A DNA stretch of 49,184 bases, from assembly GCA_943327315.2 (NCBI GenBank), contig CALPWQ020000004.1, forward strand, positions 1 through 49,184, read 5' to 3'. The position numbers were made by a program, and so were the translations under genes. Position 1 is the first letter of the stretch; every line of letters starts with the position of its first letter. The stretch is from Chitinophaga pinensis (GTDB lineage Bacteria; Bacteroidota; Bacteroidia; Flavobacteriales_D; Crocinitomicaceae). Below are positions 1 through 49,184 of this stretch, in pieces. The notes under the pieces were generated by a model. The model worked only from the letters and a program-made list of their open reading frames with translations. It had not been told where the DNA came from and searched no databases.

Positions 1-85
1 AGCGAGCGACTTTGCTTCCATTTTCAAATTTTGTAACCTCCGCGTAAGTTCCTACTCGGCCGATTAAGGTGATGTGGTTTCTCAT
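1..85 (-). CDS. Single-stranded DNA-binding protein, third tandem paralogue (partial, C-terminus outside window)
   Basis: The reverse strand from 85 opens with ATG and reads MRNHITLIGRVGTYAEVTKF and on to the window edge, 28 codons in all. This is the first OB-fold strand of an SSB protein and closely matches the N-termini of the two SSB genes just upstream (NHVNLIGKV and NKVNLIGRL). It should bind single-stranded DNA. It lies 37 bases after the stop of the middle paralogue on the same strand, so the three probably form one transcript. Only the N-terminus is visible, so length and C-terminal tail are unknown. Confidence 0.75.
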   Translation of the reverse strand, partial: MRNHITLIGRVGTYAEVTKFENGSKVAR

Positions 86-122
86 GATGATCTTATTTCT
101 AACTGCTACAATTTAGTGCACT

Positions 123-434
123 CTACAAAATGGTTAAGTCATTCACCTCAACCTCTGCAGAAAAGCGTCTTGTTATTCCACTGGCGTAAAAGCGTGTCAC
201 CAAACTCCCTTGAACCGCAAGCTCGACACCCTCACAAACCAACTCTTCGCATACCCTGACCCAATTCCCCCAGGCTGTTAACCTATGCCGGTGTATCCTT
301 GTTTTGGTATTTCCGTTCGCATCTAGGTAGATTTCATCTGTTGTCATGGTGAAGCGCGCAATTCTTCGTCCATTTTCTATAACGAGGATCTTTGGTGTTG
401 AAGACACTTTCCCAATTAAATTGACGTGATTCAT
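123..434 (-). CDS. Short single-stranded DNA-binding protein, divergent paralogue (103 aa)
   Basis: An OB-fold SSB protein predicted to bind single-stranded DNA. It starts MNHVNLIGKVSSTPKILV, keeps the NGRRIARFTMTT strand and the AWG turn (residues about 54-56), and ends at residue 103 right after the fold. The acidic DDDxPF-type tail that recruits partners in housekeeping SSBs is absent, so this is probably an accessory paralogue rather than the main replication SSB. Its C-terminal half (from about residue 55) has diverged strongly from the neighbour at 465. It is the middle gene of three same-strand SSBs with gaps of about 30 to 37 bases. The ATG at 434 is the only start that gives the complete first strand. 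Confidence 0.85.
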   Translation of the reverse strand: MNHVNLIGKVSSTPKILVIENGRRIARFTMTTDEIYLDANGNTKTRIHRHRLTAWGNWVRVCEELVCEGVELAVQGSLVTRFYASGITRRFSAEVEVNDLTIL

Positions 435-464
435 ACAAACTGTTTTATAGCCCTTTTATTCAAC

Positions 465-830
465 TTATTTTTTTGCGATTCCCTCTTCTTTCGCGACTTT
501 CGAGGTCACTAGCAAAAAATCAGAAGCCTCCACAATGGTGGCATAGCGTTTTTCGCCCTCCTTCGTTTCATAACTCTGTTGGACCAACTTCCCTTCAATA
601 ACGACTTCTGAGCCTTTATCCAATGACTTTTGAATGCGTTCGGCCAACTTCCCCCAGGCATTGACCGTGTGCCATTGGGTGTTGTCTTGCCAAACTTCGT
701 TTTTGTCTTTGTACCTTTCGTTGGTGGCCAATGTAAAGCGCGCCAGCATGCGCCCAGATTCAAAATTGGAGACTTCTGGCTGTGCGCCTAACCTCCCAAT
801 TAAATTCACTTTGTTTCTTAAACTGTTCAT
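465..830 (-). CDS. Short single-stranded DNA-binding protein (121 aa)
   Basis: First gene of the SSB cluster in transcription order. It has the full OB-fold pattern: NKVNLIGRLGAQPEV (residues 6-20), the RMLARFTLATNE strand, a WHTVNAWGKLAE segment, and the KGSEVVIEGKLV strand. It ends with a short basic/charged tail (KVAKEEGIAKK) instead of an acidic tip, so partner recruitment through the usual SSB tail is unlikely. Known roles of such short SSBs in Bacteroidota include accessory DNA metabolism; which applies here cannot be told. There is no clear TAnnTTTG box immediately upstream. Its best-preserved family motifs make it the least divergent of the two complete copies. Confidence 0.9.
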   Translation of the reverse strand: MNSLRNKVNLIGRLGAQPEVSNFESGRMLARFTLATNERYKDKNEVWQDNTQWHTVNAWGKLAERIQKSLDKGSEVVIEGKLVQQSYETKEGEKRYATIVEASDFLLVTSKVAKEEGIAKK

Positions 831-1149
831 GTGAGAAAAATTAAATAGTTGAACAACTGATTGCGTTCCCCTTCAGAAGTGGTTTTCTGAATTCGACACT
901 ACAAAGGTTGTGAAGGCCTATCCTTCGATTCGGTATTTTGTCGTTTACTTTCGACTAACAAACGCTTATAAACGACAATTCCCGGCTAAGGCTTTGGAAA
1001 CACTAACGAAAAAGTATTTAACGAAATAGAAAAAATTTACACTTACCCATTGAATTGACAAGGTGAAAGTTTTTTGATCAGTCAACGAATTTTTAGGACA
1101 AAAAAAAGCCCATGCGCTGGCACGGGCTTTTTTATCGAAACACATTTCT
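831..1149. other. Gene-free spacer between SSB cluster and porin gene
   Basis: No credible coding region. The only clear structure is the terminator hairpin at 1102-1133. The left part must hold the promoter for the SSB cluster reading leftwards, but no perfect TAnnTTTG box is visible; CAAAGGTT at about 903-910 is a weak reverse-strand match. Confidence 0.6.
1102..1133 (-). terminator. Rho-independent terminator of the porin gene
   Basis: A run of A and GCCC (1102-1111) pairs with GGGC and a T run (1124-1133). TGC/GCA inside extends the stem around a four-base loop. On the minus strand the stem is followed by eight T, 17 bases after the porin stop codon. The T run on both sides would let it act in both directions. 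Confidence 0.85.
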
Positions 1150-2334
1150 TTAATGGTGCACTGAAAGTGGCTGTATTTTCATTTTGTTCTGAATGTCAAA
1201 TTGCAAGGATCCAATGAACACCAAGTCCTGATAAAGCAATCCACTTCGCGCATGATACACCGCGTCTTTTGAATGGGCATATCGCGCTTCGAAACGAAAC
1301 CAAGCATGCTCACTAAACATGTAATCCAACCCGAATGATGCGCCGAAATACTTAAACCCGTTTGGAGTTCCTGTAAATACCTCTGGAATAATTTGATGCG
1401 GATCATAAAACATCTCGCCCCTCACGCTTGTCGCCAATTTGCTATTCCATTCATAACGCACATTCAGACAAGCAGAAGTCCAAAAGTTAAATTTCTGGCT
1501 GTTCAATGAATCTTTCTGAATGCCAAAATCCCACAGCGGCGCAATCTTCAACTTCTTTCCCACATTAAACTGCATGAAGAAATTACTGTAATAACGCGTT
1601 AAATCTAAGGAGTCAATTTTTGATTCATTGGTGCGCATCGTACCCCAATTGACAAGTACTTTCTTGCCTTCATAACGCACCAAAACGCCAACAGATTTAT
1701 TTTTATTCGTTTCACGCAAGGTTTGCCAACCATTGGCCAGCTGCAAGACAAAACTCCATGGTGTTTTCGTGCGGAAATGCAATCGAGCACCAAGATCAAA
1801 ATCTGGAGCAAAATCGGTCATAACAGCGCGGCTAACAAACCAGTTTTCTTTGTTGATAAATCCTTCAAAACCATAAAAGGCGGGCATAATTCCACCTTCC
1901 AAAGAGATGCGATCATCAAAATAAAACTCGCCACTCATTTCACGGATTCGCTTCAACATAAATGGTTCATTTTCATACATTTTGTCGACTACGCCACCTG
2001 AATTGAATGCTGCGTTTACGCGAAACTTTTGTGTTTTGTACCCAATTTCTACAAACGAATAACCGATATCGAATTGATCGACATGGTTTGGATTTGAGCC
2101 AAAGGGTCGGGTGTGGTCACCTGGATGATTAAAATCGTATGCATAATTCAAGTCCATGTACACACGGAAGAAAACCTCCTCTTTATCGGTTTCCTTGGTT
2201 CTCGTAGTATCTAAAACTTGTGTTTTTGTGGTGTCACCTGTTGCTGGTAAATTATTAAATCCTAATGCATTGCTTACGGATACAAACAATACTAGAAAAA
2301 GGGAAAAAGTTCCCTTCTGACATATATTTTTCAT
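1150..2334 (-). CDS. Outer-membrane beta-barrel porin (BBP2/OmpL-like family)
   Basis: Predicted outer-membrane barrel of 394 residues. It has an N-terminal signal peptide (about residues 1-25: lysine-rich start, then FSLFLVLFVSVSNALG), a short Thr/Asp-rich linker, and then alternating aromatic strands, for example FFRVYMDLNYAYDF near residue 55. Typical of the putative beta-barrel porin-2 family are the sequences GGVVDKMYENEPF, the aromatic strand ends, GEMFYDP and NGFKYFGASFGLDY, and a final strand FIGSLQFDI. The family is thought to form diffusion channels, but the substrate is unknown. The protein at 2833-3927 is a paralogue: both carry the FNDPH/FYDPHQ...GTPNGFK/TANGFK-like segment near the C-terminus. 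The ATG at 2334 fits the signal peptide. A terminator follows at 1102-1133. Confidence 0.85.
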   Translation of the reverse strand: MKNICQKGTFSLFLVLFVSVSNALGFNNLPATGDTTKTQVLDTTRTKETDKEEVFFRVYMDLNYAYDFNHPGDHTRPFGSNPNHVDQFDIGYSFVEIGYKTQKFRVNAAFNSGGVVDKMYENEPFMLKRIREMSGEFYFDDRISLEGGIMPAFYGFEGFINKENWFVSRAVMTDFAPDFDLGARLHFRTKTPWSFVLQLANGWQTLRETNKNKSVGVLVRYEGKKVLVNWGTMRTNESKIDSLDLTRYYSNFFMQFNVGKKLKIAPLWDFGIQKDSLNSQKFNFWTSACLNVRYEWNSKLATSVRGEMFYDPHQIIPEVFTGTPNGFKYFGASFGLDYMFSEHAWFRFEARYAHSKDAVYHARSGLLYQDLVFIGSLQFDIQNKMKIQPLSVHH

Positions 2335-2398
2335 TGAAATTGGTAATGATTTGACATAAAGAACCCAAGCTTGTTGGGGAAAGGAAGAATCCTATGCT

Positions 2399-2764
2399 TT
2401 AAATCAAAATCATGCGATGCAGAATATACATCTTAGATTTCCGTGCGATTTGTGCAGAGTGGTATCTCGGAAATGAACCTATACATTCACATATAAAAGC
2501 AGAAAATACAGCCGAATCTTGAGGAAATAGCCCTTCAATATCAGATCCTCCACCACTGGTGCGATGAATGTGTTGCGGCGTTCTACTCCTTGGGTCAAAC
2601 TTACTAAATGGGACATGACCTCGAGATGACATCCCGGTTTCATAGGAACGAATTTCCTTTCGCACTGAATACTCTTCCGTACGCTTCGACAAGTCTACTT
2701 GCAAACAAAGCAAAAAGACAATCGATGCTATACCCAGAATATATGTGCTTATCCGCTTGAACAT
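2399..2764 (-). CDS. Small hypothetical membrane-anchored or secreted protein (121 aa)
   Basis: An open frame that I do not recognise. I start it at the ATG at 2764 because the protein then begins MFKRISTYILGIASIVFLLC, a clean signal-anchor or lipoprotein-like N-terminus. An in-frame upstream ATG at 2842 would overlap the porin gene. The remainder is polar and basic with a Cys pair (FICECIG), no repeats and no obvious domain. It sits between two same-strand porin paralogues, with no strong promoter or terminator, and may be co-transcribed with them. It could be a fast-evolving secreted protein or a spurious frame; the sensible signal sequence is the main argument for it. Confidence 0.45.
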   Translation of the reverse strand: MFKRISTYILGIASIVFLLCLQVDLSKRTEEYSVRKEIRSYETGMSSRGHVPFSKFDPRSRTPQHIHRTSGGGSDIEGLFPQDSAVFSAFICECIGSFPRYHSAQIARKSKMYILHRMILI

Positions 2765-2832
2765 TTTTACAAAAATCTGCACAAAATTACTAAAGTTTCG
2801 ACTTTCGATGTTATTAAAAAAATAATTGAATC

Positions 2833-3927
2833 CTAAAACCACACGGTTAAATTGGCAAATAACAAGGGCATAGATTTCACCACGGAATTGTTTTTATCAT
2901 AGAATAAGCCCTTACCTCTGGAAATCAAATCCTTGACTTCGAAGCGAATCATCGCGTTGGCTTCCACAGGAATGGAGTACCCCAAGGAATAACCGAAGCA
3001 CTTGAATCCATTGGCAGTGGTAATTGGCGAAAGTTGGATGGCGTGTGGGTCGTTAAAATACTCCGCACGCGCGGAAAGTGATCCCCACTTGCCAAAAGAA
3101 TAGCGCGCCATGGCATTCGCTTGCCACCAGAAATGATTTTCCAACTTCGCAAGCATTCGTTGCTGATCGCCAAAATATACACATGATGAAAACGACCATT
3201 TCGGACCGCCCTGAAATACCCAATACACATCTGTAAAGTAGCGATTTCTGAAGTCGTTGTTTTGACTAGATCGCTCACTTCCAATATAGGTATTCCAAAA
3301 TAGCGTAGAATGTTTTCCAGTCTTAAATTCCACCGAAGTACCTATAGACTTACCATCGTTCACATCCTTAATTTGTTGCCATCCATTGATGACGAAAGCG
3401 CTCAATTTAAACTTCTCCGTCAATTGGGAAGAAACACGCGCACCACACATATAGTACGGCACATATTCTGGCGCCAAACTGCGGGAATACATCAGCTGGT
3501 CTTTCGAAAATGGATTTTCATTGGTATAAGGCGAGCCAAGAACTCCCAATTCTAACCACACATCCTTTTTCTTAAACAAGCGAACTGCACCCTTAGCTTC
3601 CAATGGAATTTTCAACAAGCCCTGTTCAGCTGCATAATTGGCGTTCATGTATGTTCCCACGCCTGGGGCAAATCGAAATTTGATGCGCTCACTTTCAAAG
3701 GTAAAATCAAGGTAAGCCATGTTGATATTGAACTCGTTATTTCGCGCCGAGGACACATAATAAGGAATGTTATTGCTCTTTATGTCTTTCAGGTTCAAGG
3801 CATAGTAGGCATCCAAGCCGCCACCTAAGCGAAATACTCCTGCTTTGGTTGTATCGACAAGTTGTGCGTTTACATTACCGAATACAATGCATGCCAACGC
3901 TAAACTGATCATTAATTTAAAACTCAT
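2833..3927 (-). CDS. Outer-membrane beta-barrel porin paralogue (BBP2/OmpL-like family)
   Basis: Predicted secreted outer-membrane barrel of 364 residues. The start at 3927 gives MSFKLMISLALACIVFGNVNAQ, a textbook signal peptide, preceded by AAAGAG as a weak ribosome site. The longer start at 3960 would add a non-signal tail overlapping the upstream gene. The body is rich in alternating aromatic strands (YYALNLKD, AYLDFTFES, RFAPGVGTYMNA), and the last residues NLTVWF form a C-terminal strand with terminal Phe as in many outer-membrane proteins. The segment FNDPHAIQ ... TANGFKCFGYSLGY parallels FYDPHQII ... TPNGFKYFGASFGL in the porin at 1150. It starts 10 bases after the hydrolase gene stop, so the two are probably one transcript. 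Confidence 0.85.
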   Translation of the reverse strand: MSFKLMISLALACIVFGNVNAQLVDTTKAGVFRLGGGLDAYYALNLKDIKSNNIPYYVSSARNNEFNINMAYLDFTFESERIKFRFAPGVGTYMNANYAAEQGLLKIPLEAKGAVRLFKKKDVWLELGVLGSPYTNENPFSKDQLMYSRSLAPEYVPYYMCGARVSSQLTEKFKLSAFVINGWQQIKDVNDGKSIGTSVEFKTGKHSTLFWNTYIGSERSSQNNDFRNRYFTDVYWVFQGGPKWSFSSCVYFGDQQRMLAKLENHFWWQANAMARYSFGKWGSLSARAEYFNDPHAIQLSPITTANGFKCFGYSLGYSIPVEANAMIRFEVKDLISRGKGLFYDKNNSVVKSMPLLFANLTVWF

Positions 3928-3937
3928 TTTTTTCTCT

Positions 3938-4885
3938 TTAATTAAAAAATTCTGTGACAACCTTCGTAAAGGCCTTTCTATCGTCCATTTGTGGCGCGTG
4001 ACCTACATCTTTGATCACTACAAAGTTCGCATGTATTTCGTTTGCAAAACGCTGTCCTTCTGAGAGGTAAAACAGTTCGTCGTGTTCACCCCAAAGCACC
4101 ATGACCTTCATCTTTTTTAATGCCTCAATGGCCTCCAATCGCTCAGGTTCAAGCATTAAGGAACTGAGCAATCCGCGTTGTTCGATCTTGTACGCTGAAA
4201 AACTCGACGTATACATTCGCTTCACTAGCCATTTCGGAAACTTGGTGTCTGAGTAGGACGCCAAATTTAACAAGGGCTGAATGCCTTCATACGAATCAAA
4301 CACAAATGCTTCTTCGATCGATGTGAAATTGTGTGAACGACACACCTCATCGATCAAGGTTTTATTAAACGTTGGGCCGGGAGAATTTGCTATGCACAAA
4401 CGATCGATGCGGTTTGAGGATTTCTCCGCCATGAGGACTGCAATAAAGCCCCCATAACTTTGCCCTATTAACGAAAAGGTATCGACGTTTAATTCATTCA
4501 GCAAGGTTTCCACTGCAAGCACTTGGCTTTCTAAGTTGGTCGGTAATGATGCACTACTCTCACCAAACCACAAGAGGTCAGGAGCAATTACCGTATGGTT
4601 TTTTGCCAGTGCGATTAATTCATTTTGATAAGTAAACTGCGCATCTCCACCAAATCCGTGGAGAAAAAGGATGACAGGACCGCTCCCTCCTTTCCAATAC
4701 TTCATTGTGAAATCTTTGGTGTTCAGCGTATACGCTTGAACATCCTTTCGCTTTAACTGCTTTTCACCTTGTTTTTTAACAAAGGCTACAGGGTTGCACG
4801 AAAACAACACAAAAACGGATGATAATGGAATGATCAGTTTTAAGACGCCACCAAAAGGCGGACGGAAAAGCGTAAATAAAATCAT
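3938..4885 (-). CDS. Alpha/beta-hydrolase lipoprotein
   Basis: A serine hydrolase of the alpha/beta fold carried as a lipoprotein. Starting at the ATG at 4885, the N-terminus has a hydrophobic stretch ending in VLFSC, a lipobox whose Cys would be lipidated. The catalytic domain has LFLHGFGG (oxyanion region), GQSYGG (nucleophile elbow, GxSxG), WGEHDELF (acid) and DVGHAPQMD (catalytic His), in the usual order. The length of 315 residues is normal. The substrate cannot be told; esterase, lactonase or C-C hydrolase activities all occur in this family. The downstream porin at 2833-3927 follows after 10 bases, which suggests envelope-related use. The gene is divergent from riboflavin synthase, and the longer start at 4984 would run into ribE, so I reject it. 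Confidence 0.8.
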   Translation of the reverse strand: MILFTLFRPPFGGVLKLIIPLSSVFVLFSCNPVAFVKKQGEKQLKRKDVQAYTLNTKDFTMKYWKGGSGPVILFLHGFGGDAQFTYQNELIALAKNHTVIAPDLLWFGESSASLPTNLESQVLAVETLLNELNVDTFSLIGQSYGGFIAVLMAEKSSNRIDRLCIANSPGPTFNKTLIDEVCRSHNFTSIEEAFVFDSYEGIQPLLNLASYSDTKFPKWLVKRMYTSSFSAYKIEQRGLLSSLMLEPERLEAIEALKKMKVMVLWGEHDELFYLSEGQRFANEIHANFVVIKDVGHAPQMDDRKAFTKVVTEFFN

Positions 4886-4899
4886 ATTGCTGCAATGCG

Positions 4900-4907
4900 T
4901 ATCTTTG
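4900..4907 (+). promoter_or_regulatory. TATCTTTG promoter box for riboflavin synthase
   Basis: Exact match to the Bacteroidota -7 element TAnnTTTG, ending 12 bases before the ribE ATG. No convincing -33 TTG at ideal spacing. Confidence 0.6.
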
Positions 4908-4919
4908 AACAAAAATACA

Positions 4920-5498
4920 ATGTTTACGGGAATCATAGAACAAATCGGCGTTGTGCAATCCATTCGCAGTGAGCATGAGAACATTCATTTCACCATCGTC
5001 TCCACATTTACCCACGAATTAAAGATCGATCAAAGCGTAGCCCACAACGGATGCTGCTTGACTGTTGTTGAACTTTCGGGAAATGAATACACGGTCACAG
5101 CCATTCGCGAAACATTGGAAAAAACGAATCTTTCCTCGTGGACCATTGGAACGAAAGTAAATCTAGAGCGATGTATGGTGATGAATGGTCGCTTGGATGG
5201 TCATATTGTTCAGGGGCATGTAGATACCGTTGGGATATGCACTAATGTGGAGGATCAAGGAGGAAGTTGGAAATATACGTTTCGATACAATTCCGCTATG
5301 CCAACAGTGGAAAAGGGATCGATCACCGTGAACGGAACAAGCCTCACCGTTGTCGATTCTAAAGAAAATGAATTCTCGGTGTGCATCATTCCTTATACCT
5401 ATGAAAACACAAACTTCCATACCCTTCAGGAGGATATGGAAGTTAATTTGGAATTTGATATTATTGGAAAATATGTCGCGAAACTAATGTCTCGTTAA
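4920..5498 (+). CDS. ribE: Riboflavin synthase, alpha subunit
   Basis: Catalyses dismutation of two 6,7-dimethyl-8-ribityllumazine molecules to riboflavin, the last step of the vitamin B2 pathway, in the cytosol as a homotrimer. The protein has 192 residues and the expected two lumazine-binding barrels. It starts MFTGIIEQIG, the family signature at the N-terminus. Barrel one carries NGCCLTV, and barrel two GHIVQGHVDTVG and NGTSLTV, the equivalent substrate-binding loops. It ends in a hydrophobic helix (IIGKYVAKLM) as the trimerising helix does. The ATG at 4920 is chosen because the family starts exactly at MFTG; upstream codons have no support. It has its own promoter box and converges with the XRE gene with 4 bases between stops. 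Confidence 0.95.
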   Translation: MFTGIIEQIGVVQSIRSEHENIHFTIVSTFTHELKIDQSVAHNGCCLTVVELSGNEYTVTAIRETLEKTNLSSWTIGTKVNLERCMVMNGRLDGHIVQGHVDTVGICTNVEDQGGSWKYTFRYNSAMPTVEKGSITVNGTSLTVVDSKENEFSVCIIPYTYENTNFHTLQEDMEVNLEFDIIGKYVAKLMSR

Positions 5499-5502
5499 GC
5501 AA

Positions 5503-5844
5503 TTACTTTTTTGGGCGCGCTTTCTCCAATTTGTCAACACGGTCCGTCAACGACTGAATTTCTTTAATCAACTGGTACACCTGCTGCGAAAGCACATTGG
5601 AAGAATAGTCATTCCCCGATGGCTCATTAAAAATTTTCGGAGCAGGGTCATTGATCAAATCAATGGCGCTTACACCTAGAATTTCTGAGATTCTCACCAA
5701 ACGCTTAACAGAAATTTCTGTTACTCCACGTTCGATATTCGAATAGGCAGCAACCGTTAGGTCTAGTTCATCTGCCATGTTTTGCTGGCTCAAGCTATTC
5801 GCAAGGCGAGCAATTCTGATTTTTTCTGCTACTGTTTTACTCAT
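5503..5844 (-). CDS. XRE-family helix-turn-helix transcriptional regulator
   Basis: A small DNA-binding regulator of 113 residues. Residues about 6-60 form a Cro/C1-type helix-turn-helix (KIRIARLANSLSQQNMADEL, then AAYSNIERGVTEISVKRLVRI). A linker follows, then a C-terminal segment with heptad spacing (VYQLIKEIQSLTDRVDKLEK, about 88-107) that should form a coiled coil for dimerisation. This architecture is common for free-standing regulators in Bacteroidota. It could control its own promoter or the gene-poor region upstream, but no operator can be assigned. A TAAATTTG box lies only 4 bases before the start codon, which suggests a leaderless or very short-leader transcript. Confidence 0.85.
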   Translation of the reverse strand: MSKTVAEKIRIARLANSLSQQNMADELDLTVAAYSNIERGVTEISVKRLVRISEILGVSAIDLINDPAPKIFNEPSGNDYSSNVLSQQVYQLIKEIQSLTDRVDKLEKARPKK

Positions 5845-5848
5845 AACA

Positions 5849-5856
5849 CAAATTTA
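5849..5856 (-). promoter_or_regulatory. TAAATTTG promoter box for the XRE regulator
   Basis: Exact TAnnTTTG match on the minus strand. TTGAC (reverse complement of 5871-5875) stands upstream as a possible -33 element. The box ends 4 bases before the ATG. Confidence 0.55.
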
Positions 5857-6345
5857 CAACGACCTTAACTGTCAAGCACAATCGAATAAATTGATTTTTT
5901 TGTGTTTTAACGTGTTTTTTTATATATTTCTTTTATTTAATCGGTTTTAAGCTACGAACAGCATGATTTATTCGCTGAATAGCTTAATATATCCTACAAA
6001 GAAATTGCAATTATTACCAAATCGGGAGAATTAACGGCTTTTTGGTAAGTGTTTTTAGTTAGGAAGTAATCTTACAATTTAAATATACAGAAATGCTTAA
6101 TGCCTATTTTTCTGGATTTTCATGCTTTGTTTTTTGAATCCGTATTGTCATTAGGCTAAACATTCGTTGTAATACACAAGTCATGATAACATGAATTTTT
6201 TAGGGTTAAAATAACGTATGTTTTTTTCACTCGTGTCCGATAAAATTTTGCTACTCATCTTGAAACCATCGAAATCATTGGTTTTATATGGTGAATTTAA
6301 AGCAAGGGGGGGGTATGAGTTAAATGTATTAGATTTCAATTGTTT

Positions 6346-6360
6346 GACCCCGATGGGGTC
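6346..6360. repeat. REP-like palindrome, copy 1
   Basis: GACCCC and GGGGTC form a perfect six-base-pair stem around the loop GAT. The same 15 bases plus a following CA recur at 6398. A 37-base spacer between the copies includes GGGAGGACTTATGGTTAC. Confidence 0.8.
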
Positions 6361-6397
6361 ATTGGCTTTTCGGGAGGACTTATGGTTACAAAGATTC

Positions 6398-6412
6398 GAC
6401 CCCGATGGGGTC
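6398..6412. repeat. REP-like palindrome, copy 2
   Basis: Exact second copy of the palindrome at 6346-6360, 52 bases further on and in the same orientation. Paired, short, GC-rich hairpins in an AT-rich spacer are typical of REP doublets. Confidence 0.8.
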
Positions 6413-6623
6413 AGTAAATCAAAGTTAAACTAATAGGATAATACATGAAGCTGGATTTAGTCGGACAACAATGATATTTTTTTTAATTTTATATTATATA
6501 ATTTCTTTTTTTAAATTTGAATCATGAATGGATGTATAAAACTAATTAACATATAGTTACATCAATTTCGTTGCGGTATCCGAAAAGCAGTATGAGTAGG
6601 AAAAAACAATTATTTTTATTTTT

Positions 6624-7055
6624 ATGGGTAAAAAAGCTATTATTTTGATGTTGTCGGTTTCGGCATTGTTCGTGTCATCATGCAGAAAGGCGGGATGTAT
6701 CGATATGGATGCAACGAATTACAGTGCTAGCGCTAAAAAAAGTGATGGTTCGTGCACATACTCCGAGTCTCTAATTTTTTGGCAAGATCAAGCTTCAGCA
6801 CAAAGCTGGTCGGGAATAGCTACGAATTTATACTATTATGTAGATGGACAACTCGTTGGGTCCTCCGCTGCAAACGTCTACTTTACAGGTACACCATCTT
6901 GTTCTCAAAATGGTTTAACTTCTGCCTTAATTGATATGGGTAAAAATAAAAGTAAGTCAATTAATGTAAAGGTAGTTGACGACACTGGATTTGAATGGTG
7001 GAATGAGTATGTCATTGTATCTGCAGGAGCATGCAATTATTACCAAGTTTTTTAA
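6624..7055 (+). CDS. Small lipoprotein with GC-D-A-NY-DGSC motif (143 aa)
   Basis: A predicted lipoprotein: MGKKAIILMLSVSALFVSSC has a basic start, a hydrophobic core and a lipobox ending at Cys 20. Directly after it comes GCIDMDATNYSASA ... DGSC, a short Cys-bounded motif often found in secreted Bacteroidota proteins (G-C-x-D-x-x-A-x-N-Y ... D-G-S-C). The remainder reads like a small beta domain with two further Cys (SCSQNG and GACNYY) that could form a disulfide. Function unknown. It stands alone in an AT-rich region with poor-quality promoter signals (TATTTTTA near 6610) and is closed by the terminator at 7070-7103. Confidence 0.75.
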   Translation: MGKKAIILMLSVSALFVSSCRKAGCIDMDATNYSASAKKSDGSCTYSESLIFWQDQASAQSWSGIATNLYYYVDGQLVGSSAANVYFTGTPSCSQNGLTSALIDMGKNKSKSINVKVVDDTGFEWWNEYVIVSAGACNYYQVF

Positions 7056-7069
7056 TCAACTAAATCAAG

Positions 7070-7103
7070 ATAAGAAAAGCCGCTTTATAGTGGTTTTTCT
7101 TAT
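7070..7103. terminator. Bidirectional terminator between lipoprotein and 182-aa gene
   Basis: A 14-base-pair hairpin (7070-7083 with 7090-7103, two G-U pairs, loop TTTATA) whose arms are A-rich on the left and T-rich on the right, so it can stop transcription from both convergent genes. Confidence 0.8.
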
Positions 7104-7117
7104 TTAATCAATTCCTA

Positions 7118-7666
7118 TTACTTCCACTTCTTTACAGCAATCTTTCGAAGATGCTTTCGTAGCTTCTTGATCACAGCATCGCGGTTAGAGACATTTCCAC
7201 ATTTGATGATGTCGTACTGCACCATTGCCCCATTGCGGAAGAACTTAAATTCAAAACTTACAGATACGATTTCGTCACGGTACAAGGGAAATAAATTTCC
7301 AGCGCCCAAAGCTGTATTGAAATCATCGTTCATGCTTGTGGCCTTAAAGATCTTATCGTAGCCGCGCACGGAAACGAGCAAATAGGTGTCTATGCCTTTA
7401 GCGGAAATCAACTGCTTCATTGAATCGGTAGCAATCAGCGATGCGTCCGTTCCCAACTTCAACATGTTTAATGAGGGAATGGCTTTTATTCCTAAATCAG
7501 TAAAAATCTCTGTTACGTTGATTTCCATCGAATACCGATCTTCTGGTTTATCCAACTGCCCGATAACTAAGACATTTTTAAGTCCCAATAGCGTTGTCTG
7601 GGAATGAATCTTATTTTGGGCGATAAGAACAAAAAGGGTAGCGAAAAGAATAAGTGAATACTTCAT
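7118..7666 (-). CDS. Secreted hypothetical protein (182 aa)
   Basis: The N-terminus MKYSLILFATLFVLIAQNKIHSQ is a signal peptide with cleavage probably before Gln 23. The mature part begins with a strand LKNVLVIGQLDKPEDRYSME, followed by helix, GIKAIPSLN, and later KGIDTYLLVSVRGYD. This alternation resembles the small CsgG/LpoB-like domains of periplasmic lipoproteins, but I cannot assign a family. The C-terminus is strongly basic (KKLRKHLRKIAVKKWK). It follows metF with an 8-base gap on the same strand and is probably co-transcribed with it; no functional link is evident. It ends at the bidirectional terminator. Confidence 0.7.
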   Translation of the reverse strand: MKYSLILFATLFVLIAQNKIHSQTTLLGLKNVLVIGQLDKPEDRYSMEINVTEIFTDLGIKAIPSLNMLKLGTDASLIATDSMKQLISAKGIDTYLLVSVRGYDKIFKATSMNDDFNTALGAGNLFPLYRDEIVSVSFEFKFFRNGAMVQYDIIKCGNVSNRDAVIKKLRKHLRKIAVKKWK

Positions 7667-7674
7667 GTGTCAAT

Positions 7675-8625
7675 TTAGAATATTTGAGATGCGATGGCAC
7701 GCACCATGGATGAATTTGACATGGTATAATAATGAATACATGGAACGCCTGCATCACGGAGTTCTTTCGACTGCTGAATTCCCCACTCAATGCCTAGCTG
7801 TTCAATTTGCTTGTTGTCCTTGCATTTCAATAATTCCTTTGACAATGCTTCTGGAAAATCGATTTTGAAAAATTTCGGCAGGAACGTAATGTGATCCATT
7901 GTTTTTATCGGTTTCAACCCTGGAATGATAGGAACGTTTATACCTATGGCACGACACGCATCGACAAATTTAAAATACTTTTGGTTGTCGAAGAACATTT
8001 GCGTAACAATGTACTCCGCACCCGCATCGACTTTAGCTTTCAGGTAGTGTAGGTCGGTTGTCATGTTCATTGCTTCGAAGTGCTTTTCCGGATAGCCTGC
8101 TGTTCCAATGCAAAATTGAGTCGGTTCAAGTTGAACGTCATCCATCATATAGTTTCCTTGGTTCATTTCCGAAATCTGGCTGATCAACTCAACGGCATAA
8201 CGGTGACCATCGGCGTGTGGTCTAAACGTGCTTTCTGTCTTGATGGAATCACCCCGCAAGGCCAATACATTATCAATGCCCAAAAACTGCAAGTCAATCA
8301 AGGCATTTTCAGTTTCTTCCTTGCTAAATCCCCCACAAATCAAATGGGGAACGGCATCGACTTGATACTTGTTCATGATCGCCGCGCAGATACCAACCGT
8401 TCCTGGTCGCTTGCGAATGGCTATTTTTTCCAACAAGCCATTTTCACGTTCCTTGTAGATAAACTCTTCTCGGTGATACGTCACATTCACAAATCGAGGA
8501 TTGAACTCCATCAAGGGATCAATCCCATCAAAAATAGATTGTATACTTTTCCCCTTTAACGGAGGAAGAATTTCAAATGAGAAAAGTGGAGTTTTCGCCT
8601 CCTGTAAATGTTGTGTGACTTTCAT
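7675..8625 (-). CDS. metF: Methylenetetrahydrofolate reductase
   Basis: Reduces 5,10-methylene-tetrahydrofolate to 5-methyl-tetrahydrofolate with FAD, supplying methyl groups for methionine synthesis in the cytosol. The 316-residue TIM barrel has FSFEILPP at residues 15-22, whose Glu 18 aligns with the catalytic Glu of the family. It also has the substrate/FAD loops VNVTYHRE, HLICGGFSKEE, VLALRGDS, QLEPTQFCIGTAGYPEKH, TQMFFDNQKYFKFVD and PIIPGLKPI. Length and motif order are standard. The gene is preceded by a TATCTTTG box 19 bases before the ATG and is followed after 8 bases by the secreted protein gene. Confidence 0.95.
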   Translation of the reverse strand: MKVTQHLQEAKTPLFSFEILPPLKGKSIQSIFDGIDPLMEFNPRFVNVTYHREEFIYKERENGLLEKIAIRKRPGTVGICAAIMNKYQVDAVPHLICGGFSKEETENALIDLQFLGIDNVLALRGDSIKTESTFRPHADGHRYAVELISQISEMNQGNYMMDDVQLEPTQFCIGTAGYPEKHFEAMNMTTDLHYLKAKVDAGAEYIVTQMFFDNQKYFKFVDACRAIGINVPIIPGLKPIKTMDHITFLPKFFKIDFPEALSKELLKCKDNKQIEQLGIEWGIQQSKELRDAGVPCIHYYTMSNSSMVRAIASQIF

Positions 8626-8644
8626 TTCAATGCTTCGTGAAGTG

Positions 8645-8652
8645 CAAAGATA
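8645..8652 (-). promoter_or_regulatory. TATCTTTG promoter box for metF
   Basis: Exact TAnnTTTG match on the minus strand, ending 19 bases before the metF ATG. Confidence 0.65.
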
Positions 8653-8686
8653 ATCCTTTGGTTGCTCTTTTAATCGTTAAAATATC

Positions 8687-9364
8687 CTATACCTTGTTCT
8701 GACTTGCCAATATGGCTTCCGCAATGATTAAATCCTTTTGCGTCGTAATCTTGATGTTGTCCTCGTTGCCCTGAATCAATTGAATGTCAATCCCCAACGA
8801 TTCGACGAGTGTTGCATCGTCTGTAATTCCACTGTGGAATTCTAAATTGTAGGCATCGCGCAGAACGGAAGACCTAAAGCACTGTGGAGTTTGCACCAGC
8901 AGAAATTTTGATCGATCCACAGCACGCGATGATGAACCTTGACGCTCACGAACAGACTCCTTCATCGTCAATACAGGGATTGCTGCTTCATTCGTTGCAA
9001 GCACCTCTAGACAGGCTAGTATCGTTTCTTTAGCTACAAAAGGACGGACACCGTCATGCACCAAAATCAAGGTTCCAGAACAACAATCTAGGGCATTTTT
9101 TACCGAATGAAAACGCTCCTCACCTCCTGAAACAAGCGTGTGTGGAATGGTGCAGTTGACATCCTGTAGGATTTTTTTCCAGTAGGCATGCCAATCACGT
9201 GGAAGGGTGAGTATCAATTCAAAATTCGGATCGACATGGTAAAAAGACTCTAGGGTTCTCAGTAATATAGGTTTGCCGTCAAGGCGAATGAATTGCTTAG
9301 GGAGATCCCCTCCCATGCGCTTTCCAATTCCTCCCGCAGTAATAATGACCGATATTTTATTCAT
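8687..9364 (-). CDS. ispD: 2-C-methyl-D-erythritol 4-phosphate cytidylyltransferase
   Basis: Third step of the non-mevalonate (MEP) isoprenoid pathway: it transfers CMP from CTP to methylerythritol phosphate. The 225-residue protein begins with the nucleotidyltransferase signature ITAGGIGKRMGGDLPKQF (residues 8-25). LVHDGVRPF, the TPQCFR segment and TDDATLVES follow, all typical of IspD. Length is normal, and the ATG at 9364 directly precedes the first strand. No clear promoter box is seen. It stands between metF and a small membrane protein gene, both on the same strand. Confidence 0.95.
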   Translation of the reverse strand: MNKISVIITAGGIGKRMGGDLPKQFIRLDGKPILLRTLESFYHVDPNFELILTLPRDWHAYWKKILQDVNCTIPHTLVSGGEERFHSVKNALDCCSGTLILVHDGVRPFVAKETILACLEVLATNEAAIPVLTMKESVRERQGSSSRAVDRSKFLLVQTPQCFRSSVLRDAYNLEFHSGITDDATLVESLGIDIQLIQGNEDNIKITTQKDLIIAEAILASQNKV

Positions 9365-9434
9365 CTAGGGCGTTAAAAATAAAAAAGGTCACCGGAGTAA
9401 CCCAGCAACCTAGTACATGAAAAAATTCTAAGGA

Positions 9435-9623
9435 TTATTTCAACTTAGACGGATTGTTTGCGGCCTTATTGTTGAATTTACGTTGTGTATTCAACCAAAA
9501 GAACAAACCAAAGAAACCAAGGAAAAGCATTGAAGCGTTGAACTTATTGCCAACCCATTCAAAAAAGCCGAATGTCCATTGTAGAAAGTCAGCAATACCG
9601 TAAAAGAAATCTGAAGAACTCAT
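9435..9623 (-). CDS. Small conserved-looking membrane protein (62 aa)
   Basis: A short protein MSSSDFFYGIADFLQWTFGF followed by a hydrophobic membrane segment (about residues 31-45, ASMLFLGFFGLFFWL) and a basic, Asn-rich tail (RKFNNKAANNPSKLK). The layout resembles small uncharacterised single-membrane-segment proteins annotated in many Flavobacteriales genomes (possibly DUF6341), but I cannot confirm the family from sequence alone. The good amphipathic N-terminus, ATG start, and position in a clean gap between rsmA and ispD on the same strand argue that it is a real gene. Function unknown. Confidence 0.65.
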   Translation of the reverse strand: MSSSDFFYGIADFLQWTFGFFEWVGNKFNASMLFLGFFGLFFWLNTQRKFNNKAANNPSKLK

Positions 9624-9696
9624 GCATCAAGGATTTTAATGGCACAAAGGAAATGATTTTTCCTGAAACAATTGCTGAAATATCGAAAAAATGAGC

Positions 9697-10488
9697 TTAC
9701 TCACCCTTTGATTTTCTCGCTTCTTCAATTAGAAGTGTCAATTCAATGAAATTTTCTACTGACAAGACCTCAGGACGAAGAGTTAAAAAGTGATGGTCGA
9801 TGTCGTAACCACTGATCAATTGTTTGATGGAATTGCGAATGGTTTTTCGACGCTGATTGAAACTCATTTTCACTACCTGAATAAAAAATCGCTCATCACA
9901 GGCCATCGTTTGCCGCTCATTTCGGGTGCACCGAATCACTCCTGACTTCACTTTAGGTGGTGGGTTAAACACATGCTCATCTACTGTAAAGCAGTATTCA
10001 ATGTCATAAAATGCTTGCAACAAAACGCTCAAAATGCCATACTTTTTTGATCCCGGTGGTTCAGCCACTCGCTCTGCAACTTCCTTTTGAAACATTCCCA
10101 TGATCTCCGGAATCTGATTCCGATAATCCAGGCATTTAAATAAGATTTGAGAGGAAATATTGTATGGAAAATTCCCAACAACAGCAAAGGGCTCCTCACC
10201 CATATACTTGCGGGGATCGATGCGGATAAAATCGGCTTCAAAGATTTTTCCTGACAATTGAGGAAAATGTCCACTTAAATACGTCACCGATTCATGGTCG
10301 ATTTCCATCACAAATAGCTCGTTCGTTTCCTTTTCCAAAAGAAATTCTGTGAGCGCTCCCATGCCTGGGCCAATCTCCAACACGCGTGTACAGCCTTGGT
10401 GACCCGTAAATTGTTCCGCAATTTTCCGACAGATGTTTTTATCCGTTAAGAAATGCTGACCGAGGTGTTTTTTGGGACGCACACTCAT
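9697..10488 (-). CDS. rsmA: 16S rRNA (adenine(1518)-N6/adenine(1519)-N6)-dimethyltransferase
   Basis: Dimethylates two adjacent adenines in the 3'-terminal hairpin of 16S rRNA during small-subunit maturation, using S-adenosylmethionine. The N-terminal KKHLGQHFLTDKN (residues 6-18) is the KsgA signature. VLEIGPGMGALTEFLL is the SAM-binding motif I, and NFPYNISSQILF is the catalytic N-x-P-Y motif (usually NLPYNIS). HVFNPPPKVKS and the C-terminal helical domain (FNQRRKTIRNSI) complete the family pattern. The 263 residues are normal. It overlaps the stop of the DUF4286-like gene by 4 bases (ATGA), so the two are translationally coupled from the promoter at 10803. Confidence 0.95.
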   Translation of the reverse strand: MSVRPKKHLGQHFLTDKNICRKIAEQFTGHQGCTRVLEIGPGMGALTEFLLEKETNELFVMEIDHESVTYLSGHFPQLSGKIFEADFIRIDPRKYMGEEPFAVVGNFPYNISSQILFKCLDYRNQIPEIMGMFQKEVAERVAEPPGSKKYGILSVLLQAFYDIEYCFTVDEHVFNPPPKVKSGVIRCTRNERQTMACDERFFIQVVKMSFNQRRKTIRNSIKQLISGYDIDHHFLTLRPEVLSVENFIELTLLIEEARKSKGE

Positions 10489-10799
10489 GATTTAAACTCT
10501 TCAATGACACTCAATACCGTTCGAAATGCTGCAAACTTCCCTGCATAGCGGGCGCTGTGATCGCGCTGCAAAAGTGGAGCGTGGTTTTGGCTATAGGTAT
10601 CCATGAGTTCTTGGCTTGGCGATAAATAGGTGATGGCATAAGTTACACCGCCATCTTCTTCGCCATGAACACGTGAAATGCGACTTTCTAAGAAACATCC
10701 TGTGGCCATTACCAGAGGAATATGTGTGCTTCGCATCCAAGTCAACCAATCTTCGGCAGCCTCAGGATCTACACTTACAGTAACGTTGTATAAAATCAT
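10485..10799 (-). CDS. DUF4286-family protein (104 aa)
   Basis: A small cytosolic protein of the DUF4286 type, common in Bacteroidota and of unknown function. The sequence MILYNVTVSVDPEAAEDWLT, the tryptophan-rich helix WLTWMRSTHIPLV, an internal ARISRVHGEEDGG-like strand turn and YAGKFAAFRTVLSVIEE fit the ferredoxin-like dimeric fold expected for the family. I take the ATG at 10799 rather than the in-frame TTG at 10805, since the promoter box TACCTTTG covers the TTG. The box lies only 3 bases from the ATG, so the mRNA would be leaderless. The gene overlaps rsmA by 4 bases. Confidence 0.8.
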   Translation of the reverse strand: MILYNVTVSVDPEAAEDWLTWMRSTHIPLVMATGCFLESRISRVHGEEDGGVTYAITYLSPSQELMDTYSQNHAPLLQRDHSARYAGKFAAFRTVLSVIEEFKS

Positions 10800-10802
10800 A
10801 TG

Positions 10803-10810
10803 CAAAGGTA
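10803..10810 (-). promoter_or_regulatory. TACCTTTG promoter box for DUF4286-rsmA
   Basis: Exact TAnnTTTG on the minus strand, 3 bases from the chosen ATG. It is arranged back to back with the yicC box at 10859 in an 83-base divergent spacer. Confidence 0.55.
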
Positions 10811-10858
10811 ACTATTCCCTTGCTTCAGACCTAACTCCCACCATTGCCCGAATTTTTC

Positions 10859-10866
10859 TACTTTTG
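10859..10866 (+). promoter_or_regulatory. TACTTTTG promoter box for yicC-gmk-nadD
   Basis: Exact TAnnTTTG match, ending 16 bases before the yicC ATG at 10883. Confidence 0.6.
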
Positions 10867-10882
10867 ATGAAAATTGCAGTTT

Positions 10883-11749
10883 ATGCTCATGTCAATGACG
10901 GGTTTCGGAAAATCTACCGGAACATTCGCAGGAAAAAAAGTAAGTGTTGAAGTACGCTCCCTGAATAGTAAATCACTCGATATGAATGTGCGCATCTGTT
11001 CGGCCTACCGCGAACTTGAGCACGACATCCGAAAAATCGTTGGTGACGAACTCGACCGCGGAAAAGTCGACATCAACATCAACATGGACAGCAGTGGCGA
11101 TTCCCGCAATTATACACTCAACCGCGATTTGGCCGCTGCCTATTACAAGGATCTAAAAGGGATGAACGAAATGCTTGGTGAAGAATCAAAAGATTACCTC
11201 GCCATGATTCTGCGCATGCCCGACATCTTCAACAACGAACGTGAAGGGTTTTCTGAAGAGGAGAAAAAGTGGGTGTTCGAGTTGGTAAAATCCGCTTGCG
11301 AACAGTTGCATGCCTTTAGAAGACAAGAAGGAGTAGCACTAGAAAGTGAATTCCACGGCCGGATTGGAGACATACAATCGCTGCTGAAAGAAGTGCCTAA
11401 ATACGAAGGTGAACGCATTGATACTGTTCGTGAACGACTGCGCAAAGGCTTGGATGAATTGGAAAGCACAAAGCACGACGACAATCGTTTGGAGCAAGAA
11501 CTCATTTTTTACATTGAAAAATTGGACATTTCAGAAGAGAAAATGCGCTTGACCAATCACGTCGATTACTTCATCGAAACAATGAAACTTCCAAAAAGCG
11601 GGAAAAAACTAGGTTTCATCGCTCAGGAGATTGGGCGCGAAATCAACACGCTCGGCAGCAAAAGCAATCATGCGGAGATGCAAAAACTCGTCGTGGACAT
11701 GAAAGACAACCTTGAGAAAATCAAAGAACAGGTACTGAATACCTTGTAA
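10883..11749 (+). CDS. yicC: YicC/YloC-family endoribonuclease
   Basis: A 288-residue member of the YicC/YloC family, whose E. coli member is an endoribonuclease affecting small-RNA stability. The N-terminus MLMSMTGFGKSTG matches the family hallmark M-x-x-S-M-T-G-F-G, which fixes the start at 10883 rather than the in-frame TTG at 10874. The C-terminal domain has the conserved KLGFIAQEIGREINTLGSKS followed by a long helix (EMQKLVVDMKDNLEKIKEQV). Length is typical. gmk follows after 8 bases and nadD overlaps gmk, so yicC-gmk-nadD is one operon; yicC beside gmk is a widespread arrangement. Confidence 0.93.
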   Translation: MLMSMTGFGKSTGTFAGKKVSVEVRSLNSKSLDMNVRICSAYRELEHDIRKIVGDELDRGKVDININMDSSGDSRNYTLNRDLAAAYYKDLKGMNEMLGEESKDYLAMILRMPDIFNNEREGFSEEEKKWVFELVKSACEQLHAFRRQEGVALESEFHGRIGDIQSLLKEVPKYEGERIDTVRERLRKGLDELESTKHDDNRLEQELIFYIEKLDISEEKMRLTNHVDYFIETMKLPKSGKKLGFIAQEIGREINTLGSKSNHAEMQKLVVDMKDNLEKIKEQVLNTL

Positions 11750-11757
11750 AAAAACCA

Positions 11758-12342
11758 ATGGAAACAGCGAAGAATAAAACGGGGAAATGTGTGATCTTTT
11801 CGGCACCATCTGGCGCTGGAAAAACAACCATTGTTCATCATTTGTTGGATGCACAACTCGGGCTTGCCTTCTCCGTTTCGGCCTGTAGCCGTGCCCCTCG
11901 TCCGAATGAAACCGATGGAAAAGACTACTATTTTCTTGGCTTAGAAGGGTTCCGACGATTGATTCATGAAGATGCATTCGTGGAGTGGGAAGAAGTTTAT
12001 ACCGACAATTATTACGGAACCCTTCGTTCTGAAGTAGAACGTATTTGGAATGAAGGAAAAACCGTGATCTTCGACGTAGATGTGGTAGGAGGCCTAAACA
12101 TTAAACGAATTTTTGGAGAAAGGGCTTTGGCCGTTTTTGTGCAGCCACCAAGCTACGAAGAACTCGAAAAACGCCTTCGTCACCGCAGCACAGAAACTGA
12201 AGAGAAAATAAACATACGCATGGCTAAAGCCAAAAAAGAACTCGACAGCGCCAAAGAGTTTGATGTAGTCATCATTAATGATAAGCTTGAACTTGCCTGC
12301 ACCGAAGCCAAGCAACTTGTCTCTGAATTTATTCAATCATGA
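11758..12342 (+). CDS. gmk: Guanylate kinase
   Basis: Phosphorylates GMP to GDP with ATP, needed for GTP supply and recycling of cyclic di-GMP products. The 194-residue protein carries the P-loop SAPSGAGKTT (residues 15-24), the GMP-binding SACSRAPRPNETDGKDYYFL and VEWEEVYTDNYYGT, the Walker-B-like VIFDVDVVGGLNIK, and the LID region RLRHRSTETEEKINIRM. All are at normal spacing. It lies between yicC and nadD and overlaps nadD by 4 bases (ATGA), indicating translational coupling. Confidence 0.96.
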   Translation: METAKNKTGKCVIFSAPSGAGKTTIVHHLLDAQLGLAFSVSACSRAPRPNETDGKDYYFLGLEGFRRLIHEDAFVEWEEVYTDNYYGTLRSEVERIWNEGKTVIFDVDVVGGLNIKRIFGERALAVFVQPPSYEELEKRLRHRSTETEEKINIRMAKAKKELDSAKEFDVVIINDKLELACTEAKQLVSEFIQS

Positions 12343-12953
12343 ACATCGGTCTCTACTTCGGTACATTCAATCCCATCCATGTGGGACACTTGATTATCGC
12401 CAATTACATGGCAAATTTTCAAGGAATGGATCAAGTATGGTTGGTTGTTTCACCTCAAAATCCCTTAAAAGAAAAGGCTGGGTTACTATCAGATTTCCAT
12501 CGTTTATCATTGGTGAAAGCAGCGATTGAAGAAAACCCTAAGCTTCGTGCGAGCGATGTTGAATTCAAGTTGCCCATTCCAAGTTATACGGTAACCACGC
12601 TCGCTTATCTCAAAGAAAAGCACCCCAAACACACCTTTTCACTCATCATGGGGGAAGACAATCTACGGAATTTCCACAAGTGGTTTAACCACGAAGTGAT
12701 CTTGAAAAATCACGAAATCTATGTATATCCTCGGGTGTTCACCATTCAGGAAGACCTTGAAATTCGTGCGAATGGCGCACTGACCGAAAATCCTTTTGCC
12801 GGTCATCCAAATGTTCACATTTGCAGTGATGCACCAGTGATGCGCATATCGGCTAGTTTTATTCGCAAGGCGATAAAAGAAAGAAAAGATATTCGTTACC
12901 TACTGACAGAGCCCGTCCATCAGTATATTGAAGAGATGCACTTTTATAGGTAA
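12339..12953 (+). CDS. nadD: Nicotinate-nucleotide adenylyltransferase
   Basis: Adenylates nicotinate mononucleotide to deamido-NAD, the shared step of de novo and Preiss-Handler NAD synthesis. The 204-residue protein has the nucleotidyltransferase signature YFGTFNPIHVGHL (residues 6-18), the substrate loop VVSPQNPLKEKAGLLS, IMGEDNLRNFHKW, and the C-terminal MRISASFIRKAIKE (ISxSxxR). Length is standard. It ends 1 base before the stop of the convergent scoB gene. With kmo and kynU later in the window, an NAD route from tryptophan is conceivable, but the genes are not linked. Confidence 0.95.
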   Translation: MNIGLYFGTFNPIHVGHLIIANYMANFQGMDQVWLVVSPQNPLKEKAGLLSDFHRLSLVKAAIEENPKLRASDVEFKLPIPSYTVTTLAYLKEKHPKHTFSLIMGEDNLRNFHKWFNHEVILKNHEIYVYPRVFTIQEDLEIRANGALTENPFAGHPNVHICSDAPVMRISASFIRKAIKERKDIRYLLTEPVHQYIEEMHFYR

Positions 12954-12954
12954 A

Positions 12955-13611
12955 TCAAAGCACCATTTCAGGGACGAAATCTGGCACCACCAAGTCGCCT
13001 TCCGTTTTGGAAATAATTTCTTCAACACTCACACCTGGAGCGCGCTCAATCAAATAGAATTTGTTGTCACGGATTTCAAGCACTGCCAGCTCCGTTACGA
13101 CCTTTTTTACACAGCCAACGCCCGTTAAAGGCAGTGTACATTTCTTAAGGATTTTAGATTCACCTTCGCGATTGCTGTGCATCATGGCCACGATAATGTT
13201 TTCTGCTGAGGCCACCAAGTCCATGGCACCGCCCATGCCCTTCACCATTTTTCCTGGGATCTTCCAGTTGGCAATGTCACCGTTTTGCGACACTTCCATC
13301 GCGCCTAGCACTGTAAGTTGCACGTGTTGACCGCGAATCATGGAAAACGACATCGCAGAATCAAAAAATGCAGCACCCTTGAGTACCGTAATGGTTTGTT
13401 TTCCTGCGTTGATCAAATCCGCATCTTCTTCCCCATCGAAAGGAAAAGGGCCCATGCCCAAAACGCCATTCTCAGATTGAAATTCCACTTCAATGCCTTC
13501 GGGAATGTAGTTCGCCACCAAGGTTGGAATGCCGATTCCTAAGTTCACATACCATCCATCCCTCAACTCTTGAGCAATGCGTTTTGCAATTCCTGTTTTA
13601 TCTAATGCCAT
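12955..13611 (-). CDS. scoB: 3-oxoacid CoA-transferase subunit B
   Basis: Beta subunit of a class I CoA-transferase (succinyl-CoA:3-ketoacid or acetate/acetoacetate type), which activates acetoacetate to acetoacetyl-CoA by exchange of CoA. The 218-residue protein contains LGIGIPTLVANYIPEG and FQSENGVLGMGP, whose Glu 47 is the residue that carries the covalent glutamyl-CoA in this family. GAMEVSQNGDIANWKIPGKM and GMGGAMDLVASA are further family motifs. The partner scoA lies upstream; the 106-base spacer between them is unusually long for this pair and holds a palindromic repeat cluster. Confidence 0.93.
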   Translation of the reverse strand: MALDKTGIAKRIAQELRDGWYVNLGIGIPTLVANYIPEGIEVEFQSENGVLGMGPFPFDGEEDADLINAGKQTITVLKGAAFFDSAMSFSMIRGQHVQLTVLGAMEVSQNGDIANWKIPGKMVKGMGGAMDLVASAENIIVAMMHSNREGESKILKKCTLPLTGVGCVKKVVTELAVLEIRDNKFYLIERAPGVSVEEIISKTEGDLVVPDFVPEMVL

Positions 13612-13659
13612 CTTTTTTTGAAATGATTAATGACAAATTACTAGTTACTAATTGAGCAA

Positions 13660-13735
13660 ACTCGTAATTCGTAATTCGTGGCTTCGAGTCTGCTTGCGTA
13701 CCTCAGCCACCAAATTCTTAATTCTTAATTCTAAC
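13660..13735. repeat. Composite palindromic repeat, locus A
   Basis: Contains tandem copies of the module ACTCGTAATTCGT (13660-13677), then a hairpin with outer arms GTGGCT/AGCCAC (13678-13710), and then three TTAATTCT-like steps. A stretch of 19 bases (13671-13689) is identical to 36496-36514. Compared with the 36503 copy, the hairpin has 10 extra bases in its loop. The cluster covers the scoA stop codon and lies between scoA and scoB. Confidence 0.75.
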
Positions 13736-14416
13736 TGTTCGTTGCTCAATGCGTTTTTCAAATTTTTCTCCTTTGAAGATCCGTTGAACGAAGATTCCAG
13801 GGGTGTGAATATCATTTGGATCGAGTTCACCAGCAGGGACCAATTCTTCCACTTCGGCAATGGTAATTTTTCCTGCCATCGCCATCATAGGGTTGAAATT
13901 GCGCGCTGTTGCTTTGAAAATAAGGTTTCCCTCCGTATCACCCTTCCACGCTTTCACGATGGCAAAATCTGCCGACAAGGCCATTTCCAAAATATGTGGC
14001 TTGCCGTTAAACTCGCGCACCTCCTTGCCTTCAGCTACTTCCGTTCCATATCCTGCCGGAGTAAAGAATGCTGGAATTCCAGCTCCTCCAGCTCTACAGC
14101 GTTCGGCCAAACTTCCCTGAGGAATGAGGTCAACGATCAATTCACCGGAAAGCATCTGACGTTCGAATTCCGCATTTTCACCGACATACGAACTGATCAT
14201 TTTTTTGATTTGATGGCCATGCAACAAGAGTCCAAGGCCGAAATCATCGACCCCCGCATTGTTAGAAATACACGTGAGGTCTTTCACGCCCAACTTCACC
14301 AATTGTGCGATAGAATTTTCAGGAATTCCACACAAGCCAAAGCCACCCAACATGAGTGTCATCCCGTCTTCTATGCCGACGAGGGCTTCTTCAACATTAT
14401 TTACTACTTTATTCAT
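13718..14416 (-). CDS. scoA: 3-oxoacid CoA-transferase subunit A
   Basis: Alpha subunit partner of scoB for CoA transfer between succinate/acetate and acetoacetate. The 232-residue protein has [18 protein letters not shown] near residue 25, the CoA-transferase family 1 signature, followed by [37 protein letters not shown] and [20 protein letters not shown]. The stop codon lies inside the repeat cluster: the last residues (about RIKN) come from repeat sequence TTAATTCT, so the original C-terminus may have been slightly shorter. The ATG at 14416 overlaps the PBP1A stop by one base (TAATG), so this metabolic gene is translationally coupled to a cell-wall gene. Confidence 0.93.
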
Positions 14417-16914
14417 TATAAGCCTAATTCAGGAACTGTTGGAACATCCAATTGTGCATCGCCGTCACAGGAGAAAAGTTTTGGGTCGTAAGATGCGGGC
14501 TGTTCAAAATCTGTTGTTGGCAAGCCAATTTTCGGATCCTTATAAACCTTCTGCATGTAATAGCCGTAGATTGGAAGTGCCAATCGTGCACCCTGTCCCC
14601 ACTGCATAGACCTGAAACGCACACCACGGTCTTCGGCACCTACCCAAACACCTGTCACAAGTTTTGGTGTTAATCCAATAAACCATCCGTCGGAATTGCT
14701 TTGGGTCGTTCCTGTTTTACCTGCTGTGGGGTAGAGGATATTTCCCCATGACTGACCTCCACGCAAACTTCCACCTGTGCCTTGCGTAATCACTTTCTTC
14801 AGCATTTGAAGTACCTCAAAGGCAACATTTTCATTCATCACCTGCTTCGTATAGAAGTTGGCTTCATTGTCAAAAATGACATTCCCATTGCGGTCCTCAA
14901 TGCGTAAGATTGACGTTGGGCGGTTAAATATTCCTTTGTTCGCAAAGATGCATTGCGCACCCACCAATTCAAATAAGGAAAGGTCCATAATACCTAGGCA
15001 CATGGCAGGAACTTCCTGTTCTAGCGGCAGATTGATATCCATCAACTTCAGCAATTTTGAGATGTTCTTTGGACCGGCATAGCCCCCCATTTTTGACATG
15101 ACAGCAACGGTAATGTTGTTCATGGATTGCGCCAACCCTGTTGAGGCAGTGACGACGCCCGCTTCAGAACCACCTGCATTCTTCGGACACCATCTATCGT
15201 TTACATTGCCATCGGCATCTTGCAAATCAACACAATAGGCCGTATTGGCAAATTGCGTACAAGGCTTTACGACGCCCATTGCCATCGCTGTTCCGTACAC
15301 AAATGGCTTAATCGTTGATCCAACCTGACGGCGACTCAATTTCACGTGGTCGTAGGCAAAGTGAGTAATGTTCGCGCCACCTACCCATGCTTTGATAAAT
15401 CCTGTTTGAGGCTCTATGGAGATGAGTCCAGCGTGCATGAATGACTTGTAATAACGGATAGAATCGTTCGGTGTGAGTAAGGTGTCTTTTTCTCCACTCC
15501 ACGCAAACACCCTCATTTGTGTTGGCGTGTTGAACGCATTCACGATTTCTTGTTCAGAATAGCCCGCTTGAGACATGTAATCGTAACGAGGCGAATTGAG
15601 GCGAGCAGTGCGCATGATGGACTTCACTTGATCTTCAGAAAGGTCATTTGAGAACGGGAAGTTACGCGTTGCTCTATTGTTTTGATCGAAGGGCTTTTGC
15701 AAGTTTTCGCTCAGATGGCGCTCCACGGCTTTCTCTGCATGGTCTTGTAGATTTGCATCAATGGTCGTATATATTTTCAAGCCATCTCGGTAGATGTCAT
15801 AAGGAGTCCCATCCACTCGTGCATATTTCCAAGAGCCGTCTTCGTTTTTCTGAAGCAACAAGTCCGTCAATTCTTTGCGGAGGTATTCCCTAAAATAAGG
15901 CGCTTTCCCTTGTTTGTGATCCACCGACTGGTAATTTACAACAAGTGGTTTTACCTTCAAAAGATCGTATTCTTCTTGGGTGATTGTTGCACGCAAGGCC
16001 TCGTTTTCAGCTTTGCTATTTTTCAACCATTGAAACAATACTTGATTTCGACGGTTTACAGCACGCGTTGAATCCGCAGCTCTCCGTGCATTAATTTCTT
16101 CAGCAGAAACTGCCGACACAGATATTTCCTTTTCTGTGGCAATAATTCTTCGGTAATTGCGGATTTTAAATGAGTATGGATTGTAGAGCGCTGGGTTTTT
16201 ACACATGCCTACGAGCATGGCAGCTTCCTCTTTGGCTAAATTTTTTGGTTTTTTATTGAAATACACTTTTGCTGCATTTTCAATTCCAACGGCATTGTAT
16301 AAAAAGTCGAACTGGTTGAGGTACATGGTAATGATTTCCTCTTTGGTATAACGCTTTTCAAGTCGCGTTGCGATGATATTCTCTCGTGCTTTTTCGTTGA
16401 TTCGGCCAAAAATCCTACCCACTTTTGTGGAAGAAATGGACAAACGTTCACCTCTTGCGCGCGCCAACTCTTCGCGCTCACGCTGTTGCAAGGTATAGAG
16501 CAATTTGGCCAACTGCTGCGAAATTGTTGATGCACCTCCGGCACCTCCAAAGCTAAAAATAGCACGCCCTACAGCACGAAAGTCAACTCCCGCATGGTCT
16601 TTGAACCGCTCGTCTTCAGTTGAAATTAAAGCATCCGTAATAAAGGGTGAAATTTCACGGTATTTCACACTTGTGCGGTTCACCAAAAAATATTTTCCCA
16701 ATTCCGTTTCTTTGTCATAGGCATACACAACAGATGCTTGAAGTTCGGGGGGGTTGTCGAGCATTTCAACAGGTGGAAGCGAATCCTCTGATTGAAAAAG
16801 TAACAGTAATGCCACAAAAACAAATGGGAACAGCGCAAATCCCCAAAACCAATAGGTCAGTTTTTTCTTGTCGCTGTCGGGAAGTAAATTTGTTGGCTGT
16901 GCTTTAGTCGCCAT
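14416..16914 (-). CDS. mrcA: Class A penicillin-binding protein 1A (transglycosylase/transpeptidase)
   Basis: Bifunctional peptidoglycan synthase of 832 residues. One membrane segment (about 21-41) precedes the GT51 transglycosylase domain with [12 protein letters not shown] (catalytic Glu at about 100) and [14 protein letters not shown]. The transpeptidase domain carries the S-x-x-K nucleophile motif [10 protein letters not shown], the S-x-N motif in AQSMNN and KTGT at about 733. It should act outside the cytoplasmic membrane in wall polymerisation and crosslinking. It follows rodA after 54 bases on the same strand, so it is probably part of the mre transcript. Its stop overlaps the scoA start. 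No promoter box was found in the 54-base gap. Confidence 0.94.
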
Positions 16915-16968
16915 GCGTTATTCGTTTATGTAAAATTAAAGAATTCTTTGCTTTCATATTCATCTCCT

Positions 16969-18366
16969 TTATTGAAGTACATCTCTTCGTTGGCTGTCCA
17001 ATTTCAGTAAGATAAACATCATCACGGAGAAGGACATCATGGATGAACCTCCGTACGAGAAAAATGGGAGCGGAATACCAATGACCGGTGCAAATCCAAT
17101 GTTCATTCCGATGTTGATGGCGAAGTGATAAAATAAAATCATGGCCACCGTATACGCATATACTCGGTTGAAAACGGCCCTTTGGCGCTCTGCAATGATG
17201 ATGATTCGAACCAACATAAACATATAAAGCGCTACCAAAATAAAGGTGCCTGCAAACCCCCATTCTTCTGCAAATGGACAAAAAATAAAGTCCGTTTCAC
17301 TTTCTGGAACGTGATTGCTTCGCACACTTGAAACAGAAGCTTCGCGGTATCCCTTCCCTAAAAATCCGCCTGACCCGACGGCCGCCATGGCGCGGTTACG
17401 GTTGTAATCCTTTCCATTGGGATCTTCCTTCATTCCAAGAAATAGTTCGATGCGGTCTTTCTGGTGTGCACGTAAGCCTTGAAACCCATAATTCACCACA
17501 GAAGAAAGCCCTGCCGCCATGCTAAAGCCTAATATCACCACCAATGTCGCACGCCCACGATCTCGTCGAGCAGAGACCACACGAAGAAAAATTAAGAAAA
17601 TCAGTGAAATGAGAAACAAGGTGGCAACCACACTATAAAACCCTGGAACCTTGACATTGGGCAAGAAGCCAAATTCGAGCACCTCATTGCTCATGAGCAG
17701 TGTAATCACACTCAAAATGATGACCACAAAAAGAATGGGAATGAAGTGACCACCAACCCATGTCTCCTTAAACCGAATGCCCGGAATGCGGTTGATCAAT
17801 TTAAGTATGAGTGGGTCGTAGGTAATTCCTTCGCGGTACATCACAAAAAGGAATGAAGTAAATACCACAAATGTTCCAGCGTCTGGCTGAAGGAGAATCA
17901 AGACCATCGGCATCAAGATGATGGCATTGGCAATGAGCACCGTTTGAATATTTTGCTGCTTGACATTGACTGTACTGATGAACCTCGCCAAGAGCAATGC
18001 AGTACCAATCTTGGCAAATTCTGCCGGTTGAACCCCCATAGTCCCAATTCCTAACCAAGCGCGTGCGCCATTGATTTTAGGCGTAAACAATACAATCACC
18101 AATAAAAAAAGGGTAAATACGTAGATGGGCACAGAGAATTTTCGATAGATGTCAGAGTCTATCAAGAAGACAATTAATCCAAGAAATAAAGAGATTCCCA
18201 ACCAAACCAACTGCTTGCCATATTTTTCAGAATATTCATAGATGTTGGGGTGCTCTTCGTTGTAAGCCACCGAATAGACTGTTGCCATGCCAATGATGAG
18301 CATGACGATATAGCTCACAAAAAGTGGCCAATCCATATGTGCAACAAGTGAATCTCCCTTTCTCAT
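16969..18366 (-). CDS. rodA: Rod shape-determining SEDS glycosyltransferase RodA
   Basis: SEDS-family peptidoglycan polymerase working with PBP2 in elongation, an integral inner-membrane protein. The 465 residues are longer than the usual 370-420: an extra membrane stretch (about residues 220-290, HFIPILFVVIILSVITLLM and YSVVATLFLISLIFLIFL) is inserted mid-protein, as seen in Bacteroidota RodA. Motifs include WLGIGTMGVQPAEFAKIG, LILLQPDAGTFVVF, GSGGFLGKGY, HVPESETDFIFCPFAEEWGF (which holds the conserved catalytic Asp region) and GIPLPFFSYGGSS. It overlaps mrdA by 4 bases (ATGA). Confidence 0.95.
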   Translation of the reverse strand: MRKGDSLVAHMDWPLFVSYIVMLIIGMATVYSVAYNEEHPNIYEYSEKYGKQLVWLGISLFLGLIVFLIDSDIYRKFSVPIYVFTLFLLVIVLFTPKINGARAWLGIGTMGVQPAEFAKIGTALLLARFISTVNVKQQNIQTVLIANAIILMPMVLILLQPDAGTFVVFTSFLFVMYREGITYDPLILKLINRIPGIRFKETWVGGHFIPILFVVIILSVITLLMSNEVLEFGFLPNVKVPGFYSVVATLFLISLIFLIFLRVVSARRDRGRATLVVILGFSMAAGLSSVVNYGFQGLRAHQKDRIELFLGMKEDPNGKDYNRNRAMAAVGSGGFLGKGYREASVSSVRSNHVPESETDFIFCPFAEEWGFAGTFILVALYMFMLVRIIIIAERQRAVFNRVYAYTVAMILFYHFAINIGMNIGFAPVIGIPLPFFSYGGSSMMSFSVMMFILLKLDSQRRDVLQ

Positions 18367-20225
18367 CGCATATAGCTGAATACGGCGTCAATAATTGTTT
18401 TCTCGCGTTCCTTCTCCGTAATCTTTCGCTGCAAATACTTTTCGATCATCAAGCTTGCTGTTGGGGCAGCCCAAAGACCTCCACCTCCTTTTGCATTCTC
18501 GATAAACACGGCAATTGCAATCTTCGGTTTGTCCATCGGTGCAAAAGCAAGAAACGTGGAGTGGTCCTCTCCGTGTGGATTTTGAACCGTTCCCGTTTTC
18601 CCACAAATGACGATGTCCTTCAGCAATGCCCGACGTCCAGTTCCGCCTGGCTCATAGACCACGCGCCGCATTCCTTCGATGATAACATCATAATGCTTGG
18701 TGTCAATTTTTGCGTAATGTTTTTTGAGGTATTCAGGAAGAGGCCCTTTTGACCCAATCGACTTCACAAAGTGTGGGGTATAATACCACCCTTTGTTTGC
18801 TATAATTGCAGCTATATTGGCCATCTGTAGAGGTGTAATCATTACCTCACCTTGGCCGATGGAGATGGAACGAATTGTTGAAAATGCCCATCTATGGTGG
18901 CCGTACCACTTGTCATAAAAGGCAACATCTGGGATTAGTCCCGGACGTAATCCAGTGATATCCGTTTCCAATTTTCGTCCCAAGCCGAAGCTTTTCATAT
19001 AATCTACCCAGCGATTTAGCCCCACCTCCGCATCAGCAAAAACACTTTTCTTTCTATTTTGTTGGACAATTCGTCGCATCACTGCGTAGTAGTAGGGGTT
19101 GCACGAGTGTTTTATGGCATCTGCGAGATTTCCTGCACTTGCGTGATTGTGGCAGCCCACGACAGATTTGTTACACGGCGCACCAAACTCTGGAGTAATG
19201 ACGCCTTCCTGCAGCGCAATCAAGGAATTTAAGAGTTTAAATGTCGATCCCGGCGGATATTCCGATGCCAAAGGACGAGGCAAAAGCGGAGTGCTGGGGT
19301 CCATCAAGAGTTTCGGATAGTACATCGAAATGTTCCGTTTCCCAATCATAAGGTTAGGGTCGTAAGAGGGCGAAGATACAAGTGCTAAGATTTCCCCCGT
19401 TAACGGCTCTATGGCGACGATACAGCCACGCTTGCCCTTCAGTAATTTCTCGCCATAGGCTTGAAGAAGGATATCAACCCCTAGTTTCAATGGAGGGCCC
19501 TGCAAGGCAGAGGTGTCGTATTTTCCGTCTGCATACGATTCGATGGCATTGTTCATGGCTGAAGTAACAATGTAGCGAATGCCTTTTCGCCCTCTTAACT
19601 CCTTTTCATAAAAACGCTCTAAACCCGCTTTACCGATATTGTTGCCCGGCTTATAAAAGCGGTCTTCATCAATTTCTTCTTGGGAAACTTCTGAAAGATA
19701 TCCGACAATGTTCGCTCCATTGGCATACGGATAGCTGCGCATGCTCGTTATTTCTTCATGAAATCCTTTGAAGTTGTCCAAATGAGGTGCGATGCGCGCA
19801 ACCTCCTCCAAAGTAAGCTCCTTCATAAATGGATAGGCCCGAATTTTTTGATAGTTCGGCGTGCGTTTGTGGGTATTTTTATTGTAGTACGTTCCCTCGC
19901 CACGCACAATTTCCTTAAAACGATTGCGCACCTCTTCGCGTGTCCAACCGATTAACTTGGCAAACTTAGCCGTATCTAAATCCACAATGTCTGCCTCAAC
20001 CATCATTAGGTTGTAATAGGTTCGGTTCGAAACAATCTTTTTACCCGTTCTGTCGAAGAGCACGCCGCGTGGAGGGCTAATTTCCCAACGTTTTTCTGCG
20101 ATCTCTTGCGCGCGTAGTACCCATTGGTCATCCACTACCTGCATATAAAAAAGGCGTGAAGTGTAGATGATGCCAACCATTAAAATAAAGGCAAGAATGA
20201 CATATCTTCGTGCATCCAGATTCAT
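18363..20225 (-). CDS. mrdA: Penicillin-binding protein 2
   Basis: Class B transpeptidase that crosslinks peptidoglycan during elongation, in complex with RodA. The 620-residue protein has an N-terminal membrane anchor (about 8-26, YVILAFILMVGIIYTSRLF) and a PBP dimerisation domain (SPPRGVLFDRTGKKI and VARIAPHL). The transpeptidase domain has S-x-x-K in EYPPGSTFKLLN, S-x-N in HSCNPYYYAVMR and KTGT in VICGKTGTVQNPHGEDHS. Length is typical. It lies between mreD and rodA, overlapping each by 4 bases, which ties the whole set to one translational unit. Confidence 0.95.
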   Translation of the reverse strand: MNLDARRYVILAFILMVGIIYTSRLFYMQVVDDQWVLRAQEIAEKRWEISPPRGVLFDRTGKKIVSNRTYYNLMMVEADIVDLDTAKFAKLIGWTREEVRNRFKEIVRGEGTYYNKNTHKRTPNYQKIRAYPFMKELTLEEVARIAPHLDNFKGFHEEITSMRSYPYANGANIVGYLSEVSQEEIDEDRFYKPGNNIGKAGLERFYEKELRGRKGIRYIVTSAMNNAIESYADGKYDTSALQGPPLKLGVDILLQAYGEKLLKGKRGCIVAIEPLTGEILALVSSPSYDPNLMIGKRNISMYYPKLLMDPSTPLLPRPLASEYPPGSTFKLLNSLIALQEGVITPEFGAPCNKSVVGCHNHASAGNLADAIKHSCNPYYYAVMRRIVQQNRKKSVFADAEVGLNRWVDYMKSFGLGRKLETDITGLRPGLIPDVAFYDKWYGHHRWAFSTIRSISIGQGEVMITPLQMANIAAIIANKGWYYTPHFVKSIGSKGPLPEYLKKHYAKIDTKHYDVIIEGMRRVVYEPGGTGRRALLKDIVICGKTGTVQNPHGEDHSTFLAFAPMDKPKIAIAVFIENAKGGGGLWAAPTASLMIEKYLQRKITEKEREKTIIDAVFSYMR

Positions 20226-20737
20226 CGCTCCTTGGGTTTAGAAACAATCATTGCTTGGATAAGCAGGCAAAGAAGAAAGGATAAAGGAAGACTGAAAAGT
20301 GTTTTCTGGAGAACGAAGAGTACTTCATCAAAACGGAAAATTTCTAAGAGGAAAAACCAAAAATGATGGATCAACAAGAGGAGTCCAAACGTGTATAAAA
20401 ACCACTTGAAGCCCATGTCATAACTATTGCCTTCTTTGAGGGGATCGTAGCCATCACGAGGGGCGAAAGTATTGAATATCAAGGGGCGGAAATAGGCAAT
20501 GACGACCGCCGAAGATGCATGTAAGCCATAGGTGTTTGAAAACGCATCAATAAGAATGCCCATTAAAAAGGCAATGACCATGAGGGAGATTGTTCCTATT
20601 TCGAAGGGCAAAAGCACGATCAGCAAGGGATAAACCATAAACTGGATGCCAAAACCCAATTCCAATTGGTTCAGCACCAAGGCCTGCAAGGCTACAAGCA
20701 GCAGGAAACGAACACCATATTTTACTGCTATATTCAT
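20222..20737 (-). CDS. mreD: Rod shape-determining protein MreD
   Basis: Integral membrane protein of 171 residues with about five hydrophobic segments (for example FLLLVALQALVLNQL near the start, FMVYPLLIVLLPF, TISLMVIAFLMGILIDAF and FLLCLLIQAMIVS at the end). MreD is weakly conserved, so assignment rests on the GILIDAFSNTYGLHAS turn, size, topology and position between mreC and mrdA. It would link MreC to the elongasome at the inner membrane. It overlaps mreC and mrdA by 4 bases each. Confidence 0.9.
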   Translation of the reverse strand: MNIAVKYGVRFLLLVALQALVLNQLELGFGIQFMVYPLLIVLLPFEIGTISLMVIAFLMGILIDAFSNTYGLHASSAVVIAYFRPLIFNTFAPRDGYDPLKEGNSYDMGFKWFLYTFGLLLLIHHFWFFLLEIFRFDEVLFVLQKTLFSLPLSFLLCLLIQAMIVSKPKER

Positions 20738-21573
20738 TCTTCGTCGTCTGGTGGAATATTGCTTTCGAGTTCCTCCTGCTCTTCTTGCATTAAATTCTTA
20801 ATCACATAAACGCGCTGCAAACTGGCATAATTTTCTGAAAACCGTACGACAACATCCCACAATGGTTTTCCTTCAACTGGCTTCAACTTTTCAATCTTTC
20901 CAACCATAATGCCGCGAGGAAAAATTCCTGATCCACCGCGAGTCACAACCTTTGACCACTTTTTAATGTGCATATCGTTGCTAATCCCAGAAATCGACCC
21001 TTTCCGTTGGTCTTCTCCATTCCACTTCAATAAACCAAACAAGCCAATCGGCTCAATCATGACGTCAATATTGATCTCTTCCGTCAACACACTTTTTACC
21101 ACCGCAAAATAATCGCTCACGTTATGAATGATCCCAACAATGCCCTTGTCCGAAAACACGCCCATCCCACGCTCGATTCCTTGTGATTTTCCAATGTTCA
21201 AGGTAAAATAATTGTTGCGCTTGGTTACCGTAGAATTGATTACCGTTGCAGGAATGTACGTGTACTGTTGTTTGAAAAGGGTGTCATTGATTTTGACCAA
21301 GCCATACTGCAATCGTTGAAAGCTTTGTGGCAACTGCTCGCGCAGCAGTTTATTTTCCCGTTGGAGTGCTGAATTCGATTTCCCAAGGTTAAAATGCTTG
21401 GTGAGTTCATTGCGCATAGCTAAGGTTTTTCCCGCTACGGCAGATGCTGTGGTAAGGTATTGTGCGCGTGGATATTGTAAAAATGAAAAATAGCTTGTAA
21501 GTGCAAAAATTTGCATGAGAATAAAAACAAGAAACACTCTGAAGCGCCTAAAGAAGGCAAACAAATTGCGCAT
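20734..21573 (-). CDS. mreC: Rod shape-determining protein MreC
   Basis: Periplasmic scaffold of the elongasome, 279 residues. An N-terminal anchor (about 11-27, FRVFLVFILMQIFALTSYF) is followed by a coiled-coil segment (SALQRENKLLREQLPQSFQ) and the beta-rich MreC domain (YIPATVINSTVTKRNNYFTL, GIERGMGVFSDKGIVG, VTRGGSGIFPRGIMVGKIE). The C-terminus is very acidic (EEQEELESNIPPDDEE). I use the ATG at 21573; the in-frame TTG at 21579 overlaps the promoter box TATCTTTG. mreB lies just upstream, but a terminator hairpin and that promoter box intervene, so mreC heads its own transcript. Confidence 0.93.
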   Translation of the reverse strand: MRNLFAFFRRFRVFLVFILMQIFALTSYFSFLQYPRAQYLTTASAVAGKTLAMRNELTKHFNLGKSNSALQRENKLLREQLPQSFQRLQYGLVKINDTLFKQQYTYIPATVINSTVTKRNNYFTLNIGKSQGIERGMGVFSDKGIVGIIHNVSDYFAVVKSVLTEEINIDVMIEPIGLFGLLKWNGEDQRKGSISGISNDMHIKKWSKVVTRGGSGIFPRGIMVGKIEKLKPVEGKPLWDVVVRFSENYASLQRVYVIKNLMQEEQEELESNIPPDDEE

Positions 21574-21576
21574 AAG

Positions 21577-21584
21577 CAAAGATA
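21577..21584 (-). promoter_or_regulatory. TATCTTTG promoter box for mreC operon
   Basis: Exact TAnnTTTG on the minus strand, directly after the T run of the mreB terminator and 3 bases before the mreC ATG, which implies a leaderless message. Confidence 0.55.
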
Positions 21585-21616
21585 AAAAAAGTAGTGGTCT
21601 TTTTTACCACTACTTT
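21584..21616 (-). terminator. Rho-independent terminator between mreB and mreC
   Basis: AAAGTAGTGGT (21588-21598) pairs with ACCACTACTTT (21606-21616) around a seven-base loop. On the minus strand the stem is followed by seven T (21584-21590). It begins 4 bases after the mreB stop, so it should end or attenuate transcription between mreB and mreCD-mrdA-rodA. Confidence 0.8.
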
Positions 21617-21619
21617 CTG

Positions 21620-22645
21620 CTAATCTCTGATAAGGAATTGGAATTTATCAATATTTTTCAATGCGATGCTTGTACCACGTGCAACTGCTCTAAGTGGGTC
21701 CTCCGCGATATGCACTGGAAGCTTCGTTTTCGCCGAGATTCGCTTGTCCAAACCACGAAGCATTGAACCTCCTCCGGCAAGGTAAATTCCTGTTTTATAA
21801 ATATCTGCTGAAAGTTCTGGTGGTGTCAACTCCAAGGCACTCAAGATCGCTTCCTCAATTTTCGAAATCGTTTTATCCAAGGCATGAGCGACCTCTGTAT
21901 AGGTGATTATGATTTCCTTCGGAATTCCTGTCATAAGGTCACGGCCACGTACCGCAAAATCCTCTGGTGGATTGTCCAGCTCTGGCAATGCCGCACCAAC
22001 TTCAATTTTAATTTGTTCAGCCGTACGTTCTCCCACCAAAATGTTGTGCTGACGTCGCATATATTCTTCGATGTCGCTTGTGAAATCATCCCCTGCGATG
22101 CGAATAGACTTATCACAAACAATGCCTCCTAGGGCAATTACCGCAATCTCCGATGTACCCCCACCGATGTCGATAATCATGTTCCCCATTGGTTCCTCAA
22201 CATCAATTCCAATTCCGATTGCAGCCGCCATTGGCTCGTGAATAAGATACACCTCTTTCGCTCCAGCGTGTTCAGCTGAATCGCGCACTGCACGCTTCTC
22301 CACCTCAGTAATCCCAGAAGGAATACAGATCACCATTCGCAAGGAAGGATTGAACAAGCTTCGTCCCGGATTGATCATTTTAATCATCCCCCGAATCATT
22401 TGTTCTGCACTTTGGAAATCTGCAATCACACCATCTTTCAAAGGCCGCACCGTTTCAATCAATTTGTGCGTTTTTCCATGCATCTGTTGTGCCTTTTTTC
22501 CAATGGCAACAATTTTCCCTGTTTGAATGTCTCTAGCCACAATCGATGGTTCATCTACAACAACTTTGTCGTTGAGAATAATCAGTGTGTTCGCTGTCCC
22601 TAAGTCGATTGCAATTTCTTGTGTTAAAAAACTAAATAGTCCCAT
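21620..22645 (-). CDS. mreB: Rod shape-determining actin homologue MreB
   Basis: Bacterial actin that orients the elongasome, polymerising on the inner membrane face. The 341-residue protein has the actin ATPase motifs IAIDLGTANTLIILNDKVVV (phosphate 1), KGVIADF-like phosphate-2 neighbourhood KDGVIADFQSAEQM, GNMIIDIGGGTSEIAVIALGG and, near the C-terminus, YLAGGGSMLRGLDKRI. The N-terminal MGLFSFLTQ is the amphipathic membrane-binding end. Length is standard. It lies 92 bases downstream of purH on the same strand, without a clear promoter box in the gap, and is followed directly by a terminator. Confidence 0.96.
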   Translation of the reverse strand: MGLFSFLTQEIAIDLGTANTLIILNDKVVVDEPSIVARDIQTGKIVAIGKKAQQMHGKTHKLIETVRPLKDGVIADFQSAEQMIRGMIKMINPGRSLFNPSLRMVICIPSGITEVEKRAVRDSAEHAGAKEVYLIHEPMAAAIGIGIDVEEPMGNMIIDIGGGTSEIAVIALGGIVCDKSIRIAGDDFTSDIEEYMRRQHNILVGERTAEQIKIEVGAALPELDNPPEDFAVRGRDLMTGIPKEIIITYTEVAHALDKTISKIEEAILSALELTPPELSADIYKTGIYLAGGGSMLRGLDKRISAKTKLPVHIAEDPLRAVARGTSIALKNIDKFQFLIRD

Positions 22646-22737
22646 TTTTTCTAATTCGCTATGAGCCTTAATGTTTAAGTCAGACCCCTTATTCGTAAAT
22701 TTCGGCTTTTTGTTTCAATGTTCGACAAAAAAACAAT

Positions 22738-24267
22738 TTAATGTTTGAAATGACGTACACCAGTGAAAACCATGGCCACTCCATTTTCATTGCAATAGTC
22801 TACAGACTGACCATCTTTCACTGATCCTCCGGGTTGAACAACGGCCGTAATTCCCGCGTTATGTGCTATTTCAACACAATCTGGAAATGGAAAAAAGGCA
22901 TCAGAAGCCATCACCGCACCTTGCAAATCAAATTGAAAAGAGGCCGCTTTATGTATGGCTTGCCGCAAAGCATCAACGCGGGAAGTTTGTCCAGTACCGC
23001 TTGCTAGCAATTGTCCGTTTTTTACTAAAACAATGGTATTCGACTTGGTGTGCTTTACGACTTTATTCGCAAACAACAAATCCTCTTCTTCAGCGCTTGT
23101 TGGTTTTTGAAGTGTTGCTGGGACAAGATCAGAAAGTCCTTCTGTTTTCATGTCTTTTTCTTGTTCCAATACGCCATTCAAAATCGTTCTGAATTGACGC
23201 ATCGGCAAATCAATGTCTTTATGCACCAGGATAATTCTATTTTTCTTGCTTTTCAACAGTTGCAAGGCATCCTCCGCATAACCAGGTGCAATAACCACTT
23301 CACAGAACAACTCGTTGATTTCCTCAGCAGTGGCCAAATCAATCGCTGAATTGGTGATTAAAATTCCTCCAAATGCACTTACTGGATCTCCAGCTAAAGC
23401 ATCAAGGTATGCTTGACGAACGGTTTTGCGCGTGGCCACACCGCAGGCATTGTTGTGTTTTAGAATTGCAAACGTAGGATCATCCAAGCGAAATTCTGTC
23501 ATGAGATTCACGGCCGCATCCACATCCAATAAATTATTGTAGGACAATTCCTTGCCATGCAGTTTATCAAAGATCTCATTCATATTGCCATGAAAAATTC
23601 CTTTTTGATGAGGGTTTTCACCATAGCGAAGAACTTCAGAATTCAAGATGCTCTCTTTGAAAACATCTTTTTCTCCTCTGTTAAAATACTTGAAAATGTG
23701 CGTGTCGTAATGCGATGACACATTGAATGCATCGCGTGCAAATGATTTACGTTGATATTCTGTTGTTTGACACTTCTGATCACTGATGATGGACAAGAAC
23801 TCCGCGTACTGCGCTTGTGATGGAATGATCACGACATCGGTGTAGTTTTTCGCCGCAGCGCGAATGAGGGAAATTCCCCCGATGTCAATTTTTTCAATGA
23901 TCTCCTCATGGGGTGCGCCTGAAGCTACTGTCGCTTCAAATGGGTATAAGTCAACAATCACCAAATCCAAATCAGGAATGCCATATTCTGCAATTTGAGC
24001 ACGATCCTCTGCATGTCCGCGGCGATTTAAAATCCCTCCAAAAATCTTTGGGTGAAGCGTTTTTACTCGACCCCCCAAAATGGATGGATACAAGGTCAAA
24101 TCCTCTACACGAATTACTGGAATACCTAAGTCTTCAATAAATGTTTGAGTTCCCCCCGTTGAATATATCACAACACCATTGTCATGCAATACTTTAACGA
24201 TAGGATCGAGGCCTGTTTTATCGTAGACGGAAATCAGTGCTGAGCTGATTGATTTTAATGCGTTCAT
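22738..24267 (-). CDS. purH: Bifunctional AICAR transformylase / IMP cyclohydrolase
   Basis: Catalyses the last two steps of de novo IMP synthesis in the cytosol: formylation of AICAR, then cyclisation. The 509-residue protein starts MNALKSISSALISVYDKTGL, the IMP-cyclohydrolase N-terminus. The MGS-like fold follows (YSTGGTQTFIEDLGIPV, GGRVKTLHPKIFGGIL). The transformylase domain has RYGENPHQKG, LKHNNACGVA and SDAFFPFPDCVEIAHNAGI. The ATG at 24267 is used; the TTG seven codons upstream is in the promoter area. The position directly before mreB is a common order in Bacteroidota. Confidence 0.97.
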   Translation of the reverse strand: MNALKSISSALISVYDKTGLDPIVKVLHDNGVVIYSTGGTQTFIEDLGIPVIRVEDLTLYPSILGGRVKTLHPKIFGGILNRRGHAEDRAQIAEYGIPDLDLVIVDLYPFEATVASGAPHEEIIEKIDIGGISLIRAAAKNYTDVVIIPSQAQYAEFLSIISDQKCQTTEYQRKSFARDAFNVSSHYDTHIFKYFNRGEKDVFKESILNSEVLRYGENPHQKGIFHGNMNEIFDKLHGKELSYNNLLDVDAAVNLMTEFRLDDPTFAILKHNNACGVATRKTVRQAYLDALAGDPVSAFGGILITNSAIDLATAEEINELFCEVVIAPGYAEDALQLLKSKKNRIILVHKDIDLPMRQFRTILNGVLEQEKDMKTEGLSDLVPATLQKPTSAEEEDLLFANKVVKHTKSNTIVLVKNGQLLASGTGQTSRVDALRQAIHKAASFQFDLQGAVMASDAFFPFPDCVEIAHNAGITAVVQPGGSVKDGQSVDYCNENGVAMVFTGVRHFKH

Positions 24268-24285
24268 GAATGAAAAATGAAAGTG

Positions 24286-24293
24286 CAAAAATA
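24286..24293 (-). promoter_or_regulatory. TATTTTTG promoter box for purH
   Basis: Exact TAnnTTTG on the minus strand, ending 18 bases before the purH ATG at 24267. Confidence 0.6.
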
Positions 24294-24423
24294 CTTTATT
24301 TTATCCGAGATTTAAGTGAAAAACAAGTGCTTTTTGAAGGTGTTTTACGTTTTTTTGAATAATTAAGAAGTCCCAGTATTTTCGCGAATTGTGCATTTGT
24401 GTATTTTTATCAAAAACTTACTC

Positions 24424-25116
24424 ATGCATCTGATTACCATCGTTGAAGACGAGACCAGTTTAATGGAGCTTATTGGGCTAAATCTTGAGCTGGAGGGATA
24501 CAGTACATTGCGTTTTTCATCGGGCGGATTGGCACTTCGCGCGATTGATAGAATTGCGGAGAGTGAATTGGTCATCTTAGATGTGATGCTTCCAGAAGTG
24601 AGTGGATTGGATTTGTGCCGTGAAATTCGCAAAAAATCAGACGTTCCCGTTTTGTTTTTATCCGCCAAAGGGAGCACTGCAGACCGCATTGCTGGACTAA
24701 AATTAGGCGCCAATGACTACCTGCCGAAACCTTTCGATTTAGAGGAATTGTTACTTAAAGTAGGTATATTGATTCACAAAGGTGTTTCGCCAACGAGTCC
24801 TGAAAAACTGATGGTTGGGGATAAAGAAATTGACTTTACAGCATTTCACGTCACGGACATTTCAAGCGGAATAGTGACAGAATTGTCTAAAAAAGAAATT
24901 GAACTGCTCCGCCTATTCAACGAGTTCGAAGGCAGAGTAGTTTCTCGCGATGAAATTCTCGATCGCCTGTGGGGCAAAGATCAATTCCCAACCACACGCA
25001 CCATCGACAACTATATTTTATCCTTCCGAAAACTCTTCGAAAAGGACCCTAAAAATCCAGTTTACTTCCATTCCATTCGTTCCGTCGGCTATAAATTCAC
25101 CAACGAACAGGCCTAA
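24424..25116 (+). CDS. OmpR/PhoB-family response regulator
   Basis: A two-component response regulator of 230 residues. The receiver domain (about 1-118) has the acidic pair in TIVEDETSLM, the phospho-acceptor Asp in LVILDVMLPEVSG, SAKG in FLSAKGSTADR and the Lys of YLPKPFDLEEL. The C-terminal winged helix has LSKKEIELLRLFNEFEGRVV, ILDRLWGKD, TRTIDNYILSFRKLFE and HSIRSVGYKF, the OmpR/PhoB DNA-binding pattern. I use the ATG at 24424; the TTG at 24391 would add a non-conserved extension. No histidine kinase gene adjoins it, so its sensor is elsewhere. A near-match box TATTTTTA lies at 24402-24409. Confidence 0.92.
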   Translation: MHLITIVEDETSLMELIGLNLELEGYSTLRFSSGGLALRAIDRIAESELVILDVMLPEVSGLDLCREIRKKSDVPVLFLSAKGSTADRIAGLKLGANDYLPKPFDLEELLLKVGILIHKGVSPTSPEKLMVGDKEIDFTAFHVTDISSGIVTELSKKEIELLRLFNEFEGRVVSRDEILDRLWGKDQFPTTRTIDNYILSFRKLFEKDPKNPVYFHSIRSVGYKFTNEQA

Positions 25117-25149
25117 ACAATTCACGCGCAACATCGGAACAATATTTCG

Positions 25150-25157
25150 TACCTTTG
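25150..25157 (+). promoter_or_regulatory. TACCTTTG promoter box for dCMP deaminase
   Basis: Exact TAnnTTTG match, ending 15 bases before the ATG at 25173. Confidence 0.6.
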
Positions 25158-25172
25158 TTGACCTTAAAAATC

Positions 25173-25616
25173 ATGGAAAAATCAACTTCAAAACAACTGC
25201 GTTACGACAGTGCTTATCTCAAAATGGCTGTATCTTGGGCCGGACTTTCTCACTGCGGACGTAAAAAAGTTGGGGCCATAATCGTCAAAGATGAAATGAT
25301 TATTTCAGACGGTTACAATGGAACACCAGCAGGATTTGACAACTGTTGTGAGGACACAGACGGCAACACACAATGGTATGTCCTTCACGCGGAGGCAAAC
25401 GCCATTTTAAAAGTGGCCAAATCCACAAACAACTGCAAAGGCGCAACACTCTACCTTACCCTCTCGCCTTGCCGCGACTGCTCAAAATTGATTCTTCAAG
25501 CGGGCATTCGTCGCGTGGTCTTCCTCGATAAATACAAAGACACCGAAGGCATTGACTTTTTGCAGAGTGCTGGAGTAGAAACCATTCATATCCAACATAC
25601 TGACCATGTGGAATAA
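25173..25616 (+). CDS. dCMP deaminase / ComE-like zinc deaminase
   Basis: A 147-residue zinc deaminase of the deoxycytidylate deaminase family, expected to convert dCMP to dUMP and so feed thymidylate synthesis. The zinc and proton-relay site is visible: LHAEANAIL (His ligand plus catalytic Glu) and SPCRDCSKLI (two Cys ligands). SHCGRKKVGAIIVKD and SDGYNGTPAGFDNCCED are the substrate-binding family motifs. The start is the ATG at 25173, matching the promoter box; an in-frame TTG at 25155 falls inside that box. The gene overlaps the S41 protease start by 11 bases. Confidence 0.9.
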   Translation: MEKSTSKQLRYDSAYLKMAVSWAGLSHCGRKKVGAIIVKDEMIISDGYNGTPAGFDNCCEDTDGNTQWYVLHAEANAILKVAKSTNNCKGATLYLTLSPCRDCSKLILQAGIRRVVFLDKYKDTEGIDFLQSAGVETIHIQHTDHVE

Positions 25617-27198
25617 TTCACGATCTGCCATTGTTTTACCCCTGATTCTCGCCGCAACCTTAGCGGGCGGGATGATTATCGGGAACCTGTTGACGCCATC
25701 CAAGCTGGACGGATACGGGACCGGAAAAGGCAAGGATAAATACCAGAAAATTCAAGACATCATTGAAGTACTCGACCGCAAATATGTCGATTCACTTGAT
25801 GGTGAAGACCTGTTTGAAAAGACAATTTCTGACATGCTCCACAAGCTAGATCCGCATAGCAATTATATCCCAGCAAAGGAACTGAAGGCCATTAACGAGT
25901 CTATTGAAGGGAAATTCGGTGGTGTTGGTATTCGGTTCTTTATCATCCGAGATACCATTTGCATCACAAATATTATTTCAGGCTCACCATCTCAATCCGC
26001 TGGATTTAAAGCAGGAGACAAGATCGTTTCGATAGATGGAAAATCAGCTGTTGGAAAGAAAATTACCAATGAAAAGGTAATGAAAATGTTGAAGGGCGCT
26101 GAAGGCACTACCGTTAAAGTGAAGGTCAAGCGTGGAAAAAAATACATCGAGAAGAACATTGTCCGTGGAACCATTCCAATCGAATCTGTGGTAGCTGCGT
26201 ATATGATCAATTCGACAACTGGCTTCATTAAAATCGATCAGTTCTCCGTTACTACAGCCATTGAATTTCACGAATCCGCTTTGTACCTCAAGGAAAAAGG
26301 AATGAAACACCTCATCCTTGATCTACGAAATAATGGCGGTGGTGTACTTACCGCTGCGACAGATATTGCCGATGAGTTTTTGAAAAAAAATGTACCCATG
26401 CTGATCACCAAAGGAAAGGAGCTAGGGAAGAAAACATACCGTGCTACATCTGGTGGAATTTTAGAAAGCACAGGAGTTACGATTTTAATCAATGCCAACT
26501 CTGCATCAGCAAGTGAAATTCTTGCAGGCGCCATTCAAGACAATGACCGCGGTACCATTGTAGGGAGACGATCATTTGGAAAAGGACTCGTTCAGGAGGA
26601 CATTAAACTGCGTGATGGCTCCGATCTTCGTTTGACCATTGCCCGTTACTATACGCCGACGGGAAGATGCATTCAGCGTCCTTACGATGAAGGGTATGAC
26701 AAGTACATTGAAGCACAAGTGGATCGCTATGACAATGGTGAACTTTATGCGCCAGACAGCAGCTTATTTGTTGACTCTCTAAAATTCAGAACACCGAAAG
26801 GGAAAATCGTTTATGGCGGTGGTGGAATCATGCCAGATGTGTTTGTACCTTTCGATTCAACTGGATTCAACTGGTACTTTACCGAACTGAGATTCTCGCA
26901 AGCATTTACGGCATTCACCTTCGAGTATGTCCAAGATAAACGCAACAAATGGTCATCCGTTGAGGTCTATGCACGATCTTTTAAAGTAAGCGACGCGTTA
27001 ATCTCTTCCTTTGTTCGTTATGCTGAAAAGGAAATGAAAATAAAGCAAAACACACAAGGGCTTCTTGGATGTAAAACACTGATCGCCGAAACACTAAAGG
27101 CAGAAATTGCACGCCAACTTTGGACTGAACACGGTTACTTTCAAATCGTCAATGCCTACGACAACGAAGTTCAAAAAGCACTTAAGGTCAGCAAATAG
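25606..27198 (+). CDS. S41-family C-terminal processing peptidase (tail-specific protease)
   Basis: A 530-residue periplasmic serine protease of the CtpA/Tsp family. A membrane-anchoring signal (about 8-29, SAIVLPLILAATLAGGMIIG) precedes the N-terminal helical region (LDRKYVDSLDGEDLFEKTIS). A PDZ domain follows (about 90-180, IISGSPSQSAGFKAGDKIVS). The catalytic core has the nucleophile Ser in NANSASASEILAGAI and the general-base Lys in GRRSFGKGLVQED. A C-terminal extension of about 130 residues is normal for Bacteroidota members. The start codon overlaps the dCMP deaminase end by 11 bases; no functional link is obvious. It converges with the cytochrome/monooxygenase gene, 3 bases apart. Confidence 0.93.
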   Translation: MWNNSRSAIVLPLILAATLAGGMIIGNLLTPSKLDGYGTGKGKDKYQKIQDIIEVLDRKYVDSLDGEDLFEKTISDMLHKLDPHSNYIPAKELKAINESIEGKFGGVGIRFFIIRDTICITNIISGSPSQSAGFKAGDKIVSIDGKSAVGKKITNEKVMKMLKGAEGTTVKVKVKRGKKYIEKNIVRGTIPIESVVAAYMINSTTGFIKIDQFSVTTAIEFHESALYLKEKGMKHLILDLRNNGGGVLTAATDIADEFLKKNVPMLITKGKELGKKTYRATSGGILESTGVTILINANSASASEILAGAIQDNDRGTIVGRRSFGKGLVQEDIKLRDGSDLRLTIARYYTPTGRCIQRPYDEGYDKYIEAQVDRYDNGELYAPDSSLFVDSLKFRTPKGKIVYGGGGIMPDVFVPFDSTGFNWYFTELRFSQAFTAFTFEYVQDKRNKWSSVEVYARSFKVSDALISSFVRYAEKEMKIKQNTQGLLGCKTLIAETLKAEIARQLWTEHGYFQIVNAYDNEVQKALKVSK

Positions 27199-27201
27199 CG
27201 A

Positions 27202-28740
27202 TTAGTTTCTGATGATCTGAGCGGTAAATGGTTGACCGTTTACTGTCATTGAAACAAAGTAGATTCCCTTGCGCGCATCCGCACCAGATTCTGTTGTTCC
27301 GTCCCACTCAATGGTCAAGCCACTTGTTGCTAGTGTTTCTGTATTTTTCAACTGGCGGATTAACTTCCCTTGGTAATCGTAGATCGAAACTGATACCACA
27401 TCTCCTACTTTTGAATTCGCATAAACGATTTGCGTGGATGTGCTGAACGGATTCGGGAAGGTCATCAACGGACCCTGTTGCGCTGGAAGCAATTCATCGA
27501 TCGAAGCACTCATCAAGGCTTCCATGTCATAGTTCTCATCTCCAGCCTGGTAGACCATGTAGTGAAAGTATACGATGAACATTTCATCGGTCGTATTCAA
27601 TCCCGCTGTGACAGTAGCTCCTGTATTGTTGACATATTTCCCTGTTCCTTTGATGATGGTCCCAGGAGGTGTCTTTTGAATGTGTTTGAAGAAGTAGAAA
27701 TCTTGCCAGTGGAAATCCCAGTTAGGTATGTTGACATACTTCAGAGTATCCCCTGCAGGAGTAACACCAAAAGATTTAATTGTTTTTCCTAACAAGTGCA
27801 TGTGCGGGAAGGCTGACAATACAGAAATGGTAGGATAAGCCGCTGGCAAAGCATATTGCGCATTCACCGTAGTTGTTTGGTTGTTCGGTAAGGTGAAATT
27901 CCAATTTTCAATGATTGGATCTGCTGTGACTTGACGCACGCCAGTTGTTCCTAATGGATAAAAATGGAAAATGACTTTTGTGCTGTCGTATTGTCCATAG
28001 GTTCCTGATGGATAATGCATTCCAAAATAGACGTTTGATCCAGCTGCCATGTCAATTCCAAGTTTCATTGGAGCCGAAGATGGCAAGACCATTGGTGTTG
28101 CACCTGGTGTGTAACCCGTAATTAATTTCGTTGTGGAATTAGACGGACTTGCGCAATTGCCCCCAATACTATCTGTCACTTCTAATCCTGCAGGATCGAC
28201 ATAAATTAAGGCGTGGTGCACAATCTGACGGTTCCCAGGGACAATTTCAATGGCTCTAATCACTCGGTTTTGTGTCAGGCCCGAAGGCACTGAAAAACAC
28301 ACATAATCGTCATTCGTGGAAGTGGCCTTACTCATGTATGTTGGGATCTGAACTGTCAAATCGCCATTACCCAAAATCGTGCTTGACGTATAAACCGGCG
28401 CTGGAGGCGTGTTTGCAGCAATTCCTTCAGGAAATCCTGCTAAGATCCAATCCAAAATCAGTGTTTTCTCCACTGCGGTCAACGAACGGTCGTGCACATA
28501 TTGTTGGTAGTTGTTATCCGGAGGCCATGGGGGCATGTGTCCCTGATTCACAGCATCGTAAATCGCTGCCGACATTGGACTCACCTCGTTGTAGGACATA
28601 TACGAAGTAGGTGCAATCCCTCCGGTGTGGTGACATTTCGTGCATTTATTAAAAAATACCTGAGCGACATCATTGCTCCAGGTTTGACCAAAAGCGGAAA
28701 ATCCAGCCAAAAAGGAAACGAAAAGAAGTGCATTTTTCAT
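27202..28740 (-). CDS. Secreted haem c / PHM-like copper monooxygenase with T9SS sorting domain
   Basis: A 512-residue extracellular protein in four parts. Residues 1-19 form a signal peptide. A c-type haem segment has CTKCH (33-37) and a candidate axial Met in GHMPPWPPD (about 70). A region like the copper type II ascorbate-dependent monooxygenase (PHM) family follows, with His176-His177 (VHHALIY), His243 (GMHYP), His314/His316 (PHMHLL) and Met388 (TDEMFIVYF). The last about 85 residues (FPNPFSTSTQIV to AQIIRN) are a type A T9SS sorting domain. The ligand spacing resembles animal PHM (H107/H108/H172 and H242/H244/M314). It stands alone. It should oxidise an unknown C-H substrate outside the cell, with haem as an electron route (inference). 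Confidence 0.85.
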   Translation of the reverse strand: MKNALLFVSFLAGFSAFGQTWSNDVAQVFFNKCTKCHHTGGIAPTSYMSYNEVSPMSAAIYDAVNQGHMPPWPPDNNYQQYVHDRSLTAVEKTLILDWILAGFPEGIAANTPPAPVYTSSTILGNGDLTVQIPTYMSKATSTNDDYVCFSVPSGLTQNRVIRAIEIVPGNRQIVHHALIYVDPAGLEVTDSIGGNCASPSNSTTKLITGYTPGATPMVLPSSAPMKLGIDMAAGSNVYFGMHYPSGTYGQYDSTKVIFHFYPLGTTGVRQVTADPIIENWNFTLPNNQTTTVNAQYALPAAYPTISVLSAFPHMHLLGKTIKSFGVTPAGDTLKYVNIPNWDFHWQDFYFFKHIQKTPPGTIIKGTGKYVNNTGATVTAGLNTTDEMFIVYFHYMVYQAGDENYDMEALMSASIDELLPAQQGPLMTFPNPFSTSTQIVYANSKVGDVVSVSIYDYQGKLIRQLKNTETLATSGLTIEWDGTTESGADARKGIYFVSMTVNGQPFTAQIIRN

Positions 28741-28789
28741 AGTTCAGTGCTTAAATAGTGACGCAAAATAAGATAATTTTCATTAGTCC

Positions 28790-29713
28790 TTATGCTTTCC
28801 CACGAAAATTGAGTGTTTTCCGTGAGGCAATATATACTCCAGCGAAGATAATCAACATGTAAATAATCTTTGTCCAGGTGATGGTCGCCGTATAATCCTC
28901 GGCAATCCCCATGGCCGTAAAAAGGTAGGCAAATAGCAGCACTTGAACTGGCTGGAAATAAATGTAGGTGCTCGACAAAGATGCGCTCAAGTATTTCAAA
29001 CCGAACATGGTGAGCAGATAAGTCATAAACGTCACGCCGACGATGACATAGATTATTTTTAGCCAAATAGCTGTCGGTATATGCTGAAGATTCGTAAGCA
29101 ATAAATCACCCCATAGCGGAGGAAATAGTAAGACAAAAACAGCACCGATGGTGAAAACCCAGGTAATTACGGTGATTGGTGAATACTTCTGCATCAATGG
29201 TTTTGCCATGACAAGATAGACCGCGTAACTGGCTGAATTGATAAAAAGCAACATATCCCCTTGAACGGAATCCCCTTTGCCTGTTCCCGCAGTTAAGGTT
29301 AGCAGAATTGCTCCCGACGAACCAAGAAAAATCCCGATGGCTTGGGTAAGTGTGATTTTATCCTTCAGAATGAAATACGACAAGATGACCACAATGATCG
29401 GATTGAAGGCCATGATGATTCCAGAGTTAATCGCCGATGACAGATTGAGTCCGTGAAAGAAACACAATTGATTTAGGGCAACACCAAAAAATCCGCAGCC
29501 GACCAAACGAAGATAGTCCGATCGTTCAATTTTATTTCGCCCATATAAAAGACAAACCAGCCAAAAAAGCACCGTGGCGCCAAGAGCGCGGAATAAGATA
29601 AAAACATTCGGTGTAAGGTACTTGGGCATTACCCCTTTCGCCAATACATGACTCGCTCCGTAAAGCGTATTGACTAAAAATAAAGACAGGTGGGCAAGTA
29701 AACTTTTACTCAA
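28790..29713 (-). CDS. EamA/DMT-family transporter
   Basis: A 307-residue inner-membrane protein with ten hydrophobic segments arranged as two EamA repeats (first NTLYGASHVLAKGVM ... SYFILKDKITLTQAIGIFLG; second SASYAVYLVMAKPLM ... TAMGIAEDYTATI). It is likely a metabolite or amino-acid efflux carrier of the drug/metabolite transporter superfamily; the substrate is unknown. The only in-frame start that includes the full first repeat is TTG at 29713, since no ATG occurs before residue 29 and the upstream codons overlap the arsC end. It lies 7 bases after the ArsC-like gene and is co-directional with kmo, so it may be the last gene of a four-gene unit. Confidence 0.88.
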   Translation of the reverse strand: MSKSLLAHLSLFLVNTLYGASHVLAKGVMPKYLTPNVFILFRALGATVLFWLVCLLYGRNKIERSDYLRLVGCGFFGVALNQLCFFHGLNLSSAINSGIIMAFNPIIVVILSYFILKDKITLTQAIGIFLGSSGAILLTLTAGTGKGDSVQGDMLLFINSASYAVYLVMAKPLMQKYSPITVITWVFTIGAVFVLLFPPLWGDLLLTNLQHIPTAIWLKIIYVIVGVTFMTYLLTMFGLKYLSASLSSTYIYFQPVQVLLFAYLFTAMGIAEDYTATITWTKIIYMLIIFAGVYIASRKTLNFRGKA

Positions 29714-29720
29714 AATGCGC

Positions 29721-30077
29721 TTAAGACTTTTGGAATGATTGCACCGCAGCCTCCACTACCTTTGCCGTGTTTCCAATAAAGATTTCTTCTCCATTGATCA
29801 TAAAAGGACGTTTTAAAAAGGTGTATTCTTCCAACATCAAACGGCGGTAATCCGCTTCCGAAAGTGTTTGTTCATGCAATCCCATCGCCCTATATTTCAT
29901 GGCCTTCTTTGAAAAAAGCGCTTCATAGGAACCCGCTTTTTCTTTTAACCAATCCAGTGTAAGTTCATCGATGTTTTCTTCCTTGATGTTCTGCAATACA
30001 AGACCTTGAACTGGCCCGATTTGCGTGAGAATGCGTTGGCAGGTCGAACACGAATTCAATAGATAGATCTTCTTCAT
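29721..30077 (-). CDS. ArsC/Spx-family protein (arsenate reductase-like)
   Basis: A 118-residue thioredoxin-fold protein of the ArsC/Spx family. The N-terminal CSTC (Cys 10 and Cys 13, YLLNSCSTCQR) is the redox centre, and FLKRPFMINGEEIFIG near residue 90 is the conserved C-terminal part with the KRP motif. Family members include arsenate reductases that use glutaredoxin and redox regulators, and this sequence does not settle which. Arsenite transporter or arsenic-regulator genes are absent nearby, which argues against a dedicated arsenic operon. The start overlaps the outer-membrane protein stop by one base (TGATG). Confidence 0.88.
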   Translation of the reverse strand: MKKIYLLNSCSTCQRILTQIGPVQGLVLQNIKEENIDELTLDWLKEKAGSYEALFSKKAMKYRAMGLHEQTLSEADYRRLMLEEYTFLKRPFMINGEEIFIGNTAKVVEAAVQSFQKS

Positions 30078-30961
30078 CAGTTTCCTTGTAGGTATTCGTC
30101 ATTGCGTTTGCGGTCCTCGTCCGTGCCTGGCGTATTGCAGCCTTTTGGTTTCTTTTCAAACAGATAGGTAAACTTCACTTGGAATAAAATCGGTAAGTAG
30201 TTTGAGTTGTAATACTTCAACGCAGCACACCCTTTTCTCCAGTCGTGAATGCCTAAAATCGGAATTTGCACACCCGGTACCAACATGCTGCGGCGATTGA
30301 GTTTGATGCCGAAACCTAGACTATAGTGAAGTTGAGCGACCAATGGGGAATGGAAAGATTGTGCGCTTATTCCGGCTTCATTCATGTAGGGATCATGCGA
30401 TGAGAGTCGATAATCAATATTAAATCCTAAGCCATTGTCAATGAAATAACGCTTTCCGATGTACACGTTTTTATGTAGGCTGAAACGGCCATTCACAAAA
30501 ATACTAGCGAAACTTCCTGAAATACTTTTCGTTGGAAGCGTTTCACCAAGAGAATTCATCTGAGTAAAATTTGTTGTTTCAGAACCACTAAACAGCTTAA
30601 CACCAAGGCCCCAATCGTAATAGGAGATGAAAATATATTTCAGGGCCAAAGAGAGTTTTGACCGTTTCTTTGGAAAATGTACCATACCAAGATCCACAAA
30701 TGCACCAACGCTGCCTTGAGGGTCAAAGCTAAAACTCATCGGTCGGCCATTTACATCAGCCCCGAGGTAAGTTAAATTCTTCGCATCCAAACGTGTCGCC
30801 ATGTAGGTTAATCCACCCGTTACTTGCAAACCAAAAAACCGATAGTCTTTGTAATCTGCTTTGCCAAAAACATCGCCACGACGCTTTCCAGGGGTGAGAT
30901 CACGCTGTGCCGAGAGTGAAAACGCACTCAACAATACAGCACTCAAGATCAATTTATTCAT
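30077..30961 (-). CDS. Outer-membrane beta-barrel-like protein
   Basis: A secreted protein of 294 residues starting MNKLILSAVLLSAFSLSAQ, a signal peptide with cleavage after Ala-Gln. The mature part shows repeated amphipathic strands (FGLQVTGGLTYMATRL, LSLALKYIFISYYDWGLGVK, HYSLGFGIKLNRR) ending FQVKFTYLFE, then a charged tail (KGCNTPGTDEDRKRN). It probably folds as an eight- to ten-strand barrel in the outer membrane. No named family is recognised. Adjacent ATGs at 30961 and 30964 are equally possible. It follows kmo after 13 bases and is coupled to the ArsC-like gene. Confidence 0.7.
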   Translation of the reverse strand: MNKLILSAVLLSAFSLSAQRDLTPGKRRGDVFGKADYKDYRFFGLQVTGGLTYMATRLDAKNLTYLGADVNGRPMSFSFDPQGSVGAFVDLGMVHFPKKRSKLSLALKYIFISYYDWGLGVKLFSGSETTNFTQMNSLGETLPTKSISGSFASIFVNGRFSLHKNVYIGKRYFIDNGLGFNIDYRLSSHDPYMNEAGISAQSFHSPLVAQLHYSLGFGIKLNRRSMLVPGVQIPILGIHDWRKGCAALKYYNSNYLPILFQVKFTYLFEKKPKGCNTPGTDEDRKRNDEYLQGN

Positions 30962-30974
30962 CATATTTTTTGTG

Positions 30975-32330
30975 TTAATTACAACGTGCTAAAATTTGCT
31001 CCATCACTTCCTCTGAATCCCAGCGCTCCTCGATGTTTTCCATCGCCATCACCTCATCCATAATCGCTGATTGCACCTGACCCTGTTTGTACGCCACACT
31101 GTAGCGAATTTCACTAAAGGTCACTTGCGAATACAAGGGCAACCACTTGTCTGGGTAACGGCCACTGAACTTTGCTTCGATTTTCTTCCGCAACAAAAAC
31201 TCTGGATCTGCCACATAGTCGCGCATCACATAATAGTTGTCCAAGGACAGGTCTTGCAAGGCATCCCCATCCGGTTTACGTTCGCGGCTGTATTCCTCAA
31301 AAATTGCAGGCCAGTCTTCGTGGTGCTTGGTCATCAATTCTGACAAAACGGTACAATCTTCAAACCCCGCATTCATTCCTTGTCCGTAGAATGGAACTGT
31401 AGCATGTGCGGCATCACCCATCAATGCGGTAACACCATGTGCCCAAGGGTAGCAACGTACAATGGCCAAGGCAGCTAGGGGGTGATCTTCCCATGCATCG
31501 GCAATATCCGGCATCATTTCGTAGAAATCTGGGAATGTTTTTTCGAAGAATGAATTGACAGCTTCGCGTGATGTGAGTTTGTCAAAGGCATTTTCACCAC
31601 CTTCGTGCGGCATGAATAAGGTACAGGTAAATGAACCATCTTCATTCGCCAAAGCAATCATCATAAAACGTCCACGTGGCCAAATATGCAAGGAATTTTT
31701 ATCCATGCGGTACGTACCGTCCGGATTTGCAGGCAGCAAAATTTCGCGGTATCCGTCAGCAATGTAGTTCTGGCTATAGTTAAAGCGACCAAGTTTCTGC
31801 ATCGATGAATAACGCACGGAAGAAAAGGCGCCATCCGCAGCAAAAACCAAATCTGCTTTGTGTTCAAATTCTTCTCCTGTCAGGCTGTTTGTTAAGTAAA
31901 CAATTCCATTATTGAGGTCAACCCTACGACATTCGTGGTTGTAATGGATCGTTGCTTTTCCGTGTTTTTCAGCAATGTCCATCATCGTAGCATTGATTTT
32001 CCCGCGAGAAACAGAGAAAATGGCTTCACCGTCTTTTCCATATTGCTGATAGGTCAACTTTCCTTCGAGGTCGTGCATCACACGTCCGTACATGGGGATG
32101 GCAATCTTGCGAATTTCATCGCCAACACCTACCGCATCGAGTGCTTTCCACCCGCGGTTTGAAAGGGCAAGGTTGATGGACTTCCCAGCAGATATTTCCG
32201 CTTTTCGAATGTCCCAACGGCGCTCATAAATCGTTACTTTATATCCTGCTTTAGATAGATAAACGGCCCAAAGGGATCCTACCAATCCTGCTCCTACGAT
32301 GACAACCTCTTTCATTGACTGATTTTCCAT
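30975..32330 (-). CDS. kmo: Kynurenine 3-monooxygenase
   Basis: FAD- and NADPH-dependent hydroxylase making 3-hydroxykynurenine from kynurenine, using oxygen. The reading starts with KEVVIVGAGLVGSLWAVYLS, the FAD-binding GxGxxG motif, then INLALSNRGWKALD, the DG motif VFAADGAFSSVR, and ALMGDAAHATVPFYGQGMNAG (the GD motif region). I annotate the ATG at 32330; the ATG at 32318 gives the usual MKxVVIVGAG start and lies 18 bases from the promoter box, so it is a real alternative. The downstream genes (outer-membrane protein, ArsC-like, EamA) probably share its transcript. A 23-base tandem repeat separates it from the esterase upstream. Confidence 0.94.
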   Translation of the reverse strand: MENQSMKEVVIVGAGLVGSLWAVYLSKAGYKVTIYERRWDIRKAEISAGKSINLALSNRGWKALDAVGVGDEIRKIAIPMYGRVMHDLEGKLTYQQYGKDGEAIFSVSRGKINATMMDIAEKHGKATIHYNHECRRVDLNNGIVYLTNSLTGEEFEHKADLVFAADGAFSSVRYSSMQKLGRFNYSQNYIADGYREILLPANPDGTYRMDKNSLHIWPRGRFMMIALANEDGSFTCTLFMPHEGGENAFDKLTSREAVNSFFEKTFPDFYEMMPDIADAWEDHPLAALAIVRCYPWAHGVTALMGDAAHATVPFYGQGMNAGFEDCTVLSELMTKHHEDWPAIFEEYSRERKPDGDALQDLSLDNYYVMRDYVADPEFLLRKKIEAKFSGRYPDKWLPLYSQVTFSEIRYSVAYKQGQVQSAIMDEVMAMENIEERWDSEEVMEQILARCN

Positions 32331-32336
32331 ATGTAA

Positions 32337-32344
32337 CAAAGGTA
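32337..32344 (-). promoter_or_regulatory. TACCTTTG promoter box for kmo
   Basis: Exact TAnnTTTG on the minus strand, 6 bases from the ATG at 32330 and 18 from the ATG at 32318. The latter spacing fits most other boxes in the window. Confidence 0.6.
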
Positions 32345-32374
32345 GTTAAATGATTGTTTTAGCACGCTGTATTT

Positions 32375-32446
32375 GTGACTTCGAGAACCTCAGCCACCAT
32401 ACTTCGAGAACCTCAGTCTTCATACTTCGAGAACCTCAGCAACCAT
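32375..32446. repeat. Three 23-base tandem repeats, locus B
   Basis: Units at 32378-32400, 32401-32423 and 32424-32446 each begin ACTTCGAGAACCTCAG, vary over four bases (CCAC, TCTT or CAAC) and end CAT. The first unit, with the three bases before it, forms the bulged hairpin of loci A and C (arms GTGACT/AGCCAC, inner GAG/CTC). The last unit ends on the first base of the esterase stop codon. Confidence 0.85.
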
Positions 32447-33396
32447 TAATGCAGCACAAGGCCGAAGTCAATCGCCACCTGCATGGCTGCCCAGAAATTC
32501 TGGTCTTTTGAGAACAAATTGTACTGTCCACCTTGACCTGGATTCGTCCCCGGGTCGACAGGAATCTGATGGCCTAAACCTGTAAATTGATACAACACAA
32601 CACGATTGGAATTGTCCGTCGAGCCCACGGATGTCCGTTTAATAAATGGATGCTCCTTCAGCAGGACTTCTTTTTCAGATGATGTATTTAGTTGTTTGAT
32701 TCCTTTCCATTGGTTATACAACATTCCTGCGCACTTTGGATATACGACGGCATCATCTGTTCCTTGATAGATATAGAGCGAAGGATAGGCAATGGAAGCA
32801 TTCGGATGAAGGTCCATCACCCGCTGTGTAAGTTGTTTTTCGGTGAGTTCTGGCTTGCCGTGCATTGCCTTCAATGCTTGACTAGGTTTCTCTGCCAAGC
32901 CATATGGTCCGCAAGCGAAGACAGCACCCGCCTTGAAACGGGTTGGGGTTAACGCCAATAGTGAAACACTCAGTTGTCCGCCAGCAGAAAAGCCAGTGAT
33001 GAAGATTTGGGCGGTATCGATGGAATAATGGCTGAGGCAATAAGACAGCATGTTCAAGATGCTCGCTGCTTCGCCATTCAAGGAGTCGATATCTTCTGGT
33101 CGAAACCAATTGAAACAGCGGTTTGGATTGTTGCTCATTTGCTGTTGAGGGGCCAACAAAAAGAAGTCATTTTCCTTTGCCAAGGCATCCCATCCAGAAA
33201 CGGAAATCGCCTCTTGTGCACTTTGCGTGCAGCCGTGTAAGACAAGGACTAGCGGTCTATTTTTATTCGAGGTCGGTTGAATGAAGCATTCTAGATTTCC
33301 CGGATTATTTCCAAACTCAAGCTCGGCCACTTCCGTCAGTTGCGCCGTCAGTTGAAACGCGTTAATTGCAACACTAAAAATAATCCAGTATTTCAT
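32446..33396 (-). CDS. Secreted PHB-depolymerase-type esterase
   Basis: A secreted alpha/beta-hydrolase of 316 residues in the PHB esterase/LpqC group. The signal peptide is MKYWIIFSVAINAFQLTAQ. The active-site set is visible in order: VLVLHGCTQSAQE (oxyanion region, typical of the group), FITGFSAGGQL (GxSxG nucleophile), IYQGTDDAVVYP (acid) and FTGLGHQIPVDPG (His). The natural substrate may be a polyester or a feruloyl or acetyl ester. The ATG at 33396 is used; a TTG one codon upstream is also open. It follows the 73-residue membrane protein after 3 bases and lies between kynU and kmo, but the signal peptide makes a role as kynurenine formamidase unlikely. Confidence 0.88.
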   Translation of the reverse strand: MKYWIIFSVAINAFQLTAQLTEVAELEFGNNPGNLECFIQPTSNKNRPLVLVLHGCTQSAQEAISVSGWDALAKENDFFLLAPQQQMSNNPNRCFNWFRPEDIDSLNGEAASILNMLSYCLSHYSIDTAQIFITGFSAGGQLSVSLLALTPTRFKAGAVFACGPYGLAEKPSQALKAMHGKPELTEKQLTQRVMDLHPNASIAYPSLYIYQGTDDAVVYPKCAGMLYNQWKGIKQLNTSSEKEVLLKEHPFIKRTSVGSTDNSNRVVLYQFTGLGHQIPVDPGTNPGQGGQYNLFSKDQNFWAAMQVAIDFGLVLH

Positions 33397-33399
33397 CAA

Positions 33400-33621
33400 T
33401 CACCGATTCTTCCAATACCGTGAATAGGGTGTTTGAAAGAAGGTATTTTGCTTCCGTTCTTTCAGTTTTTTCTTGTGAATGGCATTGCTCGCCCGCCAGA
33501 GGACGATTCCTCCGATCAATACCGCCACGGCTTGAATGGTCAAGTTGACGTAGGTTGTCGATTGGCTTAATTCACCCGAAAACTTTGCTTTAATCAGCTC
33601 TTGAATTGTCAATTCATCCAT
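33400..33621 (-). CDS. Small membrane protein (73 aa)
   Basis: A short, unrecognised protein with an acidic N-terminus (MDELTIQELIKAKFSGE), one membrane segment (about residues 27-42, TIQAVAVLIGGIVLWRA) and a strongly basic C-terminus (HKKKLKERKQNTFFQ). It lies 12 bases after kynU and 3 bases before the esterase gene, all on one strand, so the three look like a single operon. The clean topology and tight packing favour a real gene. No function can be given. Confidence 0.7.
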   Translation of the reverse strand: MDELTIQELIKAKFSGELSQSTTYVNLTIQAVAVLIGGIVLWRASNAIHKKKLKERKQNTFFQTPYSRYWKNR

Positions 33622-33633
33622 GATGTACTGTTT

Positions 33634-34914
33634 TTATTGTATCGCTTGCTCCAGCAGTTGTCCAAACCAATAGCAATCTTCGAAGGAGTTGTACAGGGGT
33701 GCAGGAGCCACACGAACGACATTTGGTTCGCGCCAATCGGCTACAACACCTAAGTCAGATAAGGCATCAAACAAGGCTTTCCCTTGACCCTTCGCCATAA
33801 TCGACAGCTGTGCGCCGCGCTTGGTTTTATCCCGTGGAGTAATCAATTCAAAGGTGCAACGGTCAGCATTTTTATTCGAAATATCTTCGATCACGAATTC
33901 CAAATACGCCGTCATAAGGTCACGCTTTTCGCCTATGCGTTCCATTCCCGCTTCCGCAAAAATTTCTAAGGAAGCCAAATGTGCGGCCATGCCTAGAATT
34001 GGTGCGTTGCTCAATTGCCATCCTTCGGCACCTCGCATCGGGATAAATCCTGGTTCCATTTGAAAACGCTTGTCCTTATCATATCCCCACCAGCCGGCAA
34101 AGCGCGGCAATTCAGGAGAAAAGGCATGGCGTTCATGGACAAACATGCCACTCACTCCGCCCGGAGATGAATTCAAATATTTATACCCACACCATGCAGC
34201 GAAGTCAACTCCCCAATCGTGAAGCTTAAGATTGATGTTTCCTGCGGCGTGTGCTAAATCGAATCCAACGATCGCTCCAACTTTGTGGCCTGCTTCGGTG
34301 ATGGTTTTCATATCGAACAACTGACCCGTGTAATAATTCACGCCGCCAATCATCACCAAGGCCAATTCGTCACCTAGTTCTTCAATCTTTGCTAAAATAT
34401 CTTCCTCACGAATCAATTGTTCACCTTCTCGTGGCGCCACTTCTACCAAATGTTCCGACAAATCCAATCCGTGAAATTTCACTTGGGATTCAAGGGCATA
34501 TTGGTCACTTGGAAAAGCCTTTGCCTCACAGAGAATCTTCGTTCTTTTTCCTGACGGGCGGTAAAACGAAACCATCAACAAGTGAAGATTTGTCGTTAAG
34601 GAATGTGTGATCACCACTTCAATAGGAAGTGCGCCCACCACATTTGCCGCCATTTCTGTGAGATTTTCGTGGTAGGAAAACCATGGTCGTTTCGCAAGAA
34701 AATGACCTTCAACACCAAACTTCGCCCATGCTTCCAATTCTTCTGCGATGTACTTTACGGTCGTTTTTGGTTGCAAGCCCAATGAGTTTCCCGTGAAATA
34801 GCGCACCGTTTTTTCATGAAAATCGGGAAAATAAAACTTACCTCGAAACTCTTTCAATGGATCTTGTTCATCCATTTGCTGCGCGTAATTCAGCGTGTTT
34901 TCAAACTGACTCAT
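33634..34914 (-). CDS. kynU: Kynureninase
   Basis: PLP-dependent hydrolase that cleaves 3-hydroxykynurenine or kynurenine to 3-hydroxyanthranilate or anthranilate plus alanine, in the cytosol. The 426-residue protein has VRYFTGNSLGLQPK (substrate-binding loop), FDLAHAAGNI (PLP Asp and partner residues) and AAWCGYKYLNSSPGGV with the PLP-binding Lys. Together with kmo it converts kynurenine to 3-hydroxyanthranilate. The start is the ATG at 34914, 18 bases from the promoter box TATCTTTG; the TTG at 34935 lies in the box. It heads an operon with the small membrane protein and the esterase and is divergent from hemL. Confidence 0.96.
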   Translation of the reverse strand: MSQFENTLNYAQQMDEQDPLKEFRGKFYFPDFHEKTVRYFTGNSLGLQPKTTVKYIAEELEAWAKFGVEGHFLAKRPWFSYHENLTEMAANVVGALPIEVVITHSLTTNLHLLMVSFYRPSGKRTKILCEAKAFPSDQYALESQVKFHGLDLSEHLVEVAPREGEQLIREEDILAKIEELGDELALVMIGGVNYYTGQLFDMKTITEAGHKVGAIVGFDLAHAAGNINLKLHDWGVDFAAWCGYKYLNSSPGGVSGMFVHERHAFSPELPRFAGWWGYDKDKRFQMEPGFIPMRGAEGWQLSNAPILGMAAHLASLEIFAEAGMERIGEKRDLMTAYLEFVIEDISNKNADRCTFELITPRDKTKRGAQLSIMAKGQGKALFDALSDLGVVADWREPNVVRVAPAPLYNSFEDCYWFGQLLEQAIQ

Positions 34915-34932
34915 AGGGAAAAATTTGCCTGC

Positions 34933-34940
34933 CAAAGATA
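34933..34940 (-). promoter_or_regulatory. TATCTTTG promoter box for kynU operon
   Basis: Exact TAnnTTTG on the minus strand, ending 18 bases before the ATG at 34914. It forms a divergent pair with the hemL box. Confidence 0.65.
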
Positions 34941-34997
34941 CGGAAAGTTTAGCAAGTAAAATCGTGAATCTTTTGCCTGTCGAGGCGATGAAAATCG

Positions 34998-35005
34998 TAA
35001 TTTTG
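34998..35005 (+). promoter_or_regulatory. TAATTTTG promoter box for hemL
   Basis: Exact TAnnTTTG match, ending 17 bases before the hemL ATG. A TTG at 34973-34975 gives a 22-base spacing, within the range reported for Bacteroidota promoters. Confidence 0.65.
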
Positions 35006-35022
35006 CACCAAACTTTTAGCGC

Positions 35023-36339
35023 ATGAAAAATGCTTCGCCCATCAGTCGTTCCGTGTCTGAATCGTTATTCGAAACAGCAAAAACCTACTTTCCTGGAGGC
35101 GTAAACTCACCTGTCCGTGCATTTCGTTCTGTCGAAGGAACTCCGCTCTTTATTAAGAAGGGTGACGGTTGCCGCATTTGGGATGAAGACGACAATGAAT
35201 TCATTGATTTTTGCTGCAGCTGGGGTCCACTGATCCTTGGACACAACAACCCGAAAATTTACAGTAGTGTGATGGCCGCCATGCAAAATGGAGCATCGTT
35301 TGGCGCACCGACACGATTGGAAAATGAATTGGCGGAATTGATTTTATCGAGAAATCCATTCATTGACCGCATGCGCTTTGTAAGTTCGGGGACTGAAGCC
35401 GTGATGTCGGCCTTACGCCTGGCACGCGGCTACACTGGTCGCGATAAAGTCATCAAATTCGAAGGCTGTTATCATGGTCACGTGGATGCGATGCTTGTAA
35501 AAGCAGGAAGTGGATTGGCCACCTTAGGCACCTCATCCAGTGCTGGTGTACCTGAGAGTTTTGCGAATGAGACCTTGGTTCTTCCGCTAAATGATGTAGA
35601 AGCCTTGAAAGCGTGCATAGCAGAAAATAAAGACCAGATAGCCTGTGCGATCATCGAGCCGATTCCAGCAAATAATGGATTGTTGCTTCAAGAAAAAACC
35701 TTCTTGTTGGCGCTGCGCGAATTGTGCACGGAGCATGGCATTTTATTATTTTTCGATGAAGTCATTTCTGGATTCCGCGTGGCATTTTCGGGGGCTGCTG
35801 AATACTATGGCATTGCTCCAGATATCGTAACCTATGGAAAAATTATCGGTGGTGGATTGCCAGTAGGTGCTTACGGCGCTAAAAATGAAATCATGTCGCA
35901 TGTCGCGCCAGAGGGCCCTGTGTATCAAGCGGGAACCCTTTCCGGAAATCCAGTGGCCATGGCGGCTGGAATTGCGCAATTGACCGAATGTGCGAAGCCA
36001 GGATTTTACGAGGCTCTTGCTGAAAAAACCAATGCTTTTGTGGATCACATCAATGCCTACGCAAAAGAGAAAGGATACAATTTCGAGTTGGTGACCATTG
36101 GATCGATTTTCTGGTTGTCCTTCAACGGAAAAAAGCGCATTCGCCGTTCAGATGAAATCGATAGCGACATGACTGGATTTAAAATTATACACCGCGAACT
36201 TTTGAACCGTGGCGTATATCTCGGTCCAAGTGGGTATGAAGTAGGATTTATTTCTGCCGCGCATGATCCTGAATCATTGACCCATGCTGCGAATATGTTC
36301 TGTGAAGCCTTGGATGTGGTTTTTGCTGCGCAAATTTAG
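35023..36339 (+). CDS. hemL: Glutamate-1-semialdehyde 2,1-aminomutase
   Basis: PLP enzyme converting glutamate-1-semialdehyde to 5-aminolevulinate, the entry to tetrapyrrole synthesis by the C5 route. The 438-residue protein has YFPGGVNSPVRAFRSV (family N-terminal motif), WGPLILGHNNPKI, RFVSSGTEAVMSALRLARGY, FDEVISGFRVAFSGAAE and TYGKIIGGGLPVGAYG, whose Lys binds PLP. Length and order are standard. The stop codon TAG is followed at once by a palindromic repeat cluster. It is the only tetrapyrrole-pathway gene in the window. Confidence 0.96.
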   Translation: MKNASPISRSVSESLFETAKTYFPGGVNSPVRAFRSVEGTPLFIKKGDGCRIWDEDDNEFIDFCCSWGPLILGHNNPKIYSSVMAAMQNGASFGAPTRLENELAELILSRNPFIDRMRFVSSGTEAVMSALRLARGYTGRDKVIKFEGCYHGHVDAMLVKAGSGLATLGTSSSAGVPESFANETLVLPLNDVEALKACIAENKDQIACAIIEPIPANNGLLLQEKTFLLALRELCTEHGILLFFDEVISGFRVAFSGAAEYYGIAPDIVTYGKIIGGGLPVGAYGAKNEIMSHVAPEGPVYQAGTLSGNPVAMAAGIAQLTECAKPGFYEALAEKTNAFVDHINAYAKEKGYNFELVTIGSIFWLSFNGKKRIRRSDEIDSDMTGFKIIHRELLNRGVYLGPSGYEVGFISAAHDPESLTHAANMFCEALDVVFAAQI

Positions 36340-36442
36340 AATTTGATCCCTGGCGGGAATTTGGTACTGCGTAATTCGTAAATGCAACTCCGAGTAAGAA
36401 TTGTCTTAAAATCTTAGTATCCTAGCATCTTGATATCTCATG

Positions 36443-36467
36443 CGAATTTGATGCCTGCGGCAATTCG
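36443..36467. repeat. Bulged hairpin, AATTTGAT type
   Basis: Outer arms CGAATT and AATTCG enclose a 5'-side bulge TGAT, inner stem GCC/GGC and loop TGC. A related copy at 36339-36364 has AATT/AATT, the same TGAT bulge and CCC/GGG. Confidence 0.7.
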
Positions 36468-36502
36468 AAGAATTAAAGAGTCTTAATGACAACTCGTAAT
36501 TC

Positions 36503-36525
36503 GTGGCTTCGAGTACCTCAGCCAC
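36503..36525. repeat. Bulged hairpin, GTGGCT type
   Basis: Outer arms GTGGCT/AGCCAC, 5'-side bulge TC, inner stem GAG/CTC and loop TAC. It is the same architecture as the hairpins at 13678 and 32375. Confidence 0.75.
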
Positions 36526-36576
36526 CAAGCATCGAGAACCTCAGCCACCAAATTCGTAACTCGTAATTCGTAACTT

Positions 36577-36834
36577 TTAATTACACGCCTCCTTCAACTC
36601 AAGCATTTCAGGTCCGCCCATGATTTCATAGTCTGCGCACAACTTCTTTTTCTTGGCCTTCATCGCTTTCATTTCCTTTGCAGATTTCGGCGTGACTTCT
36701 TGCGTCAAGGCATCGTTGGACATGGAGTTGAATGTTTCACTCACCTCGAGGCATTTGCAGAATTTCTCATCCTTTCCGCCACAAGAAGCAAGAATGACTA
36801 GGGTAAAAATTCCCGCCGTGATTGACTTTACCAT
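36577..36834 (-). CDS. Small lipoprotein (85 aa)
   Basis: MVKSITAGIFTLVILASCG is a lipoprotein signal with lipobox LASC. The mature part has a FCKCLEVSE Cys pair, a lysine/methionine-rich helix (KEMKAMKAKKKKLC) and a final LKEACN, giving four Cys after the lipidated one that may form disulfides. Function unknown. Its ATG overlaps the stop of the upstream 151-residue gene by one base (TGATG), so the two proteins are translationally coupled and probably work together at the envelope. The stop codon touches repeat locus C. Confidence 0.75.
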   Translation of the reverse strand: MVKSITAGIFTLVILASCGGKDEKFCKCLEVSETFNSMSNDALTQEVTPKSAKEMKAMKAKKKKLCADYEIMGGPEMLELKEACN

Positions 36835-37289
36835 CAGTTTTTGCGGTTGATTTCCGTTTTGTTTATTTTGATCTTTTGAAGCTCTTTTTTCTTCGCAGCA
36901 GCAGGATCACCGCCTTCTTGAATTTCTTTCAACTTCAACTCCGCTTCAGCGCCTTTATACACTTCCGTCGATGTTACACCGTTTTCAGTGGTTACAATGG
37001 TCAACACTTTTTCGCCGTTTACCTCTTCGTAATTCACTTCTTTACGCACCTCATTTCCTTCCTCTTTCAATGGAAATTCATTCAAGCGTTGTTCGGCTTC
37101 AGCACCCGTATGCACCTCTTGCGTTTGAGCGCCATTCTCAGTCGTGGTGATGGTCATGACCTTTTCGCCATTCACTTCCTGAACCTCAACTTTCTTGATG
37201 ACTTCCTTTTTTTCTTTCTGTACCGGTTGAGCAAACAAAGGGCTGGATGCTATAAGTACAAATCCTATATGTGCGGTAATCTTTTTCAT
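36834..37289 (-). CDS. Secreted protein with two-fold internal repeat (151 aa)
   Basis: The signal peptide MKKITAHIGFVLIASSPLFA is followed by a lysine-rich linker. Two near-identical domains with a 51-residue period then follow: residues 34-69 and 85-120, each with EVNGEK, then a strand ending in TTENG and GAEAE(Q/L). The C-terminus is basic. The repeats probably form small beta domains. No family name is recognised. It is coupled to the lipoprotein gene by a one-base overlap (TGATG). It probably acts in the periplasm or at the surface. Confidence 0.75.
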   Translation of the reverse strand: MKKITAHIGFVLIASSPLFAQPVQKEKKEVIKKVEVQEVNGEKVMTITTTENGAQTQEVHTGAEAEQRLNEFPLKEEGNEVRKEVNYEEVNGEKVLTIVTTENGVTSTEVYKGAEAELKLKEIQEGGDPAAAKKKELQKIKINKTEINRKN

Positions 37290-37388
37290 GGTAAAATTTC
37301 TTGAATCGCAATGTTACAAAGAAATCCGCTTTGTACCTTCAAGGGCACGCTGATATTCCCTACTTTTATTCACCGAAAACAGTCCCTT

Positions 37389-38516
37389 ATGTCAAAACTT
37401 CCTCATGTTGGAACCACCATTTTTACGGTGATGTCAAAACTGGCCATGGAACACAATGCCATCAATTTATCGCAAGGATTTCCAAATTTTCCTGTAGATG
37501 AAAAGTTGATACGCGCCTTGGAATCTGTAGCCCGAGAGTCCGTTCATCAGTATGCCCCAATGCCTGGTTCGCCTGATTTACTGAATGGAATCAGCGCGTT
37601 GATCGAAACAGCGTATGGTCGAAAGAATGACCCATCGTCAGAACTTTTGGTGACGGCCGGTGCGACGCAAGGGATCTTTGCCACCATTCAGGCCTTGGTC
37701 AATCCGCAAGAGGAAGTGATCATTCTCGATCCGAGTTACGACTGTTACGAACCACCAATTCTTCTCACTGGCGCGAAGCCCGTTCGCATTCCATTAAGCG
37801 AAGATTTCACCCCAGATTGGCAGCGAATTGAAGAGGCCATGAACGACAAAACGCGCCTATTGATCATCAACAACCCACACAATCCATCAGGAAAAGTAAT
37901 GGATGCAGGTGATTTGAAACAATTGGCTGCCTTACTTGAAAAATATCCCAAGGTCATCTTGCTGTCGGATGAGGTCTATGAGTTCATCACCTTTGAGAAA
38001 AAGCACATTTCCGTCAATACGATTGAATCCTTGCGTGAACGAAGTGTCATCGTCTCCTCCTTTGGAAAAACTTTCCACATCACCGGATGGAAAATTGGCT
38101 ATTTGATTGCCCCTGCTGCGCTGATGAATGAAATAAAGAAAGTCCATCAATTCCTTGTGTTCTGTGTCAACAGTGTGGCACAAGCTGCACTTGCGAAGTA
38201 CATTCAGCAAACGAATCCATTGGAACTCGGTGCATTTTACCAGCAGAAGCGCGATGACTTCAGGGAATTGATTTCGACAAGTCGTTTTGATTTGCTTCCT
38301 TCCGAAGGATCCTACTTTCAACTGGCGTCGTATGCACGTATTTCCGACGAAGCCGACACTGACTTTTGCATCCGCATGGTGAAAGAATACGGTGTTGCTG
38401 CCATTCCATTATCTGTCTTCAACGCTGATGGACACGACCGAAAATTGATTCGTTTTTGTTTCGCCAAAACAACAGACACCTTAACTCAAGCTGCTGAAAG
38501 ACTATGCAAAATCTAA
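37389..38516 (+). CDS. Class I/II PLP aminotransferase (methionine/kynurenine aminotransferase-like, YbdL type)
   Basis: A 375-residue fold-type I aminotransferase of the subgroup that includes YbdL methionine aminotransferase and glutamine transaminase K/kynurenine aminotransferase. Motifs: INLSQGFPNFPVD near the N-terminus, ITAGATQGIFATIQ-like (VTAGATQGIFATI), NNPHNPSGKV with the conserved Asn, SDEVYEFITF and SSFGKTFHITGWKIGY with the PLP Lys. The ATG at 37389 gives the family start; the longer start at 37311 has no conserved residues. The near-match box TACTTTTA is at 37361-37368. The nitrilase gene starts inside its 3' end (13-base overlap), suggesting transaminase plus omega-amidase salvage. 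Confidence 0.9.
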   Translation: MSKLPHVGTTIFTVMSKLAMEHNAINLSQGFPNFPVDEKLIRALESVARESVHQYAPMPGSPDLLNGISALIETAYGRKNDPSSELLVTAGATQGIFATIQALVNPQEEVIILDPSYDCYEPPILLTGAKPVRIPLSEDFTPDWQRIEEAMNDKTRLLIINNPHNPSGKVMDAGDLKQLAALLEKYPKVILLSDEVYEFITFEKKHISVNTIESLRERSVIVSSFGKTFHITGWKIGYLIAPAALMNEIKKVHQFLVFCVNSVAQAALAKYIQQTNPLELGAFYQQKRDDFRELISTSRFDLLPSEGSYFQLASYARISDEADTDFCIRMVKEYGVAAIPLSVFNADGHDRKLIRFCFAKTTDTLTQAAERLCKI

Positions 38517-39274
38517 GCGTTACCCTTGTTCAAACGACTCAGCAGTGGGAAAACAAAGCTGGCAATCTAACTCATTTCGACGGCCTATTGGCTCAGCTTC
38601 CCGCAACCGATTTAATCTTGTTGCCTGAGATGTTCCACACAGGATTTAGCATGAACGCTGAAACTCTTGCCGAAACCATGAACGCAGCTGGAATCGCCTG
38701 GCTAAAGAAGATGGCAAAAGAAAAAGACACGGCCATTTATACGTCGCTCATTATTAAAGAAGACAATCACTTCTTCAACCGCGGAGTTTTCGTTCAGCCT
38801 GACGGCCTTGTGCATGTGTACGACAAGCAAAAGCGCTTTGCCTTGGCTGGAGAAGACCTTGTCTATACGGCCGGAGAAAAACCGACCATCGTTCAGTGGA
38901 AAGGTTGGAACATTAAGCTACAGATATGCTATGACCTTCGTTTTCCAGAAATTGTTCGCAATTCTCTGAATGAAGATGGAAACGCAGCTTACGATGTTAT
39001 TTTGTATGTTGCCAACTGGCCCGAGCGTCGTGCCTTGCATTGGAAATCCTTACTTGTTGCACGAGCTATTGAAAACCAGTGTTATGTCGCAGGATTGAAC
39101 CGCGTAGGTACCGATGGCAATGGTTTAACCTATAGTGGAGATTCGATGGTGGTTGATGCCCTAGGAACGGTGCATGACTGCACACCATCGGTGGAAGAAA
39201 TAAAAACTGTTGAATTGAATTACACGGACTTAATGACCGTGCGACAGCAGTTGCCGTTTTTGAAAGACTTCTGA
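38504..39274 (+). CDS. Nitrilase-superfamily amidohydrolase (omega-amidase-like)
   Basis: A 256-residue carbon-nitrogen hydrolase resembling YafV and mammalian Nit2 omega-amidases. The catalytic triad is visible: Glu in LLPEMFHTGFS, Lys in YDKQKRFALAGE and Cys in LQICYDLRFPE. YVANWPERRALHWKSLLVARAIENQCYVAGLNRVG is the typical following region; part of it (NWPERRALHW) is diagnostic. It should hydrolyse the alpha-ketoglutaramate or 2-oxosuccinamate formed by the partner transaminase, in the cytosol. It overlaps the aminotransferase by 13 bases. A repeat cluster follows its stop at once. Confidence 0.92.
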   Translation: MQNLSVTLVQTTQQWENKAGNLTHFDGLLAQLPATDLILLPEMFHTGFSMNAETLAETMNAAGIAWLKKMAKEKDTAIYTSLIIKEDNHFFNRGVFVQPDGLVHVYDKQKRFALAGEDLVYTAGEKPTIVQWKGWNIKLQICYDLRFPEIVRNSLNEDGNAAYDVILYVANWPERRALHWKSLLVARAIENQCYVAGLNRVGTDGNGLTYSGDSMVVDALGTVHDCTPSVEEIKTVELNYTDLMTVRQQLPFLKDF

Positions 39275-39283
39275 AAAGTTACG

Positions 39284-39457
39284 AATTACGAGTTACTAGT
39301 TTGACAAAGGACACTTCTTCGCTCTTTGAGCTTCGAAGGACAAAAGACTCTTCCGCTAATGCGGAATTAAAGACTTGATTATTCTTCGATTTCCTCCATA
39401 GACATTAAGATGCTAAGACTTCTAAAAAGTTACGAGTTACCAATTACGAGTTACTAG
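39284..39457. repeat. Direct repeat pair AATTACGAGTTACTAG
   Basis: An identical 16-base block occurs at 39284-39299 and 39442-39457. It is the reverse orientation of the ACTCGTAATTCGT module seen at loci A, C and 39598. Confidence 0.8.
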
Positions 39458-39597
39458 GTTTTGAATGCTTGAAACTCTTGGATCCGCGGTAAAATCAGAG
39501 TGGGATCGAGACTAGATCGAATAACTCGCAATAGGTCATTCGTAATTGATCATTTGCACCTCCCATGTCCACTAAGGCGCAGCCACCATGGTCCTAA

Positions 39598-39632
39598 CTC
39601 GTAACTCGTAATTCGTAATTCATATTTACCCA
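39598..39632. repeat. ACTCGTAATTCGT module run
   Basis: Tandem ACTCGTAACTCGTAATTCGT steps directly preceded by CAGCCACCATGG, echoing the CAGCCACCA end of the hairpins at loci A, B and C. Confidence 0.7.
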
Positions 39633-39658
39633 CTCGTAGTTCTTTACCAAGAATAACT

Positions 39659-39666
39659 TATATTTG
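39659..39666 (+). promoter_or_regulatory. TATATTTG promoter box for the T9SS adhesin-like gene
   Basis: Exact TAnnTTTG match, ending 24 bases before the ATG at 39691. Confidence 0.6.
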
Positions 39667-39690
39667 CCTTGATACATTAAAAAACTTGCT

Positions 39691-41526
39691 ATGAAAAAAG
39701 TATACCTGTTGATTTCCGTTGTCTCTTTTGGAGCTGTTGCCTTCGGACAAGTGAAAGCAACGAATGCCCAAAAACAAGACGCGTTCAATGAGCCTGCACT
39801 AGGCGAAAAAATTACTGACTTCGCACCAATGGCCTTTGAAAAAGCGCCTGGTGATGTGTTGTTCTCTGAAACATTCGCTGGAGGAATCGGCGCTTGGACA
39901 ACTGCTGGAGCCAATGCTGCAGTGTGGTTATCGGATATGGATGGTCCTAACGGACAATATTCTACAGCAGCCAATGAGAAAATTGGTTCAACCACTTCTG
40001 CAAATGGATTCATGATTTTCGATGCTGACTTTGCAAACCCTGGAGCAGGTCCATACCCAGATATGGTTGGTAGCTTGGTTTCTCCTGTAATCAATTTAAC
40101 AGGACAAACGAATGTCATTCTTTCGTTTGAACACCGTTATAGATCTTGTTGTTCAGGTGCTTTCTACCCTAAATTGGAAGTATCAACAGACAACTTTACA
40201 ACAATCACTGAGTTCGATGTTCGTGCCGAAGGAACTGTTGTAAACGTAACATCTCCAACAACAAAAGCAAAAATCAACTTGTCTGCATACCTTGCAACGG
40301 CAACAAACTTGAGTAACTTCAAGTTCCGTTTCACTTTCGATGGCGCAGGAGGAACTTCTCACTACCACTGGCAAGTTGATGACGTGAATTTGATTCAATC
40401 CAACGACAACGACTTGACCGCATTGTCACGCATCATGGTGGCTGGTAACGAACAAATTCCTTACTACTTCATTCCAGTAAGTCAGCAAACAGCAATCACC
40501 TTCTCTGGTGAAACACGCAACGACGGTGGTGTTTCTCAAACTGGAGTTAAATTGACGGTTTCTGCGGACAACGCAGGTGGATCAGTTTCTTCACCAACAG
40601 CAACATTGGCTGCAGGAGCAATTGATTCATTGATTACAGCGACATGGACTCCAGCAGTTTCTGCTCCAGTAAACTATGCGTTAACGTATACCTACTCTCA
40701 AACACAAACTGATGCTACACCAACAGACAATGTGAAAACAGACGCAATCAAGATCACGAGGTCTGTATACTCTGTAGATAATGGTGTTGCTGCTGGATCG
40801 ATTTCAAACCTTTCTAGTCAACCAAACCAGCCGTTGAAAATTGGAAACGTAATGGAGGTTATGGCGGCAGATCGTTTGGACTCCATGTACATCACCTTAA
40901 CAACAACAGCTACCAATGTAGGTCAAGAGATTTTTGGTGAAGTGTATTTGTTTGATGCTGCCGGAGGTGTTTGGAATTATTTAACAACGACTCCGTACAA
41001 TGCGATTACTACACAGCAAAATGGTACAACAGTGAAACTTCCTTTGGAAAGTGTTATTGATGTCGCTGCTGGTGATGTATTGCTAGTGGTAGCTTGCCAC
41101 AATGGAGGCGCTACAGCTGACGTTCGTTTCAGAACAGCTCAACCAGTAGCTGAAGGAATTGTTCAAGGTTTCGATGCAACAGGAACTGAATTCTTCTTGT
41201 CCACTCCAAATGCTGTGATGGTGCGTTTGAACATGAACCAAGATGCTGCTATCACTGAAAACACTTCAGACATTGCAATGAGCAACGTATTCCCGAACCC
41301 AACTTCTGGAATAACAACAATCAACTACACATTGGCAAACGCTTCTGACATCCACATGTCGATCACTGACCTTTCAGGAAAAGTAATCTTCACACAAGTG
41401 AATAAGAGCCAAGCAGCTGGAAGCAACCAATTTGCTTTTGATGCAACGAACTTTGCAAACGGTGTTTACTACGTCACTGTTCGTTCAGGCGAATCAGTGA
41501 TTACAAAGAAATTTGTGAAAAAATAA
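39691..41526 (+). CDS. Secreted T9SS adhesin-like protein (611 aa)
   Basis: An extracellular protein with a signal peptide (about 1-19, ending AFGQ). Residues about 50-245 form a jelly-roll/choice-of-anchor-J-like domain (LFSETFAGGIGAWTTAG, LSFEHRYRSCCSGAFYPKLE, WQVDDVNLIQ). A CARDB-like stretch (DNDLTALSRIMVAGNEQ, about 245-350) and another beta domain follow. The last about 75 residues (VFPNPTSGITTINYTLAN to KKFVKK) are a T9SS type A sorting domain with conserved FPNP and the GVYYVTV strand. The middle is rich in Thr/Ala. It is probably a surface or secreted binding protein; the ligand is unknown. It has its own promoter and terminator. Confidence 0.85.
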   Translation: MKKVYLLISVVSFGAVAFGQVKATNAQKQDAFNEPALGEKITDFAPMAFEKAPGDVLFSETFAGGIGAWTTAGANAAVWLSDMDGPNGQYSTAANEKIGSTTSANGFMIFDADFANPGAGPYPDMVGSLVSPVINLTGQTNVILSFEHRYRSCCSGAFYPKLEVSTDNFTTITEFDVRAEGTVVNVTSPTTKAKINLSAYLATATNLSNFKFRFTFDGAGGTSHYHWQVDDVNLIQSNDNDLTALSRIMVAGNEQIPYYFIPVSQQTAITFSGETRNDGGVSQTGVKLTVSADNAGGSVSSPTATLAAGAIDSLITATWTPAVSAPVNYALTYTYSQTQTDATPTDNVKTDAIKITRSVYSVDNGVAAGSISNLSSQPNQPLKIGNVMEVMAADRLDSMYITLTTTATNVGQEIFGEVYLFDAAGGVWNYLTTTPYNAITTQQNGTTVKLPLESVIDVAAGDVLLVVACHNGGATADVRFRTAQPVAEGIVQGFDATGTEFFLSTPNAVMVRLNMNQDAAITENTSDIAMSNVFPNPTSGITTINYTLANASDIHMSITDLSGKVIFTQVNKSQAAGSNQFAFDATNFANGVYYVTVRSGESVITKKFVKK

Positions 41527-41549
41527 TATCCCGCTTTACAGGGTGAAGG

Positions 41550-41580
41550 CAGGTCGGCGAAAGTCGGCCTGTTCTTTTTT
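41550..41580 (+). terminator. Rho-independent terminator of the T9SS protein gene
   Basis: CAGGTCGGC (41550-41558) pairs with GTCGGCCTG (41563-41571), including two G-U pairs, around a GAAA tetraloop. It is followed by TTCTTTTTT. Confidence 0.85.
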
Positions 41581-41602
41581 ATAGACAATTGAACGGGAAA
41601 AT

Positions 41603-42028
41603 ATGGATGTCATCAGCATCGGTTTTGGTGGGCTTTTCCTCGCAGGATTTCTCTCTGCGACGATCCTTCCCATGAACTCAGAGGCAGTGATCCTTTTGAT
41701 GCTCAGTCAACACTTCGACCCTTGGACATGTGTCCTCGTTGCCACGATTGGCAATTCATTGGGTGGACTCACCAATTATTTTCTAGGGCTTTTGGGAAAT
41801 CCCAAATGGCTCAAACGCATCGGCATCACCGAAAAGAAAATCCTCACCTTTGAAGTGCGGGTCCAGAAATACGGCTACTGGTTGGCCTTCTTTTCTTGGG
41901 TTCCCTTTATCGGCGACCCAATGACAGTGGCGCTTGGATTCTTCCGTGTGTCTTTCTGGCGTGTCACTTTCCTCGTGATCCTTGGAAAATTTCTCCGTTA
42001 TCTTGTGCTTGCCTTTCCATATCTGTAG
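41603..42028 (+). CDS. YqaA-like SNARE-associated/DedA-related membrane protein
   Basis: A 141-residue inner-membrane protein of the YqaA/DedA-like type. Hydrophobic segments lie near residues 5-25 (GFGGLFLAGFLSATI), 40-60, 92-112 (YWLAFFSWVPFIGDPMTVA) and 118-138. Family signs are the N-terminal GFLSATILPMNSEAVI, TIGNSLGGLTNYFLG and WVPFIGDPMTVALGFFR. DedA-superfamily members are linked to lipid carrier recycling and membrane homeostasis, but this small group is uncharacterised. It lies 74 bases after the T9SS protein gene terminator region and 69 bases before fbp. Confidence 0.88.
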   Translation: MDVISIGFGGLFLAGFLSATILPMNSEAVILLMLSQHFDPWTCVLVATIGNSLGGLTNYFLGLLGNPKWLKRIGITEKKILTFEVRVQKYGYWLAFFSWVPFIGDPMTVALGFFRVSFWRVTFLVILGKFLRYLVLAFPYL

Positions 42029-42097
42029 GCAAATCCACCCTTACTTTTTCCCTCTATTTTGCGCGAAATGCCGATATTCGCACCTAAATTCTATCCC

Positions 42098-43099
42098 ATG
42101 TCAAAAGTTGTTACCCTCAATGAATTTATCATGGATCGTCAAGCTGACTTTCCATTTGCTACGGGAGAGCTTTCTCGCATCCTAAACGACATCGCTGTGG
42201 CTTCCAAAATCGTCAGCAGGGATGTGCGTCAAGCTGGGCTTGTGGATCACATTTTAGGGGCGCAAGGCAACACCAATATCCAAGGTGAAGAACAGCAAAA
42301 ACTGGACGTTGTGGCCGATGAACAATTCATTAAGGCCTTTGAATATGGGGGTGAAATCTGTGGTATTGCCTCCGAAGAAAATGACGATTTTGTGGCCTTC
42401 ACCTCTGAATCTGCAAAAAACGGAAAATATGTCGTGTTGTTTGATCCTTTGGACGGTTCATCGAACATCGATGTGAATGTATCCATCGGAACCATTTTCT
42501 CCATTTACCGACGCATCTCAACTGTCGGCACGGAAGCGACTTTGGAGGATATGCTTCAGTCTGGATCAGAACAAGTCGCTGCAGGGTACGTGTTGTATGG
42601 CTCATCCACCATGCTGGTGTATACAACCGGTCGTGGTGTAAATGGCTTTACCTTAGATCCATCCATCGGCGAATTTTGCCTCTCACATCGCGACATGAGA
42701 ATGCCTGAAACGGGTCGTCTTTATGCGATGAATGAAGGAAACATAAACATCTGTGAAGAAGGTTTGCGTGAGTACGTTGCGTACTGCCAGAGTTTTGAGA
42801 ATGACAAAGGCGCTCCTTATTCTGGGCGTTACATTGGTTCACTGGTAGCCGATTTTCACCGCAACATGATCAAAGGGGGCATCTATATTTATCCAGATAC
42901 AACAACATCTCCGGAGGGAAAATTGCGCTTGCTATACGAATGCAATCCTTTGGCTTTTATCGCTGAACAAGCAGGAGGAATTGCCAGTACGGGCAGAAAG
43001 CGCGTTATGGACTTGAAGCCAACGCGCCTGCATGAACGCGTTCCATTTTACATAGGTTCGAAACAAATGGTAGAGAAAGCCATGAGTCTGCTCAAATAA
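42098..43099 (+). CDS. fbp: Fructose-1,6-bisphosphatase class I
   Basis: Hydrolyses fructose-1,6-bisphosphate to fructose-6-phosphate in gluconeogenesis. The 333-residue protein has the metal site [70 protein letters not shown] and [18 protein letters not shown], all in family order. The ATG at 42098 ([10 protein letters not shown]) is preferred over the ATG at 42068 and the TTG at 42059, since class I proteins start close to this VTLxEF motif. Its stop overlaps the mfd start by one base (TAATG). Confidence 0.94.
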
Positions 43100-46000
43100 T
43101 GGAGATCCGCGAACTTAAAAAAGCCTTTACTACCCTCCCGCAAATCGATTCTTCGGCCAATGCGCTGCAGTTTGCAGGGGCGCATATCCATTGGAAAGGC
43201 CTCGTTGGTTCGGCGAGAGGATTGTGTGCAACCGCGCTGACCGAACAAATTCCAGGACATCATCTTTTTATTCTCCCGGATAAAGAAGAAGCCGCTTATT
43301 TTCTGAATGACCTTGAGGGACTTTTTCCCGACGATAAACGCATATTGTTTTATCCCGCATCATACCGCGTGCCCTACCAACTGGAAGACACCGACAATGC
43401 GAACGTGGTATCCCGCGCCGAAGTGTTAGAGCGCATCAACAATGGGACAAATGTCCGCGTGGTGACCTATCCGCAGGCCTTGTTCGAAAAAGTTCCTACA
43501 CAAAAGAAGTTAAGCGACAATACCTTGCGTGTTGAAGTAGGAAAAAATTATTCCATCGACCTCATCAACGAATTGCTTTTGGACTACCATTTCGACCGTG
43601 TCGATTTTGTATATGAACCGGGGCAATTCTCGATTCGGGGTGGAATCGTTGATGTCTTTTCCTATGCCAATGACAATCCCTTTCGCATCGAGTTTTTTGG
43701 CGATGAAGTAGAATCCATCCGCACCTTTGATGCAGGCACGCAGCTTTCACTTGTCAATCATAAACATTTCAATATCATTCCCAACGTTCAAGGACAGCTG
43801 AACCTTGAGGGAAACGGTAGTTTTTTCGAGTTTCTAGGTCAGCACGTCACCATTTGGATTTCTTCCGTGGAGCAATTGAGTGCCATCATCGATAAAGAAT
43901 ACAAACGTGCGGTAAAGATTCACTCCGAGTTGTCGGACACAGTAAAACGCACATTGCCGGGTGATTTATACATGCATCCAAGCGAAGTAGAACACGTTTT
44001 GAAAGATCATAGCACCATTGAATGGGGTCCGGAATACCACTTCAAAGGGGACCATGCATGTCAATTTGACTTCTTGCCACAACCAAGCTTCAATAAAAAT
44101 TTCGATCTCCTTCGAAGCGACTTGGCAGCACATGCAGAAAATGGATTCAACAACCTCATCTTTTCCAATCAGCCGAAGCAAATAGATCGCTTGTTTCAAA
44201 TCTTTGAAGACATTGGTGGCGGGACAGATTTTAAACCGATGCCCTTGGCCTTGCACGAAGGGTTTATTGCGCCATCGCTGAAACTCACCTGCTACACCGA
44301 CCACCAACTGTTTGAGCGCTATCACCGTTTCCGTTTAAAAGAAGGGTTTCGTCAGGCCAAGCAAGCCCTAACACTGAAAGAAATATACAATCTCCAGAAA
44401 GGCGATTATGTGACCCATATCGATCATGGTGTTGGTCAATTCTCTGGGTTAGAAACCATTGATGTCAATGGCAAGCCCCAAGAAGCCATTCGGCTTTTGT
44501 ATAAAGACGGCGATGTGCTTTATGTCGGGATTCACTCCTTGCACCGCATCTCAAAATTCACCGGCAAGGACGGCAGCGTTCCGAAAATGAATAAATTGGG
44601 GTCGCAGGCATGGACGACACTGAAGAACAAGACCAAAAAGAAAATCAAGGAATTGGCCTTCGATCTCATTCAATTGTATGCCAAACGAAAGTCACAGCCA
44701 GGTTTTGCATTCCATGAAGACACCTACCTACAGAACGAACTTGAAGCGTCGTTCATGTATGAAGACACCCCCGATCAGCTTAAAGCAACACAGGCCATCA
44801 AGGAAGACATGGAATCGCCTACACCGATGGACCGCCTGATCTGCGGAGATGTTGGATTTGGAAAAACCGAAGTCGCCATTCGCGCAGCCTTCAAAGCCGC
44901 AACAGATGGCAAACAAGTCGCAGTGCTCGTGCCAACGACCATTTTGTCCATGCAGCACTACCGCAGTTTTAAAGAGCGATTGAAAGATTTTCCGGTAACC
45001 GTAGATTATGTAAACCGCTTTAAATCCTCGAAAGACACCAGTGAAACCATCAAAAAACTGGCAGAAGGGAAAATAGACATCTTAATTGGCACGCATGCCC
45101 TTGTTGCCGAACGTATTAAGTTCAAAGACCTCGGGTTGATGATCATTGATGAAGAGCAGAAATTTGGCGTTTCGGTAAAAGATAAACTAAAGACATTACG
45201 TGCTACAGTGGACACCTTGACACTCACGGCTACGCCAATTCCTAGAACCTTACAATTCTCGTTGATGGGGGCGCGTGACCTTAGTATCATCAATACCCCA
45301 CCGCCAAATAGGCAACCCGTCTTAACAGAAATTATTCAGTTCAACGAAGAAATTATCCGCGATGCTGTGGCGTATGAAGTCAGCCGTGGAGGACAAGTGT
45401 TCTTCGTGAACAACCGCTTGTCCAACATCAAAGAAATTTCAGGCATGCTTCAGCGCTTGTGTCCTGGGGTACGTGTTGCGATTGGACATGGGCAAATGGA
45501 TGGGCAACAACTTGAAAAAGTGATGATGGACTTCATCAATGGAGAATACGACGTGCTTCTGGCTACCACCATCATCGAGTCGGGAATCGATATTTCGAAT
45601 GCCAACACCATCATCATCAACGACGCACACAACTTTGGATTGAGCGATTTGCACCAGTTGCGCGGACGTGTTGGGCGAAGCAACAAGAAAGGATTCTGCT
45701 ACTTGGTGGCACCGAAATTCAGCATATTGACCTCCGATTCTAGGAAACGACTGGAGGCCTTGGTGCAATTCTCTGATTTAGGATCTGGGTTCAACATCGC
45801 GATGAAAGACCTTGACATTCGTGGGGCGGGAAATATGCTAGGTGGTGAACAAAGCGGCTTCATCTCAGAAATTGGATTTGAGATGTACCAAAAGATCTTG
45901 AATGAGGCCATTGAAGAACTTAGAGAAAATGAATTCAAAGAGTTGTTCGACGAACGCACCACCGATAGCATGCTTCAATTTGTGAAAGACTGCAACATGG

Positions 46001-46443
46001 AAACAGACCTTGAAGTGCGCATTCCAGACGATTACGTCAACAATGTTGCCGAGCGCTTGAGCTTGTACCAAGAAATGGACAACCTTCAAGACGAAGCCGC
46101 ATTAGAAAAATTTGCCAACACCCTCATTGACCGCTTTGGTCCCTTGCCTCGCCAAGTCAAAGAGCTGGTGCTCTCCTTTAAATTGCGTTGGTTGGCCGAA
46201 GAACTTGGCATTGAGCGCTTGGTGATTAAGTCAGGAAAAATGGTTGGGTACTTCCTCGCAAACCCTCAGTCTCCGTACTTTGAAACAGATGCCTTCCAGA
46301 CACTGTTGCAAAACGCACTTAAATTGGGCGATAAATGCCGCTTGGCAGAACAAAATGGACGACTCCGTATTGTGTTTACAGGCATAGGGCATATTCGCGA
46401 TGCCTACGAGCAGCTTCAACGTTTGCGTCACGAAGAAAAATAA
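43099..46443 (+). CDS. mfd: Transcription-repair coupling factor
   Basis: Removes stalled RNA polymerase and recruits the UvrABC excision system. The 1114-residue protein has a UvrB-like N-terminal region (FSIRGGIVDVFSYANDNPFR), a CarD-like RNA-polymerase-interacting domain (LQKGDYVTHIDHGVGQFSGL), the translocase domain with Walker A CGDVGFGKTEVAIRA and the DEEQ-type box IIDEEQKFGV, TATPIPRTLQFS, HQLRGRVGRSNKKG, and the C-terminal TRCF domain. The length is typical. It is translationally coupled to fbp by a one-base overlap, an unusual pairing with no evident functional link. Confidence 0.96.
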   Translation: MEIRELKKAFTTLPQIDSSANALQFAGAHIHWKGLVGSARGLCATALTEQIPGHHLFILPDKEEAAYFLNDLEGLFPDDKRILFYPASYRVPYQLEDTDNANVVSRAEVLERINNGTNVRVVTYPQALFEKVPTQKKLSDNTLRVEVGKNYSIDLINELLLDYHFDRVDFVYEPGQFSIRGGIVDVFSYANDNPFRIEFFGDEVESIRTFDAGTQLSLVNHKHFNIIPNVQGQLNLEGNGSFFEFLGQHVTIWISSVEQLSAIIDKEYKRAVKIHSELSDTVKRTLPGDLYMHPSEVEHVLKDHSTIEWGPEYHFKGDHACQFDFLPQPSFNKNFDLLRSDLAAHAENGFNNLIFSNQPKQIDRLFQIFEDIGGGTDFKPMPLALHEGFIAPSLKLTCYTDHQLFERYHRFRLKEGFRQAKQALTLKEIYNLQKGDYVTHIDHGVGQFSGLETIDVNGKPQEAIRLLYKDGDVLYVGIHSLHRISKFTGKDGSVPKMNKLGSQAWTTLKNKTKKKIKELAFDLIQLYAKRKSQPGFAFHEDTYLQNELEASFMYEDTPDQLKATQAIKEDMESPTPMDRLICGDVGFGKTEVAIRAAFKAATDGKQVAVLVPTTILSMQHYRSFKERLKDFPVTVDYVNRFKSSKDTSETIKKLAEGKIDILIGTHALVAERIKFKDLGLMIIDEEQKFGVSVKDKLKTLRATVDTLTLTATPIPRTLQFSLMGARDLSIINTPPPNRQPVLTEIIQFNEEIIRDAVAYEVSRGGQVFFVNNRLSNIKEISGMLQRLCPGVRVAIGHGQMDGQQLEKVMMDFINGEYDVLLATTIIESGIDISNANTIIINDAHNFGLSDLHQLRGRVGRSNKKGFCYLVAPKFSILTSDSRKRLEALVQFSDLGSGFNIAMKDLDIRGAGNMLGGEQSGFISEIGFEMYQKILNEAIEELRENEFKELFDERTTDSMLQFVKDCNMETDLEVRIPDDYVNNVAERLSLYQEMDNLQDEAALEKFANTLIDRFGPLPRQVKELVLSFKLRWLAEELGIERLVIKSGKMVGYFLANPQSPYFETDAFQTLLQNALKLGDKCRLAEQNGRLRIVFTGIGHIRDAYEQLQRLRHEEK

Positions 46444-46487
46444 TGTACTTTCACTAAAATTTGAAAAACCACGTTTCAGGTAGCGTT

Positions 46488-47066
46488 ATGAAAAATCTTA
46501 CATTTCTAATTGGTGTTATTGCCCTGGTATTGAGTTCATGTGGAACCCATAACGCATTGCGTTTTGTAAAAACAAATCCCAATCAACAGATTGTTCAAAC
46601 AAGCGGTACCATAGACCACTCAGAGGAGAACATTGCCAGCGATGAGTCTCGAGTGAACACCGAATCAGCCTCTCAAAGTCAAGCAAACGACGCAGAAACC
46701 GAATACACTTCCATAGAAAGAGTCGCGTATCCGGATACCACAGATACCGCCGATGAGCCTGAAATGTCATCTGATGAAGCAAGTGCAGCTGTTCAACAGG
46801 CACAACGAACTGAAAAAATCGCGAAAACCGCAAAAAATTTAGGAATTGCAGGTGTTGTTATGATGTGGTTGAGCTTTATTTCAATCCTTGCTTTACCTGT
46901 TATGATCGCTGCGTTGATCTGTTATTTAAAGGCAAACAGGGCGCGTTACACCACAGAACAAGGAGCCAAATACCTAAAAACAGCAAAAAACCTATTGCTC
47001 TTTTATGGCATTGTGGTAGCCGTCGCTCTGCTTTTGACCGTAGTGCTTATTCTCCTGTTTTTTTAA
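46488..47066 (+). CDS. Lipoprotein with two C-terminal membrane segments (192 aa)
   Basis: Predicted lipoprotein: MKNLTFLIGVIALVLSSCG contains a lipobox ending in Cys 18. A polar, Ser/Thr/Glu-rich, probably disordered region follows (about 20-105). Two hydrophobic segments then follow (about 124-146, AGVVMMWLSFISILALPVMIA, and 170-191, LLFYGIVVAVALLLTVVLIL). This lipid anchor plus helical-hairpin design is odd and I do not recognise the family. I choose the ATG at 46488; the in-frame TTG at 46461 would hide the lipobox. It starts 44 bases after mfd, and a glycosyltransferase gene follows after 3 bases. Confidence 0.65.
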   Translation: MKNLTFLIGVIALVLSSCGTHNALRFVKTNPNQQIVQTSGTIDHSEENIASDESRVNTESASQSQANDAETEYTSIERVAYPDTTDTADEPEMSSDEASAAVQQAQRTEKIAKTAKNLGIAGVVMMWLSFISILALPVMIAALICYLKANRARYTTEQGAKYLKTAKNLLLFYGIVVAVALLLTVVLILLFF

Positions 47067-47069
47067 TCA

Positions 47070-48194
47070 ATGGGCAATCGTGCCTTTGTCTCTGTCACCA
47101 ATGATTTGTACACCGACAATCGCGTGCACAAAATCTGTGTTTTTTTGGAGGAACAAGGGTATAAGGTCACACTCATTGGGCGAATTAAATCGGACAGTTC
47201 ACCATTGAATGATCGAACCTACACCACCAAACGATTCAAGCTCCTTTGGGAAAAAGGGCCGAAGTTTTATGCGGCATACAACCTCCGACTGTTTTTTTAC
47301 CTGCTCTTTCGTCGAGCGGACCTTCTCGTAGCCAACGACCTTGACACCTTGGCTGCAAATTACTTGGCGTCGAAATTTAAATTCAATTCGCGACTGGTGT
47401 ACGATAGCCACGAGTACTTTACACAAGTCCCTGAACTCATTCATCGTCCAAAAACACAAAAAATTTGGGAGCGCATTGAAGGATTTATCTTCCCCCGTTT
47501 GCAAACTATTTATACGGTAAATCAATCCATTGCTGACATTTATGCCGGGAAATACAAGAAGAATGTAAGAGTTGTACGAAACATTTCACCAAGTTGGAAT
47601 GCAGAAAACATCCCTTCTCGCAAAGAATTGGGACTTCCAGAAAATCAGTTTTTAGTCATCCTTCAAGGGGCCGGAATCAATGTCGATCGTGGAGCAGAAG
47701 AAGCCGTCGAAGCCATGAAGCTGCTCACGGACGTCACCTTGATCATCGTTGGAAGCGGTGATGTGATTGACACCTTGAAAGAACTGGTAAAGACCTATGA
47801 ACTTCAAAACAGGGTGCTTTTCTTCGGCAAACGTCCTTACGCTGAAATGATGGCATTCACATCCCACGCCGATGTCGGACTTACCCTAGACAAACCTACG
47901 AGCGACAACTACCGTTTTTCCCTACCAAATAAAGTATTCGACTACATTCACGCAGAGACACCCATTGTCGGGACGAATCTTGTAGAAGTCGCACAGATCA
48001 TCACAACCCATCACGTGGGCACGGTGATCGATCAACTCACCCCAGAAGCATTGGCCCGTGCAATACATTATTACCAAGAACACCCCGATGTATTGATTAC
48101 TCAAAAGGCCAATTGCCGCGTAGCTTCGGCGACAGAGAATTGGGAGAATGAACAAGAAGTATTGAATCAAATCTATCCATCCATTGAACGCTAA
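47070..48194 (+). CDS. Glycosyltransferase, family 4-like
   Basis: A 374-residue GT-B glycosyltransferase that should transfer a sugar to a lipid-linked or surface glycan at the inner membrane. N-terminal features are FVSVTNDLYTDNRVHKIC and VYDSHEYF; the C-terminal domain has LQGAGINVDRGAEEAVEAM, TLIIVGSGDVIDTLKEL and the retaining GT4-type motif FSLPNKVFDYIHAETPIVGT with Glu-like donor contacts. The donor sugar cannot be told. Three bases separate it from the lipoprotein gene, and the next glycosyltransferase overlaps its end by 11 bases. These genes look like the start of a surface-polysaccharide cluster. Confidence 0.9.
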   Translation: MGNRAFVSVTNDLYTDNRVHKICVFLEEQGYKVTLIGRIKSDSSPLNDRTYTTKRFKLLWEKGPKFYAAYNLRLFFYLLFRRADLLVANDLDTLAANYLASKFKFNSRLVYDSHEYFTQVPELIHRPKTQKIWERIEGFIFPRLQTIYTVNQSIADIYAGKYKKNVRVVRNISPSWNAENIPSRKELGLPENQFLVILQGAGINVDRGAEEAVEAMKLLTDVTLIIVGSGDVIDTLKELVKTYELQNRVLFFGKRPYAEMMAFTSHADVGLTLDKPTSDNYRFSLPNKVFDYIHAETPIVGTNLVEVAQIITTHHVGTVIDQLTPEALARAIHYYQEHPDVLITQKANCRVASATENWENEQEVLNQIYPSIER

Positions 48195-49184
48195 GCACCT
48201 TCATGTCGTTTGTCTTGATGTGCCATTTCCGGTAGATTATGGTGGCGCAATCGATATGTTTTACCGCATTCAATCGTTGCATGCTTTGGGATTGAATCTA
48301 ACTATTCATGTGTTTGACTATGGCCGCGGAAAGCAGGCTGAATTGGAGAAATACGGCAGTGTGAAGTATTACAAACGGACAAAATCCATATTGTACCTCT
48401 TTTCAAAACGCCCATTTATTGTCCAATCCAGAATGTCGAAGGAATTGTTTAAGGCCTTAAGCGGTGACCGTGATCCGATATTGTTCGAAGGATTACATAC
48501 GTGTGGACTTTTGGAATTTCCTGCCATTGAAGAGCGTCTGACCTTTGTACGCATGCACAACGTTGAGCACGAATATTACCGAGGGTTAACCATGGGTTCA
48601 TCGTTTTTGAAACGCTGGTTTTTCCGCTTGGAGGCACGAAAACTACAAACGTATGAATCAATTCTTTCCAAGGCCAAGCACGTATTTGTCATCAAGGAAA
48701 GTGATGGTATACACTTCAAGCAATACCAAGAAAACATACATTTTCTCCCCGCATCCTTTCCACCCATTCAAGGAAGATACGCGGAGGTTCATCGCTATGC
48801 ACTGATTCATGGCAATTTATCCGTTTCGGAAAATGAACAAGCTGTCTATTGGATCTTGAACACCCTTCACAAAGTCATGGACCCCACCTTTCCAATTGTT
48901 GTCGCTGGAAAAAAGCCGAGCAAGCGCTTGGTGGCATTTTGTGAAAAAATGAAGGTTCAGGTTATTTCAAATCCATCGGAGAAGCAGCTGAACACCCTAA
49001 TTCAAGAAGCACATATTCATTTGTTGCATACAACGGTACCCTCAGGGATAAAATTAAAGCTCCTCGCCTGCATCCATAGTGCTGGTCATGTATTGGTAAA
49101 CAGTAAGCTCGTTCAGGGAAGTGGATTGACCCAATTCTGCACCGTGGCCGATGAACCGAAAGAATTCCGCTTGCATTTTTTGGG
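48184..49184 (+). CDS. Glycosyltransferase (partial, C-terminus outside window)
   Basis: An open frame of 333 codons runs off the window end. I start it at TTG 48184, reading NAKHLHVVCLDVPFPVDYGG, because the VPFPVDYGGAID segment is the N-terminal glycine-rich loop of GT-B transferases. The only upstream in-frame ATG (48148) hits a stop after five codons, and no ATG precedes the conserved part. Later parts HNVEHEYYRGL and PASFPPIQG fit the group. It overlaps the previous glycosyltransferase by 11 bases and should work on the same glycan. The catalytic C-terminal domain continues beyond the window. Confidence 0.85.
   Translation, partial: MNAKHLHVVCLDVPFPVDYGGAIDMFYRIQSLHALGLNLTIHVFDYGRGKQAELEKYGSVKYYKRTKSILYLFSKRPFIVQSRMSKELFKALSGDRDPILFEGLHTCGLLEFPAIEERLTFVRMHNVEHEYYRGLTMGSSFLKRWFFRLEARKLQTYESILSKAKHVFVIKESDGIHFKQYQENIHFLPASFPPIQGRYAEVHRYALIHGNLSVSENEQAVYWILNTLHKVMDPTFPIVVAGKKPSKRLVAFCEKMKVQVISNPSEKQLNTLIQEAHIHLLHTTVPSGIKLKLLACIHSAGHVLVNSKLVQGSGLTQFCTVADEPKEFRLHFL

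Follow-up and report, generated by a model that had tools for sequence, protein, structure and literature searches.

PHM (peptidylglycine alpha-hydroxylating monooxygenase) and DBH (dopamine beta-hydroxylase), which animals use to make peptide hormones and noradrenaline, are the textbook examples of hydroxylases with two coppers. Electron delivery in these enzymes is ascorbate-dependent and is hard to split into steps. The window analysed here, a stretch of DNA of 49,184 nucleotides, contains a gene whose product is predicted to combine a copper core of this type with an N-terminal haem c domain and a C-terminal T9SS sorting domain. In a natural fusion of this kind the haem can be seen by spectroscopy, so that electron entry could be tracked directly; it would also establish surface chemistry in bacteria for this superfamily. 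On the broader reading discussed below, Bacteroidota would have their own counterpart of enzymes that have been investigated nearly exclusively in eukaryotes.

The gene is genuine and consists of a single 512-codon ORF that fills positions 27202–28740 on the minus strand, as given by the ORF list and the translation; these coordinates agree with the first-pass annotation. The features of the gene and its product are as follows.

27202..28740, minus strand: whole gene (512 aa) encoding a signal peptide, haem c domain, PHM/DBH-type copper core and T9SS sorting domain
28684..28740, minus strand: signal peptide, residues ~1–19, judged by eye from the sequence
28396..28683, minus strand: putative haem c domain, residues ~20–115, with predicted helices at 21–32, 50–65 and 89–100 and weak cytochrome c matches
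28630..28644, minus strand: CTKCH haem-attachment motif (C33/C36/H37), invariant in 53/53 and 36/36 sequences
28525..28536, minus strand: MPPW motif, residues 69–72, with M69 as candidate second axial ligand of the haem
27961..28371, minus strand: N-terminal copper domain, residues ~124–260, from a fold match and Pfam Cu2_monooxygen (E 9.3e-5, below cut-off)
28213..28218, minus strand: H175-H176, predicted CuH ligands (PHM H107/H108) by alignment
28015..28017, minus strand: H242, predicted CuH ligand (PHM H172) by alignment
27538..27960, minus strand: C-terminal copper domain, residues ~261–401, from Pfam Cu2_monoox_C above cut-off and a fold match
27796..27804, minus strand: H313 and H315, predicted CuM ligands (PHM H242/H244) by alignment
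27580..27582, minus strand: M387, predicted CuM ligand (PHM M314) by alignment
27205..27468, minus strand: T9SS type A sorting domain, residues ~425–512, from TIGR04183, Pfam and structure matches

The translation places the CTKCH motif at residues 33–37, where it had been reported previously. The copper-ligand numbers in the first-pass annotation are each one too high, the correct residues being H175, H176, H242, H313, H315 and M387. The ligand intervals it had compared with those of PHM (65 and 70) hold, at 67 residues from H175 to H242 and 72 from H315 to M387.

The C-terminal half of the copper core exhibits a match to Pfam Cu2_monoox_C at 33.6 bits (cut-off 23, E 3.3e-8). An HMM search for the Cu2_monooxygen domains had been proposed as a check on the PHM-like assignment; it places the C-terminal domain above its cut-off, whereas the N-terminal domain, at 23.1 bits, is below the curated cut-off of 30 for Cu2_monooxygen. 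When the 53 members of an alignment built from the query and its relatives were each scanned singly with Pfam at E≤0.01, all 53 matched Cu2_monoox_C, 49 matched Cu2_monooxygen, 51 matched Por_Secre_tail and 33 matched Cytochrome_CBB3. A profile of the family searched against PDB sequences identified human DBH with an E-value of 6.4e-8. PHM was absent from the matches of this profile at E≤10 even though DBH was found, which weighs against the main reading given below. The single query protein gave no match to PDB sequences at E≤1, and a plasmid search gave no match.

Structural prediction of the query protein produced a model with a pLDDT of 81.4 and a pTM of 0.77. Foldseek analysis of this model identified DBH (2.3e-12) and PHM (approximately 1e-11), and among the matches listed by VIA-align were PHM (Z 22.3, rmsd 3.2, 258 residues aligned) and DBH (Z 20.1, rmsd 3.6, 267 residues). 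Superposition on PHM had likewise been proposed as a check, and the PHM-like copper core that the first-pass annotation had put forward now has good support from profile matches, the alignment, conserved ligands and the predicted fold. The core is predicted to be a PHM-type double jelly-roll with both copper ligand sets, and it resembles the PHM/DBH superfamily in general.

When the query is aligned jointly with rat PHM and human DBH, with numbering from the first His of the HH pair, H175/H176/H242 fall in the columns of PHM H107/H108/H172 and DBH H262/H263/H333, and H313/H315/M387 in those of PHM H242/H244/M314 and DBH H412/H414/M487. The ligand assignments of DBH, and those of PHM beyond the CuH site, are presumed here to be the accepted ones. 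For PHM, the three residues that bind CuH are given in PMC6123673. Q346 shares a column with PHM Q272 and DBH Q445. C148 and C196 align with PHM C81 and C131 and with DBH C232 and C283, and a C148–C196 disulphide is therefore possible. Among relatives of subfamily A, C196 is a Cys in 0/14 and C148 in 2/14, and neither is found in subfamily B.

The 53-sequence alignment comprises the query and 52 of 57 loci, which are 40 to 93% identical to the query and include four relatives above 90%; the loci left out were L046 (broken frame), L053 and L056 (partial), and L057 and L058 (match near the tail only). Eighty of the 512 query positions are invariant in this alignment. The query contains 16 Met residues, of which M69 and M387 are the sole invariant ones, and 13 His residues, of which the six ligand His (H37 and the five copper His) and H83 are invariant and the other six vary; all four Cys residues are also invariant. 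The six copper ligands are kept in 53/53 sequences, a count that is slightly biased since the loci were selected by a match to any of six peptide patterns, and two of these contain ligands. They are also kept, together with C33/C36/H37, in 36/36 relatives picked by Pfam and a family HMM with no motif (20 family and 16 wider-phylum proteins, with some family contigs overlapping the first set). Accordance with the PHM and DBH columns and this retention across relatives bear out the first-pass claim that all six ligands are in place, and two copper sites, His3 and His2Met, are predicted. Q346 is kept in 14/14 subfamily-A relatives and 0/8 of subfamily B; the relatives of both subfamilies were picked by copper motifs, so that HH, HxH and Met are kept in them by construction.

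The haem c domain is assigned from its motif, conservation and weak profile scores. Pfam analysis of the query protein gave Cytochrome_CBB3 at 21.5 bits, below the cut-off of 27 (E 2.9e-4). Residues 1–126, when modelled separately (pLDDT 80.5), are predicted to form a signal helix followed by three helices, and CTKCH ends the first helix after the signal helix, as in a small cytochrome c. In the full model, confidence falls below 50 at residues 37–47 and 69–71. Foldseek analysis of the haem domain gave no significant match (best E 1.4), although 6 of the 18 matches were cytochromes c or proteins containing a cytochrome c domain, and the best Z among the matches listed by VIA was 2.9. The absence of haem from the model is a likely cause of these poor structure matches. 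A profile of the haem domain searched against PDB gave a CcoP subunit as its best match, at E 0.084. C33, C36, H37 and M69 are invariant in 53/53 sequences, M69 being the candidate second axial ligand. Within the 36 relatives, M69 is kept in 20/20 from the family and in 11/16 from the wider phylum; the second haem ligand is not uniform.

The C-terminal tail of the query matches TIGR04183 (T9SS type A sorting domain) at 36.7 bits with a cut-off of 23, and Pfam Por_Secre_tail at 28.9 bits with a cut-off of 27, upholding the T9SS sorting domain that had been read from the letters. VIA-align identified the tails of PorU, PorZ and mirolase as structural matches. The same genome encodes a PorU-type T9SS sortase (1125.8 bits, cut-off 420), and the tail and this sortase together support the surface or secreted location suggested earlier. 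A cytochrome c assembly protein is also encoded in the genome; its family also matches 9/14 control genomes.

Cu2_monoox_C is found once in the query's own genome. With that genome included, the domain occurs in 67 of 120 genomes of the family (17/24 genera) and in 29 of 296 genomes of the phylum (21/140 genera), and it was found in 0/14 control genomes. The gene is also carried by a cultured relative, Fluviicola chungangensis (L031). The phylum loci examined for the haem motif leave out L072, which falls within the family and is tallied with it, as well as two of the 32 phylum-wide matches. A haem c motif (CxxCH, CX3CH or CX4CH) precedes the HH pair of the copper core in 27/27 untruncated phylum loci; 28 loci were examined, L091 is cut by a contig end, and the 27 are made up of 22 loci and five from a later motif-free count. 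The five loci first missed by the motif do have the haem motif, HH, HAH and DEM. Because 27/27 untruncated phylum relatives carry the haem c motif before the copper core, the predicted haem–copper fusion is the usual form in Bacteroidota and no peculiarity of this window.

Earlier haem scans for CxxCH alone missed the CX3CH and CX4CH forms. CX4CH (CATSGCH, CAISGCH) replaces CxxCH in L070, L074, L075, L079, L084, L085, L088 and L095, and L094 has CX3CH (CAGACH) instead. The eight loci of subfamily B exhibit CX4CH in 7/8 and Met in the M69 column in 1/8, and Q346 is absent from them. In 13 of 23 measured phylum loci the protein is extended at its C-terminus by 105 to 126 residues, and in the other 10 it ends 8 to 24 residues past the CuM Met. 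The extension of L098, the sole one tested, gave no T9SS-tail match at 0.01. Five records (L015, L021, L027, L029 and L033) are titled Chryseobacterium gleum or Candidatus Kuenenia, with a gene that is 55–58% like that of the window. These titles look misassigned, as the gene likeness is that seen in Fluviicola and Crocinitomicaceae records.

Within the window, an S41 peptidase gene is convergent with the haem-PHM gene and lies 3 bases from its end, and an EamA transporter gene lies upstream with a gap of 49 bases. The first-pass statement that no partner genes flank the gene fits the window, and the neighbours common to relatives look housekeeping. A partner role was considered and rejected for the S41 peptidase (22/55 loci), dCMP deaminase (21/55), a response regulator (17) and PurH (13), which look like housekeeping synteny; counts among the 55 loci are lower bounds, as many of the contigs are short. 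The upstream EamA transporter, an ArsC-like protein, a 295-aa protein and a KMO-like enzyme recur in 5 to 7 of the 55 loci, also as lower bounds, and the placement of these four genes is the same only in the two to four closest relatives. An Esterase_PHB-type hydrolase (32446–33399, minus strand; PF10503, 2.2e-14) is encoded on the strand of the haem-PHM gene, four genes upstream of EamA; judged by eye, its N-terminus is signal-like. This esterase has a kynureninase gene (PF22580) on one side and a gene for what looks by eye like a KMO-like FAD enzyme on the other, at 30975–34935, minus strand, and kynurenine breakdown is possible from the genes of this region.

A redoxin/thioredoxin-like gene overlaps or abuts the haem-PHM gene in L099, L106, L115, L117 and L128, though some overlaps may stem from start-codon choice, and a redoxin is fused to the haem-PHM in L114. 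The redoxin is therefore adjacent or fused in at least 6/40 wider loci, from six families, with the Pfam assignment drawn from L099, L114 and L115 only. With the L115 redoxin as query, four ORFs were matched in all 98 sources, and 4/4 adjoin a haem-PHM gene. The redoxin may help with copper loading or thiol redox.

A BD-FAE esterase gene is directly upstream of the haem-PHM gene in 12 of the 98 sources, which include some contigs fetched twice, and in 8 of these FadL and GDSL genes are present too. The series of FadL-like, GDSL-like, BD-FAE esterase and haem-PHM genes on one strand was observed in L018, L023, L028, L033, L037, L038, L047 and L056, of which L056 has a partial haem-PHM; the Pfam assignments of the cluster and a T9SS tail on the esterase are from L018 only. 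In L018, L023, L037, L038 and L047, for which the rows are complete, the cluster genes overlap or have gaps of ≤47 bases. By the positions listed for the 120-genome family sample, adjacency to the esterase is limited to the genus g22, where it is found in 8 of 10 genomes with the gene as against 0 of 59 others. Across the same 120 genomes, co-occurrence of gene and esterase was not significant at E≤1e-50 (both 39, esterase only 24, gene only 30, neither 27; p 0.36) or with close homologues (25, 10, 44 and 41 in the same order; p 0.067). A general coupling to the esterase was rejected, since adjacency occurs in one genus and co-occurrence is not significant. The genome of the window encodes a 64% identical esterase on another contig, beside a GDSL-like fragment at the contig end. 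The one-genus pattern is a weak lead to a hydrophobic or ester substrate and no more.

PHM R240, N316 and Y318 presumably form a clamp on the peptide carboxylate. The joint alignment places F311, I389 and Y391 of the query in these columns, and peptide amidation is unlikely because two of the three clamp residues are replaced. In all 36 relatives the first clamp position lacks Arg and the second lacks Asn; DBH likewise has neither at the two positions (Q410, V489). Pfam identified no PAL lyase domain in the protein or in 11 scanned neighbours within the window. PHM/DBH-like chemistry may apply, and the clamp columns suggest that the substrate is probably other than a glycine-extended peptide. 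There is no pointer to the substrate within the window, and the best lead, albeit a weak one, is towards a hydrophobic or ester-linked compound.

The main reading, which is considered rather probable, is that the gene encodes a copper monooxygenase of the PHM/DBH superfamily that is exported and has its own electron-entry module, a mono-haem c domain. Haem c would be attached in the periplasm, the T9SS would export the protein to the cell surface or medium, and an external or envelope reductant would reduce the haem. The haem would then hand single electrons to CuH and CuM, and, as happens in PHM and DBH, O2 at CuM would hydroxylate a C–H bond of a substrate that sits between the two copper sites. 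The use of haem in place of ascorbate as the donor, as put forward in the first-pass annotation, is plausible because the fusion is constant among relatives. The sortase and the cytochrome c assembly protein of the genome and the redoxin neighbours in relatives also speak for this reading, whereas the sub-cut-off profile scores and insignificant structure matches of the haem domain, and its varying second ligand, speak against it. A c-type cytochrome can reduce a bacterial LPMO, a copper monooxygenase of another family, and the principle thus works in another kind of copper monooxygenase according to PMC8981238. A broader reading is tentative: a large Bacteroidota family of self-reducing PHM/DBH enzymes, in which the fused haem c would replace ascorbate, feed both coppers extracellularly and support hydroxylation of hydrophobic or ester-linked cell-surface material.

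Three other explanations bear on the role of the haem and of the coppers. The protein could be a PHM/DBH-type hydroxylase in which a small diffusible reductant feeds the copper directly and the haem serves for structure, O2 or redox sensing, or anchoring. Animal PHM is not known to use any haem, and the varying second haem ligand would suit such a role. Animal PHM also runs on ascorbate, according to PMC6123673 and PMC6529398. A haem c motif in 27/27 phylum loci and C33/C36/H37/M69 in 53/53 sequences are nevertheless more than a dispensable domain needs, making this explanation unlikely. It is very unlikely that electrons flow in reverse, with the copper core oxidising a substrate and the haem exporting the electrons, so that the protein would be a surface dehydrogenase or oxidase and no monooxygenase. 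A fused c-type haem can serve either electron direction and oxygen incorporation by the query is a prediction, but both copper sites carry the PHM/DBH ligand set, and known members with this set do O2-dependent hydroxylation. Copper capture or handling by a non-catalytic copper-binding surface protein would fit the redoxin neighbours, which could be copper chaperones, and the context of the distant relative L102. In that contig (L102:6020–10186), a subfamily-B haem-PHM gene shares its strand with genes for an MbnP protein (PF20243, 1.8e-56) and for a MauG-type protein with two haems (PF03150). The enzyme-like copper sites of 36/36 relatives argue against such a role, as does the presence of Q346 throughout subfamily A, though not in subfamily B, and copper handling is accordingly judged quite improbable.

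The family occurs widely and Pfam annotates it readily, yet its bacterial branch seems little noticed; no description of a haem-fused bacterial PHM/DBH was found in the open-access titles and abstract starts among the matches listed. The exported monooxygenase proposed here shares with PHM, which is part of PAM, the predicted double jelly-roll copper core, the six copper ligands, Q272 and Y318. It differs in the addition of a putative haem c domain and a T9SS tail, in the replacement of R240 and N316 by F311 and I389, and in having no PAL domain in the protein. DBH is the best solved-structure match by profile (6.4e-8) and by Foldseek; it has all six ligands and, like the query, neither Arg nor Asn in the first two clamp columns. 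At the N-terminus DBH carries a DOMON domain, whereas the query has the predicted haem c domain there and is directed to bacterial export. LPMOs are one-copper histidine-brace enzymes with another fold. LPMOs with cytochrome partners resemble the query in the principle that a secreted copper oxygenase would receive electrons from a haem domain; in PMC8981238 the cytochrome domain is on a separate protein, Cbp2D, whereas in the query the predicted haem c domain is fused to the copper core.
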